From an uncultured Eubacterium sp. (GTDB taxonomy: Bacteria > Bacillota > Clostridia > Peptostreptococcales > Anaerovoracaceae): a DNA stretch of 64,000 nt. This document shows positions 1 through 64,000 of the stretch, one piece after another (position 1 is the first letter of the stretch; each line of letters begins with the position of its first letter). The stretch spans positions 62,001 to 126,000 of the forward strand of contig CAMNSS010000004.1 in the NCBI GenBank assembly GCA_946555345.1, written 5' to 3'. The position numbers and the translations under genes are program-made. Below the pieces are notes generated by a model. The model was given only the letters and a program-made list of their open reading frames with translations, had not been told where the DNA came from and ran no database searches.

Positions 1-113
1 CGCCGGAAGCCAACCAGCACTCCGACGGCTACATCCAGAAATACAGGAAGTACGGGCTGGTTGACGTGTATGAGAACAAGGCCGCAGGCGTATACCTGCA
101 CCACAAAGCGTAG
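1..113 (+). CDS. Phage capsid-region protein, C-terminal end (partial)
   Basis: The open frame enters from the left edge of the window (first full codon at base 3) and stops with TAG at 111-113. The 36 visible residues include SDGYIQKYRKYGLVDVYE and AGVYLHHKA. The tail resembles the end of coat proteins in clostridial siphovirus prophages, and the position directly ahead of the head-tail connector genes fits a major capsid protein. Only the C-terminus is present, so the identification is by context and weak similarity. Confidence 0.5.
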   Translation, partial: PEANQHSDGYIQKYRKYGLVDVYENKAAGVYLHHKA

Positions 114-122
114 GAGGCAAAT

Positions 123-308
123 ATGGGAAGATTAGTAGGGCTTACGGTCAGAACGGACACCACCGACCTGACTGAAACTGGAGCCAGAAAGGACATTGCC
201 GACCTGACTAAAACTGAAATCATTGAGCGGCTGAAAGAAAAGGGCGTTGAAGCCAATGAGCGGATGAACAAAGCGGAACTTGCTGCCCTGCTGGAAAAAG
301 AGGCATAG
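123..308 (+). CDS. Small SAP/HeH-like phage protein
   Basis: A 61-residue protein starting 9 bases after the capsid stop, behind a good GGAGG site. The C-terminal half (LTKTEIIERLKEKGVEA, then MNKAELAALLEKEA) has the two-helix pattern of HeH/SAP or Rho N-terminal-like nucleic-acid binding domains, often seen in small phage head proteins between capsid and connector. A role in head assembly or DNA packaging is inferred from position. It is followed 2 bases later by the connector gene, so the two are probably translationally coupled. Confidence 0.6.
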   Translation: MGRLVGLTVRTDTTDLTETGARKDIADLTKTEIIERLKEKGVEANERMNKAELAALLEKEA

Positions 309-310
309 CC

Positions 311-682
311 ATGAAAACATATGCTGACTACGGATATTATGCCGATGTATACGGCGGGACGATGGACGAACGTGCGTTTACAAAGTGGTCAATCCGCACA
401 AGCGCATATATTGACCGCATCACATACGGACGCATGACAGACCCAGCCCCGGAGGGGGTGCAATATGCCTGCTGCGCAATGTGCGAGATTCTCCAGGCAC
501 GGGAGACAGCAAAAGTGGATGGCAAAAATGTACAGTCCGTGAGCAATGAAGGGTACTCGGTGACGTTTTCGCAGGGCGAGCGGGCTGACACCTCCGAGGC
601 TGCCGCCCTGCATGAGATCGCGCAGCTATACATCCCGCCAGATCTGCTGTCAATGTGGGCGCATGAGGGGGGATTGCAATGA
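311..682 (+). CDS. Head-tail connector protein (gp6-like)
   Basis: A 123-residue protein with an aromatic-rich N-terminus (YADYGYYADVYGG), the phrase RTSAYIDRITYGRM, and a cysteine-containing helix typical of head-tail adaptor proteins of clostridial siphoviruses. Such proteins bind under the portal and prepare the head for tail joining. It overlaps the next gene by 4 bases (ATGA), as expected in a packed late operon. The function is from family resemblance and gene order. Confidence 0.65.
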   Translation: MKTYADYGYYADVYGGTMDERAFTKWSIRTSAYIDRITYGRMTDPAPEGVQYACCAMCEILQARETAKVDGKNVQSVSNEGYSVTFSQGERADTSEAAALHEIAQLYIPPDLLSMWAHEGGLQ

Positions 683-1065
683 GCAGTATGCTGTTTGGCG
701 ATGCTGTAACGCTTTATAACCACCACCAAAAACAGTGGTTTAAAACGGTGCTTGAAGGCGTGCAGTGGACGGAAAAAACGACAAAAACCGTTGATCCCGA
801 CGGCAAAATCCACGTTGTGCCGGAGGTAGGCATAACGGTGCCGTATCGGGACGGGTATACACCGCCCGAAGAGTATGCGGGCGAAGGCTTTACGTTTGGG
901 CTTGACAACCTTGATGTCGTTGTGCTTGGCGATTGCCCGGAGGAGATAACGGGGAGTTATGCAATCACTAATTTGCGCAAGGATTATGCGGCGGCGACAA
1001 TTTATGCGGCGCAGGACAACACCCTGCGCCCGCTTTTAAAGCATTGGCAGGTGATGGCAAGATGA
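679..1065 (+). CDS. Putative head completion / minor capsid protein (DUF6751-like)
   Basis: A 128-residue protein starting inside the stop of the connector gene. It is mostly beta-rich, with a repeated acidic and aromatic composition and a C-terminus (LRPLLKHWQVMAR) that overlaps the next gene by 4 bases. Proteins of this size in this slot of clostridial prophages are head completion or minor capsid proteins. I see no catalytic motif. The DUF6751 label is from memory of the family and has not been checked. Confidence 0.5.
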   Translation: MSSMLFGDAVTLYNHHQKQWFKTVLEGVQWTEKTTKTVDPDGKIHVVPEVGITVPYRDGYTPPEEYAGEGFTFGLDNLDVVVLGDCPEEITGSYAITNLRKDYAAATIYAAQDNTLRPLLKHWQVMAR

Positions 1066-1418
1066 AAATAATGCTCAAACAAATCGAAATCGACCAAAAC
1101 AAGGCCTTGCAGTCGAGGGGGCTTGAACCGGGCGGGAAGGTGCAGAAATTTATTGATAACGAAGTGCTGAAAAGGTGCGCGCCTTACGTGCCGCGGGACA
1201 ACGGGGATTTGAATGAATCGGGAAGGGAAAATACCGACATAGGGAGCGGAGAGGTATCATATGACACGCCCTATGCCCGCCGCTGGCATTATGAGCCAGC
1301 AAAATTTCAGGGCGCACCACGCCGCGGGAATTACTGGTTTGAGCGCATGCTCAATGAGGGCGGCCGGTATGCCATACTCAAGGGCGTGACCAGGCTGTCC
1401 GGCGCAAGGCCGAGATAA
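1062..1418 (+). CDS. Minor capsid protein (HK97 gp10-like slot)
   Basis: The ATG at 1062 overlaps the previous stop; an in-frame start upstream at 1044 lies inside the previous gene and is less likely. The 118-residue product contains VPRDNGDLNES, YDTPYARRWHYEPAKF and a GNYWFERML motif that are characteristic of minor capsid / head-closure proteins in Gram-positive siphophages. It probably helps seal the head-tail junction. The call is supported by motif style and order (connector, completion, this gene, tail terminator, tail tube). Confidence 0.65.
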   Translation: MKIMLKQIEIDQNKALQSRGLEPGGKVQKFIDNEVLKRCAPYVPRDNGDLNESGRENTDIGSGEVSYDTPYARRWHYEPAKFQGAPRRGNYWFERMLNEGGRYAILKGVTRLSGARPR

Positions 1419-1427
1419 GGAGGCTAT

Positions 1428-1838
1428 ATGTCAATCATAACCGGGATTCTGGGCTGGGTCAAAGGCTGCGACCTGGTTGATGATCCGGAATACATCGACG
1501 TCAACCTGCTCCCGCCGGAAATGATGGCACTTGGGATATACAAGCAGCCGTCAGGCACGGTTGAGCCGCTGGTTGACGGCACTAAGATCATAACAGACGT
1601 ATATTACCTGCTTTTTAAACGCCCCGCGCAGCTTGAGGCGGAGCGGATATCAAGCGACGAATACCTGGAACAGATCGAAAAGTGGGTAGAAGCCCAGGAA
1701 TGCGAAGAAAATTACCCGGAAATCGGATACCGGGTATTTGGCGTTGGCATTACAAACACAGCTTACATGATGGAGCGCACAGACGAGGATGCAGTCTACC
1801 AGCTGGCAATATCCATCACATACATGAAAGGGGATTAA
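1428..1838 (+). CDS. Tail terminator / tail completion protein
   Basis: A 136-residue protein with a clear AAGGAGG-type site before its ATG. It sits between the minor capsid gene and the major tail protein, the usual slot for the tail terminator that caps the growing tail tube. The sequence shows an LLPPEMMALGIYKQPSG segment and a C-terminal strand (YQLAISITYMKGD) usual for the family. It is separated by only 4 bases from the tail tube gene. Confidence 0.6.
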   Translation: MSIITGILGWVKGCDLVDDPEYIDVNLLPPEMMALGIYKQPSGTVEPLVDGTKIITDVYYLLFKRPAQLEAERISSDEYLEQIEKWVEAQECEENYPEIGYRVFGVGITNTAYMMERTDEDAVYQLAISITYMKGD

Positions 1839-1842
1839 AATA

Positions 1843-2361
1843 ATGATCAAAAAACACCTGATCGGGCTATTTTTAAACACTGCCGGAAAAGGCGCAACAG
1901 AGCCGGCATGGACAAGGATTAAAAAATCCACGGAGCTTACAATCGCCATGGACGCGGAGACGGAGGACGTGGATTACATCGCCGACGAATCGCCGACAAC
2001 GGAACTCAAGCAGTACAAGCCAAGCATTGAGCAGCCGCTCAAAATGATTAAGGGCGAGCCGGACTTTGAAGCAATCTGGCCAAAGTTTTATGAACTTGCG
2101 ACGGGCCAGGACGCCAAGATGGACTACCTGGTCGTTTTCATTTTTGACAAAACCGGCACGGGCGATGCTGCGGAGTACAAGGCGTGGAACGGGGAAGCCC
2201 TTGTCACGTTTAACGAACTAAACGCGGTTGACAGCGAGCTGAGCTTTACGCTTGCCTTCGGCGGGACGGTAAGGCGCGGAACGTGCAAACTTGCCGGAAC
2301 AGCGCCGGACTATAAGCCAACGTTTACGGAAGGCACGGGAACAGGACCAGAACAGGAGTAA
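1843..2361 (+). CDS. Major tail (tube) protein
   Basis: A 172-residue protein beginning MIKKHLIGLFLN, with internal segments DAETEDVDYIADESPTTEL and YKPSIEQPLKMIKGEPDF that match the style of clostridial siphophage tail tube proteins. The C-terminus ends in a Gly/Thr-rich strand. It polymerises around the tape measure to form the tail tube. It precedes the gpG/gpGT-like chaperone pair, exactly as in lambda-like tail modules. Confidence 0.75.
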   Translation: MIKKHLIGLFLNTAGKGATEPAWTRIKKSTELTIAMDAETEDVDYIADESPTTELKQYKPSIEQPLKMIKGEPDFEAIWPKFYELATGQDAKMDYLVVFIFDKTGTGDAAEYKAWNGEALVTFNELNAVDSELSFTLAFGGTVRRGTCKLAGTAPDYKPTFTEGTGTGPEQE

Positions 2362-2365
2362 AAAC

Positions 2366-2734
2366 ATGGATACAATGATTTACAACGGAGCAGAATACCA
2401 GCTTGCGAAAAACACGATGAAGATCGCACGCCTTATTGACAGGGCGGAGAAGTCGGCGAGCATTGCAGATGCCTACACGAACGAACTGGAATTTGTCAAG
2501 GCGGCGCTTGGCGAGGACGTGGCCAAGGAAATTTTTGGCACGCTGAGCATTGAAGAAATTGACCTGACGGAGCTCGTGCTTGTATATAATGCCGCCACGG
2601 CAGGGTATGAGGCAAGGATCGAGGCGGCAAGAAAAGACCGCGAACTGCGGCAGGTTGACACCCCGGCAATCAAGGCAATCCGGGGCGTAGCGGATGACGT
2701 CAAGGTCATCACCGCAAAGACCGCAGGCAGATGA
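2366..2734 (+). CDS. Tail assembly chaperone, first gene (gpG-like)
   Basis: A 122-residue protein; the start at 2366 (4 bases after the tail tube stop) is preferred to a longer frame that runs back inside the tail tube gene. It is alpha-helical, acidic and lacks motifs, like the small tail chaperones encoded between the tube and tape measure genes. Its end overlaps the next gene by 4 bases. In many phages these two genes are joined by programmed frameshifting; here the second has its own ATG, so I see no need for a slip. Confidence 0.65.
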   Translation: MDTMIYNGAEYQLAKNTMKIARLIDRAEKSASIADAYTNELEFVKAALGEDVAKEIFGTLSIEEIDLTELVLVYNAATAGYEARIEAARKDRELRQVDTPAIKAIRGVADDVKVITAKTAGR

Positions 2735-3252
2735 TGGACATAAAAGGCAGGAGCCTCCCGGACGCCATTGAGGCAGACGGGCAGGTTTTTTTTATTGAGA
2801 CGGATTTCCGGGCATGGATGGGATACCCGGAATGCCTCATGGCAGGGGGCGGGAGCGGATATGCCGCGCTTTTTGCGGGCAGCGTGCCGCTCCCTTCCCA
2901 ATCCATCATTGATGCGCTTGACGTTTTCGCGTTTCCACCGTCAGAAGTGCCAAAAAAAGAGCAGTCGGGGGAGGCTCTTGTTGATTGGGACGTTGATTCT
3001 GATTATATTTATGCGGCGTTCCTCCAGGCCTACGGGATTGACCTTCTGGTAGAAAATATGCACTGGCATAAATTCCTGGCGTTGTTTAACGCACTTCCGG
3101 AAAATACGCTCATTGCCAGCATTATTGGGTGGAGGGCATACAAGGGCGACGACAAGGAGCTTAAAAAATTGCAGCAGGCGTGGTCGCTGCCTGTGCGCCT
3201 GACGCAGGATGACCGGGAGGCGGTGGACGAGTTCAACAAATATTTTGGGTAA
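2731..3252 (+). CDS. Tail assembly protein (Gp15-like)
   Basis: A 173-residue protein that begins within the stop of the preceding chaperone gene. It carries DFRAWMGY near residue 30 and a C-terminal phrase DDKELKKLQQAW, both seen in the bacteriophage Gp15 family found just before tape measure genes in Gram-positive phages. It is thought to guide tape measure folding, like the gpGT product. The tape measure gene starts 16 bases downstream. Confidence 0.7.
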   Translation: MMDIKGRSLPDAIEADGQVFFIETDFRAWMGYPECLMAGGGSGYAALFAGSVPLPSQSIIDALDVFAFPPSEVPKKEQSGEALVDWDVDSDYIYAAFLQAYGIDLLVENMHWHKFLALFNALPENTLIASIIGWRAYKGDDKELKKLQQAWSLPVRLTQDDREAVDEFNKYFG

Positions 3253-3267
3253 ATTTGGGGATTAGAG

Positions 3268-5964
3268 ATGAGTGACGGTAAACTAACATTTGACACGCGG
3301 ATAGACAATACCGGCTTTAAGGCTGACCTTGCGAAACTTGGGAAAGGCACAGGGGACGTAATGAATACGGCAGGATCTGCGTTTGAAAAAACAGGCGGAA
3401 AGCTGACTAAATATATCACGAAGCCTGCCCTTGGCGCGGCCACCGCCTTGGCTGGGCTGTCCCTCGTGAAAGGGTTCAACAGGCTGAAGAACATCGACAC
3501 GGCAAGGGCGCAGCTCGAAGGGCTGGGGCATACGGCAGGAGAAGTGGAAGGGATCATGGACTCGGCGATGAAGGCCGTGAAGGGGACCGCCTATGGCTTT
3601 GACGAGGCGGCAACCGCTGCGGCGTCCGCCGTGTCCTCCGGGATTGCGCCCGGGAAGGAGCTGACGCGCTACCTCGGCCTCGTCGGGGACGCAGCGGCAC
3701 AGTCCAGGCTGTCATTCACGGAAATGGGGTCAATTTTTAACAAGGTCATGGCATCCGGGAAGATTTCCATGGAGGAGGTCAACCAGCTCGCGGACCAGGG
3801 CATCCCGATCTACAAGATGCTGTCCGAGCAGCTCGGGGTGACGCAGGCGGACGTCCGTGACATGGTGTCCGCCGGGAAGGTGGATTCCGAAACATTCCTC
3901 AAAGCGATCGAAACCAACATTGGCGGCGCCGCAAAGGTCATGGGCGAGAAGTCGTTTGTTGGGGCGGTTGCCAACATCGGCGCGTCACTCGGGCGGATCG
4001 GCGCGAATTTCCTTGACGCAGGGGGGAAGGGAGGCGGGTTCTTCTCGCAGCTCAAGCCCCTGATGGCGGATTTCATGGAAACGCTCGGGCGCATCGAGGA
4101 AAAGTCCGCGGAATGGGGCGAGGCGTTCGGCAAAACATTTTCCAGGGCCGTAAAAATAATATCAGAAATGCCGGGAGGACTGCGTGCTGCGGCTCTGATT
4201 ATGCCGATACTGGCAGGACCTGCCCTCAAATTTGCGGGCAGCATGATAAAAAGCGTTGCCGCCCTCAATAAATTTAAGGCAGCATCAAGCGGCGCATCTA
4301 CCGTATCGGGCGTGCTTAGCGGAGAGATTAAAGCGTCACAGGCAATCATGGGGATGCTCGGCAATAAGACTGTATCAGCGGGCAAAAAAATGAAAGGCGC
4401 GCTTGTATCTGTTAAAAATGCCGCTCTTGAACAACTGCAAGTATACCACCAAACAGACGCGCGGCTTAAGACCGCTAATGCATTGTATGGGAAAAATGCA
4501 GCAAATATATACAAGGCATCTAACGCCACAATCGGGAATACAGCGGCAAACATCAAAAATAACGGGAGTAGGGGCGTATCATCGCTCATAAAACAGGCTG
4601 CGGCATATGTTAAAAGTACGGCGGTCACGGTAGCCAACACCGTTGCCACTAAAGCTAACGCAGTGGCGACAAGCACGGCCGGAAAGGCGGTGTCAGGAGC
4701 AACAAAAAAGGTGCTTGCTTTTGCGGCAGCGCACAAGGTCGCCATCATAGCAGCTCTCGGGCTTGCTGCCCCAATTATAGCCATAGCTGCATACATGGCG
4801 AAAACCGGGGCAACGGCGGACGAAGTGGCCGAAAAAATAACGGCATTTTCCGACGGGCTTGCCGAGCAAATAACCGCTTTTGCTGACAGCTTCCCGGCAA
4901 TGGCCGGGGCGGTGGTATCATCGCTCACAGAGGTCATTAACGCAGTTGTCGGAATGCTTCCGACGCTGATCCCGCTCATTATCGGGGCGGGGCTTCAGCT
5001 GTTCATGGGGCTGGTCGATGCGCTTGCACAGGTAATAGAACCCCTTGCCGCAGCGCTGCCGGGGGTCATAAATGCAATAGTGGGGGCAATCCCGGCACTG
5101 ATCCCGGCGGTCGTGGATGCAGGAATCATGCTCCTGATGGGGCTGATTGACGCGATCCCGCAGATCATCCCGCCGTTCGTGGCGGCAATCCCGCAGATCA
5201 TAAGCGCAATCGTTGATGCCATAGGGGTGCTCGTCCCGGCCATCATCCAAGCCGGTATCACCTTGCTTATGGCATTAATCGATGCAATCCCGCAGGTCAT
5301 CCCGCCCCTGGTTGCGGCGATACCGCAGATCATATACGCAATCGTGTCAGCCCTGCTGTCCGCGCTGCCCCAGATCTTTTCGACCGGCGTGCAGCTTTTG
5401 AAAAAACTGTGGGGCGGCATCAAGAGCTGGATTGGCTCGCTGAAAAGCAACGTGCTCAGCCTTGCGAGGAGCCTTCCGGGAAAAATCAGTGACGGGATCG
5501 GGTCGCTGCTGTCCATTGGCGGCGACTGGATCAAGGGTCTGTGGAATGGCATCGGGGCAAAAAAGGACTGGCTGTGCAAAAAAATCAAGGGGCTGGCCAG
5601 CGATGCAAAGAATGCGATCAAGGATTTCTTTGGCATCAATTCCCCGTCCACCGTCATGCGGGACGAGGTCGGGCGCTACATATCAGAAGGCATTGCAGTC
5701 GGGATTGAAGGGCAGACGCCGGAGCTTGTCGCAGCGGCGCAGCTCCAAGCGGGCAAGATTAAGAGCGCATATTTCGGGTCGTTAAATAGCGGAGTGACCG
5801 AAAAAATAGGAGCCAGGTACGCAAGACGCGAGGGTACTGATGTAAATAATGTCAACACGACGAACGTCGAGCAGACAATCAATTTCTACAGCGAGCAAAA
5901 GTCGCCGATAGGAATTAGCAGGATGCTCAAAAACCAGGCAATGTATGGACTAGCGGGGGTATAA
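3268..5964 (+). CDS. Tail tape measure protein
   Basis: At 898 residues this is the largest gene of the late operon. Residues 1-220 contain the conserved TMP domain (ADQGIPIYKML; SAGKVDSETFLKAIE), and residues about 480-500 form a hydrophobic segment. Residues about 560-700 hold imperfect tandem repeats built on AIPQII.AIV and AGI.LLMGLIDAIPQ, amphipathic helices expected to line the tail. The C-terminus includes FFGINSPSTVMRDEVGRYI, the usual end motif of Gram-positive tape measures. It sets tail length and helps DNA entry. The stop is followed one base later by the distal tail gene. Confidence 0.92.
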   Translation: MSDGKLTFDTRIDNTGFKADLAKLGKGTGDVMNTAGSAFEKTGGKLTKYITKPALGAATALAGLSLVKGFNRLKNIDTARAQLEGLGHTAGEVEGIMDSAMKAVKGTAYGFDEAATAAASAVSSGIAPGKELTRYLGLVGDAAAQSRLSFTEMGSIFNKVMASGKISMEEVNQLADQGIPIYKMLSEQLGVTQADVRDMVSAGKVDSETFLKAIETNIGGAAKVMGEKSFVGAVANIGASLGRIGANFLDAGGKGGGFFSQLKPLMADFMETLGRIEEKSAEWGEAFGKTFSRAVKIISEMPGGLRAAALIMPILAGPALKFAGSMIKSVAALNKFKAASSGASTVSGVLSGEIKASQAIMGMLGNKTVSAGKKMKGALVSVKNAALEQLQVYHQTDARLKTANALYGKNAANIYKASNATIGNTAANIKNNGSRGVSSLIKQAAAYVKSTAVTVANTVATKANAVATSTAGKAVSGATKKVLAFAAAHKVAIIAALGLAAPIIAIAAYMAKTGATADEVAEKITAFSDGLAEQITAFADSFPAMAGAVVSSLTEVINAVVGMLPTLIPLIIGAGLQLFMGLVDALAQVIEPLAAALPGVINAIVGAIPALIPAVVDAGIMLLMGLIDAIPQIIPPFVAAIPQIISAIVDAIGVLVPAIIQAGITLLMALIDAIPQVIPPLVAAIPQIIYAIVSALLSALPQIFSTGVQLLKKLWGGIKSWIGSLKSNVLSLARSLPGKISDGIGSLLSIGGDWIKGLWNGIGAKKDWLCKKIKGLASDAKNAIKDFFGINSPSTVMRDEVGRYISEGIAVGIEGQTPELVAAAQLQAGKIKSAYFGSLNSGVTEKIGARYARREGTDVNNVNTTNVEQTINFYSEQKSPIGISRMLKNQAMYGLAGV

Positions 5965-5965
5965 A

Positions 5966-6832
5966 ATGCCGGAAAGGATCGTAAAAATAAAATCCGTCAG
6001 AAGTGACGGGGAAGTATTTGAATATGAGGGCGATGACTGGAAAGTCACCTCGCTTGAGGGCTTGGATTTTCCGAAATTTGAGATTGACAAAAAGAACAGG
6101 GGATACGGGAATGGATCCATTATCACTGGAAAACGAAAAGAAGCACGCGACATTGACATCGTGGCGCGGAAGCTTAACCGGGACAACAACGTATTTGACC
6201 GCCCCGTGGTGATAGGATTCCACAACAGCAATTACACGTTTGACCTGTTTTTTGACTACATGGGCATTACCCGGATTGCGCGAGGGTGTCAGCTCCAAGG
6301 GGCAAAATGTCCTACCGGAAATGTATATGATGCGCTGGTGCTTACCGTGTCATACCTGCACCCTGAATCTGACCTGCTCGGTGAAGGCAGCGAATCAGCC
6401 AGCTTTGCGGCGGTCAATCCGATGTGGCACGTTACAAGGGCATATGCGCCGGGCGGCGGAAAGCTGCTGTACGGCGTAATTAACCACGCCACCCAAAAAG
6501 TAGTCAATTACCTGGGGTCGGAGGACACGTACGTCAAAATAACGGTTGAGGCGACCGGCCTTGTCCAGGGCGTGACGGTTGGAATCGGCGAAATATCAGC
6601 TACTGTCCATGTCATGCTTGCATCAGGGGACATCCTCGAAATCGACAGTGAGAAAAAGACCGTGGCGGTGAATGGGGCGGACGTTCCGCCAGCCAGCTAC
6701 GATGGCGAATCTGTGCCAAAGCTGATATTGGCTTACGGTGATAATGTCGTGACAGTTAAGGACGCGACAGACGAGGGCAACACTGCTTTTGATGCGGAAC
6801 TTACTTATACAGGACGATACGGAGGCTTGTAA
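5966..6832 (+). CDS. Distal tail protein (Dit/siphovirus tail component)
   Basis: A 288-residue protein directly after the tape measure, which is the standard position of the distal tail protein that joins the tail tube to the baseplate. The N-terminal half shows the Dit-like pattern GLDFPKFEIDKKNRGYGNG followed by a beta-rich RDIDIVARKLNRD segment; the C-terminal half is a galectin-like beta domain. It overlaps the next start by one base (TAATG). Confidence 0.7.
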   Translation: MPERIVKIKSVRSDGEVFEYEGDDWKVTSLEGLDFPKFEIDKKNRGYGNGSIITGKRKEARDIDIVARKLNRDNNVFDRPVVIGFHNSNYTFDLFFDYMGITRIARGCQLQGAKCPTGNVYDALVLTVSYLHPESDLLGEGSESASFAAVNPMWHVTRAYAPGGGKLLYGVINHATQKVVNYLGSEDTYVKITVEATGLVQGVTVGIGEISATVHVMLASGDILEIDSEKKTVAVNGADVPPASYDGESVPKLILAYGDNVVTVKDATDEGNTAFDAELTYTGRYGGL

Positions 6833-8025
6833 TGTTAATGGCAACAGATTACGCTGGCGAACCATTAGGCAACATAGATTTTATCGAGGCAAGCTGGGAC
6901 AGGAGATGGAGCGGGCCGGGCGAATTTATGGTCTGGCTGCCCCTTGCGGAATACATGAGGCTCGACGGGCTGGGAATAAAATATGTCGAAAATGTAGGAA
7001 GGCCGGAGCGCGGAATCATACAGAAGACAGAATACAGCAGGGAGCAAGACGGCGCATTTGTCACCATATCAGGGCATTTTGTTGACGCGATGCTAAACTT
7101 TGGCGCATACCGCAAGACACAGGTTATCAGCGCGGGCAGCCAAGCCGCCGTAAAAAACGCAATCATATCATATATCAATAACTGTATTGCGGCGGTATCC
7201 GTGGATGGCGTGGCGTACACGCCGCTAAAATCGGTTTCGGTTGATTCCGCATCCGTGTTCCCCACGGTGGTGGGCAGTTCTATCGATCCAGACCAGCAGA
7301 TGGGCGAGGCCATTTATAACGTTTTGTCCGGGAGCGGTTACGGAATTGTTACGTCAGTATCGGATTACCCCGCCCAAAACGGGACGGGAAGCGTTGGGCT
7401 GGAAGTGAAATTTATCCAAGGCAAGCAGCGCACAGAGGGAGACGGGGCTGTACATTTTGGCAAGGCATACAACAACGTGGATGACATGAGATATACGCTC
7501 GACGAATCCGCCGAATGCTGCCTGTATGAGGTCCTGCAGGAAGTCGGGGCTGAATATTACAACAGCTTTTCGGCTGCATATTTCCCGATAAGATTTACGG
7601 AAACCCAGGACGGCGAGACGAAGCATTACATCGGCTGCACGTACTTTTACGGCGGCAACCGACCATCAAGGCTGGGGCAGTGCTGCCCGAAAAGGATATT
7701 GAAGACGTCGCTCTCATCAGACGAGTGCGACCTGAAAGTGACGACGGCGGCAAACCAGCAGAAAATAAAAAAACTCATGCAGAAGAAGGCGCAGCTCGAC
7801 ATGCTGGACCATTACAAGGTCGAGGCAATATCCGCCAACGTGATACAGGAACGCTTTTTGTACATGCAGGATTACGACCTCGGCGACGTGTGCGCGGTGC
7901 TGATTGACGACCTCGGGCAGCTGTACCATGCGAGGATAGAGGAGGTCAACGAAACGCACAAGGACAACAGGATTGACGTTGAGCTTGTGCTGGGGACGCC
8001 AAGCAGGCAGAAATGGAGGAAATGA
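6832..8025 (+). CDS. Tail-associated protein (ReqiPepy6 Gp37-like)
   Basis: A 397-residue protein in the tail-associated lysin/hub slot. It contains GNIDFIEASWDRRWSGPGEF near the N-terminus and CYLYEVLQEVG-like helices in the middle, and ends with a GDVCAVLIDDLG...ARIEEV segment typical of the siphovirus ReqiPepy6 Gp37-like family. It probably forms the baseplate hub. I see no peptidase or muramidase motif, so cell-wall cleavage is left to the endolysin. Confidence 0.65.
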   Translation: MLMATDYAGEPLGNIDFIEASWDRRWSGPGEFMVWLPLAEYMRLDGLGIKYVENVGRPERGIIQKTEYSREQDGAFVTISGHFVDAMLNFGAYRKTQVISAGSQAAVKNAIISYINNCIAAVSVDGVAYTPLKSVSVDSASVFPTVVGSSIDPDQQMGEAIYNVLSGSGYGIVTSVSDYPAQNGTGSVGLEVKFIQGKQRTEGDGAVHFGKAYNNVDDMRYTLDESAECCLYEVLQEVGAEYYNSFSAAYFPIRFTETQDGETKHYIGCTYFYGGNRPSRLGQCCPKRILKTSLSSDECDLKVTTAANQQKIKKLMQKKAQLDMLDHYKVEAISANVIQERFLYMQDYDLGDVCAVLIDDLGQLYHARIEEVNETHKDNRIDVELVLGTPSRQKWRK

Positions 8026-8828
8026 TGGCAATCATGAGCTACCCGTTTGAATCGCTCAACACGGGGACGCCGGACGAGCCCGTTTATGACAGGGCGATCA
8101 CGGCGGAGATGGAACGGACGTTCAACAGGCTGCGTTACACGAACGGGGTGTTCAGCTCCGTCGGCGACGCGCTTGCGGTGACGGCGAACGGCAGCATGGG
8201 CGTGGCGGTCGGGACGGGCGGATGCCACGTTGAGGGCGCGCTCATGTACAACACCGCACCGCTGAGGCTGACGCTTGAGGCGGCCGATGCCTCGCTTGCC
8301 CGCATTGACCGGGTGGTGGCGCGGTTCAACACGTCCACAAGCGTCAGGGCGGTCATTATTGTAGCAAAAACAGGGCAGGCGGCGACCAACCCGGTGCCGC
8401 CGGATCTCGTGCGGCAGCCAAATTTTTACGAAATTGCCCTTGCCGACATATACGTGAAGAAAGGCGCCGCATCAGTCGCGGCGTCGGCAATAACCGACCA
8501 GCGGCTCAATTCCGCGCTGTGCGGCTTTGCCGTGGCAGCTGTCCCGACGCCCGTGGACACGTCAGGCCTCTGGGAGCAGTACCAGGCATCGCTTAATGAA
8601 TGGCTTAGCACGGTGGCATCCGCCCTGGACGGGACGCTCGCAGGCAATTTGCAGGGCCAGGTCACGGCGCTCAAGACGCGCCTTGATGCAGAGGAAACCA
8701 GGGTGCAGCCCATCGCAAGGGGAGGCACGGGTGCAACGACCGTGGCAAAGGCGCAGGAGAACCTGGGCATCGCAATATCCGCTGAAACGGTAAAAATGTT
8801 CGCGGATGCGGGATACCCAATAACGTAA
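8025..8828 (+). CDS. Baseplate / tail fibre protein
   Basis: Three in-frame ATGs lie at 8022, 8025 and 8034. GGAGG at 8015-8019 gives the best spacing to 8025, so that start is chosen (267 residues). The N-terminal 160 residues form a beta-rich baseplate-type domain; the C-terminal portion has a helical stretch and ends with RGGTGATTVAKAQENLGI, a motif repeatedly found where phage fibres trimerise or attach receptor-binding tips. A host-recognition role is inferred. Confidence 0.65.
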   Translation: MAIMSYPFESLNTGTPDEPVYDRAITAEMERTFNRLRYTNGVFSSVGDALAVTANGSMGVAVGTGGCHVEGALMYNTAPLRLTLEAADASLARIDRVVARFNTSTSVRAVIIVAKTGQAATNPVPPDLVRQPNFYEIALADIYVKKGAASVAASAITDQRLNSALCGFAVAAVPTPVDTSGLWEQYQASLNEWLSTVASALDGTLAGNLQGQVTALKTRLDAEETRVQPIARGGTGATTVAKAQENLGIAISAETVKMFADAGYPIT

Positions 8829-8844
8829 GAAAAGGAGGACACAC

Positions 8845-9255
8845 ATGGCAGGAAAAATAGACAAGGCATTGCAGCAGCTGCTTAAACAGTCAATAAAAAT
8901 CATGAAGCTGTGGGAAAATGCAAGCCCGACAAGCGCATTTGCGGCGCAGAAAATCAAACTTAATTTAAGCGGGCATGATTTTATCTGGGTCATATTCCGG
9001 CTTAACACATCGGTTAACCGGCAGGTGACAACGGCCGTTGCGCCGCTCAGTTCCGGGCAGGGCGAAATCACGCTGGCGCAGGGCGGCAGCCCTTACATGG
9101 TCCAGTATTACCGCCCGTTCACGCTGGATGCATCGTCCGTGGATTTCAGCCACGGTTTCCTGGGATACCCGTCAAGGTCGGAAACCCAGAATGACGCCGC
9201 AGCAATACCGTTGAAAATATACGGCGTGAAACTCATTGGGGACGCCATTAATTGA
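8845..9255 (+). CDS. Hypothetical phage tail-region protein
   Basis: A 136-residue protein behind an AAAGGAGG site. A short helical N-terminus (KIDKALQQLLKQSIKIMKLWE) leads into a beta-rich domain with no recognised motif. Its place after the fibre gene suggests a baseplate or fibre accessory protein. I do not recognise the family. The 123 bases after it hold no gene. Confidence 0.5.
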   Translation: MAGKIDKALQQLLKQSIKIMKLWENASPTSAFAAQKIKLNLSGHDFIWVIFRLNTSVNRQVTTAVAPLSSGQGEITLAQGGSPYMVQYYRPFTLDASSVDFSHGFLGYPSRSETQNDAAAIPLKIYGVKLIGDAIN

Positions 9256-9378
9256 ATGGGCAGGGGGCTTCCTGCATAAGGGGCGCATTCCCGGCACAAA
9301 CAATTAGCATTGGTTTTAGCGGCTGCAATATTGCAGCTGTATCTCGGCAAGGGTACAGAAAATTAGGGGGTTGAATAA

Positions 9379-9639
9379 ATGTACGCATTAAACTTGGGCG
9401 AAGGCGGGCGCATCCTGTCCGCCTGCGTGGCCTTGTCAATCGGCAATTATGATGGCATGCCGCAGGTGGGCAGCCTGCCGGAAGGGGACATATCGGATTA
9501 CAAATACCTGGGCGGGGAATATGTTTATGATCCATTGCCCAAACCAGAACCGATGCCAGAACCGACGGCTGGTAATTATGTTACATACGATGAGCTGGCG
9601 GCGGCAATAAGGGAAGGGGTGGACAGCTATGGGAAGTAA
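9379..9639 (+). CDS. Hypothetical phage protein (XkdX-region type)
   Basis: An 86-residue protein with a proline-rich hinge (PKPEPMPEPT) between a beta-like N-terminus and a short helical C-terminus (YDELAAAIREGVDSYGK). Short Pro-linker proteins of this type are common downstream of fibre genes in Clostridia prophages. It overlaps the start of the next gene by 11 bases, which argues for coupled translation. Function unknown. Confidence 0.5.
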   Translation: MYALNLGEGGRILSACVALSIGNYDGMPQVGSLPEGDISDYKYLGGEYVYDPLPKPEPMPEPTAGNYVTYDELAAAIREGVDSYGK

Positions 9640-10087
9640 GGAATACGTGATCGAAAAAATGAAAGCCATCGGCCTGCGGGCGGCAACGGAGCTGCAAAAG
9701 GAAGCGCCGGGCATGGACGGCACGCAGCTGGTGGACAGGGAACATGACATACCCGGTTTTGACCCGGACAAGCACCAATACCTGGACTGGGAGGCAGGCC
9801 AGGCGGTAAGTGACGCCGGGCAGGTGTGGCAGCTGGTCCAGCCCTATGACAGCACCATATACAAAGACCCACCGGCACAGATGCGGGCGCAGTGGGGGCT
9901 GTGCCACACCAAAAACCCGGACAGGGCAAAGCCATATGTGCCGCCGGAAGGGACGAGCGGGCTGTACATGGAAGGCGAGTGCTGCATTGCGGCGGATGGC
10001 AGGGTGTACAGGAGCAAGGCAGACAACAACGCCTGGCCGCCGGAAGATGCCCCGGAAGGCTGGGAAGAACTACAGCAGGGCAATTAA
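9629..10087 (+). CDS. Phage protein with carbohydrate-binding-like C-terminus
   Basis: A 152-residue protein. Its second half contains AVSDAGQVWQLVQPYDS, CHTKNPDRAKPYVPPEGTSG and a terminal APEGWEEL, a pattern of evenly spaced tryptophans that resembles ChiC/carbohydrate-binding module 5/12-like domains often found on phage fibres. It may help bind wall glycans. The reading frame starts within the previous gene and ends 43 bases before the holin start. Confidence 0.55.
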   Translation: MGSKEYVIEKMKAIGLRAATELQKEAPGMDGTQLVDREHDIPGFDPDKHQYLDWEAGQAVSDAGQVWQLVQPYDSTIYKDPPAQMRAQWGLCHTKNPDRAKPYVPPEGTSGLYMEGECCIAADGRVYRSKADNNAWPPEDAPEGWEELQQGN

Positions 10088-10130
10088 GCCTTGTTTTTTA
10101 TTATTCATGCAAAAAGAAAGGAAGAAAAAA

Positions 10131-10397
10131 GTGAAAAACGAAAGGACAAAAGCACTGGTCAGGTTAATCGTGATGGCAGTGCTGACTATCAACATGGGAT
10201 TGACGCTGGCAGGGAAAAACCCTGTCCCGCTGGATGAAAACGTATTAACTGAATGGCTGTCCGTGGGGCTGGCGGGTTTGTCGACCCTTTGGGGATGGTG
10301 GAAGAACAGCCCTGTCACAGTGCCAGCGCAGGAAGCGCAGGAAGTATTAAAGGTGCTGAAATCGGAACTTAAAGACGACGGGGAACAGGAGGGCTAA
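10131..10397 (+). CDS. Holin (SPP1-like family)
   Basis: The frame could start at ATG 10107, but AAGGAAG at 10117-10123 is well placed for the GTG at 10131, giving an 88-residue product. It has a short basic N-terminus, two hydrophobic segments (about residues 9-27 and 41-58) and an acidic C-terminal tail, the layout of small SPP1-type holins. It would make the membrane holes that release the endolysin encoded one base downstream. The call rests on topology and position. Confidence 0.75.
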   Translation: MKNERTKALVRLIVMAVLTINMGLTLAGKNPVPLDENVLTEWLSVGLAGLSTLWGWWKNSPVTVPAQEAQEVLKVLKSELKDDGEQEG

Positions 10398-10398
10398 A

Positions 10399-11109
10399 AT
10401 GCTTACAGTAAGACAATGCCAATCAAACCTTAAACATTATTACGGGTATTACACGGGCGCGGTGGACGGGAAGCCGGGCGCAAAGACAAAAGCGGCCGTA
10501 AGGGCGTTCCAGGCGGCGCACGGGCTGAAGGCTGACGGCATCTACGGGGAAAAGACCAATGCCAAGCTGGTCGCCGTTGTCAAGTCCTTGCAGGCAAAAC
10601 TCGGCGTCGCGCAGGACGGCATCGTGGGCGCAAGGACCGTGGCCGCAATCAAGGCAGTGCAGAAATTATATGGGCTTGTGCAGGACGGGATCGCGGGGGC
10701 AAAGACCTTCGCGAAGCTGGGCGGCGCTTCCAGCACTTCCGGCGCATGGAACGGCTCGGCGCATTTCAGGAAATCCGAAATGAAATGCAAGTGCGGCGGG
10801 AAATACTGCGACGGCTACCCGGCGGGCATCGACGCGAAGCTGATGGAAATCCTGGAGGGATTGCGCAGCCATTACGGGAAGCCTGTCGTCATTAAATCGG
10901 GATTGCGGTGCAGCAGGCACAACGCGGCGGCCGGCGGCGTGACGAACTCCAAGCACAAGACAGGAAGGGCGGCGGACATTTACATCCCAGGCATTTGTGA
11001 CACGGCTTCTGGGCGCAACGGGGTGAAGGCAAAGGCGTATGCCCTTGGCGCTGCGTATTCGTACTGCAACACGGAGGGCATGGGCAAGTCAGTCCACATC
11101 AACACATAA
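10399..11109 (+). CDS. Endolysin: two PG-binding domains plus M15-type peptidase
   Basis: A 236-residue protein. Residues 1-55 and 56-110 are two peptidoglycan-binding (PG_binding_1) repeats, each with the DGxxGxxT pattern. Residues 125-236 form an M15/VanY-like domain with SRHNAAAGGV, SKHKTGRAADI and the closing SVHI, which supply the zinc-binding His-Asp-His set. There is no signal peptide, so export depends on the holin upstream. Binding domains at the N-terminus rather than the C-terminus are common in this endolysin type. Confidence 0.9.
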   Translation: MLTVRQCQSNLKHYYGYYTGAVDGKPGAKTKAAVRAFQAAHGLKADGIYGEKTNAKLVAVVKSLQAKLGVAQDGIVGARTVAAIKAVQKLYGLVQDGIAGAKTFAKLGGASSTSGAWNGSAHFRKSEMKCKCGGKYCDGYPAGIDAKLMEILEGLRSHYGKPVVIKSGLRCSRHNAAAGGVTNSKHKTGRAADIYIPGICDTASGRNGVKAKAYALGAAYSYCNTEGMGKSVHINT

Positions 11110-11120
11110 GGGGGTACATC

Positions 11121-11432
11121 ATGGACAGCGGGTATTTACTGCGCAAAGAACACGAGGAATTTGCAAGGCGGATGCAGGAGGAGGACGACCGCCAGAACCA
11201 CAGGCTCGCGGAACTGGAGGGGCAGGGCAGGGAGAACCACAAGCTCCTGCTCTCCATCGAGCGCCTTGCGACCAACATGGAGAACTTGCAGAAGGAAGTG
11301 AGGGAGCAGGGCGAGCGGCTGGAGACGATCGAGAACCGGGATGGCGAGACGTGGCGGAATGTCAAGTGGTATGTCCTGATTGCCGTGGTCGGTGCTGTAA
11401 TCGGGTATGCCCTGCATTCAGTTGGGTTATAG
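11121..11432 (+). CDS. XhlA-like hemolysin/lysis accessory protein
   Basis: A 103-residue protein with a long coiled-coil of Glu/Arg-rich heptads (residues 8-75) and one C-terminal membrane segment (VLIAVVGAVIGYAL). This is the layout of XhlA, a membrane-attached partner of holin/endolysin in PBSX-type prophages. It is the last gene of the late operon. Behind it, 11433-11681 carries no gene and leads into the attachment core. Confidence 0.75.
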   Translation: MDSGYLLRKEHEEFARRMQEEDDRQNHRLAELEGQGRENHKLLLSIERLATNMENLQKEVREQGERLETIENRDGETWRNVKWYVLIAVVGAVIGYALHSVGL

Positions 11433-11681
11433 GAGGCAGCCCCCTGATCGCTTCGGTGTGACGGGGGATATTTACTTTTTTGGCATGAATGTCATCGCAT
11501 TATAATCCATTTGCAATTCTGCTGTGGGTAACATATAATTTAATAGGTATAATAATATTGAATATAATTATATTCTGAAAAGAAAAATAAGAACAACAGC
11601 AGCTGGATTGCCATTACGGCATGGCGGGGTTACTGATGCCTGTATTTTAAAAGCTCGATTGTGGATATGAAACGGAAAAAG

Positions 11682-11699
11682 TCATCTCCACCATGAAAG
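11682..11699 (+). other. Attachment core, left copy (ssrA 3'-end-like)
   Basis: The 18 bases TCATCTCCACCATGAAAG recur exactly at 19035-19052 in the same orientation. CATCTCCACCA is the usual 3' end of the bacterial tmRNA gene, a known tyrosine-integrase target. The integrase gene lies immediately to the right, with its 3' end facing this core, as in lambda-type attachment regions. Confidence 0.75.
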
Positions 11700-11728
11700 C
11701 CCTGCAATTTCAACGGTTGCAGGGTTTT
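11700..11728 (+). terminator. Terminator beside the attachment core
   Basis: Perfect 8-bp stem (11700-11707 with 11717-11724) followed by TTTT. It directly abuts the core, where the native tmRNA terminator would be, and can also end the late operon. In the other direction it would stop integrase transcription. Confidence 0.8.
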
Positions 11729-11739
11729 AAATTGCTGTT

Positions 11740-11761
11740 TTCCGTAAAAATTCCGTAAAAT
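11740..11761 (+). repeat. Integrase arm-type sites, left pair
   Basis: Two tandem copies of TTCCGTAAAAW abut each other here, just before the integrase stop codon. The same pair occurs at 18774-18797 near the other end of the element in the same orientation. Such short repeats flanking a core are what the N-terminal domain of a tyrosine integrase binds. Confidence 0.65.
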
Positions 11762-12898
11762 TTATTTCGCCTTGATGAAAATGTCTGACAGGCCGTCTGC
11801 CAAGTGCTTGTCCCTGTTGTCAAAAAGATGGGTGTATATGTTAAGCGTCGTGCTTAATTGCGAGTGCCCGAGGCGCGCGCTGACCTGTACGGCTTCCGCG
11901 CCCATGTATGCGAGCATTGATGCGTGCGTGTGCCTCAGCCCGTGCAGGCCGACCCACGGGAGGCCATGGTTTTCGGAAAATGATTTAAACCAGCGATAGA
12001 GATGCTGGGGGGACAATGGCGTCCCGTTTTCGTTCTGTATGACGGCTGGGGAGTTTATGTATTTATCCGACAGCTTTAATTTTTGTTCTAGCTGGTGGGT
12101 TTTTAAGGATCTTAGCTCTGTGATGATTTCTTTTGGCAGTGCCACGGTCCGGTTAGATTTATCTGATTTCGGGGTATCCTCATACACGCCGCCGCCGTTT
12201 TTGTGGTAACGGGAACGATGTACGTTTATAACTCCCGTATCCATGTCGATATCTTCCCAGTCCAGCCCTAACGCCTCGCCTTTTCTAAGCCCGCCAAATA
12301 GCTGCAAGAGGATTGCTGCCTTTAAGTTGATTTCGTCGCTCTCGGTGCAACCTAGAGCCTTCAGGAGCATATTAACCTCATCGGATGTATAGTACCTTGA
12401 TTCCTTGTTTTCCTTCTTTGGCAGTTTCACGTGATGGCAGGGGCTGGCCTGTATAATGCCCCATTGCCCATATGTATCGTAGCACATCCGCAAAAATGAG
12501 TATATGTTTTGTATTGATTTTGGGGACAGGCCGTCTTTTGCCATGCTGTTGATCCACGCCTGTATATTTTTCGGGGTGAGTTTAGCGGCTTTTCGTTTTC
12601 CGATGCTGCTGTCAATTCTTTTTTTGCAGCTAATATATCCTTTGATGGTATTCTTTTTGAGCGTAATGGCAAGGGACGTTAAGACCTCATCGCACATCTG
12701 TGAGACTGTAGCGGCTGATTCCTTCCTTGCCCTGCCGTCCTCGCAATCAATGTAAAACCTCGCCAGCGCCTTTTCCGCCTGCTTTTCCGTCCCGTGGAAA
12801 GTCCTGTTGTACCGTACCGGCTTCCCTGCAAAGTCCGTCCCGGCCGTGACCTCGAAATACCATGCGTTCCCTTTGCCCTTCCTTTTCGTCCCCGGCAT
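11762..12898 (-). CDS. Tyrosine recombinase / phage integrase
   Basis: A 378-residue protein with a three-part layout: an N-terminal arm-binding domain (residues 1-55, AP2-like, AWYFEVTAG), a core-binding SAM-like domain (about 60-165), and a catalytic domain. Visible catalytic residues are Arg in GGLRKGEAL, His and Arg in HGLRHTHAS, His in RLGHSQ and the nucleophile Tyr in LNIYTH. The ATG has an AGGAGG site 7 bases upstream. Its 3' end lies 62 bases from the attachment core and next to the arm repeats. It should integrate and excise the element at the ssrA-like site. Confidence 0.95.
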   Translation of the reverse strand: MPGTKRKGKGNAWYFEVTAGTDFAGKPVRYNRTFHGTEKQAEKALARFYIDCEDGRARKESAATVSQMCDEVLTSLAITLKKNTIKGYISCKKRIDSSIGKRKAAKLTPKNIQAWINSMAKDGLSPKSIQNIYSFLRMCYDTYGQWGIIQASPCHHVKLPKKENKESRYYTSDEVNMLLKALGCTESDEINLKAAILLQLFGGLRKGEALGLDWEDIDMDTGVINVHRSRYHKNGGGVYEDTPKSDKSNRTVALPKEIITELRSLKTHQLEQKLKLSDKYINSPAVIQNENGTPLSPQHLYRWFKSFSENHGLPWVGLHGLRHTHASMLAYMGAEAVQVSARLGHSQLSTTLNIYTHLFDNRDKHLADGLSDIFIKAK

Positions 12899-13010
12899 TG
12901 TGCCACCTCCTATTTTTGGGCATGAAAATACCCTGAATTTGACTTTTCAGGGCTGGCATGGTACAATTTGATTGCTTATATCGGGTTGTGCCATTACAGC
13001 CCCATGCACT

Positions 13011-13040
13011 GCCCCCTTGCTTATGCAGGGGGGCTTTGTT
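13011..13040 (+). terminator. Terminator between integrase and early genes
   Basis: GCCCCCT (13011-13017) pairs with AGGGGGGC (13027-13034), followed by TTTGTTTTTA on the + strand. It lies in the divergent gap between the integrase and the 31-residue gene and would insulate the two. Confidence 0.7.
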
Positions 13041-13062
13041 TTTATGTTTTCTTGCCGCAATA

Positions 13063-13092
13063 TTGCTGCGAATGCTGTTTTTATGGTAAAAT
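13063..13092 (+). promoter_or_regulatory. Putative promoter for the 31-residue gene
   Basis: TTGCTG (13063-13068), 18-base spacer, TAAAAT (13087-13092), followed 60 bases later by an AGGAGG site and ATG at 13153. Confidence 0.5.
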
Positions 13093-13152
13093 GCCAGTAC
13101 ATTAGCCGTGTGTGCACACCTGAATCCCGTTCAACAATTTAGGAGGTGCGGT

Positions 13153-13248
13153 ATGAAATACTTAAATGCAGTCATTGCCATGCTAAAAAAACTTGATGAG
13201 CAGCAGCTTAAATGCGTGTACCTGTTTATAAAGGGAATGATTGGCTAG
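13153..13248 (+). CDS. 31-residue small protein
   Basis: A strong AGGAGG site precedes this ATG. The product starts MKYLNAVIAMLKKLDEQQL, contains CVYLFIKGMIG and is one amphipathic helix-turn-helix pair. It resembles the short tail found on some phage regulators (pattern of a relaxed helix, DEQQL, then an aromatic helix). It is convergent with the repressor gene and their ends overlap by 4 bases. Two 34-residue proteins further right (14726, 16419) have a similar build. Function unknown. Confidence 0.55.
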   Translation: MKYLNAVIAMLKKLDEQQLKCVYLFIKGMIG

Positions 13249-13634
13249 GGGGTTTCCCCCTGGCTTTTTTTTGCCAGTTTTTTTGCAATCCCTTCAAGCG
13301 TTTCCCATTCCGGCTCGCTTAATTCCGCAAGCACTTCCACCAGCTGATTCCGAAAAGAATAATCCCCTTCGTTTGCCAGGCTTCCGGCAAATTTTGAAAT
13401 CGTTTCGCTCCTGGTAAGCGGGGCAAGCATTTCGCCTTCCCCTGTTTTGAGCCATTTTTCGCTGACGCCAAATTCTTTGCATACCGAAGCGATGACCCTG
13501 TCAGTTACGGTTATCCTCCCGGCTTCTATGTTGGCGATGTTGGCCCTTGACAGCCCCAACGGCTTGCCGAAAGCTTCCTGGGTTAAATGCAGTTGTTCTT
13601 TTCTTAATGCGCGTATCCTTTCGCTTGTAGCCAA
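13245..13634 (-). CDS. CI-like XRE repressor (TTG start)
   Basis: A 129-residue protein. The frame begins with TTG at 13634-13632, preceded by AAAGGAGGGG; no ATG fits better, and the N-terminus ATSERIRALRKEQ matches the family. Residues 5-60 form the helix-turn-helix (TQEAFGKPLGLSRANIANIE). The C-terminal 60 residues include SEPEWETLEGIAKKL, a short dimerisation-type tail, with no LexA-like peptidase domain. It probably holds the element silent from operators in the divergent promoter region just upstream. Confidence 0.85.
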   Translation of the reverse strand: MATSERIRALRKEQLHLTQEAFGKPLGLSRANIANIEAGRITVTDRVIASVCKEFGVSEKWLKTGEGEMLAPLTRSETISKFAGSLANEGDYSFRNQLVEVLAELSEPEWETLEGIAKKLAKKSQGETP

Positions 13635-13657
13635 GAAATCCCCTCCTTTACAGGATT

Positions 13658-13686
13658 ATATTAACACATAGACGGTGTTTTGTAAA
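13658..13686 (-). promoter_or_regulatory. Repressor promoter (leftward)
   Basis: Reading the minus strand: TTTACA (complement of 13681-13686), 17-base spacer, TAATAT (complement of 13658-13663), about 24 bases ahead of the TTG start codon. Confidence 0.65.
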
Positions 13687-13709
13687 GCACGTTATTTGAG
13701 AAATAAGTA

Positions 13710-13738
13710 TTGACAAGCGCAAAAATAGCGTGTAAAAT
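13710..13738 (+). promoter_or_regulatory. Early rightward promoter
   Basis: Consensus TTGACA at 13710-13715, 17-base spacer, TAAAAT at 13733-13738. The related motifs TGTAAAGCACGTTA (from 13681) and TGTAAAATGTGCGTTA (from 13731) overlap the repressor -35 and this -10 and are good operator candidates for the repressor. Confidence 0.75.
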
Positions 13739-13775
13739 GTGCGTTACAAACCAAAATAGAAAGGAGGGCGCACAC

Positions 13776-13955
13776 ATGACAGACAAGGAAAAAGAGCTTT
13801 TTGAAAGCATGGCAAACAGCCTGGACGACCTGCCCGACATTAAGAAGGGCGAGTTCATCGGCTATGCGAAATGCATGGCTGACATGAAGACGCGGGAAGC
13901 CGCTGCAGCGGGGGACTGCCCGGAGGAAGGAGGCAATGGAAATGGAAGACCTTAG
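13776..13955 (+). CDS. Small early protein
   Basis: A 59-residue protein, first gene right of the early promoter, with AAAGGAGG before the ATG. Sequence KELFESMANSLDDLPDIKKGEFIGYAKCMADMK resembles the helical C-terminal tail of phage XRE regulators (a KGEF/YxxGxAxG-like pattern) but lacks the DNA-binding part. It ends 13 bases inside the next gene. It may modulate the repressor; this is inference. Confidence 0.6.
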   Translation: MTDKEKELFESMANSLDDLPDIKKGEFIGYAKCMADMKTREAAAAGDCPEEGGNGNGRP

Positions 13956-14199
13956 GGAAGACCCGCTGGAAATGCTGGCGGAGGAACTTACGAGGCGGGT
14001 GTCCATGAGGATATCGGCGCAGATCGAGGAAGCAAGGAAGCAGGCGGAACTCCTGACCCTCGAAGAGGCGCGGGAATACCTGGGCGTGTCGAAGACGACG
14101 CTCTGGAACTACCGCAACCGGGGGATGCCGGAACACGTGATCGGCGGGAAGGCGTACTTCATGCGGTCGGAGATCGACGGATGGGTCAGGGGGCAGTAG
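13942..14199 (+). CDS. Excisionase-family DNA-binding protein (HTH_17)
   Basis: AGGAGG at 13928-13933 fits the ATG at 13942 (spacing 8) better than the ATG at 13936, giving 85 residues. After an acidic helix, residues from about 38 (LLTLEEAREYLGVSKTTLWN, then YRNRGMPEHVIGGKAYF) form a MerR/Xis-type winged helix that ends with the usual SEIDGWV. In an integrated element it likely directs excision or acts as an early regulator. Confidence 0.8.
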   Translation: MEDLREDPLEMLAEELTRRVSMRISAQIEEARKQAELLTLEEAREYLGVSKTTLWNYRNRGMPEHVIGGKAYFMRSEIDGWVRGQ

Positions 14200-14499
14200 A
14201 TGGGCGGGGCTACACCCCAAGAAATTTTGAGGGGGCGTAAACGTAGTTTGTAGCTTCCCAAAAACTACGGGATTAAAAATGTAGGCGGGGATGTAACAAA
14301 GAATGTTTACGGAAAAATGCTGGAAAACAGGGGTTTTATATATTAAATGCTACAAGCTACATTCTTTTGCTAATAAAGGTATCAATAAAGAAATAAAGGC
14401 ATACGTGCAGCCTATATATCTTAAATATGCAATATATACGCACGCGCGTATGTATGTGCGCGTAGCAAGGAATGTGCCAACAGGAGGGAGCGGGAAAAA
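14200..14499. other. Non-coding stretch with inverted motifs and a Z-DNA-prone tract
   Basis: No convincing gene. 14242-14268 holds the inverted pair GTAGTTT/AAACTAC and several TGTAGC/GCTACA words follow. 14432-14464 is 33 bases of strict purine-pyrimidine alternation containing CACGCGCGTATG. It could be an origin-like or regulatory region of the element, but nothing proves that. Confidence 0.4.
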
Positions 14500-14676
14500 A
14501 TGGTCAGGCTGAAAGTGTCATACGACAGCACGGCGGAGCTTTGCAAGGTAATGCTGCTGCTGGGCGGCGCGGCAAAAAGCGTCAGGCTGCCCCCGAAGCA
14601 GGAGGGGAAGCACAAGAGGGCGTACATAGACCTCATAGACCTTGAAAAAGCCGAGGTCATAAGGGACGGCGGCTGA
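14500..14676 (+). CDS. Small phage protein, 58 residues
   Basis: AGGAGGGAG precedes the ATG. The product begins MVRLKVSYDSTAELCKVM and contains VRLPPKQEGKHKRAYIDL, a beta-alpha-beta style small protein recurrent in clostridial prophage early regions. No function is known to me. It is followed by a second small gene 49 bases downstream. Confidence 0.55.
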   Translation: MVRLKVSYDSTAELCKVMLLLGGAAKSVRLPPKQEGKHKRAYIDLIDLEKAEVIRDGG

Positions 14677-14725
14677 ACCCGGCATCGGGCAGCATGCAGG
14701 AAAGCGCAAGGAAAGGAGGCACGCG

Positions 14726-14830
14726 ATGGAGTACGGGGAGCTTATCATCGAACTGCTCGGCAGGATCTCGGACGAAGGATCGCTCGAAAGGATCTACAGG
14801 CTTGCGGAGTACCTTTACCTGTCAGAATGA
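14726..14830 (+). CDS. 34-residue small protein, copy 1
   Basis: GGAAAGGAGG precedes the ATG. MEYGELIIELLGRISDEG leads into SLERIYRLAEYLYLSE. A near-identical gene occurs at 16419-16523 (34 residues, 7 substitutions). The conserved reading frame, ribosome site and length in both copies support a real protein; the helical pattern resembles the short tail of phage XRE regulators. Confidence 0.6.
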   Translation: MEYGELIIELLGRISDEGSLERIYRLAEYLYLSE

Positions 14831-14895
14831 TTTAAGAGGGGCGGGCGGCTTCTACAAGGAAAAACGGCGGGGGGTCATTGAAAACAAAAAGGGGC

Positions 14896-14925
14896 TTGCA
14901 TGCCCGCCCCGCCCCGTGGTATAAT
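14896..14925 (+). promoter_or_regulatory. Promoter of a candidate small RNA
   Basis: TTGCAT (14896-14901), 18-base GC-rich spacer, TATAAT (14920-14925). Confidence 0.6.
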
Positions 14926-14931
14926 ACAAGT

Positions 14932-15011
14932 AGCACAAGACCGCATACATGGGTATGTAAGCCGGACGGCGTGACATTGTGAAAGCATTGTTGCGCCGTT
15001 TTTGTTTTTTT
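14932..15011 (+). ncRNA. Candidate small RNA of the element
   Basis: Between the promoter at 14896-14925 and a terminator (ACGGCG at 14966-14971 with CGCCGT at 14994-14999, then TTTTTGTTTTTTT) there is no ribosome site or open frame. The expected transcript is about 80 nt, with a first hairpin CATAC-ATGG-GTATG near 14944-14957 and the terminator stem. It could be a trans-acting RNA, or an attenuated leader of the gene at 15073. The ends are predicted from the sequence only. Confidence 0.5.
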
Positions 15012-15072
15012 GCTGTGCGGCGTTACAGTGCAACAAAAAGCCCGACAGGGCGTAAAACGCGGAGGAAAGACA

Positions 15073-15244
15073 ATGGGGAACAACAACATGGGGGGCATGG
15101 CCTCACAGGAAAGCGGGGGCAAGCTTTGGCTTCACGGGCGCAAAGGCCGTCAGGGTGTACAAGGTCGGCACTGCCCCGATGCAGGATCACGGGAGGGCCC
15201 CCAAGGCAGGGGGCGGCAAAGAACCGGAGCAGCAGGGGCAGTAA
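15073..15244 (+). pseudogene. Possible frameshifted small gene
   Basis: GGAGG is well placed before ATG 15073 (MGNNNMGGMASQESGGK). About 50 bases in, protein-like sequence moves to the +1 frame (SFGFTGAKAVRVYKVGTAP), ending with TAA at 15242-15244. A one-base change near 15117-15125 would join them. In the original frame the reading runs on as low-complexity Gly/Arg. This could equally be chance in GC-rich DNA. Confidence 0.3.
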
Positions 15245-15305
15245 ACAGGGCGGCGGAAAATGGAAACAGGGCGGGACCTGACAAAACTTGGCCCCGGATG
15301 CACAA

Positions 15306-15380
15306 GGGGGGCCCCATGGCGCCCCTTTTTTCCGCTGCAGCGGGAAAATGCAGGGCTGGCGCACGGGGCAAAACAAACAA
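15306..15380 (+). repeat. Terminator plus conserved GC-rich repeat, copy 1
   Basis: A hairpin (GGGGC 15307-15311 with GCCCC 15321-15325, then TTTTTT) is followed by the palindrome CCGCTGCAGCGG (15332-15343) and the sequence GGGCTGGCGCACGGGG. The same order (terminator, T-run, GCAGCGGG, GGGCTGGCGCACGGGG) returns at 16567-16630, and the full palindrome also at 16380-16391. Confidence 0.6.
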
Positions 15381-15464
15381 AACAAGCACGGACGGGGCGC
15401 AGGAACGCGCAAAATGGCGGGACAACCCGGCAAAACCCGGCGTTGGAAATACATAGGGGGAGGC

Positions 15465-16415
15465 ATGACGAACGAAGAACTGGCAGCGCTGATACAAGGC
15501 GGCAGGACTGAATACGTCCCGCAGCTGTGGGGGCAGGTGGAAGGATTCATAAACATGCGGGCGGGCAGATGCCTTGACGGCTTCCCGCAGCACATGTGGC
15601 AGTACCGCGGCGACATGGTGAACGAAGCGTACCCGTATTTTTTAAAGGCGATAGGGACATTTGACCCTGGAAAAGGCGCGTTCACGACGTGGCTTTCGTG
15701 GCACGTCCGCCGCGCCTTCACGGCCGTGCTGATGGGCGGCAGGGGGAAGGACCCCTTGAACGGGGCCGCAAGCCTTGACGCGCCCGTAAGGGATGCGGAG
15801 GGGCTCACGCTTGCCGATGCGCTCATTGATGATGAATCCGAGGCATGCTACAGGCATATCGAGGACGCTGACTTCTGGCGGTCGGTGAATGAATTGCTTA
15901 GTGATGCCATAGACCACATCAGGGACGGCGTCGGGCGGGATCTGGTGCGCCACATGTTCCATAGCGGCTCGACCATCAGGGAAGCGTCAGAAGCCCTTTA
16001 CGGCTGCTGCCCCGTGCCGTACGGGCATTACAGGAAGGCAATAAGGCAGCTGCGGGGCTACCTGAACTATTCCACGGTAAGGGAGAGGCTGGAGGCAAGC
16101 GGGCTTGACGGCTACGTCAGGGGCTGGGGCGTGCGGGCGTGGGAAAGCCACGGCTTCACCTCGTCGGTCGAGCATGTGGCAGTGAAGCGCACTGACAGGC
16201 AGGCGGTTCTGGATGGCATGGGGGAAATGATAAGGGATGGCAGGCGGACAGCGGCAGAAAACGGGGAAAGGGCGGCAGGGCGGGACTTGACAAAACTTGA
16301 CCCTGGAAAATGTACAGGGAGCGCAAATCAAGCACCTGAAAAAAACGGGGCTGCGTTACGCCGGGGAACAGGAAGGCGGCCGCTGCAGCGGGGCATTGCA
16401 AGGGAGGCGCCATAA
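15465..16415 (+). CDS. Sigma-70-like factor of the mobile element
   Basis: ATG 15465 is preceded by GGGGGAGG; a longer open frame upstream is low-complexity and lacks a ribosome site. The 316-residue product begins TNEELAALIQGGRTEYVPQL, a start typical of sigma factors on clostridial phages and conjugative elements. Region 2 is visible as FDPGKGAFTTWLSWHVRRAF (about residues 67-86). A region-4-like helix-turn-helix (about 150-195) contains GSTIREASEALYG. The last 80 residues are low complexity and may be a read-through end. It may redirect host RNA polymerase to element or helper-phage promoters. Confidence 0.7.
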   Translation: MTNEELAALIQGGRTEYVPQLWGQVEGFINMRAGRCLDGFPQHMWQYRGDMVNEAYPYFLKAIGTFDPGKGAFTTWLSWHVRRAFTAVLMGGRGKDPLNGAASLDAPVRDAEGLTLADALIDDESEACYRHIEDADFWRSVNELLSDAIDHIRDGVGRDLVRHMFHSGSTIREASEALYGCCPVPYGHYRKAIRQLRGYLNYSTVRERLEASGLDGYVRGWGVRAWESHGFTSSVEHVAVKRTDRQAVLDGMGEMIRDGRRTAAENGERAAGRDLTKLDPGKCTGSANQAPEKNGAALRRGTGRRPLQRGIAREAP

Positions 16416-16418
16416 GCC

Positions 16419-16523
16419 ATGGATTATAGGGAGCTTATCATCGAACTGCCCGGCAGGATCACGGACGAAGGATCGCTCGAAAGGATTTACAAGTTTGCTG
16501 GATGCCTTTACCTGTCAGAATGA
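16419..16523 (+). CDS. 34-residue small protein, copy 2
   Basis: MDYRELIIELPGRITDEG leads into SLERIYKFAGCLYLSE, a second copy of the gene at 14726. Several nucleotide differences are silent, but Leu to Pro in the first helix and Ala-Glu to Ala-Gly in the second suggest this copy may be drifting. AGGGAGG lies upstream. It forms part of a duplicated block around the sigma-like gene. Confidence 0.5.
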   Translation: MDYRELIIELPGRITDEGSLERIYKFAGCLYLSE

Positions 16524-16566
16524 CGGGGGGCGGGCGAACCTGAAAAAACCTGAAACCAGAATGCGC

Positions 16567-16594
16567 GGGGGCTTGTAACGCCCCCCCTTTTTTT
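16567..16594 (+). terminator. Terminator after the sigma block
   Basis: GGGGGC (16567-16572) pairs with GCCCCC (16580-16585), followed by seven T. The bases after it repeat the sequence at 15326-15365. 16595-16807 carries no gene but has a CCCC-GGCA-GGGG hairpin near 16738, related to the one at 17285-17300. Confidence 0.75.
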
Positions 16595-16807
16595 ATTGCA
16601 GCGGGGAAATGCGGGGCTGGCGCACGGGGAGGGCTTGGCAAAGGTTTTCCCTGACAAGGCGGAAAAGCCCGTTAAAACGAAAACTGGGGGCTTGCAGGGG
16701 GCTTTGTGCGGCAGGCTGCAGCGGCAACAAAAAAGAACCCCGGCAGGGGGTTTATATTTTGTTTCAATATTGCGGATTTAATAAAAGCGTTCCTTGCTTT
16801 ATGGGGC

Positions 16808-17019
16808 TTATTGGGTTTCCGTAATATTTTCCATGATATCTGCGGGCTGGCAGTCCAAGGCATTGCATATTTTCCCGATAGTTTCGGTCGTGACCGTATC
16901 GCCTTTTGAAAGCTTTGCAAGCGTAGGGGATGAAATGCCTGCAAGGTTAATCAGGTCTGTTTTTTTTTTAACCCCCTCCGCTGGAGCAAGTCGAACAGTT
17001 TATAGTAGCGAATGCCCAT
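16808..17019 (-). pseudogene. XRE regulator broken at a poly-A tract
   Basis: From ATG 17019 the minus strand reads MGIRYYKLFDLLQRRGLKKK, then a 10-base A run (16951-16960 region on the + strand as T) shifts the frame to a stop. The intact frame resumes after the run as DLINLAGISSPTLAKLSKGD, then ETIGKICNALDCQPADIMEN, stopping at 16808. Together they make a clean 70-residue Cro/C1-type regulator of a very common family. Eight or eleven A residues would restore it. It may be a true mutation, a slippage switch, or a sequencing error in a homopolymer. Confidence 0.75.
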
Positions 17020-17034
17020 ATATGCACCTTCCTT

Positions 17035-17244
17035 TCATATTTTTGTGCCGTCATCAAAAATAAAGAATCCTTCATATTCAACATTCAATTTATTGGCTAT
17101 TTCCTTTAATTCTTTTTCTGAAAAGTTGTCACGCTTTAATTTATTGTATACGTTTTGCGGTGAAGTTCCCAGAAGTACAGATAGCTGTACTTCTGACATA
17201 TTTTTTTTGATTAATAATATTTTTATTTTTTCGCTCATGCCCAT
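17035..17244 (-). CDS. Small XRE-type regulator, copy A
   Basis: A 69-residue protein: SEKIKILLIKKNMSEVQLSV, LLGTSPQNVYNKLKRDNFSE and ending DDGTKI. It is one compact helix-turn-helix domain, with SPQNVYNK as the recognition helix region. It shares the pattern NK/QKLKRD.F and the ending DGTKI with the gene at 17302, so the two are recent paralogues. It lies in a leftward row of three intact and one broken regulators that starts at the promoter near 17832. Confidence 0.75.
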   Translation of the reverse strand: MGMSEKIKILLIKKNMSEVQLSVLLGTSPQNVYNKLKRDNFSEKELKEIANKLNVEYEGFFIFDDGTKI

Positions 17245-17301
17245 AATTGAACCGCCCCCCTTTCATCTATTGGCATTACAAAGAACCCCCGAACAGGGGG
17301 T

Positions 17302-17514
17302 TTATATTTTTGTGCCGTCCGGGAACAGAAAGGCGCAAGGCTCGAATTTAGCACCCAATGCGTTTGCTATTTGCTCCAGTTCCCCGTCCGTGAAAGTGTC
17401 ACGCTTTAGTTTTTGGTTAAAATTTGAAGGTGTCATCCCTATTGCAACGGCTAATTTAGCTTGGCTTAGTCCTTTGTAAGCGGAAGCGCCTTTTATTTTT
17501 TGTTCTTTGCTCAT
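17302..17514 (-). CDS. Small XRE-type regulator, copy B
   Basis: A 70-residue single-domain regulator: GLSQAKLAVAIGMTPSNFNQ as the helix-turn-helix, LKRDTFTDGELEQIANALGA, and the ending FPDGTKI. It is the closest relative of the gene at 17035. A CCCCC-GAACA-GGGGG hairpin follows its stop on the minus strand, similar to the hairpin near 16738, suggesting each regulator unit was copied with its end. Confidence 0.75.
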   Translation of the reverse strand: MSKEQKIKGASAYKGLSQAKLAVAIGMTPSNFNQKLKRDTFTDGELEQIANALGAKFEPCAFLFPDGTKI

Positions 17515-17536
17515 ATTATCCCCCCTTGGGGTTCTT

Positions 17537-17770
17537 TCATTTTGTTTTTAAATCGTCCTTGTCAAGAATAACTTTGGTTTCGCCATTTGCAATAAATGCT
17601 AGTGGACAGTTGATATATTCGGATACTTTTATAAGGTCATCGGCTGAAAAACTATTTCTGTAAAATTTGTTGCTCAGTGCTTGGTTGCTGATGCCTAAGC
17701 ATAATGCAAGCCCTGCATGATCTTTTCCCGTAAGGTTTAGCAAAGCTTTGATTTTGCTTGAAATTGCCAT
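17537..17770 (-). CDS. Small XRE-type regulator, copy C (promoter-proximal)
   Basis: A 77-residue regulator: ISSKIKALLNLTGKDHAGLA, CLGISNQALSNKFYRNSFSA, then a strand-rich end with ETKVILDKDDLKTK. It is the first gene leftward from the divergent promoter region and the most likely one to bind the perfect palindrome at 17807-17823. It is more divergent from the other two regulators than they are from each other. Confidence 0.75.
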   Translation of the reverse strand: MAISSKIKALLNLTGKDHAGLALCLGISNQALSNKFYRNSFSADDLIKVSEYINCPLAFIANGETKVILDKDDLKTK

Positions 17771-17803
17771 AATTGGTATGCTCCTTCCTTGTTATTTGGC
17801 TAC

Positions 17804-17832
17804 ATTATAACCTATTTGGTTATATAAAGCAA
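17804..17832 (-). promoter_or_regulatory. Leftward promoter with palindromic operator
   Basis: Minus strand: TTGCTT (complement of 17827-17832), 17-base spacer, TATAAT (complement of 17804-17809). The palindrome ATAACCtatttGGTTAT (17807-17823) overlaps the -10 box, an ideal repressor operator. Confidence 0.75.
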
Positions 17833-17874
17833 TGATAACGCAATAAATATAATCGAAAAAGTTATAAAAAAGAA

Positions 17875-17903
17875 TTGACAAGATAATCGTAACAATGTAT
17901 AAT
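17875..17903 (+). promoter_or_regulatory. Rightward consensus promoter
   Basis: TTGACA (17875-17880), 17-base spacer, TATAAT (17898-17903): a perfect sigma-A promoter, with the words GATAACG, GATAATCG and AAAGTAAC around it that may be further operators. Confidence 0.85.
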
Positions 17904-17952
17904 ATAATCATAAACAAGATAAAAGTAACTAAAACCGAAAGGAGAAAACGCA

Positions 17953-18228
17953 ATGGGGATGGAAGAACTGAAAAGCAAGGTAACGGAACTGAAGGAGCTG
18001 GAAGCAATGCAGGCGGAGATCACCGCAGAGATGGAATCAATCAAGGACGAATTGAAAGCAGAGATGGAGAGGCAGAAAACCGAGGAAATGAGCGTCGGCG
18101 TTTACAAGGTGAGGTACAAGACCGTCACCTCAAAAAGATTCGACAGCAGGGCATTCAAAGCCTCACACGGGGACTTGTACGGGCAGTACCTTAAAGAGGC
18201 CACGGCAAAAAGGTTCACGGTACAATAA
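17953..18228 (+). CDS. Phage early protein, coiled coil plus basic C-terminus
   Basis: A 91-residue protein. Residues 1-45 form an acidic coiled coil; the second half includes VYKVRYKTVTSKRFDSRAF and KEATAKRFTVQ, a conserved ending (tolerating S/T-RRF.V) of small proteins encoded next to recombination and replication genes in Firmicute phages. Their job is unclear. It is the first gene of the rightward operon, and here it is not followed by replication genes. Confidence 0.65.
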   Translation: MGMEELKSKVTELKELEAMQAEITAEMESIKDELKAEMERQKTEEMSVGVYKVRYKTVTSKRFDSRAFKASHGDLYGQYLKEATAKRFTVQ

Positions 18229-18229
18229 A

Positions 18230-18269
18230 AAACACCCGCAATTTAATCTTGCCGGATTAACGGGTGTTT
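18230..18269 (+). terminator. Hairpin after the early protein
   Basis: AAACACCCG (18230-18238) pairs with CGGGTGTTT (18261-18269); an inner TTAATC/GATTAA stem extends it. The following U-run is weak (TTTC), so it may be a terminator or a processing/protection hairpin. Confidence 0.55.
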
Positions 18270-18278
18270 CAGCAAGGA

Positions 18279-18315
18279 GCTTCCTCCTGCAAATGATTAT
18301 AATGCAGGAGGAAGC
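18279..18315 (+). promoter_or_regulatory. 13-bp inverted repeat enclosing a TATAAT
   Basis: Perfect arms 18279-18291 and 18303-18315 (GCTTCCTCCTGCA and its complement) enclose an 11-base loop with TATAAT at 18298-18303. It is 36 bases before ATG 18352. It could be an operator over a -10 box, or a leader hairpin; the left arm is also anti-Shine-Dalgarno-like (TCCTCC). Confidence 0.5.
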
Positions 18316-18351
18316 CTGTTTCAAGGGATAAATTCTGGAAGGAGTTTTATT

Positions 18352-18873
18352 ATGGTTGATATGATTAAACTGACATACGAGCAGGAAGAAGAAAACAGGG
18401 GGCCGCGCCACCAGATCATCGATGACATAATGGAGATACAGGACACGAAATCATTGGGAAGCGTGCGGCTGATCGCAAGGATAAACAAGGAGAAGGAATG
18501 GGGGCGGCACGTCCTGACCCTGGAGGATGCGGTCGGCATGGTTGACATGGAGGCGGTATGCAAATTGTACTGGATGTTTGCGGGAGACGAGGGAAACCGT
18601 GCCGTGGGGGAGCAGGTGACGGAGCTGTGCCGGGATGCGATGGAACAGCACGGGCAGGCTGGCGGATTCCCGCAGGCAGGGCATGGCGCACATGGGGCAT
18701 GGGCGCAAAACAAACAACCGTTCGGAATGGCGGGCATTGCGGGAAGGAGGGGGCGGCACGCACTGCGGCCCCGTTCCGTAAAATTTTCCGTAAAAATATT
18801 AAATTCCGCAGAACCGCAAAAAATAACGAGCCTGTGTAAACGGCTGAAAATAGCGGTTTGCGGCGTGCCATGA
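18352..18873 (+). CDS. Hypothetical element protein, probably truncated
   Basis: GGAAGGAG precedes ATG 18352. Residues 1-105 look like a normal helical protein (QEEENRGPRHQIIDDIMEIQ; VCKLYWMFAGDEGN; VTELCRDAMEQHGQAG). From about residue 110 the frame becomes low complexity and then runs through the integrase arm sites at 18774-18797, which proteins do not usually do. The natural C-terminus is therefore probably lost or shorter. No function recognised. Confidence 0.5.
   Translation: MVDMIKLTYEQEEENRGPRHQIIDDIMEIQDTKSLGSVRLIARINKEKEWGRHVLTLEDAVGMVDMEAVCKLYWMFAGDEGNRAVGEQVTELCRDAMEQHGQAGGFPQAGHGAHGAWAQNKQPFGMAGIAGRRGRHALRPRSVKFSVKILNSAEPQKITSLCKRLKIAVCGVP
18774..18797 (+). repeat. Integrase arm-type sites, right pair
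   Basis: TTCCGTAAAAT at 18774-18784 and TTCCGTAAAAAT at 18786-18797, matching the pair at 11740-11761 near the left end in sequence and orientation. Confidence 0.65.
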
Positions 18874-18901
18874 TTTGCGGGAATCCACTAAAAACGGGTT
18901 C

Positions 18902-19006
18902 GATTCCCATGCCTGATTTGTGTGAAAATGCGGGAGCGAAGCGAGTGCAGAGACACAATACAAATCAGGACAGCGAAAGGAGGCTGGCGGTTTTGCCAGG
19001 CGGCTG
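18902..19006 (+). repeat. 105-bp direct repeat, copy 1 (inside the element end)
   Basis: Copy 2 is at 19108-19212 with 3 mismatches. Each contains an imperfect hairpin (CCTGATTTGTGTG ... ACAAATCAGG) around GGGAGCGAAGCGAGTGC. Copy 1 is preceded by CGGGTTC, so that GGGTTCGATTCCC, a tRNA/tmRNA T-arm-like word, spans its edge. The copies lie on either side of the right attachment core. Confidence 0.75.
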
Positions 19007-19034
19007 TAGGAGAGAGCTGCATGGCAGCGAGCGT

Positions 19035-19052
19035 TCATCTCCACCATGAAAG
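19035..19052 (+). other. Attachment core, right copy (ssrA 3'-end-like)
   Basis: Exact 18-base match to 11682-11699. To its right the chromosome continues with what looks like the native tmRNA terminator (19054-19078). Confidence 0.75.
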
Positions 19053-19053
19053 G

Positions 19054-19078
19054 AAAACCGCCATCAGGCGGTTTTTCA
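19054..19078 (+). terminator. Probable native ssrA terminator
   Basis: AAAACCGCC (19054-19062) pairs with GGCGGTTTT (19067-19075), followed by TTTC. Its place immediately after CCACCATGAAAGG is where a tmRNA gene ends. Confidence 0.75.
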
Positions 19079-19107
19079 TTTCATAACGGGAGTAGGAGGG
19101 AATCGAA

Positions 19108-19212
19108 GATTCCCATGCCTGATTTGTGTGAAAATGCGGGAGCGGAGCGAGTGCAGAGACGCAATACAAATCAGGACAGCGAAAGGAGGCCGGCGGTTTT
19201 GCCAGGCGGCTG
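19108..19212 (+). repeat. 105-bp direct repeat, copy 2 (chromosomal side)
   Basis: See 18902-19006. Here the left edge forms a different palindrome, GGGAATCGAAGATTCCC. The copy lies outside the attachment core, so it was either present before insertion or was duplicated in an earlier event. Confidence 0.75.
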
Positions 19213-19335
19213 CATTTTTTCTGCTGGCATACACAAAGAACACTTTTAAAAGAGATTTTTTGATATAATTGTAGTGGTATTGTTTTTTCAGGGATATGCA
19301 GATCAATAATTGTGGTTGATAAATGGTGATTTGGA

Positions 19336-20229
19336 ATGGATAGAGCAAGAAAGACTGTTAACTGTTGCAAGACAATATTTGCATGGAGTTTTGGCATAGC
19401 CGCTATCGTCTTTTTAATTACAGGCATAAAATTTATTATTACTGATAGTGCAAGTTTGTTTTTATGGATATCGATGTGGGCTATGCTCGCAAGCGATGTA
19501 TTGTTTTTTATTGCTTTTTTTGTAGCAGAGGCATTGCCAAAAGGAAAAACGGGCTTTGGGGCAGATGGGATTAAGGCAACAGGCGATCCACCAGCCAGCA
19601 ATTATGGTGCGCTGGTTTCTGATCTGTCAAAAGATATTTTAAAAAAAGCGTTAAAAAAGACAGGCAACCCTGTCAAAAAAAGGGCGGGGTGGATGAATGA
19701 CCATTTAAAAAGATATATTGGAGATAATTTTTTCGTATGGCCTGTTTCACGCATATTCATTTTAGAGAGCAAAAAAAGAGGAGGTAAAGCAATAAGAACT
19801 TATCTGATGGTGTTAGGGAAACGATACAAATACATAGAAAGCATGGGACATGAGGAATATCCGCTGGCAGAGCGGATCACATCTTTAGATGAATTTTTGA
19901 AGGACAGTCTCCTTGATGGAGAGAAACTCAGCTACAAAAACGAAGCTTTTTGTATAGAAGCGGCAAACTATGCACTTTGTTACTATGTAGAAGCATATCG
20001 AAAGAACCCTGATAAAAAGTGTTACATGGATCAGGGTAAACCGAAAGTGGAAGCGCTATATAATAATGGTGCGTCGAAAGCATTTGATAAATTGCAACAT
20101 GAATTCAGCACAAACCATGATGTGATAGAAAAAGTATTTCATGACATGAATGATGAAAACTATGAAATAATTTATCCGAATGCCAGGGAAAGATTCGTAG
20201 CATTGTGCAATAAGCTTTATGAGTTGTAA
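19336..20229 (+). CDS. Membrane-anchored hypothetical protein
   Basis: A 297-residue protein. Two membrane helices lie at residues about 13-34 and 40-64; the rest is a soluble, lysine-rich cytoplasmic domain that starts with an amphipathic segment (DILKKALKKTGNPVKKRAG). AT-rich codon use (ATA, AAA, TTA) differs from the GC-richer genes on both sides, which hints at a separate origin. It is the first gene right of the insertion site. I recognise no family. Confidence 0.6.
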   Translation: MDRARKTVNCCKTIFAWSFGIAAIVFLITGIKFIITDSASLFLWISMWAMLASDVLFFIAFFVAEALPKGKTGFGADGIKATGDPPASNYGALVSDLSKDILKKALKKTGNPVKKRAGWMNDHLKRYIGDNFFVWPVSRIFILESKKRGGKAIRTYLMVLGKRYKYIESMGHEEYPLAERITSLDEFLKDSLLDGEKLSYKNEAFCIEAANYALCYYVEAYRKNPDKKCYMDQGKPKVEALYNNGASKAFDKLQHEFSTNHDVIEKVFHDMNDENYEIIYPNARERFVALCNKLYEL

Positions 20230-20378
20230 GCGGCAATATTTGCAATACCCCGCCGGATCTTATAAAATGGTGGAAAGAAGCCGTTATTTGTTTTCATTCC
20301 ATGGGTTGTGGCGAAGCGGCTCTTGTTCCGTTCATCCCAAGACCATCCATGCAGATGCATAACACGGGGAGGAATCCT

Positions 20379-21635
20379 ATGGCATATCACGAGCTGATCA
20401 AAAACTTCAACAAAATCAGGGAATGCATGAAGCAGTTTTACGTATACGGCTTCAACAGCCGTAGCGGGTATGATGCGAAAAGCGCACGCAGCTACGATAA
20501 TGAGCGCAGGCGGATCGAAAGCTGGCTCGGCGATTATATGTCGTTCCGGCAGGAAGAATCGGGCAAGGTGTCGTTTCTGTCGGTCGATACGCGGGAAATC
20601 AAGAAAAATCCACTTTACAACGCATTCAAAGCGAAGAGCTTTACCGCCAACGACATCATGCTGCATTTTTACCTGCTCGATATTTTAGCGCCCGTTTCCG
20701 GAGGGATGGGTGCAGGGGAGATCACAGAAGCGGTTTTGCGCCGATACCTTTCCTTTTTTGAAGGCGCAGAGCCGATCGATATTTCCACCGTGCGCAAGAA
20801 GCTGAAAGAATACGAAAAGCTGGGAATTTTAAAGAGCGTGCGGAAAGGAAACAGGATACTTTACAGCATGAGCGCGGATGTGGAAATCGGGCAAGGATTG
20901 GAAGCTGCGCTGTGCTTTTTCTCCGAAGCAGACCCGCTTGGCATGACAGGCTCGTTTATCTTGGACAAGCTGCGGCATACGGAACAGGATTTCTTCCGTT
21001 TCAAGCACCATTACATATTGCACGCGTTTGAAAACGATGTGCTGTACAGTTTGCTCGACGCAATCCGCCAAAGGAAAAAAGCACGGCTGCGCATCATGGC
21101 GCACAAGGCTGGCGCAGGATATTCCGTCGATATTTTACCATTGAAAATATACATCAGCACGCAGAATGGCAGGCGGTATGTGCTGGGATACGAGTATGCA
21201 AGAAGCAAATTCAACTTGTTCCGGCTGGATCGCATCGAAACGGCCGGATTGCAGGGTGCAGAGCCAAACTGGGATGAATACGCACGGGATGCAGCGGAAT
21301 TTGCAAAGCCTCTTTGGGGTGTAGCATTTCATCGGGATTTGCATACTGAGCATTTGGAAATGACATTGTGCATCGAGCCTTGGGAAACATATATCCTCGG
21401 AAGGCTTGTGCGGGAAGGGCGGCATGGCGTGATCGAGAAGTTGGACGATACCCATTATCGATATGCCATCGATGTATACAGCGCAGAGGAAATGCTGCCG
21501 TGGATCAGGAGCTTTACGGGCAGGATTGCCAGCCTTTCCTGTTCCAATGAGGAGATCACGCAGCGGTTTTATGACGACCTTGAAGCGATGATGGAGATGT
21601 ACCGGGACGGAGGGGAGCAGGATGTTATTTCATGA
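20379..21635 (+). CDS. WYL-domain transcriptional regulator 1
   Basis: ATG 20379 follows GGGGAGG; the frame extends further left without a ribosome site. The 418-residue product has a winged-helix-like middle (STVRKKLKEYEKLGILKSV) and a WYL domain around residues 235-330, where the phrase GRRYVLGYEYARSKFNLFRL corresponds to the WYL core, and a WCX-type C-terminus. WYL domains bind nucleic-acid ligands and regulate RNA-repair and defence genes. Its stop overlaps the start of the second WYL gene by 14 bases. Confidence 0.85.
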   Translation: MAYHELIKNFNKIRECMKQFYVYGFNSRSGYDAKSARSYDNERRRIESWLGDYMSFRQEESGKVSFLSVDTREIKKNPLYNAFKAKSFTANDIMLHFYLLDILAPVSGGMGAGEITEAVLRRYLSFFEGAEPIDISTVRKKLKEYEKLGILKSVRKGNRILYSMSADVEIGQGLEAALCFFSEADPLGMTGSFILDKLRHTEQDFFRFKHHYILHAFENDVLYSLLDAIRQRKKARLRIMAHKAGAGYSVDILPLKIYISTQNGRRYVLGYEYARSKFNLFRLDRIETAGLQGAEPNWDEYARDAAEFAKPLWGVAFHRDLHTEHLEMTLCIEPWETYILGRLVREGRHGVIEKLDDTHYRYAIDVYSAEEMLPWIRSFTGRIASLSCSNEEITQRFYDDLEAMMEMYRDGGEQDVIS

Positions 21636-22560
21636 GATATACGGCAGCTATTATCAGATCGTATCGCTGATTATAGAAGAAGCCGTAAAAAAGCAGCATA
21701 TCGCCCTTGATGATATATACCGCATTGTGGGGGATTACGGATTCGGCGAAAGCTTTCTGCATATCCCGGATGCGCTGAGGAGCGGGGAGTGGAAGCTTTT
21801 GGCGGAGGATGGCAGTACGCCGATACAGTCAGCACCTCATATGCCACTTACAACGATGCAAAAACGCTGGTTAAAAGCTATCTTAGGGGATCGCCGGATC
21901 GGGCTGTTTTTGGCAGGCGAGGAGGAGCGGAAGCTGCGGGAGCAGTTAGAAGAAGCCGATGCGCTGTATGCACAGGATGCGATCGTATATTTTGACCGAT
22001 ATGCAGATGGCGACCCGTATGGGGATGAGGCGTACCGGGAGAACTTTCGGACGATTCTGAAAGCGCTTTATGATAAGAGGCGGCTTAAAATCCAGTTCAC
22101 GTCGCAGCGGGGAAAGCGCCATACTTGGCGGGCTGTCCCGCAGAGGCTTGAATATTCGGCAAAGGATGACAAATTCAGGCTGCGGATCATCGGCAGGCTC
22201 AGGCCGGACACGATCAATGTCGCCAGGATCAGCAAATGCGAGCTTTTGGATGCGTATTGTGCCTCCGGTATCAAAGAATATAGCGACGGTGAAGAGCGGG
22301 TGGTCTTAGCGCTTGTCGATGAGCGGAATGCGCTGGAGCGGGCGATGCTGCATTTTTCAAATTTGAAAAAGGAGACACAGCGGCTGGATGATCGGCGATA
22401 CCGGTTGACGTTGCACTACTATAAAGAAGACGAGACGGAAATCCTGATCAGGGTCATGTCCTTTGGGCCGATGATCAAAGTGATTGCCCCGGCTTCCTTT
22501 GCCGGGCAGATGCGGGACAGGCTAAAGCGGCAATATCAATGGAAGAATGCGGATGCATAG
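21622..22560 (+). CDS. WYL-domain transcriptional regulator 2
   Basis: A 312-residue protein overlapping the previous gene by 14 bases, so the pair is probably co-translated. The WYL domain covers about residues 140-225 (LKIQFTSQRGKRHTWRAVPQ; RLEYSAKDDKFRLRIIGRLR), followed by a WCX-type domain (RVMSFGPMIKVIAP). The N-terminal 100 residues are not a clear helix-turn-helix. Two adjacent WYL proteins usually act as a heteromeric regulator of the next operon, here the DUF2828-RtcB-RlaP genes. Confidence 0.85.
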   Translation: MLFHEIYGSYYQIVSLIIEEAVKKQHIALDDIYRIVGDYGFGESFLHIPDALRSGEWKLLAEDGSTPIQSAPHMPLTTMQKRWLKAILGDRRIGLFLAGEEERKLREQLEEADALYAQDAIVYFDRYADGDPYGDEAYRENFRTILKALYDKRRLKIQFTSQRGKRHTWRAVPQRLEYSAKDDKFRLRIIGRLRPDTINVARISKCELLDAYCASGIKEYSDGEERVVLALVDERNALERAMLHFSNLKKETQRLDDRRYRLTLHYYKEDETEILIRVMSFGPMIKVIAPASFAGQMRDRLKRQYQWKNADA

Positions 22561-22692
22561 CTTGGCTTCGCAAGCAGAAAATGGCATATCGGAGATTGCT
22601 TTCCATGAAGCGCGCATTCATGGGGCGTACGCCATTTATCGGGCAGAAATTGATATACTGGGGCGGTCTGCATGAAAGGAATAAAACGCTGG

Positions 22693-22728
22693 ATATGGCA
22701 AAATGAGCGAAATGCTATGCCATATTTT
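22693..22728 (+). terminator. Hairpin after the WYL pair
   Basis: ATATGGCA (22693-22700) pairs with TGCCATAT (22718-22725), then TTTT. It would separate WYL transcription from the RNA gene and the repair operon. Confidence 0.55.
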
Positions 22729-22807
22729 GGATGTTTTCGTCTTTCATGCAGGCCGCTTCTTTTTCTGTTCGCAACTTTTTTTCCACGATTTAGCAATCTG
22801 TGTCTGG

Positions 22808-22813
22808 TATGAT
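22808..22813 (+). promoter_or_regulatory. Extended -10 element before the tRNA-like RNA
   Basis: TGGTATGAT (22805-22813) is a good extended -10, about 46 bases ahead of the tRNA-like domain. No proper -35 is visible, which would fit an activator-dependent promoter. No sigma-54 -24/-12 pair is seen. Confidence 0.4.
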
Positions 22814-22858
22814 GAATGCGTAAGAAAGATACCGGCAGCAAAACACAAACATACTAAG

Positions 22859-23038
22859 GCCCGTTTAGCTCATGGGAGAGCATCCGGTTTCGGACCGGAG
22901 GAAAGTAGGTTCGAATCCTACAGCGGATATAGCGGTATCTTGTCAAAAAGGCACATACAGCAAACGAAGAATCTGTCTAAAAGGACACGCCTTTGCGGGA
23001 AACTGCTGTCTGGCGTTTGCAATGTGCCTTGTTTTTTT
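22859..23038 (+). ncRNA. tRNA-like / Y-RNA-like non-coding RNA
   Basis: 22859-22928 folds as a cloverleaf: D stem GCTC/GAGC, anticodon stem TCCGG/CCGGA with loop TTTCGGA (UCG anticodon position), variable GGAAA, T stem GTAGG/CCTAC with loop TTCGAAT. The acceptor stem GCCCGTT/AGCGGAT is poor at its tip (G-U, C-A) and no CCA is encoded, so it is a tRNA mimic rather than a tRNA. It is followed by a long stem, 22948-22966 with 23014-23030, and seven T (23032-23038), a Rho-independent end. The DUF2828 (Ro60-like) gene starts 15 bases later. Known bacterial Y RNAs (YrlA type) also carry a tRNA-like module and are encoded beside Ro60 and RtcB. Confidence 0.8.
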
Positions 23039-23053
23039 CAGGAGGTTGCAGCA

Positions 23054-24520
23054 ATGTTGGAATTTTTAAAGAAAACGGCGAACAGGGCTTTGACGGAAAA
23101 TCATGCGGCGGCATACAGCACTACGGAGTCGGACTGCTTGGATTTGTTCGCTTCGATCGGGGCGTTCCGGCAACAGAACGATGGCGCGATCATTGCCGCC
23201 TTTCAGCGGGCATATGCGGAAAATCCAGGCCTGGCGATGAAGATATTGTTTTACAGCAGGGATATCAGAGGCGGGCTGGGCGAAAGAAGGACGTTTCGCG
23301 TTATCATCAACTGGCTTGCCCAAAGCAAGCCTGAATCCGTGAAGAAAAACCTTATGCATATCGCCGGATTTGGCAGGTACGACGACCTTCTTTGCTTGCT
23401 CGGCACAGCCTGTGAAGCGGAAGCGCTGGATTACATACAAGAGCAATTTCAAGCGGATCTAAAAGCCTTGGAAAGCGGCGAGCCTGTCTCCCTCTTGGGC
23501 AAGTGGCTGCCGTCGGTCAACGCGAGCAGCAAGGAAACGGCCAAGAAGGCGAAGCGCATCGCGCGGGCTTTCGGCATGAACGATGCTGCGTACCGCAAGG
23601 CGCTCAGCAGGCTCAGGGCGTCGATCGGAATCATAGAGAACAAGCTGCGGGAGAGGGACTATTCCTTTGACTACGCGAAGCAGCCCTCCAAGGCGATGTT
23701 CAAATACAGGCAGGCGTTCATCCGAAACGATGCGGACAGATACCGTGCGTTTTTGCAAAGCGTCCGTTGCGGCAAGGCCAGGCTTCATGCGGAAACGCTC
23801 ATGCTGTATGAGATTATCGCTCCTGTGATGAGTTGGGGCGTATCGCCGCCTTCGCAGATACAAAAGAATGCGGTGGATGCTGCGTGGTACAGCTTGGCTG
23901 ATTTCACGGACGGGGAAAATGCGATCGCAGTCGTGGACGGGTCGGGTTCGATGTACGCCTATCGCAATCCAATGCCGGTCTCCGTTGCGCTTTCGTTGGG
24001 GATTTACTTTGCCGAGCGGAATCGGGGCGCGTTTCACAATCATTTTATCACCTTTTCGGAAAATCCACAGCTGGTGGAAATCAAGGGGCAGGATATCGTC
24101 GATAAGGTGAATTATTGCATGGGGTATGGGGAAATCGCTTCCACGAACATCCAGAAGGTGTTCGAACTGATTTTGGATGCCGCCGTGAACAATCGCGTTC
24201 CGCAGAAACAGCTTCCGAAGACCATATATATCATTTCCGACATGGAATTTGACGCCTGCCCCTGTGATGCAGGGATGACGAATTTTGCGTATGCGAAAAA
24301 ACGCTTTGCAAACTACGGCTACCAGCTGCCGCAGGTCGTCTTCTGGAATGTAGCTTCCAGGAACGGGCATCAGCCGGTGACGATGAATGAGCAGGGCGTC
24401 GTGCTTGTTTCCGGTTGTACGCCGCGGATCTTTTCCATGGTCGTAAAGGAAAAGGCCACGCCGTATGAATTTATGATGAAGGTTTTAACCAGCGGGCGGT
24501 ATGATTGCATTGCCGCCTGA
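23054..24520 (+). CDS. DUF2828 protein: TROVE/Ro60-like with vWA domain
   Basis: ATG 23054 has CAGGAGG upstream; the open frame to its left runs through the RNA gene and is not coding. The 488-residue product has an N-terminal alpha-helical repeat region (about 1-285, e.g. LGERRTFRVIINWLA; FGRYDDLLCLLG) and a C-terminal von Willebrand A domain with the metal-site motif DGSGSMY near residue 293 and a second metal-site region at SDMEFD. This is the build of Ro60-type RNA-binding rings. It likely binds the adjacent tRNA-like RNA and hands damaged RNA to the ligase encoded 12 bases downstream. Confidence 0.85.
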   Translation: MLEFLKKTANRALTENHAAAYSTTESDCLDLFASIGAFRQQNDGAIIAAFQRAYAENPGLAMKILFYSRDIRGGLGERRTFRVIINWLAQSKPESVKKNLMHIAGFGRYDDLLCLLGTACEAEALDYIQEQFQADLKALESGEPVSLLGKWLPSVNASSKETAKKAKRIARAFGMNDAAYRKALSRLRASIGIIENKLRERDYSFDYAKQPSKAMFKYRQAFIRNDADRYRAFLQSVRCGKARLHAETLMLYEIIAPVMSWGVSPPSQIQKNAVDAAWYSLADFTDGENAIAVVDGSGSMYAYRNPMPVSVALSLGIYFAERNRGAFHNHFITFSENPQLVEIKGQDIVDKVNYCMGYGEIASTNIQKVFELILDAAVNNRVPQKQLPKTIYIISDMEFDACPCDAGMTNFAYAKKRFANYGYQLPQVVFWNVASRNGHQPVTMNEQGVVLVSGCTPRIFSMVVKEKATPYEFMMKVLTSGRYDCIAA

Positions 24521-24532
24521 TGAGGAGGAATT

Positions 24533-25741
24533 ATGATTGAAGTAAAGGGAACATACAATACAGCGATCTGTTATTGCAGCGAGCTGGAAAAGTCCGCCGC
24601 TGGGCAGATAAAGGCGGTCTGCGACTGTGAGGCGTTTGCTGGAAGCAGGATCAGGATCATGCCGGATGTACACGCTGGCATGGGATGCACGATCGGGACG
24701 ACGATGACGATAGACGATAAAGTCGTTCCGGGCATGGTAGGCGTCGATATCGGCTGCGGCATGGAAACGGTAAAGATCAGGGAAACGTCACTGGATTTTG
24801 AGAAGCTCGACCAGCTCATTCGGCGCGAGATCCCTTTTGGGCGGGATATCAGAAGCGATGCGCATCCGTTCAATGGTGAAATCGACTTGCAGGCGCTTTG
24901 CTGTGCAAGGCACGTGAACCTGGAACGCGCACGGAGAAGCATCGGTACGCTGGGCGGCGGCAATCATTTCATCGAGGTGAACCGGGATGAGGCGGGCGCA
25001 TTGTACCTCGTCGTCCATTCAGGAAGCCGCCATCTGGGAAATGAAGTGGCGAAGTATTACCAAAATGAAGGCTTCCGTGCGCTTTGCGGGAACGCGCGTT
25101 TTCAGATCGACGAAATGATTGCAGAGATGAAGGCGCAGGGAAGGAGCAAGGAAATCAATAAGAAGCTGAAACAGCTTCGAAAAGAACGTGCGCTGGCAAC
25201 GCCAGTGCCGAAGGATCTGGCGTACGTGGAGGGCGCATTATTCGATGACTACCTTCATGACATGAAGCTCATCCAGCGCTTTGCCGCATTGAACCGAAAG
25301 GCGATGGTGGAGGTGATCGTAGCGGGGATGTGCGTTACGGTAGAAGAGCAGTTTACGACGATCCACAATTATATCGATACGGATGAGATGATTTTAAGGA
25401 AGGGCGCGATTTCTGCCAAGAAGGGGGAAAAGATTCTCATCCCGATTAATATGCGGGATGGAAGCCTGGTTTGCATCGGAAAGGGAAATGAAGCGTGGAA
25501 CTGCTCTGCTCCGCATGGGGCTGGCAGGCTCATGAGCAGGAAGGAAGCACTTGATTCGCTGACGATGGAACGGTACAGGCAGGAGATGGAGGGCATCTAC
25601 ACGACGTGCATCAGCAGGAGGACGCTTGATGAAGCCCCGATGGCATATAAACCGATTGGGGAGATCAGGGAGCAGATCGAGCCTGCAGCTGAAATCATCG
25701 CGCAGATTAAACCCCTGTATAATTTCAAGGCGGAAGACTAG
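24533..25741 (+). CDS. rtcB: RtcB-type RNA-splicing ligase
   Basis: A 402-residue protein joining 2',3'-cyclic-phosphate (or 3'-phosphate) and 5'-OH RNA ends with Mn2+ and GTP. Visible motifs: PDVHAGMGCTIG (about residue 43), VGVDIGCGM (metal-binding Asp and Cys), LGGGNHFIE (metal-binding His), HSGSRHLG, and APHGAGRLMSR with the guanylated His. The length is that of the shorter RtcB class often found in repair operons. It starts 12 bases after the DUF2828 stop behind GAGGAGG. No archease or RtcA gene is nearby. Confidence 0.95.
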   Translation: MIEVKGTYNTAICYCSELEKSAAGQIKAVCDCEAFAGSRIRIMPDVHAGMGCTIGTTMTIDDKVVPGMVGVDIGCGMETVKIRETSLDFEKLDQLIRREIPFGRDIRSDAHPFNGEIDLQALCCARHVNLERARRSIGTLGGGNHFIEVNRDEAGALYLVVHSGSRHLGNEVAKYYQNEGFRALCGNARFQIDEMIAEMKAQGRSKEINKKLKQLRKERALATPVPKDLAYVEGALFDDYLHDMKLIQRFAALNRKAMVEVIVAGMCVTVEEQFTTIHNYIDTDEMILRKGAISAKKGEKILIPINMRDGSLVCIGKGNEAWNCSAPHGAGRLMSRKEALDSLTMERYRQEMEGIYTTCISRRTLDEAPMAYKPIGEIREQIEPAAEIIAQIKPLYNFKAED

Positions 25742-26058
25742 AAACGCAGGGCTTCGCTAAGAGGCTGGCAGGGTATGGGGGCTTGCGGGCAGGGAATTCG
25801 ACAAGCAGCATTGCTTTCAATGGAAGATTGCGGGCGGTAAGGATGGTGTAGGGAAGGCACAGAAGCAAAAATGCAGGTGATTGGAAAAATGAGGCTGTTT
25901 TGGATAACTGCTTGCGGGTAGGAAGCCAGAAAAGCGGTGCGGCTTTGGATGGATTTGCGGGCAGGGGTGAAAATCGCAGTGCCGTTTTAAGTAGGTGCTT
26001 GCGGTCTGCAACAATGGCGCATGAGCATAACAATGCTTGCGAGGGGAGGTGCAAAAGC
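25742..26058 (+). other. Purine-rich spacer inside the repair operon
   Basis: 317 bases without a supported gene. It is built of degenerate G/A-rich words such as GCTTGCGGGCAGG and GCTTGCGGGTAGG. An open frame runs through it into the next gene but has no ribosome site. No clear promoter or terminator, so the next gene may still be co-transcribed. Confidence 0.5.
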
Positions 26059-26835
26059 ATGGAAATGAAAATCTTAGATGCGCTGAAGCGGATTGAAAAA
26101 TCGGAAACCGTGAAGATTTTGATGGCGGTTGAATCCGGCAGCCGGGCTTGGGGGGTTGCCTCGCCGGATAGCGATTATGATGTGCGTTTTATTTATAAAA
26201 GGCCGATGGCGGAATACCTGCGGCTTGAAAAGACGAGGGATGTGATTGAACTTCCCCTCGATGAAGTGTTCGATATCAACGGCTGGGATTTGTCCAAGGC
26301 GCTCCGGCTCATGCATCATTCCAATCCGGGTTTATTCGAATGGATCGGATCGCCGATACGGTATCTCGATACGGATTTTACAAAACGGCTCTCGGAGCTT
26401 GCAGCACGGTATTTTCTGTCCAAAAGCGGCATTTATCATTACCTGAATATGGCGGCGGGAAATTATAAGCGGCATTTTACGGGGGATCAGGTAGCGTTAA
26501 AGAAGTATTTCTATGTAATCAGGCCGCTGCTTGCCTGCCGCTGGGTTTTAGAAAATGGAACGCCGCCGCCGGTGCTTTTTCAAAGGCTTTTGGATTGCCA
26601 GCTCGATGATCAATACAGAAGTCTTGTGGATGAGCTTTTGGAAATCAAGACGTGTTCGCCTGAAATTAAAGAAATCACGAGGATTGAACCGCTGGATCGT
26701 TATATTGAGCAGAGCATCCGTGAAATTGAAGCGGCTGCATCCGCGATGCCGAAACGGGAAAAAATTGGCTGGGAAGCGCTCAATGCGGCTTTCCGGGAGG
26801 AGATTTGTGCAGAGGGAACAGGCTCTTTTATATGA
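26059..26835 (+). CDS. RlaP-like nucleotidyltransferase (RNA-repair associated)
   Basis: GAGGGGAGGT is 8 bases before ATG 26059 (258 residues). The polymerase-beta-type active site is clear: GSRAWG followed by SDYDVRF at about residues 27-45. The rest (WDLSKALRLMHHSNPGLFEW; YYFYVIRPLLACRW-like helix) matches the large nucleotidyltransferase family described as RNA-ligase-associated polymerase, encoded beside RtcB or RNA ligases. It may add nucleotides to damaged RNA ends before sealing. The placement right after rtcB supports this. Confidence 0.75.
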   Translation: MEMKILDALKRIEKSETVKILMAVESGSRAWGVASPDSDYDVRFIYKRPMAEYLRLEKTRDVIELPLDEVFDINGWDLSKALRLMHHSNPGLFEWIGSPIRYLDTDFTKRLSELAARYFLSKSGIYHYLNMAAGNYKRHFTGDQVALKKYFYVIRPLLACRWVLENGTPPPVLFQRLLDCQLDDQYRSLVDELLEIKTCSPEIKEITRIEPLDRYIEQSIREIEAAASAMPKREKIGWEALNAAFREEICAEGTGSFI

Positions 26836-27009
26836 TGCGATTACAAGGGATGTCGTTTGATCCGCAGGATATATTTTTTGTCCTGGCATAGAAGTATCCC
26901 CTTTCATTAAACTTTCATTTTTGCCTAACAAAAGAAGTCTGCTTCGTGCTTTGTGTTATGGTTTGCGGAAAGGAATTGATCGCAGTTGCTTTAACAAAGA
27001 AATCGTAAA

Positions 27010-27044
27010 CAGGGAGCGGAGATTTGCATAATTTCCGCTCCCTG
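27010..27044. terminator. Bidirectional hairpin closing the repair operon
   Basis: Perfect 11-bp stem CAGGGAGCGGA (27010-27020) with TCCGCTCCCTG (27034-27044) between convergent genes. T-runs are weak on both sides. Confidence 0.6.
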
Positions 27045-27106
27045 CTTTACGGATGGGGGCGTCCCTATTTCTTTTTTCTTCTTTCCTTTTTCCTCCATGC
27101 ATACGT

Positions 27107-27532
27107 CTATATGAAGATGACGGCTGTCGTCGCAATCAAAAATTCTGCCAGGATAATCGATGGATTCCAAATCCCGAAATAGAAATGGCCGATGCAATAT
27201 GCCGCACAAAACAAGAGATAGCTTCCGATGGAATACAGCAGGCAGCGCATGGTTTCCCGGCGGCGTTTTTCATGCGCAAATAGCTGTTGCTGCTGCTTTG
27301 CCAATATCTCCGTTTTGACGGATAATTCGTCGATTTCCGATGGCTTTAACAAGGCGTCGGCCGTCACCCCAAAAATTTGGCTCATGGCGACGATTTTTTC
27401 CAGCTCCGGCGTTGCTTGTCCCGATTCCCATTTTGAAATGGACTGCCTGGACACATCCAGTTTTTCCGCTAATTGTTCCTGTGTCAGATCGCTGCCCTTG
27501 CGCAGCGTGAAAATTTTTTCCGCAAGATTCAT
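27107..27532 (-). CDS. XRE regulator with two membrane helices
   Basis: A 141-residue protein: helix-turn-helix at residues 3-57 ([20 protein letters not shown]), a Gln/Lys-rich linker, and two hydrophobic segments near residues 97-115 and 120-140. Such membrane-tethered XRE proteins occur widely in Clostridia, often sensing envelope state. A tandem direct repeat GCAGCATACATT at 27549-27572 just upstream of its start is a possible autoregulatory site. 27573-27795 holds no gene. Confidence 0.75.
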
Positions 27533-27795
27533 TTGCTAACCTCCTCGTGCAGCATACATTATGCAGCATACATTGTTTTGCCGTATGAAAAAATTCTAAC
27601 AAATGAATCCGCCGCCTTCCATACAAAGTGCTGTGCTTTTGCGCAACTGCGGGGTGATCTATGCCGCCAAATTGTGGCGGGCGCATCTGGGTGCGCGTAA
27701 ATCAACTTTAAACTGCATTTGGGGCGTGTTTGGATGTAACTGTGCCGAATGGAAGCCGTCTGCGTTTCACGCTTTCGGTGCATCGCAATTTCCCT

Positions 27796-27999
27796 TTATG
27801 CCAGCCGTTCGATCTGCATGAGCGTATCTTTTTCCGGCAGTTCCAGATCGAGGATGTTCATGATCGCATCCACCTTTTCCGGCTGTTTTAAAGCGATTCT
27901 CCATATTTTATCCCCGCCTTCATTTGAAATCGCCCCTGAACGGATTTTGTATTCGAGAAGGTCGGCGACCTGGCTGATGATTTCGCGTTTTTCTTTCAT
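27796..27999 (-). CDS. Small hypothetical protein
   Basis: A 67-residue helical protein (KREIISQVADLLEYKIRSGA; LKQPEKVDAIMNILDLEL) with AGGAGAA before the ATG. A CCATGCGGCA hairpin lies in its leader at 28029-28057. I do not recognise it. Confidence 0.5.
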   Translation of the reverse strand: MKEKREIISQVADLLEYKIRSGAISNEGGDKIWRIALKQPEKVDAIMNILDLELPEKDTLMQIERLA

Positions 28000-28231
28000 A
28001 TTGTGTTCTCCTTTTTACATTTTTATGGCCATGCGGCATTTTTGAATTGCCGCATGGTTTATTTTACATCAGTTTGGCGTTTCATACAAGCGAAGCGGCA
28101 TGATTAAGGGATTGCGGATGTGAGGGAAAAAGAACGCTGGTAACATGGAAATTGGAGGAACGGTGAAATTTGCGGTGAATCGATTGTAAACACAGGGGGT
28201 CTTTTTATAATCATAAATTAGAAAATAATAA

Positions 28232-28285
28232 AATGTATTTGATACATATAAAACTATATGATATTTTATATGTATCAAATACATT
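28232..28285. promoter_or_regulatory. 22-bp perfect inverted repeat before the ABC exporter
   Basis: Arms 28232-28253 and 28264-28285 are exact complements around the 10-base loop CTATATGATA; the right arm ends 5 bases before the GGAGG site. It is an operator or leader hairpin. Half-sites resemble the inverted TATATGAT/ATCATATA at 29984-30009 before the regulator gene. Confidence 0.8.
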
Positions 28286-28302
28286 AGATGGAGGTTGCAT
28301 AT

Positions 28303-29949
28303 ATGAAGCAATATTGGAAGAAAAACAGGGGAATCCTAGCGGTGGCTTTGCTGTTAGGAACTTGCGCATCCGTATTTACGGCGGGCGTTTCATTGCTTTT
28401 GCAGGCGGTCGTCGATGCGGCGGTTACAAAACAACCCGGGCTGTTCGGGCAGCTTTTGCTCTTCACAGTGGCCTATGTTCTGTTTTTATGCGCCCTTAAC
28501 TTTTTAAGCGCCGTGACAGCGAAGTACCTGGCCGCAAGAATGGTCAGGCAGTACCGGCAGGATATTTTCAGCGGTATCATGAAGCGGCAGCCGATCCATT
28601 ATCATGCCGAAAATACATCCAGTTATGTTTCAGCGCTGACGAATGATATCAAGCTGGTGGAGGAAAATTATATTTCGGCTCTGCTCCTCACGTTTGAATT
28701 GGCGATTATGTTTGCTGCAACTTTGGGGATTTTAATCTTTTTGAGCCCGGCCGTGATGGCGATTCTTGCGGCGGCCCTGCTGCTGATGCTCCTGCTTCCG
28801 GCGGGAATCGGGCGTATGCTTGAGAAGAGGCAGGATCTTGTTTCAAAGCAGATGTCCCTCTTTACGGGCAAGCTAAAAGATTTGTTTTCTGGCTATGCGG
28901 TCCTGAAAAGTTATAGCCGCATCGAGGATGCGGTCGCGCGCTTTGCAGATGACAATGAACGGGAAACAAAGATGCGTTTCAAAGCCGCCAGGCTGTTCGC
29001 GCTGAACGAAGGCCTTTCCAATACGCTGTCCGTTTTATCGACTGTCGCGGTTATCTTTGCCGCGGCATATTTCGTGCTGAAAGGGCGCATTACCATGGGA
29101 ACTTTGTTGGCGCTCGTCCAGCTCAGCAGTACCTTTATGGCTCCTGTCGTTTTGCTGATGCAGAATATCCCCAAGATTCAAAGCATGAAGCCCGTCATCG
29201 CCCGCCTGAATACATATGCGGAAAGCGAAATCGGCATTCGGCGTGCAGAAGGCATTCCATCCTTTGCATCCGCAGTTGCTTTAGACCACGTGACTTTTTC
29301 CTATGATGGGCATATGCCGCTTTTGTCCGATGTTAGCTTACGTCTGGAAAAGGGCAAGAAGTATGCCATTATGGGGCGGAGCGGGTGCGGCAAAAGCACC
29401 TTGATCAAGCTGCTTTTGGGGCATTTGGACAACTATGGCGGCCGCATCTGGTATGACGGGCAAGAACTGCGGACATTAGATCCCGATAAAATCGCTGCGC
29501 TTTCCTCCGTCATACACCAGGACATCTATTTGTTTTGCGAATCGATCCGGGACAATATTCTTCTGCATGAAGATTTTTCCGCACAGGAGCTGCAAAACGC
29601 GCTCAAAAAAAGCGGGGCGGCATCATTTATCGCCGAGAAGGAAGGCGGGCTGGATTGCATGGCGGGGGAAAACGGCGCGGCGCTTTCCGGCGGGCAAAAA
29701 CAGCGGATCGCCCTTGCGAGGGCATTTATCAGGCGCGCGCCGCTCTTGATTTTAGATGAAGGTACTTCCGCCCTCGACCGCAAAACCGCATATGACATAG
29801 AAAGCCGCCTTTTGCATGATGAAGAAATTACCTTGCTGACGGTCACGCACCACCCAAATCCTGCGTTACTGCCGCAGTATGACGAGGTATATGATCTGGA
29901 AGACGGCAGGTTGAAAAAGCGTCCCGCTGGGAAAATGCCGCAGGCTTGA
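28303..29949 (+). CDS. ABC exporter, fused membrane and ATPase domains
   Basis: ATG 28303 follows GGAGG. 548 residues: six membrane helices in residues 1-300, then the ATPase with Walker A GRSGCGKST, Q-loop VIHQD, signature LSGGQ, Walker B LLILDE and H-loop THH. It forms a dimeric export pump. Substrate is unknown; a single half-transporter with its own ArsR-type regulator and strong operator suggests export of a drug or peptide under induction. The loop sequence after LSGGQ is unremarkable. Confidence 0.93.
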   Translation: MKQYWKKNRGILAVALLLGTCASVFTAGVSLLLQAVVDAAVTKQPGLFGQLLLFTVAYVLFLCALNFLSAVTAKYLAARMVRQYRQDIFSGIMKRQPIHYHAENTSSYVSALTNDIKLVEENYISALLLTFELAIMFAATLGILIFLSPAVMAILAAALLLMLLLPAGIGRMLEKRQDLVSKQMSLFTGKLKDLFSGYAVLKSYSRIEDAVARFADDNERETKMRFKAARLFALNEGLSNTLSVLSTVAVIFAAAYFVLKGRITMGTLLALVQLSSTFMAPVVLLMQNIPKIQSMKPVIARLNTYAESEIGIRRAEGIPSFASAVALDHVTFSYDGHMPLLSDVSLRLEKGKKYAIMGRSGCGKSTLIKLLLGHLDNYGGRIWYDGQELRTLDPDKIAALSSVIHQDIYLFCESIRDNILLHEDFSAQELQNALKKSGAASFIAEKEGGLDCMAGENGAALSGGQKQRIALARAFIRRAPLLILDEGTSALDRKTAYDIESRLLHDEEITLLTVTHHPNPALLPQYDEVYDLEDGRLKKRPAGKMPQA

Positions 29950-29983
29950 AAAAACTCTGCCAGCGGGTTATACTGGTTAGAAA

Positions 29984-30009
29984 TATATGATATGAATTAA
30001 AATCATATA
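29984..30009. promoter_or_regulatory. Possible operator before the ArsR-type gene
   Basis: TATATGAT (29984-29991) and ATCATATA (30002-30009) form an 8-bp inverted repeat; TATATGAT is also present at the centre of the large palindrome at 28232-28285. A shared regulator is plausible. Confidence 0.5.
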
Positions 30010-30033
30010 AAACGATAGTGGCGGAGGAAGGCG

Positions 30034-31080
30034 ATGAAACGATTACATCCTGTGTTGGAAACGCTGGGGCTTATTTACCTGGCGAAAAATTTTGAGGTGG
30101 TAAAAACGGAGCTGTTGGCTTCCCTGGAAGAGATGAATATAGAAGGGGAACGCTTTTATAATCGGCATCTATCCTATTTAGTGCAGTATGTGCGCGCTTT
30201 TAGTGAAAAATACAGCACTGGCGGCGAGGAGTCTTTTTTCTTTTCGTACAATACGGAGTTTTTTCTTGCCGTCGCTGTAGCGGCGATCGAGCTTTTCGAT
30301 TCTGCACAACAAACCCCGCAACAAACTGCGCAGGAAAATCCGCAGGACATTCCGCTGCAAGCCCCGCAGTTTGACCGGGATCGCATTCTTCATATTCTAT
30401 GCGGATTTTTTGCGGAAGCGGATGCGGACGTGCCTGATTCGTTTCATTCGATGGAAGACTGGTTTGAAGCGCTACGAACATCCGAATGTTCCGAAGACAC
30501 GAAATGGAAGCTAATGGAGCTGTTTTGCGAGCCTGTGCAAAAGTTCCAGGAGCTTTTTATGATTTACACAGCGAACCGGCCGGCGTTTGATTATGCAGCG
30601 AAACAAAATGACGCGTCTTTGTCAAAACTCATTTCCGAAGCGCCGCAGGAGCTTTCAGAGCCGATGCGGCATCTCGTGTCCGAATTGTCGCCGCAGCCAA
30701 AAGAATGTTACTTGACGGCTGTGTTCCCGCTGATCGAGTGGATGGCGCCCGGCATCATCTTTCAAGGCGTCCTTGCGGACAAGGTGGATCTCTACCAGGC
30801 GCATTTAAAAAATGCGCGGGAAGCGTTGCCGCAACTGTTAAAGCTGATCGGTGATAAGAGCAAATTCGATATTCTGTGTTTGTTGAAGGGAGGCGGGAAG
30901 TACAACTTGGAGATTGCACAGCAGCTTCAACTGACGCCGGCGACGGCATCGCATCATATGGGCATGCTTCTTTCCAATCATATGGTAAGCGTTGAAAAGA
31001 AGGGCGGCAAAGTATATTACCGCCTGAACCAGGAAACGATCAGGGAAATGCTCCGTTCGCTCGAAGAGGTTTTTCTATAA
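30034..31080 (+). CDS. ArsR-family-like regulator with long N-terminal domain
   Basis: A 348-residue protein behind GGAGG. The last 90 residues are an ArsR winged helix (KFDILCLLKGGGKYNLEIAQ; LQLTPATASHHMGMLLSNHM; KKGGKVYYRLN). The first 250 residues are an all-helical domain with a Gln/Pro linker (residues about 90-115). This build is found in Clostridia regulators adjacent to transporters. It probably controls the ABC exporter upstream; ligand unknown. Confidence 0.8.
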   Translation: MKRLHPVLETLGLIYLAKNFEVVKTELLASLEEMNIEGERFYNRHLSYLVQYVRAFSEKYSTGGEESFFFSYNTEFFLAVAVAAIELFDSAQQTPQQTAQENPQDIPLQAPQFDRDRILHILCGFFAEADADVPDSFHSMEDWFEALRTSECSEDTKWKLMELFCEPVQKFQELFMIYTANRPAFDYAAKQNDASLSKLISEAPQELSEPMRHLVSELSPQPKECYLTAVFPLIEWMAPGIIFQGVLADKVDLYQAHLKNAREALPQLLKLIGDKSKFDILCLLKGGGKYNLEIAQQLQLTPATASHHMGMLLSNHMVSVEKKGGKVYYRLNQETIREMLRSLEEVFL

Positions 31081-31145
31081 TTAATATGGAATATGCAAGG
31101 CGCCGGAACATGATTTCCGGCGGTTTTGCTGGCCGTTTTGGCGGC

Positions 31146-31247
31146 CTTTGCTGGTCTTTATGTTATTGCCGCTCTTTTGCGATTGTTTTGTTGCTTTTGC
31201 TGGCCGTCTGCTTGTGGTCTTTGCTGGTCTTTATGTTATTGCCGCTC
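31146..31247 (+). repeat. 29-bp direct repeat in a pyrimidine-rich spacer
   Basis: 31146-31174 and 31219-31247 are identical (starting CTTTGCTGGTCTTTATG). The whole gap 31086-31278 is T/G/C-rich low-complexity DNA with words like GCTGGCCGTTTTGGCGG and no credible gene. Confidence 0.65.
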
Positions 31248-31278
31248 CTTTGCGGTCGTTTTGGCGGTCTTCTTCTTG

Positions 31279-31761
31279 CTAGCTTTCCTCTTGTCCATCC
31301 TCCTCGCGCATCGCCTTGTGCAGATTTGCATTCATTTTTCTGACCGTACGCTTGCCGATCATGCACATGACGATCCAGAAAACGACGAAAATCAGGACAA
31401 AGATGATGAAATAGCTCAAAAACCCCCAGAGACTATGTTCCATCCAGTACAAGAAATACGCAATCGGCATCATGATGAGCGAGACGAGGACGAAATAAAC
31501 GCCTGTCTGCTGCACGATTCCCCAATGCTCGATGTTCCAGATTACGGAGGCGGCGCTGAACCCGATGCCAAGGATTCCTGACAGTAAAGCCTGCACGAGA
31601 ACCGCATTGATTTCGCTTCCCATGGCAGAAGCAAGGCTCGGTTCACAAGGCGCATAATGTCCGTCCGCCCATGCGAGAGATATGAATATCGTGATGAGAT
31701 AACCGATCGTGATTCCAAGCGGGAATCCGAGCGCACCGCGCATTATAATTTTTTGTTTCAT
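31279..31761 (-). CDS. DUF3021 membrane protein
   Basis: A 160-residue protein with four membrane helices (about residues 10-30, 52-75, 85-108, 113-137) and a charged C-terminal tail. DUF3021 proteins are found directly downstream of LytTR regulators in Firmicutes, and that is the case here, with a 9-base gap. It probably modulates the activity of the LytTR protein at the membrane. Confidence 0.75.
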   Translation of the reverse strand: MKQKIIMRGALGFPLGITIGYLITIFISLAWADGHYAPCEPSLASAMGSEINAVLVQALLSGILGIGFSAASVIWNIEHWGIVQQTGVYFVLVSLIMMPIAYFLYWMEHSLWGFLSYFIIFVLIFVVFWIVMCMIGKRTVRKMNANLHKAMREEDGQEES

Positions 31762-31770
31762 TTTTTAACC

Positions 31771-32211
31771 TCACATTCCTAATATTTTCTTGATTTTGGA
31801 AACATACCGCCTGGAGACGTAGGTTTCCGTTTCATTTGATAATTTGACGCAAATCGTCCCCGCGAAGTTCAAGTCGAAGTTCTTCACTTGTCTCAGGTTG
31901 ATGATCTCTGAGTTTGAAATGCGGACAAACTGATGTGAATCCAAGCGTTTTTCGATTTCATAGAGCCTGAGGCGCAAAGTGTACTCGCCGTTTTTCGTGA
32001 CTGCGAAAACCTTGCCGCTGCTTGCGTAGATTCGGATCAATTTTTTTGGCTCCAGCACTTCAACTTTGCCGTCCTTGCTGCCGGCGATGACCTGGCTTGC
32101 ATCTGCTGACAGGCTTTTGGCGATGTTGTTGATTTCGTCCGTTATGGAATCCGTTAGAATGAGTATTTTTGGTTCTGTATAGGAGCTGTCGATTTTGATT
32201 TCGACGCGCAT
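31771..32211 (-). CDS. LytTR-domain response regulator
   Basis: GTG 32220 and ATG 32211 are both possible; AAGGAGG spacing favours ATG 32211 (146 residues, MRVEIKIDSSY). Residues 45-145 form the LytTR DNA-binding domain (YEIEKRLDSHQFVRISNSEI, then INLRQVKNF). There is no receiver domain. With the DUF3021 gene it forms a common two-gene autoregulatory unit. Confidence 0.85.
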   Translation of the reverse strand: MRVEIKIDSSYTEPKILILTDSITDEINNIAKSLSADASQVIAGSKDGKVEVLEPKKLIRIYASSGKVFAVTKNGEYTLRLRLYEIEKRLDSHQFVRISNSEIINLRQVKNFDLNFAGTICVKLSNETETYVSRRYVSKIKKILGM

Positions 32212-32493
32212 GGCATCCACCTCCTTTCCCGTTTATTGCGATAATCCTTTTTGTTACCGCCATTATATAGAAGATCGATGCTTCGTTCAATGGATTTGCG
32301 ATAGTCGGCTGGTTTGGGGCGATAAGTGGCTGGAGGGCGGCGGCATCATGCGGTCAATTTCATGCAGAGAACCGGGTTTAGCGTTGCCGTGCCAGTTTTT
32401 CCTGTGGGTGCATACAGCCGTGAAACATCCGCAGGAATGATGGACTAATTTGGAAAACAAACGAATGATGAGGTTCAAGGGAAATGTGCGCAT

Positions 32494-32530
32494 TAAAAAA
32501 TGCCTGCATATCTAAGAGAAATGCAGGCAT
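32494..32530 (-). terminator. Terminator of the DUF5684-like gene
   Basis: ATGCCTGCAT (32500-32509) pairs with ATGCAGGCAT (32521-32530); reading the minus strand it ends in TTTTTT (32495-32500). 32212-32493 and 32534-32650 contain no supported gene. Confidence 0.75.
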
Positions 32531-32650
32531 TATCTGGATTTAATTCCGGATATGCTCATTTTGTCCGCTTGACAAGGGGCATATCGCAATGCGGTTAAGT
32601 GCGGTCAGGGCATCCTCCTGTTTGCCGCATGATAGGGGAAGTATATGTAG

Positions 32651-33154
32651 CTACGGCATAACCTGCGATGAGGCATCTGTTCCGGCAGGTTCAGCATCCC
32701 TTACATACTGTGATGAGCCAAACGCCAGGATCAACAGAAATATGAGGTTGAGGAATACCAGCCCGCATGTGAATCCTGCGCCGTGGCCAAACGCTTTAGC
32801 GAGCTTATATAACAGCATAATGTTGATGATACCGATTGCAATCAACAAAAAAGGCAGAAGCGCCAGGATCAGGTTTCCTCCTGCAGTATATTCATTCATA
32901 AATCCTATGGTAAACAGGATGATATAGAGCGCGCCAAGAGCGATGCTTACGCCAAACATCAGCGGTCGCCATGCGATCTTGTATATGATATAGCTGTTGT
33001 AAATGGGGATGATCGCTTTCCAGCCCGCTTCCCCCGCTTTGCTGAAAATTCTCCAGTAAGCGACGATCATTAAGATGGCTATGATCAGCGAGCCGAGCAT
33101 CAAGCCGGCAAAATACGATGCGAGTTCCGCATACACTGAATACGTTGAATACAT
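32651..33154 (-). CDS. DUF5684-like membrane protein
   Basis: A 167-residue protein with four membrane helices. The segment FSKAGEAGWKAIIPIYNSYI is the hallmark of the DUF5684 / signal-peptidase-associated small membrane family, and LAKAFGHGAGFTCGLVFL matches the later helices. Function is not known. The upstream gap 33155-33700 is 546 bases; it holds an AT-rich promoter-like zone and two imperfect copies of ATATGCSGTAAACCRGGAT near 33585 and 33637, but no gene I trust. Confidence 0.7.
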   Translation of the reverse strand: MYSTYSVYAELASYFAGLMLGSLIIAILMIVAYWRIFSKAGEAGWKAIIPIYNSYIIYKIAWRPLMFGVSIALGALYIILFTIGFMNEYTAGGNLILALLPFLLIAIGIINIMLLYKLAKAFGHGAGFTCGLVFLNLIFLLILAFGSSQYVRDAEPAGTDASSQVMP

Positions 33155-33700
33155 TTTTGAACCTCCTATTTTTAAATCGTCATGAAATAAATGATAAAAT
33201 GAATGATGATAGGGAAAGTATAGCTTTTTTGGAACATCATGTCAATCTATAACATCAGGGCTGCGGTAACATTGAACTGTTTTGCCGAAGGGATCGTTCA
33301 GCAAGGGGGGATGCGTTAAAATGCTACGAAAATAGACGCTGTGCGAAAGCGCGATCAATCGGCATCCCGCTGGTTTGGTGAAGCGTCCTTGGAAAACGCA
33401 AGGTCAATGGAAGTTGTGGTTTTTAAATTCGGGTTTTACCGCCCTTCGCCGCTCAGTTCTTCGCTGTCCCTTGCCGTTTTGCTTTCGGTTGCGCTTTGCA
33501 TGAAAGGGCAGGCACGAAATAAGCTCTGGAAGCTTGCATTTTTTATTGTCTTGCAAAATGAGCAGGGAATCGCTATTATATATCTATATGCCGTAAACCG
33601 GGATATGCCATAAAATATGCGCCGCAGACTGGCATATGCGGTAAACCAGGATAGACAGCAAAATGGCAAGTGATGAAACCTAAATTCGACAGGAGGACGT

Positions 33701-34666
33701 ATGTTAACGAAAGTCACAGATAACATATATAAAAAAGTAGTGCCGCTTCCCAATAACCCGCTGCGGGAAATCAACGCCTATATCATAACGGGGGAGAAAA
33801 ACCTCCTCATCGATACGGGCTTCAACAGGCCGGAATGCGAAGAAGCTTTGAAAAGCGCATTTGACGAGCTGGGCATCCGCTCCTTTGATGTCTTCGTCAC
33901 CCACCTGCATTCGGATCACTGCGGGCTCGTGCCGAAGTTTGCATCGGGGGACAGCGCCATTTACGCCGGGGAAACGGACGGGGAGCTGATGAATTTCGAA
34001 GCAGGCAACCTCTATTGGAAGATACTGGACGACATGTTCCTGAAATTCGGCTTTCCCAAGGCGGATTTCGGCAGGAACACCGACATTCACCCGGGCAGGA
34101 AATACGTCCACGATTCGAAGATCAATTTCACCTATGTAGCGGAAGGCGACGTGCTGGAGTACGGCGGCTACAGGCTCGAAGCAATTGAAACGCCGGGACA
34201 TACCCCGGGGCATATGTGCCTTTACGACCGGAATAAAAAAATTCTCTTTTGCGGGGATCATATCTTAGGGACGATTACCCCGAACATCACCATCGAAATC
34301 AGCGCCGAGAACCCTTTACAGGACTATTTGCAAAGCCTCGCAAAGGTGGAAAAGCTGGACGTTAAGTTGCTGTTGACGGCACATGGGACGCCTGTGGCGG
34401 ATATGTATGCTCGCATCAAGGAACTGTACAAGCACCATGAAGACCGGCTGGCGGAAGCGCGTTACATCCTGGGCGATGCGTGGAAGACACCGTACGAGGT
34501 GGCGAGGGATATGACCTGGGAGATCGAATGCAGGAACTGGGAAGAATTTCCCGCGCCGCAGAAATGGTTTGCGACGGGGGAGGCGATTTCCCATTTACAG
34601 TATCTGTATTCTTGCGGTACGGTGAAGCGGGAGGAACGGGATGGCATCTACCATTATCATCAATAG
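33701..34666 (+). CDS. MBL-fold metallo-hydrolase
   Basis: A 321-residue protein with THLHSDHCG (zinc-binding HxHxDH, about residues 67-75), TPGHTPGH and LTAHG. The C-terminal 80 residues form the helical extension seen in a subgroup of glyoxalase-II-like hydrolases. Substrate not predictable. Good AGGAGG ribosome site. Followed 50 bases later by the metallophosphoesterase. Confidence 0.9.
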   Translation: MLTKVTDNIYKKVVPLPNNPLREINAYIITGEKNLLIDTGFNRPECEEALKSAFDELGIRSFDVFVTHLHSDHCGLVPKFASGDSAIYAGETDGELMNFEAGNLYWKILDDMFLKFGFPKADFGRNTDIHPGRKYVHDSKINFTYVAEGDVLEYGGYRLEAIETPGHTPGHMCLYDRNKKILFCGDHILGTITPNITIEISAENPLQDYLQSLAKVEKLDVKLLLTAHGTPVADMYARIKELYKHHEDRLAEARYILGDAWKTPYEVARDMTWEIECRNWEEFPAPQKWFATGEAISHLQYLYSCGTVKREERDGIYHYHQ

Positions 34667-34716
34667 GATAGCATCGATGGGAGTATTATCAATAGGAGAC
34701 GGGCGAAAGGGATAGC

Positions 34717-35433
34717 ATGACGGGAAGAGTTTTTATTACGGGAGACAAGCATGGGTCGCTTCTGCCCTTGTTTGGCCTTGCCCAGAAGAATGAATTAAAC
34801 AGTGCGGATATTTTGCTTATCACTGGGGATGCAGGCTATATCTGGAATGAGGATTACCCCTATAAAGTGGAAACCTTGCAGCAGGTTTTTCCAGGAACGA
34901 TCGCATTTATCGACGGAAACCATGAGAATCATGCGATTTTAAATGCCATGGAAGTGTGCTGTTGGAATCATGGAAAGGCGCACCGGGCGGGAGAGCGGGT
35001 CTTTCATTTGATGCGGGGCGAGCTCTATTCCATTTACGGCGATCATTATTTCGTTTTTGGCGGCGCACGTTCCGTAGACCAGGACCGAAGGGTAGAGGGC
35101 GAAAGCTGGTGGCAGGAGGAAGAGCCGTCCGCCGCTGAGCTTTCCTACGGCGAAAAGCAGCTTGCGGAGCATTTGCATGAAATCGATTATGTGATTACCC
35201 ATGAAACGCCGCTCTTTGCCAGAGAGCCGATTCCGCGGAATAAGCCGATCGACGATGATTATCGGCTTCCGGCGGTGCTGGACGAATGGTATGAGATGGT
35301 ATCGGAAGGCAAGCGTTTCAAAAAGTGGTACTTTGGGCATATGCACGTTGACCAGGAGATCACCCCGAAGCTGCGGGCGCTGCATGCCGATATCCTGCTG
35401 GTTGGGACGGATCAAAAGGTTTTGTGGGCTTAG
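34717..35433 (+). CDS. Metallophosphoesterase
   Basis: A 238-residue calcineurin-like phosphoesterase: GDKHG in place of the usual GDxHG, LITGDAGYIW, DGNHEN, ITHETP and FGHMH supply the metal ligands. It is a cytosolic protein of unknown substrate. The 166 bases that follow are a purine-rich degenerate spacer. Confidence 0.88.
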   Translation: MTGRVFITGDKHGSLLPLFGLAQKNELNSADILLITGDAGYIWNEDYPYKVETLQQVFPGTIAFIDGNHENHAILNAMEVCCWNHGKAHRAGERVFHLMRGELYSIYGDHYFVFGGARSVDQDRRVEGESWWQEEEPSAAELSYGEKQLAEHLHEIDYVITHETPLFAREPIPRNKPIDDDYRLPAVLDEWYEMVSEGKRFKKWYFGHMHVDQEITPKLRALHADILLVGTDQKVLWA

Positions 35434-35599
35434 CGTGCAAGAAGAGAATTGGCGGGTTTTGCAAGTCTGGAAATGAGAGGATTCAGCGGGCTTTGCGGGT
35501 CTGGAAACGAGGCCTGCGAGCCGTTTTATTGAATTGCGGGCGGTGGGATTATCATTATCGGTGTACATTGCTTTTGGCAAGCGGAATGGAGGAATGCTC

Positions 35600-35758
35600 A
35601 TGTATGGATTAGCTTATGTCGCAGGGATGCTTTTGATCTCTTTGGCAGCTTATGGCGTTGTCCTGGTCAACCGGAAAAACAAACAAGAAGCTTTGACGTT
35701 AGGCCTCACGGTTTTTGCCGTGATTGCGGTTTTGGGAATCATCAAGTGGTTTTTTTAA
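35600..35758 (+). CDS. Small two-helix membrane protein
   Basis: GGAGG precedes ATG 35600. 52 residues with two hydrophobic helices (LAYVAGMLLISLAAYGVVLV and LTLGLTVFAVIAVLGIIKWF) joined by the basic loop NRKNKQE. Function unknown; a longer frame to the left lacks a start signal. Confidence 0.55.
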   Translation: MYGLAYVAGMLLISLAAYGVVLVNRKNKQEALTLGLTVFAVIAVLGIIKWFF

Positions 35759-36402
35759 AAATTGCATGATGAAGTTGTGCGCAGGGAAAGAATTGCACGG
35801 TAATGCGGACGCTTGATGGCGGGAAAGTCCGCCTGAATGCCGGAAAGGCAGGATCTGGCGGAAACCTTGCGTTTAGCGCAAGCGATCACTTCTTAAACAT
35901 CGAGTTTTCGTGCTTTGTTTGTGTCCGTTATTCTTTATTTAAACTGCGGGGCGTCGATTCTCGCAGCCGCTATTCTTTGCAACCAGATCCTTGGTTGTGA
36001 GTTTTGCGTATTGTTTTTAGTTTGTTGTTATCTTTATTGGTTTCTTTTTTCTTGGTCGATCCCTGGGCGCCGGCTTCCTCCTCGTCGTGTTCTTGAAAAA
36101 TCCGATCCTTGCTGGTGTTTCTTTCGTATTGGTTTTCGCAACATCCATTGTTGCGTTACTGGACTGTGGATTTTTTCGCATCGGTTTTCGCAAGCTTGAT
36201 TCTTTTGCAGGTGTGTTTTCTTTCGCAACTCTTTTTATAAATCTAACTTTTTGCTGCTGCGTTCTTTTTTGCCCGGCTTTCCTGCCGTTTTCATTGGAGG
36301 GTGCGCGGCTTTCCGATAAAACTGGAAAAAATAATTGACAATAAATGGAAAATGTTATACACTATAAATGTAAAATATTGTAAATAAAAACAGGTAAAAG
36401 GG
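35759..36402. other. Long spacer without a supported gene
   Basis: 644 bases. 35880-36300 is pyrimidine-rich low-complexity DNA with recurring words (TTGGTTTTCGCAA, CATCGGTTTTCGCAA). Short open frames here have hydrophobic but non-protein-like products. The last 60 bases turn AT-rich and look like a promoter for the next gene (TTGACA at 36336-36341, TATACT-type box near 36356-36362). Confidence 0.5.
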
Positions 36403-36411
36403 ATGGATGCT

Positions 36412-37272
36412 ATGGATTTACGGAAACAGGCAGATCATATCGTGATGCATTTGGTCAATACAGGGCGTAACAGGGGGCTATTGAAAACAGTGCCGCATAA
36501 AGATGTGCTGGATCTTTCCATTATATATAGGATGGTTGTGGATCGTGGGAACGGCGGGCTGCGGACGATCTTGATAACGAATGCGGTGTCAGAAAAACTA
36601 GGGCTTAGCCAAAATGAAATTAGCCTGCTGGCTTATCGGAATACTGTGCGGATGTTTCCCCTGGAGCTTTTTAAATGCTCCGACCGTCTTTATATGATGA
36701 CCAACAGCGCTAAGCTGCATGGCGCGGCGGTCATGGTTTACAAGGGCGCAATTAAGAAACTATCCCAGCGGCTGGGCGGAAACTTGTTTATCATCCCCAG
36801 TTCTGTCCATGAGGTGATGGTCGTTTCGGAAACTAGTGTTGATTTGGGTTTTCTGTTACAGGCTTTATCGGAAAACAACAGGTCGCATATAGAAAAGCAG
36901 GAAGTGTTGTCAGATCATGTGTATTGCTATGATCAAAAGCGGAATGTGATTGGGATCGCGTCTTCTTCTGCCCGGCCGTTTCGGACAGAATTGAAAGGCG
37001 GCGCAAATGTTGGTTTCTTTCGGCCAGCACCGGCAGGAAGCTTGGCTGATACGCAATGCGGGCCGGTCACGGCAAGCGTTCTGAAAACGCCGCCATGTGG
37101 ACCATCGCCGGCAGGCGGGCTAAATGCTTCGCCGTTTGAACGATCATCGGCAGCCGTTTCATCTGCGCCGCCATTTAAGGCGGCGTTCCCGGGCGTTTCC
37201 AATATGCCGTTATTTGCTGCGCCGCCTGCGAGCGGTTCAAAAAAACTTGATAAAACAGGAAAAGCATTGTAA
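36412..37272 (+). CDS. DUF5688-type protein with Pro/Ala-rich tail
   Basis: Two ATGs, 36403 and 36412; AAAGGG spacing favours 36412 (286 residues). Residues 1-175 match DUF5688 as I know it: VPHKDVLDLSIIYRMVV, YMMTNSAKLHGAAVM, IIPSSVHEVMVV and VLSDHVYCYDQK. Residues 185-286 are a low-complexity Pro/Ala/Ser tail with GPSPAGGLNASPFERS-type repeats, unusual for the family. Function is unknown. Confidence 0.7.
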   Translation: MDLRKQADHIVMHLVNTGRNRGLLKTVPHKDVLDLSIIYRMVVDRGNGGLRTILITNAVSEKLGLSQNEISLLAYRNTVRMFPLELFKCSDRLYMMTNSAKLHGAAVMVYKGAIKKLSQRLGGNLFIIPSSVHEVMVVSETSVDLGFLLQALSENNRSHIEKQEVLSDHVYCYDQKRNVIGIASSSARPFRTELKGGANVGFFRPAPAGSLADTQCGPVTASVLKTPPCGPSPAGGLNASPFERSSAAVSSAPPFKAAFPGVSNMPLFAAPPASGSKKLDKTGKAL

Positions 37273-37319
37273 TATATAGGTTGTGTTTATTGATAATCAA
37301 TACGAAGAGGTATAGAAAT

Positions 37320-38516
37320 ATGGAAAGAAAAATAGGTACAGTGTCGAGAGGAATCCGTTGCCCCATTATCCGGGAAGGCGATGATTTGGCGGATATCGTA
37401 GTAGATAGCGTGCTGGATGCGGCGGCGAGCGAAGGATTTGCGCTTCGGGACAGGGATATCATATCGGTAACGGAGTCGGTCGTAGCAAGGTCGCAGGGGA
37501 ATTATGCGTCGGTGGATGCGATCGCCAGGGACGTTAAAGCGAAGCTTGGCGGTGGTACGATCGGCGTGATCTTCCCGATTCTTTCAAGAAATCGTTTTGC
37601 CATCTGTTTAAGGGGGATTGCCAGAGGCGCGGAAAAAGTCGTGCTCATGCTCAGTTATCCAAGCGATGAGGTGGGAAATGCGCTCGTGAGCTGGGATCAG
37701 ATCGATGCGGCGGGCATTAACCCGTATAGCGATGTGCTGGATATTGAAAAATACCGCACTGCGTTTGGGGAAAACCTGCATCCGTTCACGGGCGTGGACT
37801 ATGTCCAGTATTACAGCAGCCTGATCCGGGAGGAAGGCGCTGAGGCAGAGGTGGTTTTCGCCAACCAGCCGCAAGAGATCCTTCGCTATACGAAAAAGGT
37901 TTTGGCTTGCGATATTCACACGAGGGAAAGAAGCAAGAGAATCTTGAAAGCACATGGGGCAGAGCTTGTGTTCGGCCTGGATGATATCATGACTGCATCG
38001 GTTGATGGAAGCGGGTATAACGAACGTTTCGGGCTTTTGGGGTCTAATAAATCCACGGAAGCTTCCGTAAAGCTGTTCCCGCGGGATTGCACTGATTTGG
38101 TGCTTGCAATCCAAAAACAGATTCTCGATCGGACGGGAAAGCACGTCGAAGCCATGGTATATGGAGACGGTGCGTTCAAAGACCCGGTAGGCAAGATTTG
38201 GGAATTGGCAGATCCATGCGTTGCGGTGGCGAATACGGAAGGCTTAGAAGGCACGCCGAACGAATTGAAACTGAAATACCTGGCTGACAATGACTTTAAG
38301 GATTTAAGCGGGGAAGCTCTGAAAGAAGCTATCTCGAAGCGGATCAGGGAAAAGGACGGAAGCCTTGTTGGAAAGATGGAATCGCAGGGAACGACGCCGA
38401 GACGGCTGACGGATTTGATCGGTTCTTTGTGTGATTTGACCAGCGGTTCTGGGGATAAGGGGACGCCGGTTATTTTGATCCAAGGTTATTTTGATAATTA
38501 TACGACAAATATATGA
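37320..38516 (+). CDS. CofE-like F420-0:glutamyl ligase family protein
   Basis: A 398-residue protein with the N-terminal ligase segment (SVTESVVARSQGNYASVDAI) and the C-terminal metal/nucleotide region (YGDGAFKDPVGKIWELADP). It is longer than archaeal CofE (about 250 residues) and belongs to the Firmicute branch found in bacteria that do not make F420, so the true substrate is likely a different gamma-glutamyl acceptor. Gap to the upstream gene is short (47 bases) but codon context gives no proof of an operon. Confidence 0.75.
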   Translation: MERKIGTVSRGIRCPIIREGDDLADIVVDSVLDAAASEGFALRDRDIISVTESVVARSQGNYASVDAIARDVKAKLGGGTIGVIFPILSRNRFAICLRGIARGAEKVVLMLSYPSDEVGNALVSWDQIDAAGINPYSDVLDIEKYRTAFGENLHPFTGVDYVQYYSSLIREEGAEAEVVFANQPQEILRYTKKVLACDIHTRERSKRILKAHGAELVFGLDDIMTASVDGSGYNERFGLLGSNKSTEASVKLFPRDCTDLVLAIQKQILDRTGKHVEAMVYGDGAFKDPVGKIWELADPCVAVANTEGLEGTPNELKLKYLADNDFKDLSGEALKEAISKRIREKDGSLVGKMESQGTTPRRLTDLIGSLCDLTSGSGDKGTPVILIQGYFDNYTTNI

Positions 38517-38592
38517 GTTGTTTTATTAAGTTTTGGCATTTATTGCCGATAGGAATTATAATGAAACTATAATTTTTCAAAGGAGGGATACC

Positions 38593-39288
38593 ATGGACAT
38601 TAATGCTGGTATGTATAATATTGGATCATCCTATGATGCTGCGAGGACGACAGCTTATAAGACAGGCGCAGAGGATAAAGTACAGGATGCGAAGGATAAG
38701 GAGCATGGGAAGGACAGTACCATCAATAATCCTGTCAAGGACAATTCTGACCGGGTTGAGTTCAGCAAGGAAACGCGCGTTACGACTGAAATGACGGAGC
38801 AGGATAGGGCAGAACTGATCAGGAGTCTCAAGGCGGATCAGGAAAACCAGATGAACCGTTTCATGAACATGATGACGGGAATGTTCCAAAAGCAGGGAAT
38901 CACTGGCCTTACAGCAGGAAGCGATGCATTTTGGCAGACGATTGCCAGCGGTAATTTTACCGTGGATGCTGCAACGAAGGCTGAAGCGCAGAATGCGATA
39001 TCCGAAGATGGGTACTGGGGCGTGAAGCAGACATCCCAGAGGCTGTTTGATTTTGCAAAGGCTCTGGCAGGCGATGATGTGGACAAGATGCGTGAGATGC
39101 AGGATGCGATGTATAAGGGATTTGAAGCCGCAGAAAAATCCTGGGGGAAATCCCTGCCTGGCATTAGTTACCAGACGAGGGATGCTGCCGATGCGCTCTT
39201 CGATGAGTATTATGCGAATGCATCGGGCAAGAGCGCGGCTGCTGCAAGCGTGAACAAGGGTTCTACGAACACGATGGCAACTGCATAG
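38593..39288 (+). CDS. Conserved hypothetical protein
   Basis: AAAGGAGG before ATG 38593 (231 residues). Begins MDINAGMYNIGSSYDAARTT; low-complexity charged N-terminus, coiled-coil (DQENQMNRFMNMMTGMF) and a conserved C-terminal block (ISEDGYWGVKQTSQRLFDFA; EKSWGKSLPGISYQT) that I have seen in uncharacterised Clostridia proteins. No signal peptide. Monocistronic with its own strong terminator. Confidence 0.7.
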   Translation: MDINAGMYNIGSSYDAARTTAYKTGAEDKVQDAKDKEHGKDSTINNPVKDNSDRVEFSKETRVTTEMTEQDRAELIRSLKADQENQMNRFMNMMTGMFQKQGITGLTAGSDAFWQTIASGNFTVDAATKAEAQNAISEDGYWGVKQTSQRLFDFAKALAGDDVDKMREMQDAMYKGFEAAEKSWGKSLPGISYQTRDAADALFDEYYANASGKSAAAASVNKGSTNTMATA

Positions 39289-39309
39289 TTTATTTACAGG
39301 AAAATATGA

Positions 39310-39345
39310 AACCCCCGCTTCCCGTAGGGAGGCGGGGGTTTTTCT
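39310..39345 (+). terminator. Terminator
   Basis: Fourteen-base stem with one mismatch, AACCCCCGCTTCCC paired with GGGAGGCGGGGGTT, then TTTTT. Confidence 0.9.
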
Positions 39346-39382
39346 TTTGCCGATTAAAACATGATGGTTATAAGGTGATTTT

Positions 39383-40105
39383 ATGAACGAGGGCGTGTCA
39401 TTAAAACGAACGATGGTACAGGCGGCGCATTGCGCATTCCCCTATACCATTCCGATTTTTGCGGGGTTTTGGTTTTTGGGGCTGACCTATGGGGTCTACA
39501 TGAATGTAGCAGGCTTTAGCGTTCTTTATCCCATGCTGATGAGCCTTACGATCTTTGGAGGCTCTCTTGAGTTTATCGCCGTGAATATGATGCTCTCTGC
39601 CTATGCCCCTGTCCAGACGCTGATGGTCGCATTTGTGGTGCAGGCACGGCATTTATTTTATGGGATTTCCATGCTGGATCAATTCAAGGGAATGGGGTTC
39701 AAAAAGCTTTATCTAATTTTTGGAATGTGTGACGAGACGTTTTCTATCAATTATTCCGCCGAGATCCCTGAACATATAGACCGGGGATGGTTTATGTTCT
39801 TTGTGACACTGCTAAATCACTTTTATTGGGTTTCCGGCGCGACCATTGGCGGACTTTTGGGATCGCTGATACCATTCCATGCAGAAGGGCTGGAATTTGT
39901 GATGACGGCGATGTTCGTCGTTATATTCCTTGAACAATGGTTTAAAGAAAAAAAGCACTATACGGCGGTCATAGGGCTTGGCGCTTCCGCGCTTTGCCTT
40001 GTGATTTTCGGTGCGGATTCTTTTATGATCCCAAGCATGATTTGCATCCTTTGTTTGTTGACGGCGTTCCGCAAGCCGATCGAAAGGACTGGTGGGTTGC
40101 AATGA
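39383..40105 (+). CDS. azlC: AzlC family branched-chain amino acid exporter subunit
   Basis: A 240-residue membrane protein with the AzlC hallmarks [24 protein letters not shown] and [15 protein letters not shown]. It works as the large subunit with AzlD to export branched-chain amino acids. It overlaps the azlD start (ATGA). The partner gene is frameshifted here, so the pump may be inactive. Confidence 0.92.
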
Positions 40106-40427
40106 TGTTAACGCAACAGGTTATGACGATTGCGCTCTGCGTTCTCGGCACGATGGCGATGCGATTTTGCCTTTCCTGGTGTTTTCTGCGAAGAAGCCTA
40201 CGCCGAAATACATCCAGTATCTAGGAAAAGCGCTTCCGGCGGCGATTTTCGGTATGCTGGTGGTATATTGCCTAAAAAATGTTTCGTTCTTATCGGGCAG
40301 CCATGGCCTGCCTGAGCTGGCGGCGATCGTTGTGGTCGTCTGCCTTCACCTATGGAAGCGGCAGATGCTGCTGTCGATTGCGGGCGGTACGGCTTGTTAT
40401 ATGTTGCTCGTACAGTTGATTTTTTAA
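40102..40427 (+). pseudogene. azlD: AzlD family protein, frameshifted
   Basis: The frame from ATG 40102 reads [20 protein letters not shown] (after a first Met), then a TTTT tract at 40165-40168 carries it out of frame. The expected continuation ([20 protein letters not shown]) lies in the next frame and runs to the stop at 40427. One extra T would restore a 108-residue AzlD. Either a real inactivation or a base-calling error. Confidence 0.85.
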
Positions 40428-40440
40428 AAGGAGAAAAGCA

Positions 40441-41016
40441 ATGCGAATCTGCATCTTGATGGGCAGCCCGCGGAAAAACGGCAATACAGCCGGGCTGTTG
40501 CGTCCGTTTATGGAAGAAATGGAAATGAAGAATTGTGAATGCAGCCTGGTCTGGCTGTATGATAAGAATATCCATCCATGCTGTGCTTGCCGCATCTGCC
40601 AAAATGACTGGTCTGGGTTCGGTTGCCCGCAGGAGGATGATATGCAGGAAATCTTTGAATGCGTTTTATCTTGCGATTTGCTGGTTCTGGCTACGCCGAT
40701 CTACGCATGGTATTGTACTGCGCCGATGAAAGCTGCGATGGACAGGCTTGTTTATGGGATGAATAAATACTATGGAGAAGAAAAAGGTCCGTCTATCTGG
40801 GCAGGGAAAAAGGTTTCGTTAATTGCGACTTGTGGGTATCGGCCGGAAAAAGGGGCTGACTTGTGGGAACAGGGGGTCATCCGCTACTGTAAGCATTCCG
40901 GCTTGCAGTATATGGGTATGCTTGTGGAACGGGATCTGGGATATAAGGCTGTATTTATGGATGATGAGAAGGAGCTGCACGCAAGGCAATTTGCAGGCAA
41001 ACTGGTAACGCTTTGA
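40441..41016 (+). CDS. NADPH-dependent FMN reductase / flavodoxin-fold protein
   Basis: A 191-residue flavodoxin-like protein: GSPRKNGNTAGLL binds the FMN phosphate, and PIYAWYCTAPMKAAMDRL is the second flavin loop. The motif CCACRICQNDWSGFGC is a Cys cluster as in iron-sulfur flavoproteins (usually for a 4Fe-4S centre). Likely an anaerobic reductase; substrate unknown. Confidence 0.85.
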   Translation: MRICILMGSPRKNGNTAGLLRPFMEEMEMKNCECSLVWLYDKNIHPCCACRICQNDWSGFGCPQEDDMQEIFECVLSCDLLVLATPIYAWYCTAPMKAAMDRLVYGMNKYYGEEKGPSIWAGKKVSLIATCGYRPEKGADLWEQGVIRYCKHSGLQYMGMLVERDLGYKAVFMDDEKELHARQFAGKLVTL

Positions 41017-41194
41017 TTTGGCAGGATTTAGGGAACAGAGGGGGTTGTGAAGCGAAGTCGAAAGTGGGCGGGGCGGAATCAAAGCATTCTTTCGTGTATA
41101 TGGTGGATAATTCAAGGCGGCGTTTCGCAAGGCGTTTTTTGAATTATATTTGGATTATGGAAAACCCCGAAAGCGATATTCCTTGTGTTTTAAA

Positions 41195-41245
41195 AACGCT
41201 TGCCGGTTGGGGCAGCCCCATGCGGCAAGCGTTCTTGTTTTTTGG
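41195..41245. terminator. Terminator between convergent genes
   Basis: AACGCTTGCCG (41195-41205) pairs with CGGCAAGCGTT (41223-41233) with an inner GGGC/GCCC stem; CTTGTTTTTTGG follows on the + strand. Confidence 0.8.
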
Positions 41246-41265
41246 TGGCGGGAAGCGTTCGCGAT

Positions 41266-42042
41266 CTATTTGTTTTTAAAATCAGCGGCTCTTTTTTCCA
41301 GAAAAGCAGTCATTCCCTCTATCCGGTCATCCGATCCGAAGGAAACGCCGAAAGCTTCGCTTTCCAGCGCCACGGCAGTAGCGGTATCCAGCATGATGCC
41401 GTTGTTGATGGCGGCTTTTGCTCCTTTCACTGCGATCGGTGCATTTTTTATGATTTTCTTCGCAATTTTTTCACATGTTGGAATTAATTCTTCCGGTGCG
41501 ACTACTTTTTCCACGAGGCCGATCCGCAACGCTTCGTCGGCTTTGATGTAATCTCCAGTCAATATCATGTACTTGGCCATGCCTTTTCCAGCAAGGCGGG
41601 GAAGCCTCTGCGTTCCGCCAAAGCCCGGGATGATCCCAAGGCCGGCTTCCGGCTGTCCGAACTGCGCTTTTTCCGAGGCGATGCGGATATCGCATGCCAT
41701 TGCCAGTTCGCATCCGCCGCCCAAAGCAAATCCGTTGATTGCGGCGATCACGGGTTTTCCCATGGATTCAATGGCCGTTATGATCTGTGACCCGCGCCTG
41801 ATCGTTTCGTAGCCCTCTACGCCGGTCATTTTTACCATTTGCGCGATATCTGCGCCTGCGACGAAGGCCTTCCCTTCGCCAGTCAGGATCGCAACCCTTA
41901 TTTCAGGATCGCTATCGATCGTTTGAAAAACCGATTGCAGCTCGTCGAGCACCTCGGTGGAAAGTGCGTTCATGGCTTTCGGCCTGTCGATCGTGACATA
42001 AGCGATTTGTTCTTTCGTTTCATACCTTAACGTTTCATACAT
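41266..42042 (-). CDS. Enoyl-CoA hydratase / crotonase family
   Basis: A 258-residue crotonase: AFVAGADIAQM and GFALGGGCELAMACDIRIAS form the oxyanion hole, with Glu in GQPEAGLGIIPGFGGTQ as a catalytic residue. In a butyrate-forming anaerobe it would hydrate crotonyl-CoA in the 3-hydroxybutyryl-CoA/crotonyl-CoA step. It is divergent from the acyl-CoA dehydrogenase/Etf operon, consistent with that pathway. Confidence 0.88.
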   Translation of the reverse strand: MYETLRYETKEQIAYVTIDRPKAMNALSTEVLDELQSVFQTIDSDPEIRVAILTGEGKAFVAGADIAQMVKMTGVEGYETIRRGSQIITAIESMGKPVIAAINGFALGGGCELAMACDIRIASEKAQFGQPEAGLGIIPGFGGTQRLPRLAGKGMAKYMILTGDYIKADEALRIGLVEKVVAPEELIPTCEKIAKKIIKNAPIAVKGAKAAINNGIMLDTATAVALESEAFGVSFGSDDRIEGMTAFLEKRAADFKNK

Positions 42043-42838
42043 AGCACATACTCCCTTTCATATTGTAATATATTTATGTTATTGCTTTTAGCTGGCGGTT
42101 TTCTGCCAGCCGTTTGTCAGTTTTTTTTAAGTTGCCTCATTGTAAATTTCCTGCTGGCGGCTTTCCGAAGCTTGGCGGCAAAAAAATTTGGTTTTATGCG
42201 GTGGTTTTCTGGTGTTTTGCCGCTGGCTTTCGTCCAGTTCATTGTTGGTTCATTCTCAAGCTTGCGCCTGGTTCATCTGGCGGTTTTCCGCTGTCTTGCA
42301 GTCAGCAGCCTTGTTAAAAATTTTTTCTTTCGGCTCATTATCGGTGTTTTCGGCATTTTGCCTGCCCGTGCACTTTTCGCCATCTGTTAGTATTCCTGCC
42401 TGTCCGGTTTATTCGCTAGACTGCCTTCCGGCTTGCCGCCTGCCAGCGTCCCATTCTTTTCTGCCCGCCCGTGCGCTTTCCGCATCGGCTTGGCAAGGTT
42501 TGCCCCGCATGCCGGAAACGTTTCTGCCGGTCCTTGCGTTTTCCTGCGGAAAGCGCTTCCATTTTTCATCAAATTACCAGCAAAAGAAATGAATGATTAC
42601 ACTATTTTAATATCCTGTATTTGGTTTGTCAATATGCCTAAATTGTAAAAAAATGCAAGATAAAACGGCTTTTAAATTTCCTGTAAAATTAATACAAAAA
42701 AGGAATTAAAATATATAAAAAATATACAATATACGATATGAAATGCATCTTGACAGAGGACTGTCTTTATCATAGAATAATGAGGTGAATGTAAGTATAA
42801 GTAAGCAAAAATTAAAGGAAAGTTTAGGAGGATAGACA
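42043..42838. other. Divergent spacer with low-complexity DNA
   Basis: 796 bases. 42091-42110 is a GCTGGC/GCCAGC hairpin followed by a T8 tract (42121-42128). 42130-42560 is pyrimidine-rich low-complexity DNA with no credible gene. 42600-42780 is very AT-rich and includes the bcd promoter. Confidence 0.55.
42750..42778 (+). promoter_or_regulatory. Promoter of the bcd-etfBA operon
   Basis: TTGACA (42750-42755), 17-base spacer, TAGAAT (42773-42778), 60 bases before the start codon. Confidence 0.75.
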
Positions 42839-44005
42839 ATGGACTTTAAATTATCAAAGACACATTTGCTTCAGCAGGAAATGTATCGCAGATTTGCAGA
42901 AAATGAAGTAAAACCATTGGCAGAAGAAATGGATGAAACAGAAGTTTACAACCAGGAACTGCTTGCAAAGCTGCACAAGTACGGACTGATGGGTATTCCT
43001 TATTCTAAGGAATACGGCGGCGTAGGCGGTGACTACCTGAGCTATGCGCTGTGCATGGAAGAAGTTTCAAAAGTAGACGGAAGTACTGGTATTACAATTT
43101 CTGTGCATACTTCACTTTGCTGCTCCTGCATCGATTCTTTCGGTACGGAAGAACAGAAGCAGAAATTCTTAAGGCCGCTGATTGACGGCTCCAAGACCGG
43201 ATGCTTTGGCCTGACAGAGCCGAATGCTGGATCGGATGCTGCTGGACAGCAGACGACGGCTGATTACGATGAAGCGACAGACGAATATGTTATCAATGGC
43301 GGTAAGATATTCACGACGAACTCTGGCTTCGCTGATACGAATATCTGTTTTGCCCTTACCGACAAGAAACTGGGAACGAAGGGTATCTCCGCATTCGTAG
43401 TTCCTTTGAAGGACGACGAAGGCAACCGTACTCCTGGCGTAACCGTAAGTGAAAACATCAAGAGAATGGGTATCAGGGCTGCTTCCAACTGCGAAGTTTC
43501 CTATGAAAACGTAAGAGTGCCCGCTGCAAACAGGCTGGGTAAAGAAGGACAGGGCTTCAAGATCGCGATGAAGGCGCTCGACGGCGGAAGAATCGGTATT
43601 GCCGCACAGTCTGTCGGACTGGCACAGGGCGCACTGAACGAAGCGCTTTCCTATGTAAAGGAAAGAAAGCAGTTCGGAAGGCCGATTACTGCATTCCAGA
43701 CGACGCAGTTCAAATTAGCTGATATGCAGACGAAGATCGATGCTGCAAGGCTTCTCACCTGGAGAGCGGCATGCGTGAAAGACGCTGGCGAAAACTACGG
43801 TCCTGCTGCTGCAATGGCTAAGTTATTTGCTTCCGATGTTGCCAACCAGGTTTGCCGTGAAGCGGTACAACTGATGGGCGGATACGGATACTGCAGAGAA
43901 TATCCGGTTGAAAGAGCATTGAGAGATGCGAAGATTACCGAAATCTATGAAGGTACATCAGAAGTTATGAAGATGGTTATCTCAGGATCAATGAAACTTA
44001 AGTAG
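42839..44005 (+). CDS. bcd: Acyl-CoA (butyryl-CoA) dehydrogenase
   Basis: A 388-residue flavoprotein with the family signatures GCFGLTEPNAGSDA and QLMGGYGYCREYPVER, and the catalytic Glu in YEGTSEV near residue 368. With EtfBA encoded behind it, it should reduce crotonyl-CoA to butyryl-CoA, likely coupled to ferredoxin reduction by electron bifurcation. AT-biased, highly codon-adapted sequence suggests strong expression. Gene order bcd-etfB-etfA is typical for butyrate-producing Clostridia. Chain-length preference is inferred. Confidence 0.92.
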   Translation: MDFKLSKTHLLQQEMYRRFAENEVKPLAEEMDETEVYNQELLAKLHKYGLMGIPYSKEYGGVGGDYLSYALCMEEVSKVDGSTGITISVHTSLCCSCIDSFGTEEQKQKFLRPLIDGSKTGCFGLTEPNAGSDAAGQQTTADYDEATDEYVINGGKIFTTNSGFADTNICFALTDKKLGTKGISAFVVPLKDDEGNRTPGVTVSENIKRMGIRAASNCEVSYENVRVPAANRLGKEGQGFKIAMKALDGGRIGIAAQSVGLAQGALNEALSYVKERKQFGRPITAFQTTQFKLADMQTKIDAARLLTWRAACVKDAGENYGPAAAMAKLFASDVANQVCREAVQLMGGYGYCREYPVERALRDAKITEIYEGTSEVMKMVISGSMKLK

Positions 44006-44026
44006 TGTGAAAGGAGAAGAGTAACG

Positions 44027-44815
44027 ATGAAAATAGTAGTATGCATTAAGCAGGTTCCGGACACAAACGAAGTTAAGCTGGATCCTAAAACGAATAGATT
44101 AATCAGGGATGGTGTTCCAAGCATCATCAACCATGACGATAAGTCAGGAATTGAAGCGGCTTTGCAGCTGCGTGAAAGAGTTGGCGGCACGGTAACGGTA
44201 GTCTGCATGGGACCTCCGCAGGCTGACGTAGCGCTGAGGGAAGCGCTGGCTATGGGCTGTGACGATGCTTATCTGCTGTCCGCAAGGGAATTTGGCGGAT
44301 CAGACACATGCGCAACGGCTATCATCATTTCCGCTGCATTGAAGAAGATCGGATATGATATCGTATTTACTGGCAGACAGGCTATCGATGGTGATACTGC
44401 GCAGGTAGGACCGCAGATCGCTGAAAACCTGGGAATCCCGCAGGTATCATACACGGAAGAGCTGATCGATGTTGATGATAAGAGCATCACGGTTAAGAGA
44501 CAGTATGAAGACAGATACCACATCATCGAAGTGAAGCTTCCTTGCCTCCTGACTGCAATCCAGGAGCTGGCTGAACCGAGATATATGCACGCTGGCGGCG
44601 TTATCGACGCTTATGCAAAGGATATTACCGTATGGGGATTCGATGATTTGAAAGATGTAATCAACCCTGACCACATCGGTCTGGACGGATCACCGACAAA
44701 GGTAGTAACATCCTTCGGTAAGATGCCTAAGGGCGCAGGAACGAAACTGGACGTTACTCCTGATGAAGCAGTCGCTGCTATCATCGCCAAGATGGAAGAA
44801 AGACACATCATTTAA
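44027..44815 (+). CDS. etfB: Electron transfer flavoprotein beta subunit
   Basis: A 262-residue protein starting MKIVVCIKQVPDTNEVKLDP, with FTGRQAIDGDTAQVGPQIAE in the nucleotide-binding region and AEPRYMHAGG near the interface. It pairs with EtfA to pass electrons between NADH, the dehydrogenase and, in bifurcating versions, ferredoxin. It starts 21 bases after bcd. Confidence 0.95.
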   Translation: MKIVVCIKQVPDTNEVKLDPKTNRLIRDGVPSIINHDDKSGIEAALQLRERVGGTVTVVCMGPPQADVALREALAMGCDDAYLLSAREFGGSDTCATAIIISAALKKIGYDIVFTGRQAIDGDTAQVGPQIAENLGIPQVSYTEELIDVDDKSITVKRQYEDRYHIIEVKLPCLLTAIQELAEPRYMHAGGVIDAYAKDITVWGFDDLKDVINPDHIGLDGSPTKVVTSFGKMPKGAGTKLDVTPDEAVAAIIAKMEERHII

Positions 44816-44834
44816 TGGGAGGAGTTGTAAAGAA

Positions 44835-45908
44835 ATGAGTAAAGATATTTATGTAGTAGCAGAACAGAGAGATGGCAATATCGCTAAGGTTACTCTGGAA
44901 CTGCTGGGTGAAGCAACAAAATTAGCTGGAGAACTTGGCGAAAAGGTTTATGCTGTTCTCATGGGCGATAAGATTAAGGATAAGGCACAGTCCCTGATCG
45001 AAGCAGGCGCTGACGGCGTAGTCGTAGTAGAAGACCCGATGCTGGCTGAATACGTGACAGAGCCTTATACGAAGGCGCTGACAGCTGTCATCAAGAATTA
45101 CGACCCGAACATCGTGCTGTATGGCGCTACTTCTATCGGACGTGACCTCGCGCCAAGAGTGGCAGCAAGGGTACATACAGGACTGACTGCTGACTGCACG
45201 CGTCTCGATGTAAACATGGACAATTACTTTGAATTTCTGAAAGCAACATCCAATGCAGACACCGAAGCAATCGGCAAGAGGCTGGGCATGGATGATATGA
45301 ACCTGAAGATGACGAGACCTGCTTTCGGCGGTAACGTAATGGCTACGATCAGATGCGCAAACCACAGACCGCAGATGGCTACCGTAAGGCCTGGCGTAAT
45401 GAAGAAATTAGAGCCACAGGCAGGCAAGAAGGGAACCGTTGAAGAATTCAAGGTTGATTTCGTTCCGGAAGACATGAACGTAGTGATCAAGGAAGTTGTT
45501 CGGGAAACGAAGAAAGCCGTTGATATTACAGAAGCAAAAGTTCTCGTATCGGGCGGCAGGGGAATCGGTTCTCCTGAATACTTCAAAGAGCTGCAGGTTG
45601 TCGCAGACCTTCTGGGCGGCGAAATTTCATCCTCTCGTGCAAATGTTGACGCTGGCTGGATCGCAAGGGACAGACAGGTTGGACAGACAGGAAAGACGGT
45701 TCGCCCGGATCTGTACATGGCTTGCGGTATTTCCGGCGCAATCCAGCACATCGCAGGTATGGAAAACTCGGAGTGCGTAATTGCGATCAACAAGAACGAT
45801 ACAGCAGCGATCTTCGAAGTAGCTGACCTGGGTATTGTCGGCGACGTGAAAGTGATCATTCCGAAGCTGCAGGAAGCGCTGAAGAAGTACCAGGAAGAAA
45901 ATAACTAG
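44835..45908 (+). CDS. etfA: Electron transfer flavoprotein alpha subunit
   Basis: ATG 44835 follows GGGAGGAG; the open frame further left overlaps etfB and is not used. 357 residues. The FAD-binding C-terminal domain shows SGGRGIGSPE, VGQTGKTVRPDLYMACGISG and the AINKNDTAAIFEVADLGIVG loop. N-terminal domain holds the second flavin site. Last gene of the operon. Confidence 0.95.
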   Translation: MSKDIYVVAEQRDGNIAKVTLELLGEATKLAGELGEKVYAVLMGDKIKDKAQSLIEAGADGVVVVEDPMLAEYVTEPYTKALTAVIKNYDPNIVLYGATSIGRDLAPRVAARVHTGLTADCTRLDVNMDNYFEFLKATSNADTEAIGKRLGMDDMNLKMTRPAFGGNVMATIRCANHRPQMATVRPGVMKKLEPQAGKKGTVEEFKVDFVPEDMNVVIKEVVRETKKAVDITEAKVLVSGGRGIGSPEYFKELQVVADLLGGEISSSRANVDAGWIARDRQVGQTGKTVRPDLYMACGISGAIQHIAGMENSECVIAINKNDTAAIFEVADLGIVGDVKVIIPKLQEALKKYQEENN

Positions 45909-45953
45909 TCCGATCGGTATTGATTGCGTAAGCATAAAATATTTTAGAAAATC

Positions 45954-46002
45954 AGAGGATGCACATAGGAGCTTTGGCGCTTCATCGTGCGTCCTCTTTT
46001 TC
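45954..46002 (+). terminator. Terminator of the bcd-etfBA operon
   Basis: AGAGGATGCAC (45954-45964) pairs with GTGCGTCCTCT (45987-45997) with one G-T pair, followed by TTTTTCTG. 46003-46387 contains no confident gene. Confidence 0.85.
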
Positions 46003-46387
46003 TGTTTACAAACACTGCTGGCTGCGCCGGTGGAGCATAATTGCGGGCTGGAGCGGCTGTTGCGCGTATTGTCATTTTCTCAGTAGCGAATCGGAAGTTC
46101 AGGCGACGTGAAGCAATGCTGTGCTGACGGATTATTTTTTGACAGAATCATTGCGGAACGGTTGAAAGCGGGTGAAAAAGCAGGAATAAGTTAAAGAAGG
46201 GGTGAAAGTCCGCCCGGGGATGCTAAAAAGCTGCGCCCCATTTTCTGACTCTTTCGTTTATTCTAAAAGAAGAGGAGGAGAAAAATATGGAAAAAAGGAA
46301 TTTATCGTCGAAAAAACGGAGTGGGCGCTGGGATTTGCAGGCATTGTGCTTTACGGAATTTGTGAAACTTTGGGAGGTAGCGGGCAT

Positions 46388-46780
46388 ATGAATCAAGAAT
46401 GTTTTCAACGGGTATCGCTCGTATTATCCGAACTAGGGTTCACGATTAATTATGCGGGTTTCAATTATGTGGCTTATGCTGTTTCGCTCTGCATGCAGGA
46501 GCCTGACCGCTTATTGCTTGTGACAAAATGGCTTTATCCCGATGTAGCCAGAAGATATCATACAAGCCCTGCGTGCGTGGAGAGAAACATCCGTACGATC
46601 TGCAAGCTTTCCTGGGAACGAAACCCGGCGCTTGTCCGTGAAATGGCAAGGCATCCATTGACCGAAAAACCATCGAATACAGAGCTGATCGCAATTTTGA
46701 CGACGTACCTTTCTGCTGAAAATGATCCAGATGCAGAGCAGGGGCATCAGTTAAGCATGCCGTTGAAGGAGAATTGGTGA
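46388..46780 (+). CDS. Stand-alone Spo0A-type DNA-binding domain protein
   Basis: GGGAGGT lies 9 bases before ATG 46388 (130 residues). The open frame extends 62 codons further left without a ribosome site; a strong GGAGGAG-ATG at 46287 is in another frame. Residues 5-105 match the Spo0A C-terminal effector domain: INYAGFNYVAYAVSLCMQEP, then SPACVERNIRTICKLSW as recognition helix and PSNTELIAILTTYL at the end. No receiver domain is present. It may bind 0A-box-like sites without phosphorylation control. Confidence 0.8.
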   Translation: MNQECFQRVSLVLSELGFTINYAGFNYVAYAVSLCMQEPDRLLLVTKWLYPDVARRYHTSPACVERNIRTICKLSWERNPALVREMARHPLTEKPSNTELIAILTTYLSAENDPDAEQGHQLSMPLKENW

Positions 46781-46986
46781 AGCTGCCTGACCGCTAGATA
46801 TGCGGTTAAGGCATTGGGCGGAATTGCCAAGCAGCGGCTATCTGGCAAATCGAAACATTGTAAAATAAGAAATGGATTGGAGCGGGAGATGTTTGCCCAA
46901 AAAGTAAATATCTCTTTTTCAATTTTTGTAGATATCTTTTCATAATAATGCTAGAATGGGAAGGACATATTGACAGGAGGAGAAAG

Positions 46987-47547
46987 ATGCGGGTTATAGC
47001 GGGAAAATATAAGGGCAGGCGGCTGGAAACCCCGGCGGATTACGCCATCAGGCCGACCACCGATAAGGTAAAGGAGGCTCTTTTTAGCATATTGACGGAA
47101 AAAATATGGGCAAGCAGGGTGCTGGACCTCTTTTCAGGGACGGGTGGCCTGGGACTCGAAGCGCTCAGCAGGGGTGCGCAAGCCTGCGTTTTTGGCGATC
47201 ACTCCAAGGAAAGCCTGCGGCTGATCCGTGCGAATATCGCCCACTGCAAGGCGCAGGAAGGCGCGCAGGTCGTGCCGGGGGATTTTCGGAAGACGCTGGG
47301 AAGCCTTACGGGGCAGTTCGATATCATCCTGTTGGACCCTCCTTATGGGCGCAATTTTCTGTTGCCTGCCTTTGAGCTGATCAGGCGGCAGAAACTTTTG
47401 GCCGCTGACGGCGTGATCGTTGCCGAACACAGGAAAGAAGAGGCGCTCGCCGAGGCGCTTTGCGGATTTTGCAAGATAAAAGAACGAAAATACGGCATCA
47501 TTAAGTTATCGATATATCAGCAGGATATCGTTGAATCCGGCCTGTAA
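46987..47547 (+). CDS. rsmD: 16S rRNA (guanine(966)-N(2))-methyltransferase RsmD
   Basis: ATG 46987 with AGGAGGAG. A 186-residue methyltransferase with MRVIAGKYKGRRL at the start, the SAM loop LDLFSGTGGLGLEALSRGA and the catalytic DPPYG. Modifies 16S rRNA during 30S assembly. Followed by coaD as in many bacteria. Confidence 0.95.
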   Translation: MRVIAGKYKGRRLETPADYAIRPTTDKVKEALFSILTEKIWASRVLDLFSGTGGLGLEALSRGAQACVFGDHSKESLRLIRANIAHCKAQEGAQVVPGDFRKTLGSLTGQFDIILLDPPYGRNFLLPAFELIRRQKLLAADGVIVAEHRKEEALAEALCGFCKIKERKYGIIKLSIYQQDIVESGL

Positions 47548-47586
47548 ACGTGATATACTGGACAAGTATCAGTGGAGGAATGACAA

Positions 47587-48069
47587 ATGCAGACCAAAGC
47601 CCTTTATACGGGTTCTTTTGATCCGTTGACCAATGGACACTTAAATATCATCGAACGGGCGGCTAAGCTATACGATGAATTGACGATCGGCATCATCGTA
47701 AATCCATCCAAAAAAGCCATGTTCTCCCTGGAGGAACGAAAGCGCATGATCGCAGAAACCCTGCGGCATTTGGATAACGTCCGGGTGGATTGCTTTTCGG
47801 GGCTTTTGGCGAATTATGTAAATGATAATGGATTTAATGTGGTGGTAAGGGGGCTTAGGGCAGCCATGGATTTTGAATATGAGATCCAGATGGCGCAGAT
47901 GAATGCCCGTCTTTTTGATAAACAAGTGGAAACAGTATTCCTGATGACAGATCCAGGCTATTCCTTCATCAGCTCAAGCATGATCAAGGAAGTATATTCC
48001 CTGGGCGGTTCGATAGAAGGGCTGGTTCCTGAAACAATACGAAGCAATATGGACAGGCGCAAAGGATAG
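47587..48069 (+). CDS. coaD: Phosphopantetheine adenylyltransferase
   Basis: A 160-residue enzyme: TGSFDPLTNGHLNIIERA contains the nucleotidyltransferase HxGH-type motif (NGHL), and VVRGLRAAMDFEYEIQMA and YSFISSSMIKEV are conserved in the family. It makes dephospho-CoA from 4'-phosphopantetheine and ATP. It sits 39 bases after rsmD. Confidence 0.95.
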   Translation: MQTKALYTGSFDPLTNGHLNIIERAAKLYDELTIGIIVNPSKKAMFSLEERKRMIAETLRHLDNVRVDCFSGLLANYVNDNGFNVVVRGLRAAMDFEYEIQMAQMNARLFDKQVETVFLMTDPGYSFISSSMIKEVYSLGGSIEGLVPETIRSNMDRRKG

Positions 48070-48085
48070 ATAACAGGAGGTCGTT

Positions 48086-48655
48086 ATGAGGGTTTTAGAA
48101 CTTTTGGAAGAAATTGAAGAAATTATTGATACTGCCGCAGGGTTTCCCCTTACCGGCAAAATCATGGTGGATTCCCAGGAACTTCTCGAAATCGTAAGGG
48201 AAATCAGGGCGGAGCTTCCGGATGAGATCCAGCAGGCACAGTGGATTAAGAATGAAAGGGAGCGGATTATTGCGGAGGCGAAAACGCAGTACGAGGCGGT
48301 GATCGACGATGCGCAGAAGCAAGCCGAGAACCTGGTCGAAAATAACGACATCACACATAAAGCCAAGGTCAGGGCGGATGAACTGATGAAGGTTACGGAG
48401 AACACGGCGAAGCAGCTTAAAATCGGTACATACGAATATTTGGACAGCATTCTCTACAGCTTCCAGGGCAAGATGGAACATCTGAGTTCCATTTATTTCG
48501 GGGAAATGTTCACCAATATCGAGAAAGCGTTTGACGATATCAATTCAGCGCTTGCGGCCAACCGGGACGAACTCAAGGATATGGCTTACAGGACGCAGAT
48601 GAACGCAGATGAAATGCCGGAGCCTTCCCCGCTGCCGGATAGCGAAAAGAAATAA
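48086..48655 (+). CDS. Coiled-coil protein between coaD and ylbJ
   Basis: A 189-residue acidic helical protein with a long coiled coil (residues 40-110, with NERERIIAEAKTQYEAVIDD resembling ATP-synthase b/E-type stalks) and a conserved N-terminus (LLEEIEEIIDTAAGFPLTGK). Proteins like this are conserved in this slot in Clostridia. They have been named ATPase or H+-ATPase subunit-like on coiled-coil similarity alone. Its role is unknown. Confidence 0.75.
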   Translation: MRVLELLEEIEEIIDTAAGFPLTGKIMVDSQELLEIVREIRAELPDEIQQAQWIKNERERIIAEAKTQYEAVIDDAQKQAENLVENNDITHKAKVRADELMKVTENTAKQLKIGTYEYLDSILYSFQGKMEHLSSIYFGEMFTNIEKAFDDINSALAANRDELKDMAYRTQMNADEMPEPSPLPDSEKK

Positions 48656-48830
48656 CGCTTTGGGCATACCGCATACAGGGCGGGCGGCATATCGCATGGG
48701 CGGCACAAGCATAAGCGGCATGCGGTGCAGGAAGCATACAGCGGCGCAGCGGGGCTGGCACAACAACGCACCTAGTATTAGCAGCGCAGGCGGCATCAGC
48801 GCATCTAGCGCCCGTGAACGAGATTATCAT

Positions 48831-48871
48831 ATATCCATGGTTTATGAATAAAATAGACCATGGATATTTTT
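48831..48871 (+). terminator. Hairpin overlapping the ylbJ start
   Basis: ATATCCATGGT (48831-48841) pairs with ACCATGGATAT (48857-48867), then TTTTT. The ATG at 48860 lies in the right arm. It would act as terminator for the upstream operon, and could hide the ylbJ start in a read-through transcript. Confidence 0.7.
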
Positions 48872-49780
48872 AGATTGGGAAAAAAGAAAATATTAGCGGC
48901 TGCTTTCCTGACGCTTAGCTGTTGCTTGCTCATGGTCATATTTCCTACGACGGCGTTATATTCGGCCAGGAAAGGCATATCCCTCTGGCTTGGCAATGTA
49001 CTCCCGGCATTGCTGCCCTTCTTTATATGCGCGAATTTTTTGCAAAACATAGGCGTGATACGTTTCCTGAAATCCGGGGTGTTCCCTTTCGCTATGAGCG
49101 TGCTTTCGGGTTATCCCATGGGAGCGAAAATCATCGGCGACCTAAAAAGGGGAGGGGAAATTTCCCTCAATGAAGCCAGGCGGCTGATGAGCTTTTGCAA
49201 TACGTCCGGCCCTGCGTTCATGGTAGGGGCAGTCGGCGCTGGGATGCTGGGTTCCGGAACGCTGGGCGGCATTATCGCTATTGCCCATTACGCCGGGGCG
49301 CTGATCAACGGCATGGTATATGGCAGGATCATCGGGGCAGAAGGCGGTGTGCAGATGATGAAAGCCGCCCCGGCCGATAAAGGAATGCAGGAATCCTTTA
49401 CAGAGGCTATCTTGATGTCCTTTAAGTCCCTGGGCATCGTCCTGGCATATATCGTGCTGTTCATGTTTGTCACGGATTTGTTGCATTTGAGCGGGGTGTT
49501 GTCCCTGTTTTCCGGCCAGGCGGTTCGTGCGCTCATCAAGGGTTTTTTTGAAATGACCGTGGGATGCGGCGCAGTAGCGGAATGCACGGCGCTCACGGGA
49601 AGCATGAAGTGCATCCTGTGCTCCTTTATCATGTCCTGGGGAGGTCTTTCGGTTATGGGGCAGACGATGAGTATGCTATCGGGGACAGGGGTTTCCATGG
49701 GCTATCTCTTTCTCAGCAAGCTGACGCATGCACTTTTTTCCGCCGCGACGGCTTTTGTCATCACGCTGTTTGTGTTATGA
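48860..49780 (+). CDS. ylbJ: Sporulation integral membrane protein YlbJ
   Basis: A 306-residue protein with about eight membrane helices, including LLPFFICANFLQNIGVIRFL, SGYPMGAKIIGDL and NTSGPAFMVGAVGAGM-type nucleoside-transporter Gate motifs. YlbJ is needed for spore cortex formation in Bacillus. The start codon is unusual: no ribosome site is visible and it lies in a terminator-like hairpin, so the true start may be a little downstream. Confidence 0.88.
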   Translation: MDIFRLGKKKILAAAFLTLSCCLLMVIFPTTALYSARKGISLWLGNVLPALLPFFICANFLQNIGVIRFLKSGVFPFAMSVLSGYPMGAKIIGDLKRGGEISLNEARRLMSFCNTSGPAFMVGAVGAGMLGSGTLGGIIAIAHYAGALINGMVYGRIIGAEGGVQMMKAAPADKGMQESFTEAILMSFKSLGIVLAYIVLFMFVTDLLHLSGVLSLFSGQAVRALIKGFFEMTVGCGAVAECTALTGSMKCILCSFIMSWGGLSVMGQTMSMLSGTGVSMGYLFLSKLTHALFSAATAFVITLFVL

Positions 49781-49787
49781 TAGTGCC

Positions 49788-51011
49788 ATGAAGATATTGG
49801 GGATCATAGCGGAATATAATCCGTTTCACAATGGGCATAGATACCACATAGAAGAGTCCCGCAGGCGCACGGGCGCTGATTGCGTTGTTGCGGTGATGAG
49901 CGGAAGTTTTACCCAGAGGGGGGAGCTTGCGGCTTTGGATAAGTGGGCGAGAAGCCGCCTCGCTGTGGAAAACGGCGTGGATCTGGTTCTGGAGCTGCCT
50001 TTCCTATTTGCGTGCAGCAGGGCGGAAACCTTCGCGGCAGGCGCAGTGGACATTCTTCGGGCGATGGGGGCGGACTGGATTTCCTTCGGCAGCGAAAGCG
50101 GCGACCTTGCACAGCTTTCAGAGGTTGCGGCGGAGCTGGCACAGCACGGGCAAGAGCTTTCTGCAAAGCGCGGGGAGCTGATGCAGACAGGCTGTTCCTT
50201 TGCCAAGGCCAACGAGCTGGCGGTGCAGGCGGCATTGGGGGCGGACAAGTCCCGCTTGTTGCTTGCGCCGAACAATATTCTGGCGCTGGAATACCTGAAA
50301 CGGATTTTCTATTGGCAGGAGCAGGGCAGTGCGCCTATGCCGGTGACCGTAAAACGCTATGGCTCCGGTTATCTGGAGGTGAATGAACGCATGGGATTTG
50401 CCGGGGCGTCCGCAATCCGCGCGATGAAGGCGCACAGCGAGTTTGCCGCCTATGTGCCGGAAAATGTGGCGGATGCGCTGGCGGAGGCTTTTGAACGTGG
50501 CTGGACGCCGGAGCATGCGCAGGAGCGGCTTTTCCAATTTTTGCGGGTGGAACTCGTCAGGAACGGGGCGGAGGAGCTTTCCCGCATTTACTGCATGGGG
50601 GAGGGGCTTGAAAACAAGCTGAAAAAGGAAATTGTCCATGCGGAAAGTTTTCAAGGGCTGCTATCGGCGGCCGTTTCGAGGCGGTACACGGAGGCTGCTG
50701 TGCGGCGGATTTTCGTCTATACGCTGTTGGCGTTAAAGGAGCGCGAGCCAAAGCGCAATCTCTATGCGCGGGTGCTGGCATTTAACGATGTGGGGCGAAA
50801 ATGCCTGCGCTCCGTGAAAAAACGGGAAGAAAGGCAGATCCCGGTCATCACCAACATCAACAAGGATTACGATGCTTGTAAAGCGGCGGGGCGGACGCTG
50901 CATTACGATATCCTGGCGGCAGATCTGTACAATATCCTCTACGACAGGGATTTATACCGCTTTTCCGATAAGGTTGTAAAGCCGTATGCAGGGCGTGGAT
51001 GCCGCAGGTGA
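49788..51011 (+). CDS. tmcAL: tRNA(Met) cytidine acetate ligase
   Basis: A 407-residue protein (YlbM family). GIIAEYNPFHNGHRYHIEES carries the HIGH-like motif, and VAVMSGSFTQRGE follows. It makes acetylcytidine at the wobble base of elongator tRNA-Met using acetate and ATP. The acetate kinase gene is next, as in many Firmicutes. It starts 7 bases after ylbJ. Confidence 0.93.
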   Translation: MKILGIIAEYNPFHNGHRYHIEESRRRTGADCVVAVMSGSFTQRGELAALDKWARSRLAVENGVDLVLELPFLFACSRAETFAAGAVDILRAMGADWISFGSESGDLAQLSEVAAELAQHGQELSAKRGELMQTGCSFAKANELAVQAALGADKSRLLLAPNNILALEYLKRIFYWQEQGSAPMPVTVKRYGSGYLEVNERMGFAGASAIRAMKAHSEFAAYVPENVADALAEAFERGWTPEHAQERLFQFLRVELVRNGAEELSRIYCMGEGLENKLKKEIVHAESFQGLLSAAVSRRYTEAAVRRIFVYTLLALKEREPKRNLYARVLAFNDVGRKCLRSVKKREERQIPVITNINKDYDACKAAGRTLHYDILAADLYNILYDRDLYRFSDKVVKPYAGRGCRR

Positions 51012-51267
51012 CGGTGCATAAGATATGCATTTCGTTTGAAGAAGATATGCGGGACGGACGCCGCCCATGCTGCTGATGGCTCACAGGGTATGCGTTTCCT
51101 GGGAAGAAAACGCACGAAAATGCGGGGGAACGCAGATGCGGGAATGCAATCGATGCAGCAGGCTTTCCCACGGGAACACCGCTGATGGAAATGCGGGGCG
51201 CAGAATGCAGATTAGAATAAAAATTAAGGTTTTTCTGCTCCCATGGGCGATTTGAAATGTAAAGCCC
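51012..51267. other. G/A-rich spacer
   Basis: 256 bases of degenerate sequence (repeated ATGCGGGA and GATATGC words) with no gene or terminator I can support; it ends at the acetate kinase promoter. Confidence 0.5.
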
Positions 51268-51296
51268 TTGAAAAAAAACGCTTGGAAGAGTATAAT
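51268..51296 (+). promoter_or_regulatory. Promoter of ackA
   Basis: TTGAAA (51268-51273), 17-base spacer, TATAAT (51291-51296). The 5' leader of about 105 bases has a small GTTACGG/CCGTAA hairpin near 51309-51328. Confidence 0.8.
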
Positions 51297-51409
51297 GAAT
51301 GCTAGTGATTGTTACGGTACTGCCGTAATGAAACATTTCGGAAAGCCTGCTGCGGCAAGCTTGTTTATGATAACAGCACAGTTATATTTCAAATATGGAG
51401 GATTTGTAA

Positions 51410-52609
51410 ATGAAAGTTTTAGTAATTAACTGCGGTAGTTCATCCTTGAAGTATCAGGTTTTGGATATGACCAACGAAGTACTTCTCTGCAAAGGCCTTG
51501 TTGAAAGAATCGGCATGGAAGGCTCCGTCATCACGCACACCAAGATGGATTGTGAGAAATTCCAGCTGATCGTGCCGATGGAAGACCATAAGGATGCGAT
51601 TTCACACGTCCTGATGGCGATCCAGGATGAAAACCACGGCGTAATCAAGAACATGAGCGAGCTCGGCGCGGTAGGGCATCGTGTTGTGCACGCAGGTGAA
51701 AAGTTTGCGCATTCGGTTTTGATCGACGATGCGGTTGTTGCGGCTTTGGAAGAGTGTATCGATTTAGCGCCGCTTCATAACCCGCCAAACCTTCTCGGTA
51801 TTGCAGCGTGCAAGGAGTTGATGCCGGACACGCCGATGGTAGGCGTATTCGATACGGCGTTCCACCAGACGATGCCGCCTGAATCCTACATTTATGCGCT
51901 TCCTTATGAGTACTATGAAAAGTACGGCGTAAGAAGATACGGCTTCCACGGGACGAGCCATAAATACGTGGCGGAGCGGGCTTCCGACATCCTCAACGTA
52001 AACCTGGACGACTTGAAACTGATCACGTGCCACCTGGGCAACGGCGCTTCCGTATCGGCCATTAAGCGCGGCAGGTGCATCGATACCTCCATGGGCTTCA
52101 CGCCGCTTGAGGGATTGGTAATGGGAACGAGGAGCGGTGATATCGATCCGGCGATCGTAACATACATCAGGGAAAAAGAAGGGCTGGATCAGGGCGTTGC
52201 CAACGAAATCCTCAACAAGCAGTCCGGCGTTTTGGGAATTTCCGGCGTTTCCAGCGATTTCCGCGATCTGGAAGTTGCAGCAGAGGAAGGCAATGAAAGG
52301 GCGCTTTTGGCGCTGAAAGTATTTGCGCACAAGGTTCGGTTCTACATCGGCGCATACATTGCGGAAATGAACGGCGTGGATGCGATCGTGTTTACGGCGG
52401 GCGTCGGCGAAAACGACATTTCCATGCGTGATATCATCTGCAATGACCTCGGAAACCTCGGCATTAAGCTCGACTTGGTTAAGAACAAGGTAAGGGGCAA
52501 GGAAATGATCATCTCCAGGGATGACTCCAAGGTGAAGATCATCCTGATTCCGACCAATGAAGAGCTGATGATCGCAAGGGATACTTATCGCATCGTTTCC
52601 GGCCGTTAA
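51410..52609 (+). CDS. ackA: Acetate kinase
   Basis: A 399-residue enzyme forming ATP from acetyl phosphate. The signatures [15 protein letters not shown] (N-terminal phosphate loop), [23 protein letters not shown], and FTAGVGEND are all present. ATGGAGGATTTGTAAATG places a good ribosome site. No phosphotransacetylase gene is adjacent; it must be elsewhere. Confidence 0.97.
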
Positions 52610-52633
52610 ATTTTGCGTTTTACAAAATAGTGG

Positions 52634-52663
52634 TTGACAAATAACACCATGCGACGGTATACT
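52634..52663 (+). promoter_or_regulatory. Promoter of rpmF
   Basis: TTGACA (52634-52639), 18-base spacer, TATACT (52658-52663), 79 bases before the start codon. Confidence 0.75.
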
Positions 52664-52741
52664 TTAAGAGTTGCAAATTATTCGCAGGAAAACTCCTGCT
52701 GAACGGAACATAGACACAAAGGAGCAAAAGGAGGTGTAAAT

Positions 52742-52924
52742 ATGGCAGTACCTAAGAGAAGAACGTCAAAAGCGAAGAGGGATATGCGAAGAGCGCAGAA
52801 CATGAAGAAAAAAGCGCCTGGGCTTTCCATTTGCCCGCAGTGCCACGAGCCAAAGCTTCCGCACAGAGTTTGCCCGAACTGTAACTACTACAACGGAAAA
52901 GAAATCGTAGCTTCCGAGATGTAG
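52742..52924 (+). CDS. rpmF: 50S ribosomal protein L32
   Basis: A 60-residue basic protein, start [19 protein letters not shown], with the zinc-ribbon cysteines [25 protein letters not shown] ribosome site. The DUF177 gene that usually precedes rpmF and the plsX gene that usually follows are both absent here. Confidence 0.97.
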
Positions 52925-53137
52925 GTTATGGGCTGAGGGAAAAAGCAAGTGCTTATGAGAGCAGCATCTTTTGGGATAGCTTTTGAAAAGATGGACGTTA
53001 TCGGGGCAGGACAATTCGTCCTGCTCCGTTTTTCATCCTTGCTTTGGCGGAACTGCTCAAAGCTTGCTTATCATTTTTGCGGGACTATCCGGTTAGGTCG
53101 CGCGAAACAGAAAACACATCGACAAGGGGGCGAGAAT

Positions 53138-53482
53138 ATGTTATTCATTGAATATCCGAAATGCTCGACATGCAAGAAGGCGAAGAAACACCTGGAATCG
53201 TTGGGCCTGGACTTTGAGGACAGGCATATCGTAGAGCAAAACCCGACTGCTGATGAATTGAAGCAATGGATTGCACAGAGCGGCTATCCGGTCAAGAAAT
53301 TCTTTAATACCAGCGGCGTGAAGTACAGGGAACTGGGACTTAAGGACAAACTGCCGGAGATGAGCGAAGCGGAGCAGATCGCATTGCTGGCTTCCGACGG
53401 GATGCTGGTAAAGCGGCCGATCCTGGTTGATGGCGATAGAATCCTGGTCGGATTTAAGGAAAAGGAATGGAGCTTTGGTTGA
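53138..53482 (+). CDS. Spx/ArsC-family (MgsR-like) protein
   Basis: ATG 53138 after AAGGGGGCGAG; the open frame further left is not conserved. 114 residues: LFIEYPKCSTCKKAKKHLES holds the CxxC redox pair at residues 9-12, and KKFFNTSGVKYRELGLKDKL is typical. The conserved Arg of arsenate reductases seems to lie in KRPILV. It may be an Spx-like regulator or a YffB-type thiol reductase; neither can be settled from sequence. Confidence 0.85.
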   Translation: MLFIEYPKCSTCKKAKKHLESLGLDFEDRHIVEQNPTADELKQWIAQSGYPVKKFFNTSGVKYRELGLKDKLPEMSEAEQIALLASDGMLVKRPILVDGDRILVGFKEKEWSFG

Positions 53483-53497
53483 TTTTGTTAAGTTTTA

Positions 53498-53526
53498 TTG
53501 ACATTTCAACGAAATAGGAATATTAT
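53498..53526 (+). promoter_or_regulatory. Promoter of the riboswitch-ATPase transcript
   Basis: TTGACA (53498-53503), 17-base spacer, TATTAT (53521-53526). Confidence 0.8.
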
Positions 53527-53536
53527 AGTACCAATA

Positions 53537-53660
53537 AAAGGGAGTAGCGGTGCAGGAATGCACGTACGGTATCGTCAGCGCGATGGCCAGCCATCCGGTC
53601 CGTAATGAAACAGCGAGACTTTTATTGCATGTTTTATGCAATAAAAGTCTTTTTCTTTTT
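53537..53660 (+). promoter_or_regulatory. yybP-ykoY (Mn2+) riboswitch with terminator
   Basis: The conserved yybP-ykoY words are present in order: AAAGGGAGTAGC at the 5' side, a first hairpin, CGTCAGCGCG, GGCCAGCCATCC and the closing GAAACAGCGAGACTTTT. The aptamer runs into a 15-bp perfect terminator stem (53616-53630 with 53636-53650) and a T-run. The class binds Mn2+ and, when bound, prevents the terminator, so it would switch on the P-type ATPase when manganese is high. Confidence 0.9.
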
Positions 53661-53732
53661 CGGCTTTTTCAGCCAAAATTGCGTAAAAACATGGCGAGGG
53701 AAGATAATATAAGGATGAAAGGAAGTTTCAGC

Positions 53733-56393
53733 ATGAAAGAATTTTATCAGATGACCGCAGAACAGGCTAGAATGCAGGTCAATGGTTCGCTAGAGCCTTT
53801 AACGGAGGAACAGGTAAAGGAAAATCGTGAAAAATATGGGCCAAATGCGTTGCTCGAAGGACGGAAGAAATCAGCAGTACGCATCTTTTTAGAGCAGTTT
53901 GCGGATTTTCTCGTCATCATCCTCATCATTGCGGCGATCGTGTCGGGGGCGCTGGGCGATGCGGAAAGCGCCATCGTTATCCTGGTCGTGATTACCATCA
54001 ACGCCATCCTGGGTACGGTGCAGACGCTGAAAGCGGAACAGTCTTTAGACAGCCTGAAAAAAATGTCAGCGCCCGAAGCGAAGGTGTTGCGCGGCGGGCA
54101 GTTCGTTAAAATTCCTGCGGCCGATATTACGGTAGGGGATCTGGTAAGCCTGGAGGCAGGCGATTTCGTTCCAGCGGATGGGCGGATTACGGCAAATGCA
54201 GGCATGAAGATCGACGAAAGCGCATTGACGGGGGAAAGCCTGGGGGTGGAGAAGGAGCTTGCGGCAATCGAAGGAAAAGCGCCGCTTGGTGATCGGCGCA
54301 ACATGGTGTATTCCGGCAGTTTCGTCACGTATGGGCGCGGCGAATTCCTGGCAACCTCTATCGGGATGGAGACGGAAGTAGGGAAAATCGCATCGCTTTT
54401 GAAAAACACTTCCGAAAAGAAGACGCCGTTACAGGCCAACCTGGATAACTTCGGCAAGAAGCTTTCTATCCTGATCCTTATTTTCTGCGGGATTCTGTTC
54501 GCAATCAGCGTCTTCCGGGGAGAACCGGCGGCGGATGCGTTTATGTTTGCTGTCGCGCTGGCGGTGGCGGCAATCCCAGAAGCGTTAAGCTCGATCGTTA
54601 CCATCGTGCTATCCTTCGGCACGCAGAAAATGGCGAAGGAGCATGCGATCATCAGGAAGCTGCAAGCGGTTGAAGGCTTGGGCAGCGTATCCGTTATCTG
54701 TTCTGATAAAACGGGGACTCTGACGCAGAACAAGATGACCGTAGCGGATTATTACGTTTGCGGCAGGAAGGCTGCAGTGGATCAGCTCGATTTAAGCCAT
54801 GCGGAAGAATTGCAGCTTTTGCAGGCTAGCATGCTGTGCAATGACGCATCGAAATCATCCGGCAAGGATATCGGCGATCCGACGGAAACCGCCCTCATCG
54901 ATGTCGGCGTGAGGCTGGAAAGGCCATATGAAACGGAGCGGGCGGAAAACGAGCGAATCGGTGAAATTCCATTTGATAGCGACAGGAAGCTCATGTCCAC
55001 TTGCCATAAGATGAAAGACGCTTACGGTCCGCGCATTGCAGCGGGCGGCACGGTGATGCTGACCAAGGGTGCAGTTGATGTTCTCTTGAAGCGGGTGACA
55101 GAAATACAGACGGCGGAAGGAATCCGGGCAATCGGCCGGGAGGACAGGGAACAGATCGAAGCTTGTAACGAGGGATTTTCCCGAAATGGGCTGCGTGTGC
55201 TGGCCTTCGCATATAAAGAGGTTGCGGAAGATTTTCAGCCGGATGTGGCGGATGAAAGCGGCATGGTCTTTTTAGGGCTGGTGTCGATGATGGACCCGCC
55301 GCGGGAGGAATCAATGGAGGCAGTCGCAGAGTGCATCAGCGCTGGAATCAAGCCGGTCATGATTACGGGCGACCATAAGGTGACAGCGGCGGCTATCGCC
55401 GCAAAGATCGGCATTTTAAAGGATGAATCGGAGGCGGCAGAGGGAGCCGTGATAGATGATATGAGCGATGAGCAGCTGCGGGAATACGTGGAGGGTATTT
55501 CGGTCTATGCCAGGGTTTCGCCGGAGCATAAGATCAGGATCGTCCGAGCGTGGCAGGATAAAGGCAATATCGTCGCCATGACTGGGGACGGCGTCAACGA
55601 TGCGCCTGCTTTGAAACAGGCGGATATCGGCGTAGCGATGGGCATTACGGGAAGTGAGGTTTCCAAAGATGCGGCGGCGATGGTATTGACCGATGATAAT
55701 TTCGCTACCATCGTCAAAGCGGTGGAAAACGGCAGGAACATTTACCAGAACATTAAAAATTCGATCTTATTCTTGCTTTCGGGCAATTTCGGCGCAATTT
55801 TGGCGGTGCTGTATGCGTCGGTGTTTGCATTGCCTGTGCCGTTTGCCCCGGTTCACCTGCTGTTCATCAACTTGCTGACTGACAGCCTGCCAGCGATCGC
55901 TTTGGGGCTTGAACCGCACAGCAAGGATTTGATGCGCGAAAAACCGCGCCCAGCGAATGAATCCATCTTAACGAAATCGTTTCTGGCGAAGATCGGCATC
56001 GGCGGGCTTTCGATCTGCACGATGACGGTGATCGCCTTCCTGATGGGGCTGAACGGCTGGTTTACGGCAGGCGCACTAGGCGGGGGCGCGCTTTCCGCCA
56101 GCACGATGGCGTTTGGCACGCTGTGCATGAGCCGCTTGTTTCACGGGTTTAACTGTAAGTCCGATAAGCCGGTCGTATTTACGAAAGCAGTGGCAAACAA
56201 TAAGTGGCTGATCGGCGCTTTCGTGCTGGGCATGGCGTTGATTACCTGCGCCTTGTGCATTCCTGCGCTGAGCAGCGTTTTTAAGGTCGTGCCGCTTGGC
56301 GTTTCACAGCTTCTGACCGTTTATGGGCTGGCGTTCCTCAACATCCCGGTGATCCAGTTTATAAGCTGGATGCGGACGAGGCGGGTGAAATAG
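53733..56393 (+). CDS. P-type cation-transporting ATPase (P2A-like)
   Basis: GGAAG before ATG 53733 (886 residues). Motifs: LTGESLGVEKE (dephosphorylation), SDKTGTLTQNKM (phosphorylated Asp), TGDGVNDAPALKQADIG (hinge), and AVAAIPEALSSIVTIV in the ion-binding helix 4. The family includes calcium pumps, but the manganese riboswitch in front argues that this one exports Mn2+ (perhaps with Ca2+). Ten membrane helices. Monocistronic, ended by the inverted repeat at 56586-56650. Confidence 0.93.
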   Translation: MKEFYQMTAEQARMQVNGSLEPLTEEQVKENREKYGPNALLEGRKKSAVRIFLEQFADFLVIILIIAAIVSGALGDAESAIVILVVITINAILGTVQTLKAEQSLDSLKKMSAPEAKVLRGGQFVKIPAADITVGDLVSLEAGDFVPADGRITANAGMKIDESALTGESLGVEKELAAIEGKAPLGDRRNMVYSGSFVTYGRGEFLATSIGMETEVGKIASLLKNTSEKKTPLQANLDNFGKKLSILILIFCGILFAISVFRGEPAADAFMFAVALAVAAIPEALSSIVTIVLSFGTQKMAKEHAIIRKLQAVEGLGSVSVICSDKTGTLTQNKMTVADYYVCGRKAAVDQLDLSHAEELQLLQASMLCNDASKSSGKDIGDPTETALIDVGVRLERPYETERAENERIGEIPFDSDRKLMSTCHKMKDAYGPRIAAGGTVMLTKGAVDVLLKRVTEIQTAEGIRAIGREDREQIEACNEGFSRNGLRVLAFAYKEVAEDFQPDVADESGMVFLGLVSMMDPPREESMEAVAECISAGIKPVMITGDHKVTAAAIAAKIGILKDESEAAEGAVIDDMSDEQLREYVEGISVYARVSPEHKIRIVRAWQDKGNIVAMTGDGVNDAPALKQADIGVAMGITGSEVSKDAAAMVLTDDNFATIVKAVENGRNIYQNIKNSILFLLSGNFGAILAVLYASVFALPVPFAPVHLLFINLLTDSLPAIALGLEPHSKDLMREKPRPANESILTKSFLAKIGIGGLSICTMTVIAFLMGLNGWFTAGALGGGALSASTMAFGTLCMSRLFHGFNCKSDKPVVFTKAVANNKWLIGAFVLGMALITCALCIPALSSVFKVVPLGVSQLLTVYGLAFLNIPVIQFISWMRTRRVK

Positions 56394-56585
56394 GCGAAAG
56401 CGGCTGCTTAGGTGATGCGGATGAAATGGATGGAATAGATTGGCCCGGCTTGGCAAGAGGAGCGGGGGCTGCGCACTAGCAAGGGGCAGGGTTTGCCATA
56501 TGCGGGCAGCGGGAATGGATGTTACCGCATATCAGGGAGAAAATAGGCATTGCCTCATATATTGGCGGCGTGAAATGATTTTATA

Positions 56586-56655
56586 ACATGAAAAAACCTT
56601 CACGGCCTTTGTTTGGGAAACTGGCAAGAGCTGTGAAGGTTTTTTCATGTTTTTA
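56586..56655. terminator. Long bidirectional terminator
   Basis: Perfect 18-bp arms (56586-56603 and 56633-56650), each with an A6/T6 tract that gives a U-run in both directions, followed by TTTTTATT. It lies between the ATPase and the convergent asd gene. Confidence 0.85.
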
Positions 56656-56804
56656 TTATGCAACAAAGCCTGTCGCTGAAAAAGAATCGGTCAAGCTGGT
56701 TTTGTTCTTTTACGGCAATTTCAAATTCCGAAGATACGGGATTTCATCATCCAGCCGTTATGCGGGCGGGATGAATAGAGCCGGGCTAGCCAGGATGACT
56801 TCAT

Positions 56805-57812
56805 TTAGTCTGCCATTTCCTTTAACAGCTCTTCCGCGATCTGGACGGCGTTGGTTGCCGCGCCCTTGCGGATGTTATCGGCAACGACCCAGATATTGAG
56901 TCCGTTTTCAACGGAAAAGTCCCTCCTGATCCGCCCGATGTACACTTCATCCGTTCCGGCCGCATCGATGGCGAGCGGGTAGACGTTGTTTTCTACATCG
57001 TCCTGCAATATGATGCCGGGCGCATTCCGGAACAGTTCGAAGATGTCGGAAAGCTCAAATGGCTGGGCAAGCTCGATGTTGATGGACTCGCTGTGGGAGT
57101 CGAACACGGGAACGCGGACTGTGGTGGCGGTGACGCGGATCTCGTCGTCGCCGAGGATCTTGTGCGTTTCGTTGATCATCTTCATCTCTTCTTTCGTATA
57201 GCCGTTTTCGGTGAATACGTCGATGTGCGGCAGGCAGTTGCCGGCAATCGGGTGCGCATAGGCCTGCAGCGGCTCGTCTTTTCCATCAAGTCCATTGCGC
57301 AAATCGTTGATTCCTTTCACGCCAGAGCCGGAAACGGCCTGGTAAGTTGAATAAACGACCCGTTTGATTCCGTATTTGTCCTGTAAAGGCTTCAACGCAA
57401 CCATCGCCTGGATGGTCGAACAGTTCGGGTTGGCGATGATGCCTTTGTTCCATTTGATGTCCTGCGGGTTCACCTCGGGAACGACGAGGGGAACTTCCTT
57501 ATCCATCCGCCACTGGCTGCTGTTGTCAACGACGGTAACGCCGTGCGCCGCCGCAATCGGGGCGAACTTTGCACTTGTGCCGCCGCCCGCCGAAAAGAGC
57601 GCGATGTCGATCGGCTTGTCAAAGGAATGCTCCGTCAGCTCTTCCACGGTATATTCCTTGCCCTTGAAGGGCAGTTTTTTCCCTGCTGATTTGGCTGATG
57701 CCATGAAATAGATGTTTTCGAAGGGGAAGTCCCGTTCCGCTAACACCTTTAAAAATGTAGAACCTACAACTCCAGTAGCGCCTACCACTGCAATATTTGG
57801 TTTTCTGTTCAT
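56805..57812 (-). CDS. asd: Aspartate-semialdehyde dehydrogenase
   Basis: A 335-residue enzyme of the lysine/threonine/methionine pathway: VVGATGVVGSTFLKVLAERD binds NADP, NPNCSTIQ holds the catalytic Cys, and HKILGDDEIRVTATTVRVPV includes active-site residues. AGGAGGT ribosome site on the minus strand. A TATAAT box (57901-57906 on the complement) lies upstream, so it is probably transcribed alone. Confidence 0.96.
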   Translation of the reverse strand: MNRKPNIAVVGATGVVGSTFLKVLAERDFPFENIYFMASAKSAGKKLPFKGKEYTVEELTEHSFDKPIDIALFSAGGGTSAKFAPIAAAHGVTVVDNSSQWRMDKEVPLVVPEVNPQDIKWNKGIIANPNCSTIQAMVALKPLQDKYGIKRVVYSTYQAVSGSGVKGINDLRNGLDGKDEPLQAYAHPIAGNCLPHIDVFTENGYTKEEMKMINETHKILGDDEIRVTATTVRVPVFDSHSESINIELAQPFELSDIFELFRNAPGIILQDDVENNVYPLAIDAAGTDEVYIGRIRRDFSVENGLNIWVVADNIRKGAATNAVQIAEELLKEMAD

Positions 57813-58061
57813 CGATAACGACCTCCTGTCTGTTAATCCTTATAATATATTCGGCAAAGCAATATTTCTTTCCATCAATGTGAATGGCGCTTAAATTTTA
57901 TTATACTATCAGAGCCATGCAAAAGTAAAGGGCGGGAACGAATTTCATGAAAAAACCGTCACAAAGACCACACAAAGATATCGATACTTTGTTATACCAT
58001 TTTGCGGTGATTTATGGTACAATTTAGTACGTATGAATAAAAGGCAGGGAGGATTTTGGGT

Positions 58062-58898
58062 ATGTCTTATTTTGAATCGATCGTCTTAGGCTTGGCGCAG
58101 GGGCTTTCTGAATTTTTGCCAATCAGCAGCTCCGGTCATTTGGCGTTGTTGCAATACTTTTTTGGCGTGAATGCGGAGCAGGTGCTGCCATTTGCAGTGC
58201 TTCTGCACCTGGGTACGCTGGTATCGGTCTTTATCGTTTACTGGAAGGACATCGTGGAGCTGGTCAAGGAGCTGGGCGCAGTTTTGAAGGATTTGTTCAC
58301 GGGCAAAGGCTTGCGGGTCAATGCCAACCCGACGAGGCGGCTGGGGTTCATGATCATCGTGGCAACGATCCCGACGGCGATCATCGGGCTTCTTGGAAAC
58401 GATATGTTCGCGGCGATGTACCTTTCGCTTCTGGCGATCGGGACGGGCCTTCTGATTACGGGTACGATTCTTTTTATCGCGGAGAGAATGGGGCGGAACA
58501 ATAAGACCGTTAAGGAAATGAAGTTCCGGAATGCCCTCTTCGTCGGCATCATGCAGGGCGTGGCGATCTGTCCGGGAATTTCCCGTTCAGGCTCAACGCT
58601 GTTTGGTGGTTTGATTTCGGGATTGAATAAAGAGTTTGCTGTAAAATTCGCTTTTCTGATTTCGATTCCTTCGATCCTGGGTTCGGTGATCGTGGAAGCG
58701 CCGGATGCGTTTGAAGCGGGAATGGATGCGGCATTGATCGGTCCGGTCTTGGCGGGCGTAGTCGTATCGGCGCTGTCGGGGCTTTTTGCCATCAAGGCGA
58801 TGATTAAGCTGGTATCCAATAAGCGTTTGATTGGATTTTCCATCTATACATGGCTGCTGGGCGCAGCGGTAATCGTGTATGCCCTTGTGGCAGCGTAG
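58062..58898 (+). CDS. uppP: Undecaprenyl-diphosphatase
   Basis: ATG 58062 after GGGAGGA; a TTG two codons earlier is less likely. 278 residues, about eight membrane helices, with both signatures: GLAQGLSEFLPISSSGHL and CPGISRSGST. It recycles the lipid carrier for wall synthesis and gives bacitracin tolerance. Confidence 0.96.
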   Translation: MSYFESIVLGLAQGLSEFLPISSSGHLALLQYFFGVNAEQVLPFAVLLHLGTLVSVFIVYWKDIVELVKELGAVLKDLFTGKGLRVNANPTRRLGFMIIVATIPTAIIGLLGNDMFAAMYLSLLAIGTGLLITGTILFIAERMGRNNKTVKEMKFRNALFVGIMQGVAICPGISRSGSTLFGGLISGLNKEFAVKFAFLISIPSILGSVIVEAPDAFEAGMDAALIGPVLAGVVVSALSGLFAIKAMIKLVSNKRLIGFSIYTWLLGAAVIVYALVAA

Positions 58899-58930
58899 GA
58901 AGGAAGTTAGTACGGAGATAGAGGTATATC

Positions 58931-61726
58931 ATGGCAGGGAGCAGGAGGACGCCTGCAAAGAAAGGCGGGCGTAAAACAAAAAATAGCGGTGCGGGGCGAA
59001 GCAGCGCGGCACGGGGCGCAGGCGGAAGGACAGGGCGCAGCAAGGCGGCAACAAGTGCGGGTCAAGGCCGCAATGCAGGGACTGCAGGCCGCAGAGAACG
59101 CATGGCAGGCGAAGGCGTGAAGGATGAAATCATCGCCATCGTCGTGATTGCTGTCGGTATTTTCCTTGCCGTGGCGTTCCATACGTCGTTTGCCGGGGCG
59201 GTCGGCACGGGGCTTTCGCAGTTTTTTAAGGGATTGTTTGGCTTTGCGGCGTATCTGTTGCCGTATTACTTCATCGTATATGGTGTTTTGCTTTTTTTAA
59301 AAAAAACCATCCGCGCGGGACTCAAGTCGGCCATGCTGCTGGTAATCATCTTTTTAATGGCTTCCCTGCTCAATTCCGGCAGGTTTATTACGGATGCGGT
59401 GCTGGACGAGGGGATGCTCCGCATGGCGGTTCACTATAATAACGGCATGGTCCTCGATGACGGCGGCCTCTTTGGCATGGTGGTTGGCAAGCTGATCGTG
59501 AAGCTGATCGGCATTCCCGGCCTTTATATCTTCTCGATCGTCGTTATTGCGGTATGCCTGCTGTTATTGATTAATACGCCGGTGTCGCGATTTTTGGAAA
59601 GCGCGCGGGAAAAGAGGGAAAGCCGCGCGGCCGAAAAGGAAGCACGGCGGCAGGAAAAGCAACGGGCGGACGAGCAGCGGCGGCAGCAGATGGATATGCT
59701 GCGAATTGGCGGGATGCGGCAGAGGCAGATGGATCAGCCGCAGCCGGACGGCCCGGAGGACTTGACCGAAGGACAGAAAAAGATCTTGGACTATATGCAG
59801 GCGGACAGCTTTGCATCAGGGCGGGGTGCAAAAGGCAGGGATGCCTTTGGAAACGGCGCAGAGCCGCTCGGCTTTTCCTTGGGTGAAAATGCGGGGAAGA
59901 TGGGTTTTTCTTTGGGAGAAGACGCAGGCAGGATGAACCTTTCCCTAGGAGGGGACGAACAGCCGCTGGATTTTTCATTAGGGGAAGATGCGCCGCCACT
60001 CGATTTTTCCTTGGGCGAAGAGCAGATGGAGAAGCCTAAACGTAAACGCAGGGAACGGGAAAAAGCGCAGCCAGACTCGAGCGCAAACCTGGCTTCTGAT
60101 GCGGACATCAATACCGCCGAGGCGGAATCCTTTGCGAGCAAGCCCGTGATTGCAGGCGGCTTTTCCCCGAAAGCGATGGAAGAAAAGCTGACCAAGGCGG
60201 AAGCGGAAAAAAGCACGTTAAAGAATGAGGATTTTAATATCACCATCACCTCCTCCGAGAGCTATCAATTCCCGCCGGTCGATCTTCTGAATAAAGCAAA
60301 GAGGGATTCCGGGAACAGGCTGGAGGATGAAAACAAGCTGCGGGCCAGGGCAGCCAAGCTGGAGGAAACGCTCAGCAGCTTTAATATTGCGGCCAATGTG
60401 ACTAACGTCACACAGGGTCCGGCGGTAACCAGGTATGAGGTACATCCGCATAGCGGCGTCAAGGTAAAGAGCATCAAGAACTTGGCGGACGATATCGCAT
60501 TAAACATGGAAGCGAAAAGCATCCGGATTGAAGCGCCGATTCCGGGAAAACCGGCAGTGGGAATCGAAATCGAAAACGACCGCATCAATATGGTGACGGT
60601 ACGGGAGATCATCGATTCGCCGGAGTTCCGAAAATCGGAGTCGAAGATTACCTTTGCCGTGGGAAAAGATATCGCGGGAAAGGCGATCGTGGCGGATTTG
60701 AAAACCATGCCGCATATGCTGATCGCGGGGTCTACCGGGTCGGGAAAGAGCGTGTGCATCAACAGCATCATCGCCAGCATTCTTTATAAAGCGAGGCCGG
60801 ATGAGGTGAAGCTGGTTCTCATCGATCCGAAGGTGGTAGAGCTTGCGAATTACAGCGGCATTCCGCACCTTCTGATTCCTGTCGTGACAGAGCCTGCCAA
60901 GGCTGCCGCTGCGCTTAACTGGGCGGTCGCCGAAATGGACGAGCGGTACAGGAAATTCGCCGAGGAAGGCGTGAGGGAGCTGGCAAGCTACAACAAGACC
61001 ATGCGGGAAAAAGGCGAGGAAGAAAGCGTGATGCCGCAGGTCGTAATCATCATCGATGAGCTGGCCGATTTGATGATGGCAGCGCCGTCACAGGTGGAGG
61101 AATCCATTTGCAGGCTGGCGCAGAAGGCAAGGGCCGCCGGGATGCATCTGATCGTAGCGACGCAGCGGCCGTCTGTCGATGTCATTACCGGTGTGATCAA
61201 GGCCAATATTCCATCGCGGATCGCATTTGCGGTATCCTCCCAGTTCGATTCCAGGACGATTCTCGACATGGCGGGCGCGGAAAAGCTGGTAGGCAAGGGC
61301 GATATGCTCTTTAACCCGCTGGGAAGCGGCAAGCCTGTACGGGTTCAGGGAACGTTCATATCGGATGACGAGGTGCATAAGATTATCGAATTTGTAAAAT
61401 CGCAAGTGGAAGAAATCGAGTATGCGGAAAACGTCATGGATACCATCGAACGCGCGAACGTGCCGGATGCGGAAAAGGGCAACCGTGATTTAGGCGACGA
61501 GCTTTTGCCGGAGGCGATCGAGCTGGTGGTGCAGGCGCAGCAGGCATCTGTATCCATGTTGCAAAGGCGTTTCCGAATCGGCTATAACAGGGCCGCCCGC
61601 ATCATCGATATGATGGAGGATCGGCAGATCATCGGACCTTCCGAGGGAAGCAAGCCGCGGAATGTGCTTATTTCCGAAGATGAATTGGAATTTATGCAGG
61701 AAAGCACGGCGGATATAGAAGCGTGA
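58931..61726 (+). CDS. ftsK: FtsK/SpoIIIE DNA translocase
   Basis: A 931-residue protein. Residues 1-62 are a basic Ala/Gly/Arg-rich leader; four membrane helices span about 63-215; a long charged linker covers 215-440 with tandem FSLGE repeats at about 311-367. The motor follows, with Walker A GSTGSGKS near residue 600 and Walker [14 protein letters not shown], and a C-terminal gamma winged helix ([20 protein letters not shown]). It pumps DNA at division and, in spore formers, into the forespore. Confidence 0.95.
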
Positions 61727-61906
61727 GCATACAGAAAAAGAGAAACCCGATAAGAACGCCGCATTGAAAAGGAATGACGAAATGCGGACATGGAAGGATA
61801 TGAAGAATGAGGTGCGGAAAGAGCGATCGCAGATGCGTGAAAGCGTGAAAACCGATAGGAATAAGGACATGGTGAAGTGCGGGAAGAACGAGGGCATAAA
61901 AGAGGA

Positions 61907-63472
61907 ATGAAACTATATATTGAAACGCTGGGCTGTCCGAAAAATTTCAATGATTCCGAAGGGATCGCAGGCATCTGGGAGCGGGCAGGGATGCAGGTGA
62001 CGGATGATCCTGCAGCCGCTGATGCGATTTTAGTCAATACCTGCGGGTTTATCAACGATGCGAAAAAAGAATCCATCGATAAGATCTTTGAGATGGCGCA
62101 GTTCATCGAGGATGCGGAAGATGCGGCGGGCGAAACGATGGGCAGAGCATCAGATAAGCCAGTTGGAGAGATGGAAGATACGGCGGGTGCGGCTGACGGA
62201 ATGCCAAGCAGAGCATCAGCTTCGGAGAGCGGAGGAGCGGGCGAGGCGGCGGCTTCGGCGGGAACAGGGCCGGATGAACTGGCGGCGGCTTCGGCGCATG
62301 AGACAGTTTGCGTGACGGACGCAGGGTTGGCGGCGGAAGATGCCCCTGCAAAAGTGGCGGCGAAAAAGCTTTTGATCGTTTCCGGCTGCCTTTCACAGCG
62401 GTACGGCAAGGCGCTGTTCGATGAAATGCCGGAGGTGGACATCTTTCTCGGCGTCAACGACTACGAACGGCTGCCGCAGATCGTATCCCGGTTTCAGCGG
62501 GGAAAGCGGGAGAAGATCTTTAGCTGCCATCCTGACCGCTTCGAAGAATTTTCCGCCAGAAAGACGGCGGCCAACCCGTACTCGGCGACGCTGCGCATTG
62601 CGGAAGGGTGCGACAACTGTTGCGCCTATTGCGCGATTCCCCAGATCAGGGGCGGCTACCGGAGCAGGCCGATGGAACATATTTTGCGGGAGGCGGAGGA
62701 GCTTTCCGCAAAAGGCTGCAAGGAGCTGATTCTCATTGCACAGGATGTGACGGAGTACGGACGGGATCTTTACGGAAGATTGCGCCTTCCCGACCTGTTG
62801 CGCGCCCTTTGCAAAATAGATGGAATCCGCTGGATTAGGCTGATGTACTGCTACGAGGACAAGATAACGGATGAGCTGATCGAAGTGATGGCAGCAGAGG
62901 AAAAAATCTGTCCTTACATCGACATTCCCTTGCAGCATATTTCGGATGGTGTATTGCGACGCATGAACCGCCGCTCGACGAAAGCCAGCATCACGGATAC
63001 GCTCGCAAGGCTTCGCAGCGCGATTCCGGGCATCCATATCAGGACGACGCTGATTGCGGGATTTCCCGGGGAAAGTGAAGCCGAGTTTGAAGAACTTTTG
63101 GACTTCGTGGAAAGCGCCAAATTTGAGCGGCTGGGCGTTTTTGCATATTCCCGGGAGGAAGGAACTCCTGCGGGCAGGATGGCGCATCAAATCGATGAAG
63201 ATGAGAAGATTGCCAGGGTGGACGCGGTGATGAGAAGGCAGATCGATATTTCCCGTGCAATAAACGAGGCGAAGGTGGGAAATCTTCTGGAAGTGCTTGT
63301 GGACGGCATGGATGAGGCGGGCGCATACATCGGAAGGACGGCATGTGATGCGCCGGAAATCGATAACACGGTCATTTTCAGCGCCGGCCGGGAATTATTG
63401 CCCGGCGATATGGTTAAAGTAAGGATTGAGGATGCTTTCGACTACGACCTTGCTGGCAGAATGGAGGAGTGA
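61907..63472 (+). CDS. rimO: Ribosomal protein S12 methylthiotransferase RimO with insertion
   Basis: AGAGG before ATG 61907. 521 residues against about 440 usual. MTTase domain with the three cluster cysteines in ETLGCPKN, NTCGF and SGCLSQRYG; the radical-SAM motif is EGCDNCCAYCAIPQIRG; a TRAM domain ends the protein. Between NTCGF and SGCL, residues about 68-151 are an Ala/Gly/Glu/Ser-rich insertion of about 70-80 residues (for example GEAAASAGTGPDELAAASA), absent from the family. It modifies Asp of ribosomal protein S12. Confidence 0.92.
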   Translation: MKLYIETLGCPKNFNDSEGIAGIWERAGMQVTDDPAAADAILVNTCGFINDAKKESIDKIFEMAQFIEDAEDAAGETMGRASDKPVGEMEDTAGAADGMPSRASASESGGAGEAAASAGTGPDELAAASAHETVCVTDAGLAAEDAPAKVAAKKLLIVSGCLSQRYGKALFDEMPEVDIFLGVNDYERLPQIVSRFQRGKREKIFSCHPDRFEEFSARKTAANPYSATLRIAEGCDNCCAYCAIPQIRGGYRSRPMEHILREAEELSAKGCKELILIAQDVTEYGRDLYGRLRLPDLLRALCKIDGIRWIRLMYCYEDKITDELIEVMAAEEKICPYIDIPLQHISDGVLRRMNRRSTKASITDTLARLRSAIPGIHIRTTLIAGFPGESEAEFEELLDFVESAKFERLGVFAYSREEGTPAGRMAHQIDEDEKIARVDAVMRRQIDISRAINEAKVGNLLEVLVDGMDEAGAYIGRTACDAPEIDNTVIFSAGRELLPGDMVKVRIEDAFDYDLAGRMEE

Positions 63473-63473
63473 A

Positions 63474-64000
63474 ATGAATTTACCGAACAAATTGACGATG
63501 GGAAGAATCTTTGCCATTCCTGTATTTATCGTGGTATTTCTCTTTGATTACCGCTATGCGGCGGCCGTGATCTTTATTGTGGCGGCGCTGACGGATATGC
63601 TGGACGGGCATATTGCCCGCAAATACAACCTGGTGACGAATTTCGGAAAGCTGATGGACCCGCTGGCGGATAAGCTTTTGGTGATGTCGGCCTTGATTTG
63701 CCTGGCGCAGACAGGCGACGTCGCAGGCTGGATGGTAATCGTGATTTTAGGCAGGGAGTTCATCATCACCGGGATGCGGCAGGTCGCAGCGGCGCAGGGC
63801 ATCGTGATTGCGGCGGGAACGACGGGCAAGATCAAGACGATCACGCAGATGATCGCGATTCCTTTGTTGATTTTGGAAAACTGGCCGTTTTCTTTGCTGG
63901 CGGTAAATGTTCCGATGGACGTGATTTTCCTGTGGATTGCGCTAGTCATGACGATCGTTTCGGGGACGGAGTACATCGTGAAGAACAAGCAGTTGTTTTC
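63474..64000 (+). CDS. pgsA: CDP-diacylglycerol-glycerol-3-phosphate 3-phosphatidyltransferase (partial)
   Basis: Starts 1 base after rimO (GGAGTGAAATG) and continues past the right edge; 175 residues are visible. The CDP-alcohol phosphotransferase motif is complete: DMLDGHIARKYNLVTNFGKL then MDPLADK (D-G-x2-A-R-x8-G-x3-D-x3-D). It makes phosphatidylglycerophosphate. The rimO-pgsA order is common in Firmicutes. Confidence 0.95.
   Translation, partial: MNLPNKLTMGRIFAIPVFIVVFLFDYRYAAAVIFIVAALTDMLDGHIARKYNLVTNFGKLMDPLADKLLVMSALICLAQTGDVAGWMVIVILGREFIITGMRQVAAAQGIVIAAGTTGKIKTITQMIAIPLLILENWPFSLLAVNVPMDVIFLWIALVMTIVSGTEYIVKNKQLF

Follow-up and report, generated by a model that had tools for sequence, protein, structure and literature searches.

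DUF2828 proteins and their neighbouring RNA elements: a probable Y-RNA-like ribonucleoprotein of bacteria and phages

What might a tRNA-like RNA and a DUF2828 protein do beside an RNA ligase? The window, a stretch of 64,000 nucleotides from an uncultured Eubacterium sp., raises this question at 20379-26835, where two WYL genes, a cloverleaf RNA, DUF2828, RtcB and RlaP follow one another on the plus strand (Table 1). Pfam, ARAGORN and Rfam recovered all six features in the order given by a sequence-only reading of the locus, which had not recorded the longer RNA element around the cloverleaf, the second element or the promoter motif.

The gene cluster and the DUF2828 protein

Table 1. Features of the cluster (the RlaP start is placed at the beginning of the family match).
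Feature	Position	Strand	Basis
WYL1 regulator	20379-21635	+	Pfam WYL 30.8 bits
WYL2/WCX regulator	21622-22560	+	Pfam WCX 25.6 bits (above cut-off); WYL 16.5 bits (below cut-off)
Conserved promoter motif TTCGCAACTTTTTTTCC, putative activator site	22768-22784	+	Sole exact copy in genome
Extended -10 TGGTATGAT	22805-22813	+	-10-like hexamer, fixed offset from motif core
RNA element 1: closing stem AAGATACCG/CGGTATCTT, CAGCAA strand, tRNA-like payload	22826-22943	+	Predicted from sequence
tRNA-like payload in element 1, with TCG anticodon and without CCA	22859-22929	+	ARAGORN, Rfam
RNA element 2: closing stem AAGGCACAT/ATGTGCCTT, ACAGCAA strand	22948-23032	+	Payload without recognised anticodon or T arm
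DUF2828/DUF7788 protein, Ro60-like (predicted helical repeats and vWA)	23054-24520	+	PF11443 plus DUF7788
RtcB RNA ligase	24533-25741	+	Pfam RtcB 216.7 bits; PHROG tRNA splicing ligase E 1.6e-133
RlaP-family nucleotidyltransferase	26059-26835	+	Pfam RlaP 284.5 bits

The AlphaFold2 model of DUF2828 matches Ro60/TROVE proteins over nearly its full length, the ten best structural matches all being Ro60/TROVE, and displays the arrangement by which these proteins are recognised, helical repeats in a ring with a vWA domain after them. Asp295, Ser297 and Ser299 in the metal site of the vWA domain, which are taken here to be its DxSxS motif, are invariant in ten sequences. At E <= 0.01 only DUF7788, DUF2828 and a weak VWA_2 match were returned by Pfam. 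As the TROVE family does not recognise the protein, DUF2828 is, on the evidence of the model, Ro60-like by fold but outside the TROVE sequence family. A profile search of solved structures gave nothing useful (best E 1). The literature search found no paper joining RtcB with DUF2828, and the mentions of DUF2828 that it returned were, by title, plant papers.

The WYL1 homologues of six relatives, which are 40-53% identical, lie upstream of WYL2, whose homologues come next; the pair may resemble the PafBC-type regulators of mycobacteria. In nine proteins scanned at this locus, WYL and other families were found, but neither an RtcR-type match nor RtcA. PADLOC and NCBIfam returned WYL matches, RtcB-type matches below cut-off and other weak ones. 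RtcB was detected in a single copy in the genome, which is 96% complete. The sequence-only reading had given the role of Ro60 to DUF2828 and that of RtcR to the WYL pair; the model supports the first assignment, and the pair is located where RtcR would be.

Conservation of the cluster was assessed in 90 bacterial DUF2828 loci (the best 80 of 558 by DUF2828 similarity, 11 relatives from the order and the window, minus two duplicates), which are distinct but, having been chosen by similarity, not independent samples. Within 6 kb of DUF2828, WYL1 was present in 65 of the 90 loci, WYL2 in 66, RtcB in 57 and RlaP in 12; in the 48 loci with enough flanking sequence the counts were 39, 39, 36 and 11, respectively. 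RtcB was thus not found within this distance in 33 of the 90 loci, or 12 of the 48. The association of these genes with DUF2828 is not due to chance, and the neighbourhood is conserved. RlaP, recognised in the window by the sequence-only reading, is an optional part, as its presence in so few loci shows. Phage records with DUF2828 number 680. In a set of 80 viral loci there was no match to the WYL or RlaP proteins of the window and just one to its RtcB; Listeria phages P100 and CKA15 and Xanthomonas phage XbC2 have annotated RNA ligases of divergent sequence near DUF2828. The Ro-like or ROT/TROVE proteins of mycobacteriophage and of P100 and CKA15 are relatives of DUF2828, with tRNA genes nearby in several.

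End-paired RNA elements beside DUF2828

The gap 5' of DUF2828 contains two copies of a predicted RNA element in which the two ends pair as a closing stem of 7-9 bp. A CAGCAA strand lies 3 nt further in, and the payload varies. The cloverleaf that had been read in this gap is present, not as a single cloverleaf but as the payload of a longer member of this Y-RNA-like family. No Rfam family matches the element as a whole; gathering scores were applied to the window and nine relatives, and E-values to the gap and four phage loci only. Comparison of elements revealed compensatory changes in the closing stem. In the bacterial loci the pattern AARRYRC, which was derived from the same loci and permits just eight stem variants, all present, occurs 226 times on the DUF2828 strand and three times on the opposite strand, compared with 2.15 expected. 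Of these 5' halves, 51 have no downstream YTTGT and 35 have a YTTGT that is incompletely paired; removal of these 86 leaves 140 elements, the shortest of which are 47 nt. An element is located near DUF2828 in 85 of the 90 loci, one of the five that lack a paired element being truncated by the contig end, and the 73 loci with strictly paired elements hold between one and five.

Viral contigs, phage isolates and two genome surveys blind to DUF2828 provide tests independent of the discovery of the bacterial pattern. The element was found near DUF2828 in 65 of 75 viral stretches, from which 190 elements were selected by an exact 7-nt stem (∼10 expected by chance). In 12 phage isolates, hand-picked from two lists of matches, 32 elements lie on the DUF2828 strand and three on the opposite strand, some of the matches being doubtful and inside genes; phages Ah1 and XbC2 have no element on the DUF2828 strand, and the sole match in Vibrio phage D486 is doubtful. 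In E. coli phage warpig (MN850637.1) elements are located at about 53986-54051 and 54152-54276. Listeria phage CKA15 contains three elements. The CKA15 authors proposed an Rsr/Y RNA system with the very abundant RNAs CKA15_059-061 as suggested Y RNAs; these RNAs are rejected as examples of the element, as they contain no ACAGCAA, and the three elements are located away from them. The AAGGCAC form occurred in 2 of 391 genomes, and the exact 17-base promoter motif in 2 of 297, each match lying beside DUF2828; both surveys missed most DUF2828 genomes.

The promoter motif precedes the first RNA. Its 13-base core is on the DUF2828 strand in 53 of the 90 loci, with two copies on the opposite strand, and in 23 of the 53 copies a -10-like hexamer is found at a fixed offset of 39. 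The exact 17-base form is absent from 10 of the 12 DUF2828 genomes found in the order. The link between the motif and the WYL pair is no more than loose: the 48 loci with enough flank comprise 25 with both, 14 with WYL only, three with the motif only and six with neither (Fisher p 0.14). The WYL pair may bind the motif.

A stem formed by both ends, beside a gene for a Ro60-like protein, is the anatomy of a Y RNA in the wide sense, here read from DNA for RNAs that are predicted. This anatomy is well supported and, as DUF2828 has the predicted fold of Ro60, the protein and its RNA elements probably constitute a Y-RNA-like ribonucleoprotein.

The payloads

The payload of element 1 is scored as tRNA-Arg(tcg) by ARAGORN and as tRNA by Rfam (55.5 bits, E 3e-09 in 64 kb). 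The other 21 of the 22 tRNA matches found in the genome all encode a CCA, which it lacks, and its acceptor forms six of seven pairs, G-U counted, which alone would not rule out a functional tRNA. A working tRNA-Arg gene is rejected because the CCA is missing and the acceptor imperfect.

Hairpins bearing real anticodon loops occur in 27 of the 140 bacterial and 33 of the 190 phage elements (0.8 and 1.6 in shuffles), although loops of 9 also exceed the shuffles, partly as these contain 7-base loops, and those of 4-6 and 8 do so somewhat. On statistical grounds, about a third of elements present an anticodon stem-loop, either on its own or within a tRNA that is degenerate or circularly permuted. 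In 74 bacterial and 103 viral elements, including element 2 of the window, there was no anticodon-like loop and no T arm. Of the loci with anticodon loops, 13 of 38 bacterial and 15 of 39 viral ones combine different anticodons. None of 23 linear tRNA-likes encodes CCA, and their acceptors are weak. Mimicry of rRNA as a general rule is rejected, with matches to rRNA operons (E <= 0.05) in 18 of 139 payloads compared with six of 139 reversed; many of these matches are to the tRNA genes of the operons. Two elements contain a 23S-like stretch, GTCAGGTAAGTTCTGACC, presumably H71. Some payloads mimic anticodon arms, and the linear tRNA-likes lack an encoded CCA, which is more in keeping with bait or decoys than with a structural partner.

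Decoys, repair and the alternatives

The best explanation as a whole, with a probability of about 0.48, is a WYL-associated unit for RNA protection, in which DUF2828 would carry anticodon decoys that cannot be charged and that attract anticodon nucleases, and RtcB would reseal the cuts. Transcription would start near the first RNA element from the promoter with the conserved motif; each RNA pairs its own ends beside the CAGCAA strand, as its sequence and the compensatory changes show; and the Ro60 fold and co-location indicate that DUF2828 would bind the closing stem as Ro60 binds Y RNA. These three steps jointly are very likely. In about a third of elements, as the statistics show, the payload displays an anticodon stem-loop. 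The final steps, which together fall a little short of an even chance, are that arms unfit for charging would divert nucleases of toxins, rivals or phage-defence systems from real tRNAs, and that RtcB, with RlaP where present, would reseal the 2',3'-cyclic phosphate and 5'-OH ends left by such nucleases in both decoys and tRNAs. The proposal of the sequence-only reading, in which tRNAs are caught by the complex after cleavage and then resealed, is not established.

The closest known system is the Salmonella rsr-yrlBA-rtcBA operon, which, in the available text (PMC7790460, PMC8394870), likewise unites a Ro60-fold protein, a tRNA-mimic RNA with an end stem and RtcB. Here DUF2828 stands for Rsr and the WYL pair for RtcR/sigma-54, RlaP occurs in some loci, the closing-stem signature is another one, and part of the payloads have anticodon arms. 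YrlA (RF02553) and the elements share an end-to-end stem and a tRNA-like module. The RF02553 model had no match in the gap of the window; its best score, 50.3 bits (E 8e-11, in a 201-base search), was to a permuted-tRNA phage element at locus L176, with three further sub-threshold matches in phage locus L193. Membership of the YrlA family is thus rejected, the four phage loci scanned scoring below the gathering score of 69.

These matches, together with the shared protein fold and RNA plan, are consistent with a tether of the Deinococcus Rsr/Y RNA/PNPase type, in which DUF2828 would hold the stem while the payload brings in a nuclease or a modifying enzyme, the complex then degrading or checking damaged structured RNA, a role published for Rsr/YrlA in the accessible part of PMC8394870. 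According to the same text, however, YrlA resembles D, T and acceptor arms and has no anticodon arm, whereas part of the elements keep anticodon loops and some payloads consist of a bare anticodon hairpin or a linear tRNA-like; the differing anticodons of single loci are also not explained by a tether itself, which is considered unlikely.

A sensor, in which cut halves of the anticodon-arm RNAs activate the WYL pair and so switch on repair, is less probable again. Its precedent is RtcR, for which 5' tRNA halves bearing a cyclic phosphate serve as activators (PMC7790460, available text), and the conserved promoter adjoins the WYL pair. The viral loci argue against it, as most hold the RNAs but none matched the WYL proteins of the window, as does the loose link between motif and WYL presence.

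An improbable alternative is that each element is a permuted or split tRNA gene, from which cleavage at the closing stem and ligation of the ends by RtcB would release a real tRNA. Up to 21 circular permutations were identified in our own reading, compared with no junction-spanning tRNAs in three shuffled sets, and several appear by eye to retain discriminator-CCA in the acceptor loop. Many payloads are nevertheless too short for a tRNA, the linear forms have the defects described above, and ordinary tRNA genes already lie near many phage loci. A DNA inverted-repeat element serving recombination or mobility is scarcely credible: inverted repeats flank the variable inserts, with as many as five strict ones in a locus, but the core is asymmetric, its strand is fixed relative to DUF2828, a promoter-like motif lies just upstream, tRNA folds lie inside and the gene for a Ro60-like protein adjoins.

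For the decoy explanation, the points counted against it are that over half of payloads have neither anticodon nor T arm, that RtcB was not found within 6 kb in some loci, that the abundant CKA15 RNAs lack the element, that some isolates gave no element on the DUF2828 strand, that motif and WYL are loosely linked and that, in the available text of PMC7790460, YrlA fragments were not detected in Salmonella, so YrlA itself was no substrate of that nuclease. The replacement of cleaved host tRNAs by phage tRNAs (PMC7824862, text available in part) answers the same threat, attack on tRNAs, but replacement tRNAs are meant for charging, whereas the linear tRNA-likes here have neither CCA nor sound acceptors. 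That paper, a survey of jumbo phages, drew attention to ROT/TROVE proteins for RNA repair, and its available text contains neither DUF2828 nor a decoy (PMC7824862).

The DUF2828 system is a variant of the Ro60/Y RNA/RtcB kind. Tentatively, it could represent a widespread ribonucleoprotein class, not described in the literature searched, that occurs both in Firmicutes (together with Synergistaceae and other MAGs) and in many phages and carries a changing set of anticodon-arm RNAs, unfit for charging, in an arms race with anticodon nucleases, RtcB renewing spent decoys. The purpose of tRNA mimicry in bacterial Y RNAs is an open question, for which competitive inhibition of an anticodon nuclease was raised as a possibility in the available text of PMC7790460. 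A family with many payloads that retain the anticodon arm but have a weak or closed acceptor makes this idea directly testable, also in laboratory phages such as E. coli phage warpig and Bacillus phage FADO. It further provides DUF2828, whose name marks its function as unknown, with a fold and with a probable RNA ligand and pathway, and could explain why many tRNA-carrying phages have this protein. If the decoy explanation is true, the system would be an RNA counterpart of decoy immunity.

The cluster and its gene neighbourhood

The same-strand series described by the sequence-only reading, comprising a WYL pair, a cloverleaf RNA, the Ro60-like DUF2828 gene, RtcB and RlaP, is present in its entirety at 20379-26835, the + strand carrying all five genes and both RNA elements. 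The source genome yielded a single RtcB. Among the 22 tRNA matches found in this genome the cloverleaf alone lacks an encoded CCA, and the TCG anticodon of element 1 is absent from all the other matches. Upstream of WYL1, at 19336-20229, a reading frame of 297 residues had no Pfam match at E ≤ 0.01.

Features of the cluster in the window
Feature	Position	Strand	Remark
WYL1	20379-21635	+	
WYL2	21622-22560	+	
Promoter motif	22768-22784		TTCGCAACTTTTTTTCC; only exact copy in genome
RNA element 1	22826-22943	+	
Cloverleaf	22859-22929		Rfam tRNA model, 55.5 bits
RNA element 2	22948-23032	+	
DUF2828	23054-24520	+	
RtcB	24533-25741	+	
RlaP	26059-26835	+	

A DUF2828 relative occurs in 12 of 297 genomes of the order, including the source genome. 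In six of the fetched order loci WYL1, WYL2 and a gap precede DUF2828 (in one locus RtcB, then DUF2828), and RlaP follows the cluster in one of these. A named-genome scan added 80 loci, the best 80 of 558, labelled mainly Clostridia, with Synergistaceae and a few others, and largely MAGs. Across the 90 distinct loci WYL1, WYL2 and RlaP neighbour DUF2828 in 65, 66 and 12, respectively (39, 39 and 11 of the 48 with enough flank), and the proposed DUF2828-RtcB association was borne out in 57 of the 90 and 36 of the 48. The WYL2 match of one locus (L042, 10216-11129) comprises two overlapping pieces, perhaps reflecting a frameshift.

A paired RNA element beside DUF2828

The gap contains a repeated element in which a stem (for example AAGGCAC), three bases, CAGCAA and a payload are followed by the stem complement and usually TTGT. 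The three-base spacing is found in 140/140 strict elements, the search pattern permitting 0 to 3. When stem letters were left free and the complement was sought within 186 nt of the core, an exact 7-nt complement lay downstream of 250 of the 661 CAGCAA sites found on the DUF2828 strand, compared with 22.1 (maximum 31) when partners were dealt anew; the opposite strand gave 2 of 421 versus 4.9. All eight stem variants permitted by the strict pattern are represented. Of 175 5′ halves, 140 form a complete pairing with a YTTGT site further downstream, compared with 73 (maximum 85) after re-pairing, indicating compensatory change. Rather than one cloverleaf, the RNA before DUF2828 is a family of such elements, at least one of which lies near the gene in 85 of 90 loci; ARAGORN detected a linear tRNA-like payload in 17/140 bacterial and 6/190 viral elements. 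The element as a whole matched no Rfam 15 family in the searches made. The catalogue is incomplete, since a bacterial tRNA-like at about 8410-8520 of L040, judged by eye to be permuted, has the core variant AACTGCAA in place of ACAGCAA.

The element extends to viruses, which served as an out-of-sample test. In IMG/VR contigs encoding DUF2828 relatives (the best 80 of 535; 75 once near-duplicates were removed), 190 of 696 sites paired versus 10.1 (maximum 17), with 4 of 409 versus 5.5 on the opposite strand; elements occupy 65 of the 75 fetched stretches and display more than 40 stem variants. Nine of 12 phage isolates chosen by hand carry elements beside DUF2828 (Listeria P100, mycobacteriophage Lumos, E. 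coli phage warpig, Campylobacter CP30A, Fusobacterium Fnu1, Staphylococcus S-CoN_Ph5, Enterococcus EfV12, Bacillus FADO and BcoS-136), while on the DUF2828 strand no element was seen in Aeromonas Ah1 or Xanthomonas XbC2, and a single doubtful one in Vibrio D486. Surveys blind to DUF2828 returned two genomes out of 391 for the AAGGCAC form and two out of 297 for the exact promoter motif. Every match adjoins DUF2828, although most DUF2828 genomes lack both exact forms.

The 13-base core of the motif occurs once per locus in 53 of 90 loci on the DUF2828 strand (two copies on the other strand); 23 copies have a −10-like hexamer at a fixed offset, and in 26 of the 44 loci with an element within 200 nt the next element begins 52-58 nt past the motif. 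Transcription therefore probably starts at the first RNA. We infer that the WYL pair would bind at this motif; the neighbour link between the two is weak (both in 25 loci, WYL only in 14, motif only in 3, neither in 6; Fisher p 0.14).

In Listeria phage CKA15 three elements directly precede CKA15_055, the DUF2828 protein gene. Purified particles were reported to contain the product, represented by 20 peptides at 57% coverage and viewed with caution by the authors, who also proposed abundant RNAs near the gene as possible Y RNAs (PMC12282133). The ACAGCAA element is absent from the CKA15_059-061 RNA stretch (L236 5440-6080), which may hold another RNA. As the elements lie outside this stretch, the CKA15 data, as reported there, neither show nor exclude their expression.

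tRNA-like features of the payloads

Seven-base loops are strongly enriched over shuffles among payload hairpins; loops of nine are also raised, and other sizes lie nearer to shuffles. YTNNNRN loops distinct from T loops, on 5-bp stems, occur in 41/140 bacterial elements (shuffle mean 1.84, maximum 8) and 46/190 viral elements (3.95, maximum 9); 4-bp stems give 51/140 (shuffle 5.8) and 60/190 (11.5). Loops identical to those of real CCA-bearing tRNAs were found in 27/140 (0.82) and 33/190 (1.59), respectively, Lys(UUU) being joint first in both sets, followed by many other anticodons. T arms are present in 35/140 (0.3) and 41/190 (0.7). An anticodon-like loop or T arm occurs in 66/140 and 87/190 elements, with neither in 74/140, element 2 of the window included, and 103/190.

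None of the 23 linear tRNA-likes has CCA, and in the ARAGORN register they form 2-7 of 7 acceptor pairs, compared with 6-7 in the CCA-bearing tRNAs of the genome. Joining payload ends produced a junction-spanning tRNA in 39 payloads and in none of three shuffled sets; on our reading up to 21 are circular permutations (19 phage, 2 bacterial) and the remainder linear tRNAs overrunning the joint. The YrlA model scored some permuted phage elements below threshold (for example L176 5356-5467, E 8e-11).

A proposed decoy role

Fold, stem and co-location point to DUF2828 and its elements forming a Y-RNA-like RNP. YrlA has been likened to the D, T and acceptor arms of tRNA (PMC8394870); in contrast, many elements here retain an anticodon arm, combined with a weak or closed acceptor. 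This is the pattern expected of decoys for anticodon nucleases, a role these elements may play. RtcB joins RNA ends of the kind left by such nucleases, and in the cluster would reseal them. That many phages carry elements, frequently next to sets of real tRNAs (tRNA genes are present in 59/80 viral loci), fits a defence against host tRNA cleavage. For YrlA itself, Hughes et al. proposed competitive inhibition, the RNA being uncut in their cells (PMC7790460). The elements might alternatively tether PNPase, as in the Deinococcus model, sense damage or represent permuted tRNA genes; the decoy role is the best reading of these data rather than a demonstrated function.

Two elements (L055 about 7274-7354, L061 about 6451-6539) contain a 23S rRNA-like stretch, GTCAGGTAAGTTCTGACC (89-90% identity over 19-20 bases), which may act as a decoy for a different RNase target. 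Downstream 14-gene tRNA arrays lie on the DUF2828 strand of L038 (4119-5907) and L071 (10200-11997); most genes of the L038 array have CCA, judged by eye, and such an array may be a replacement tRNA set travelling with the decoys. The cluster represents a coherent system that is both real and widespread, a novel version of Ro60-Y RNA-RtcB.
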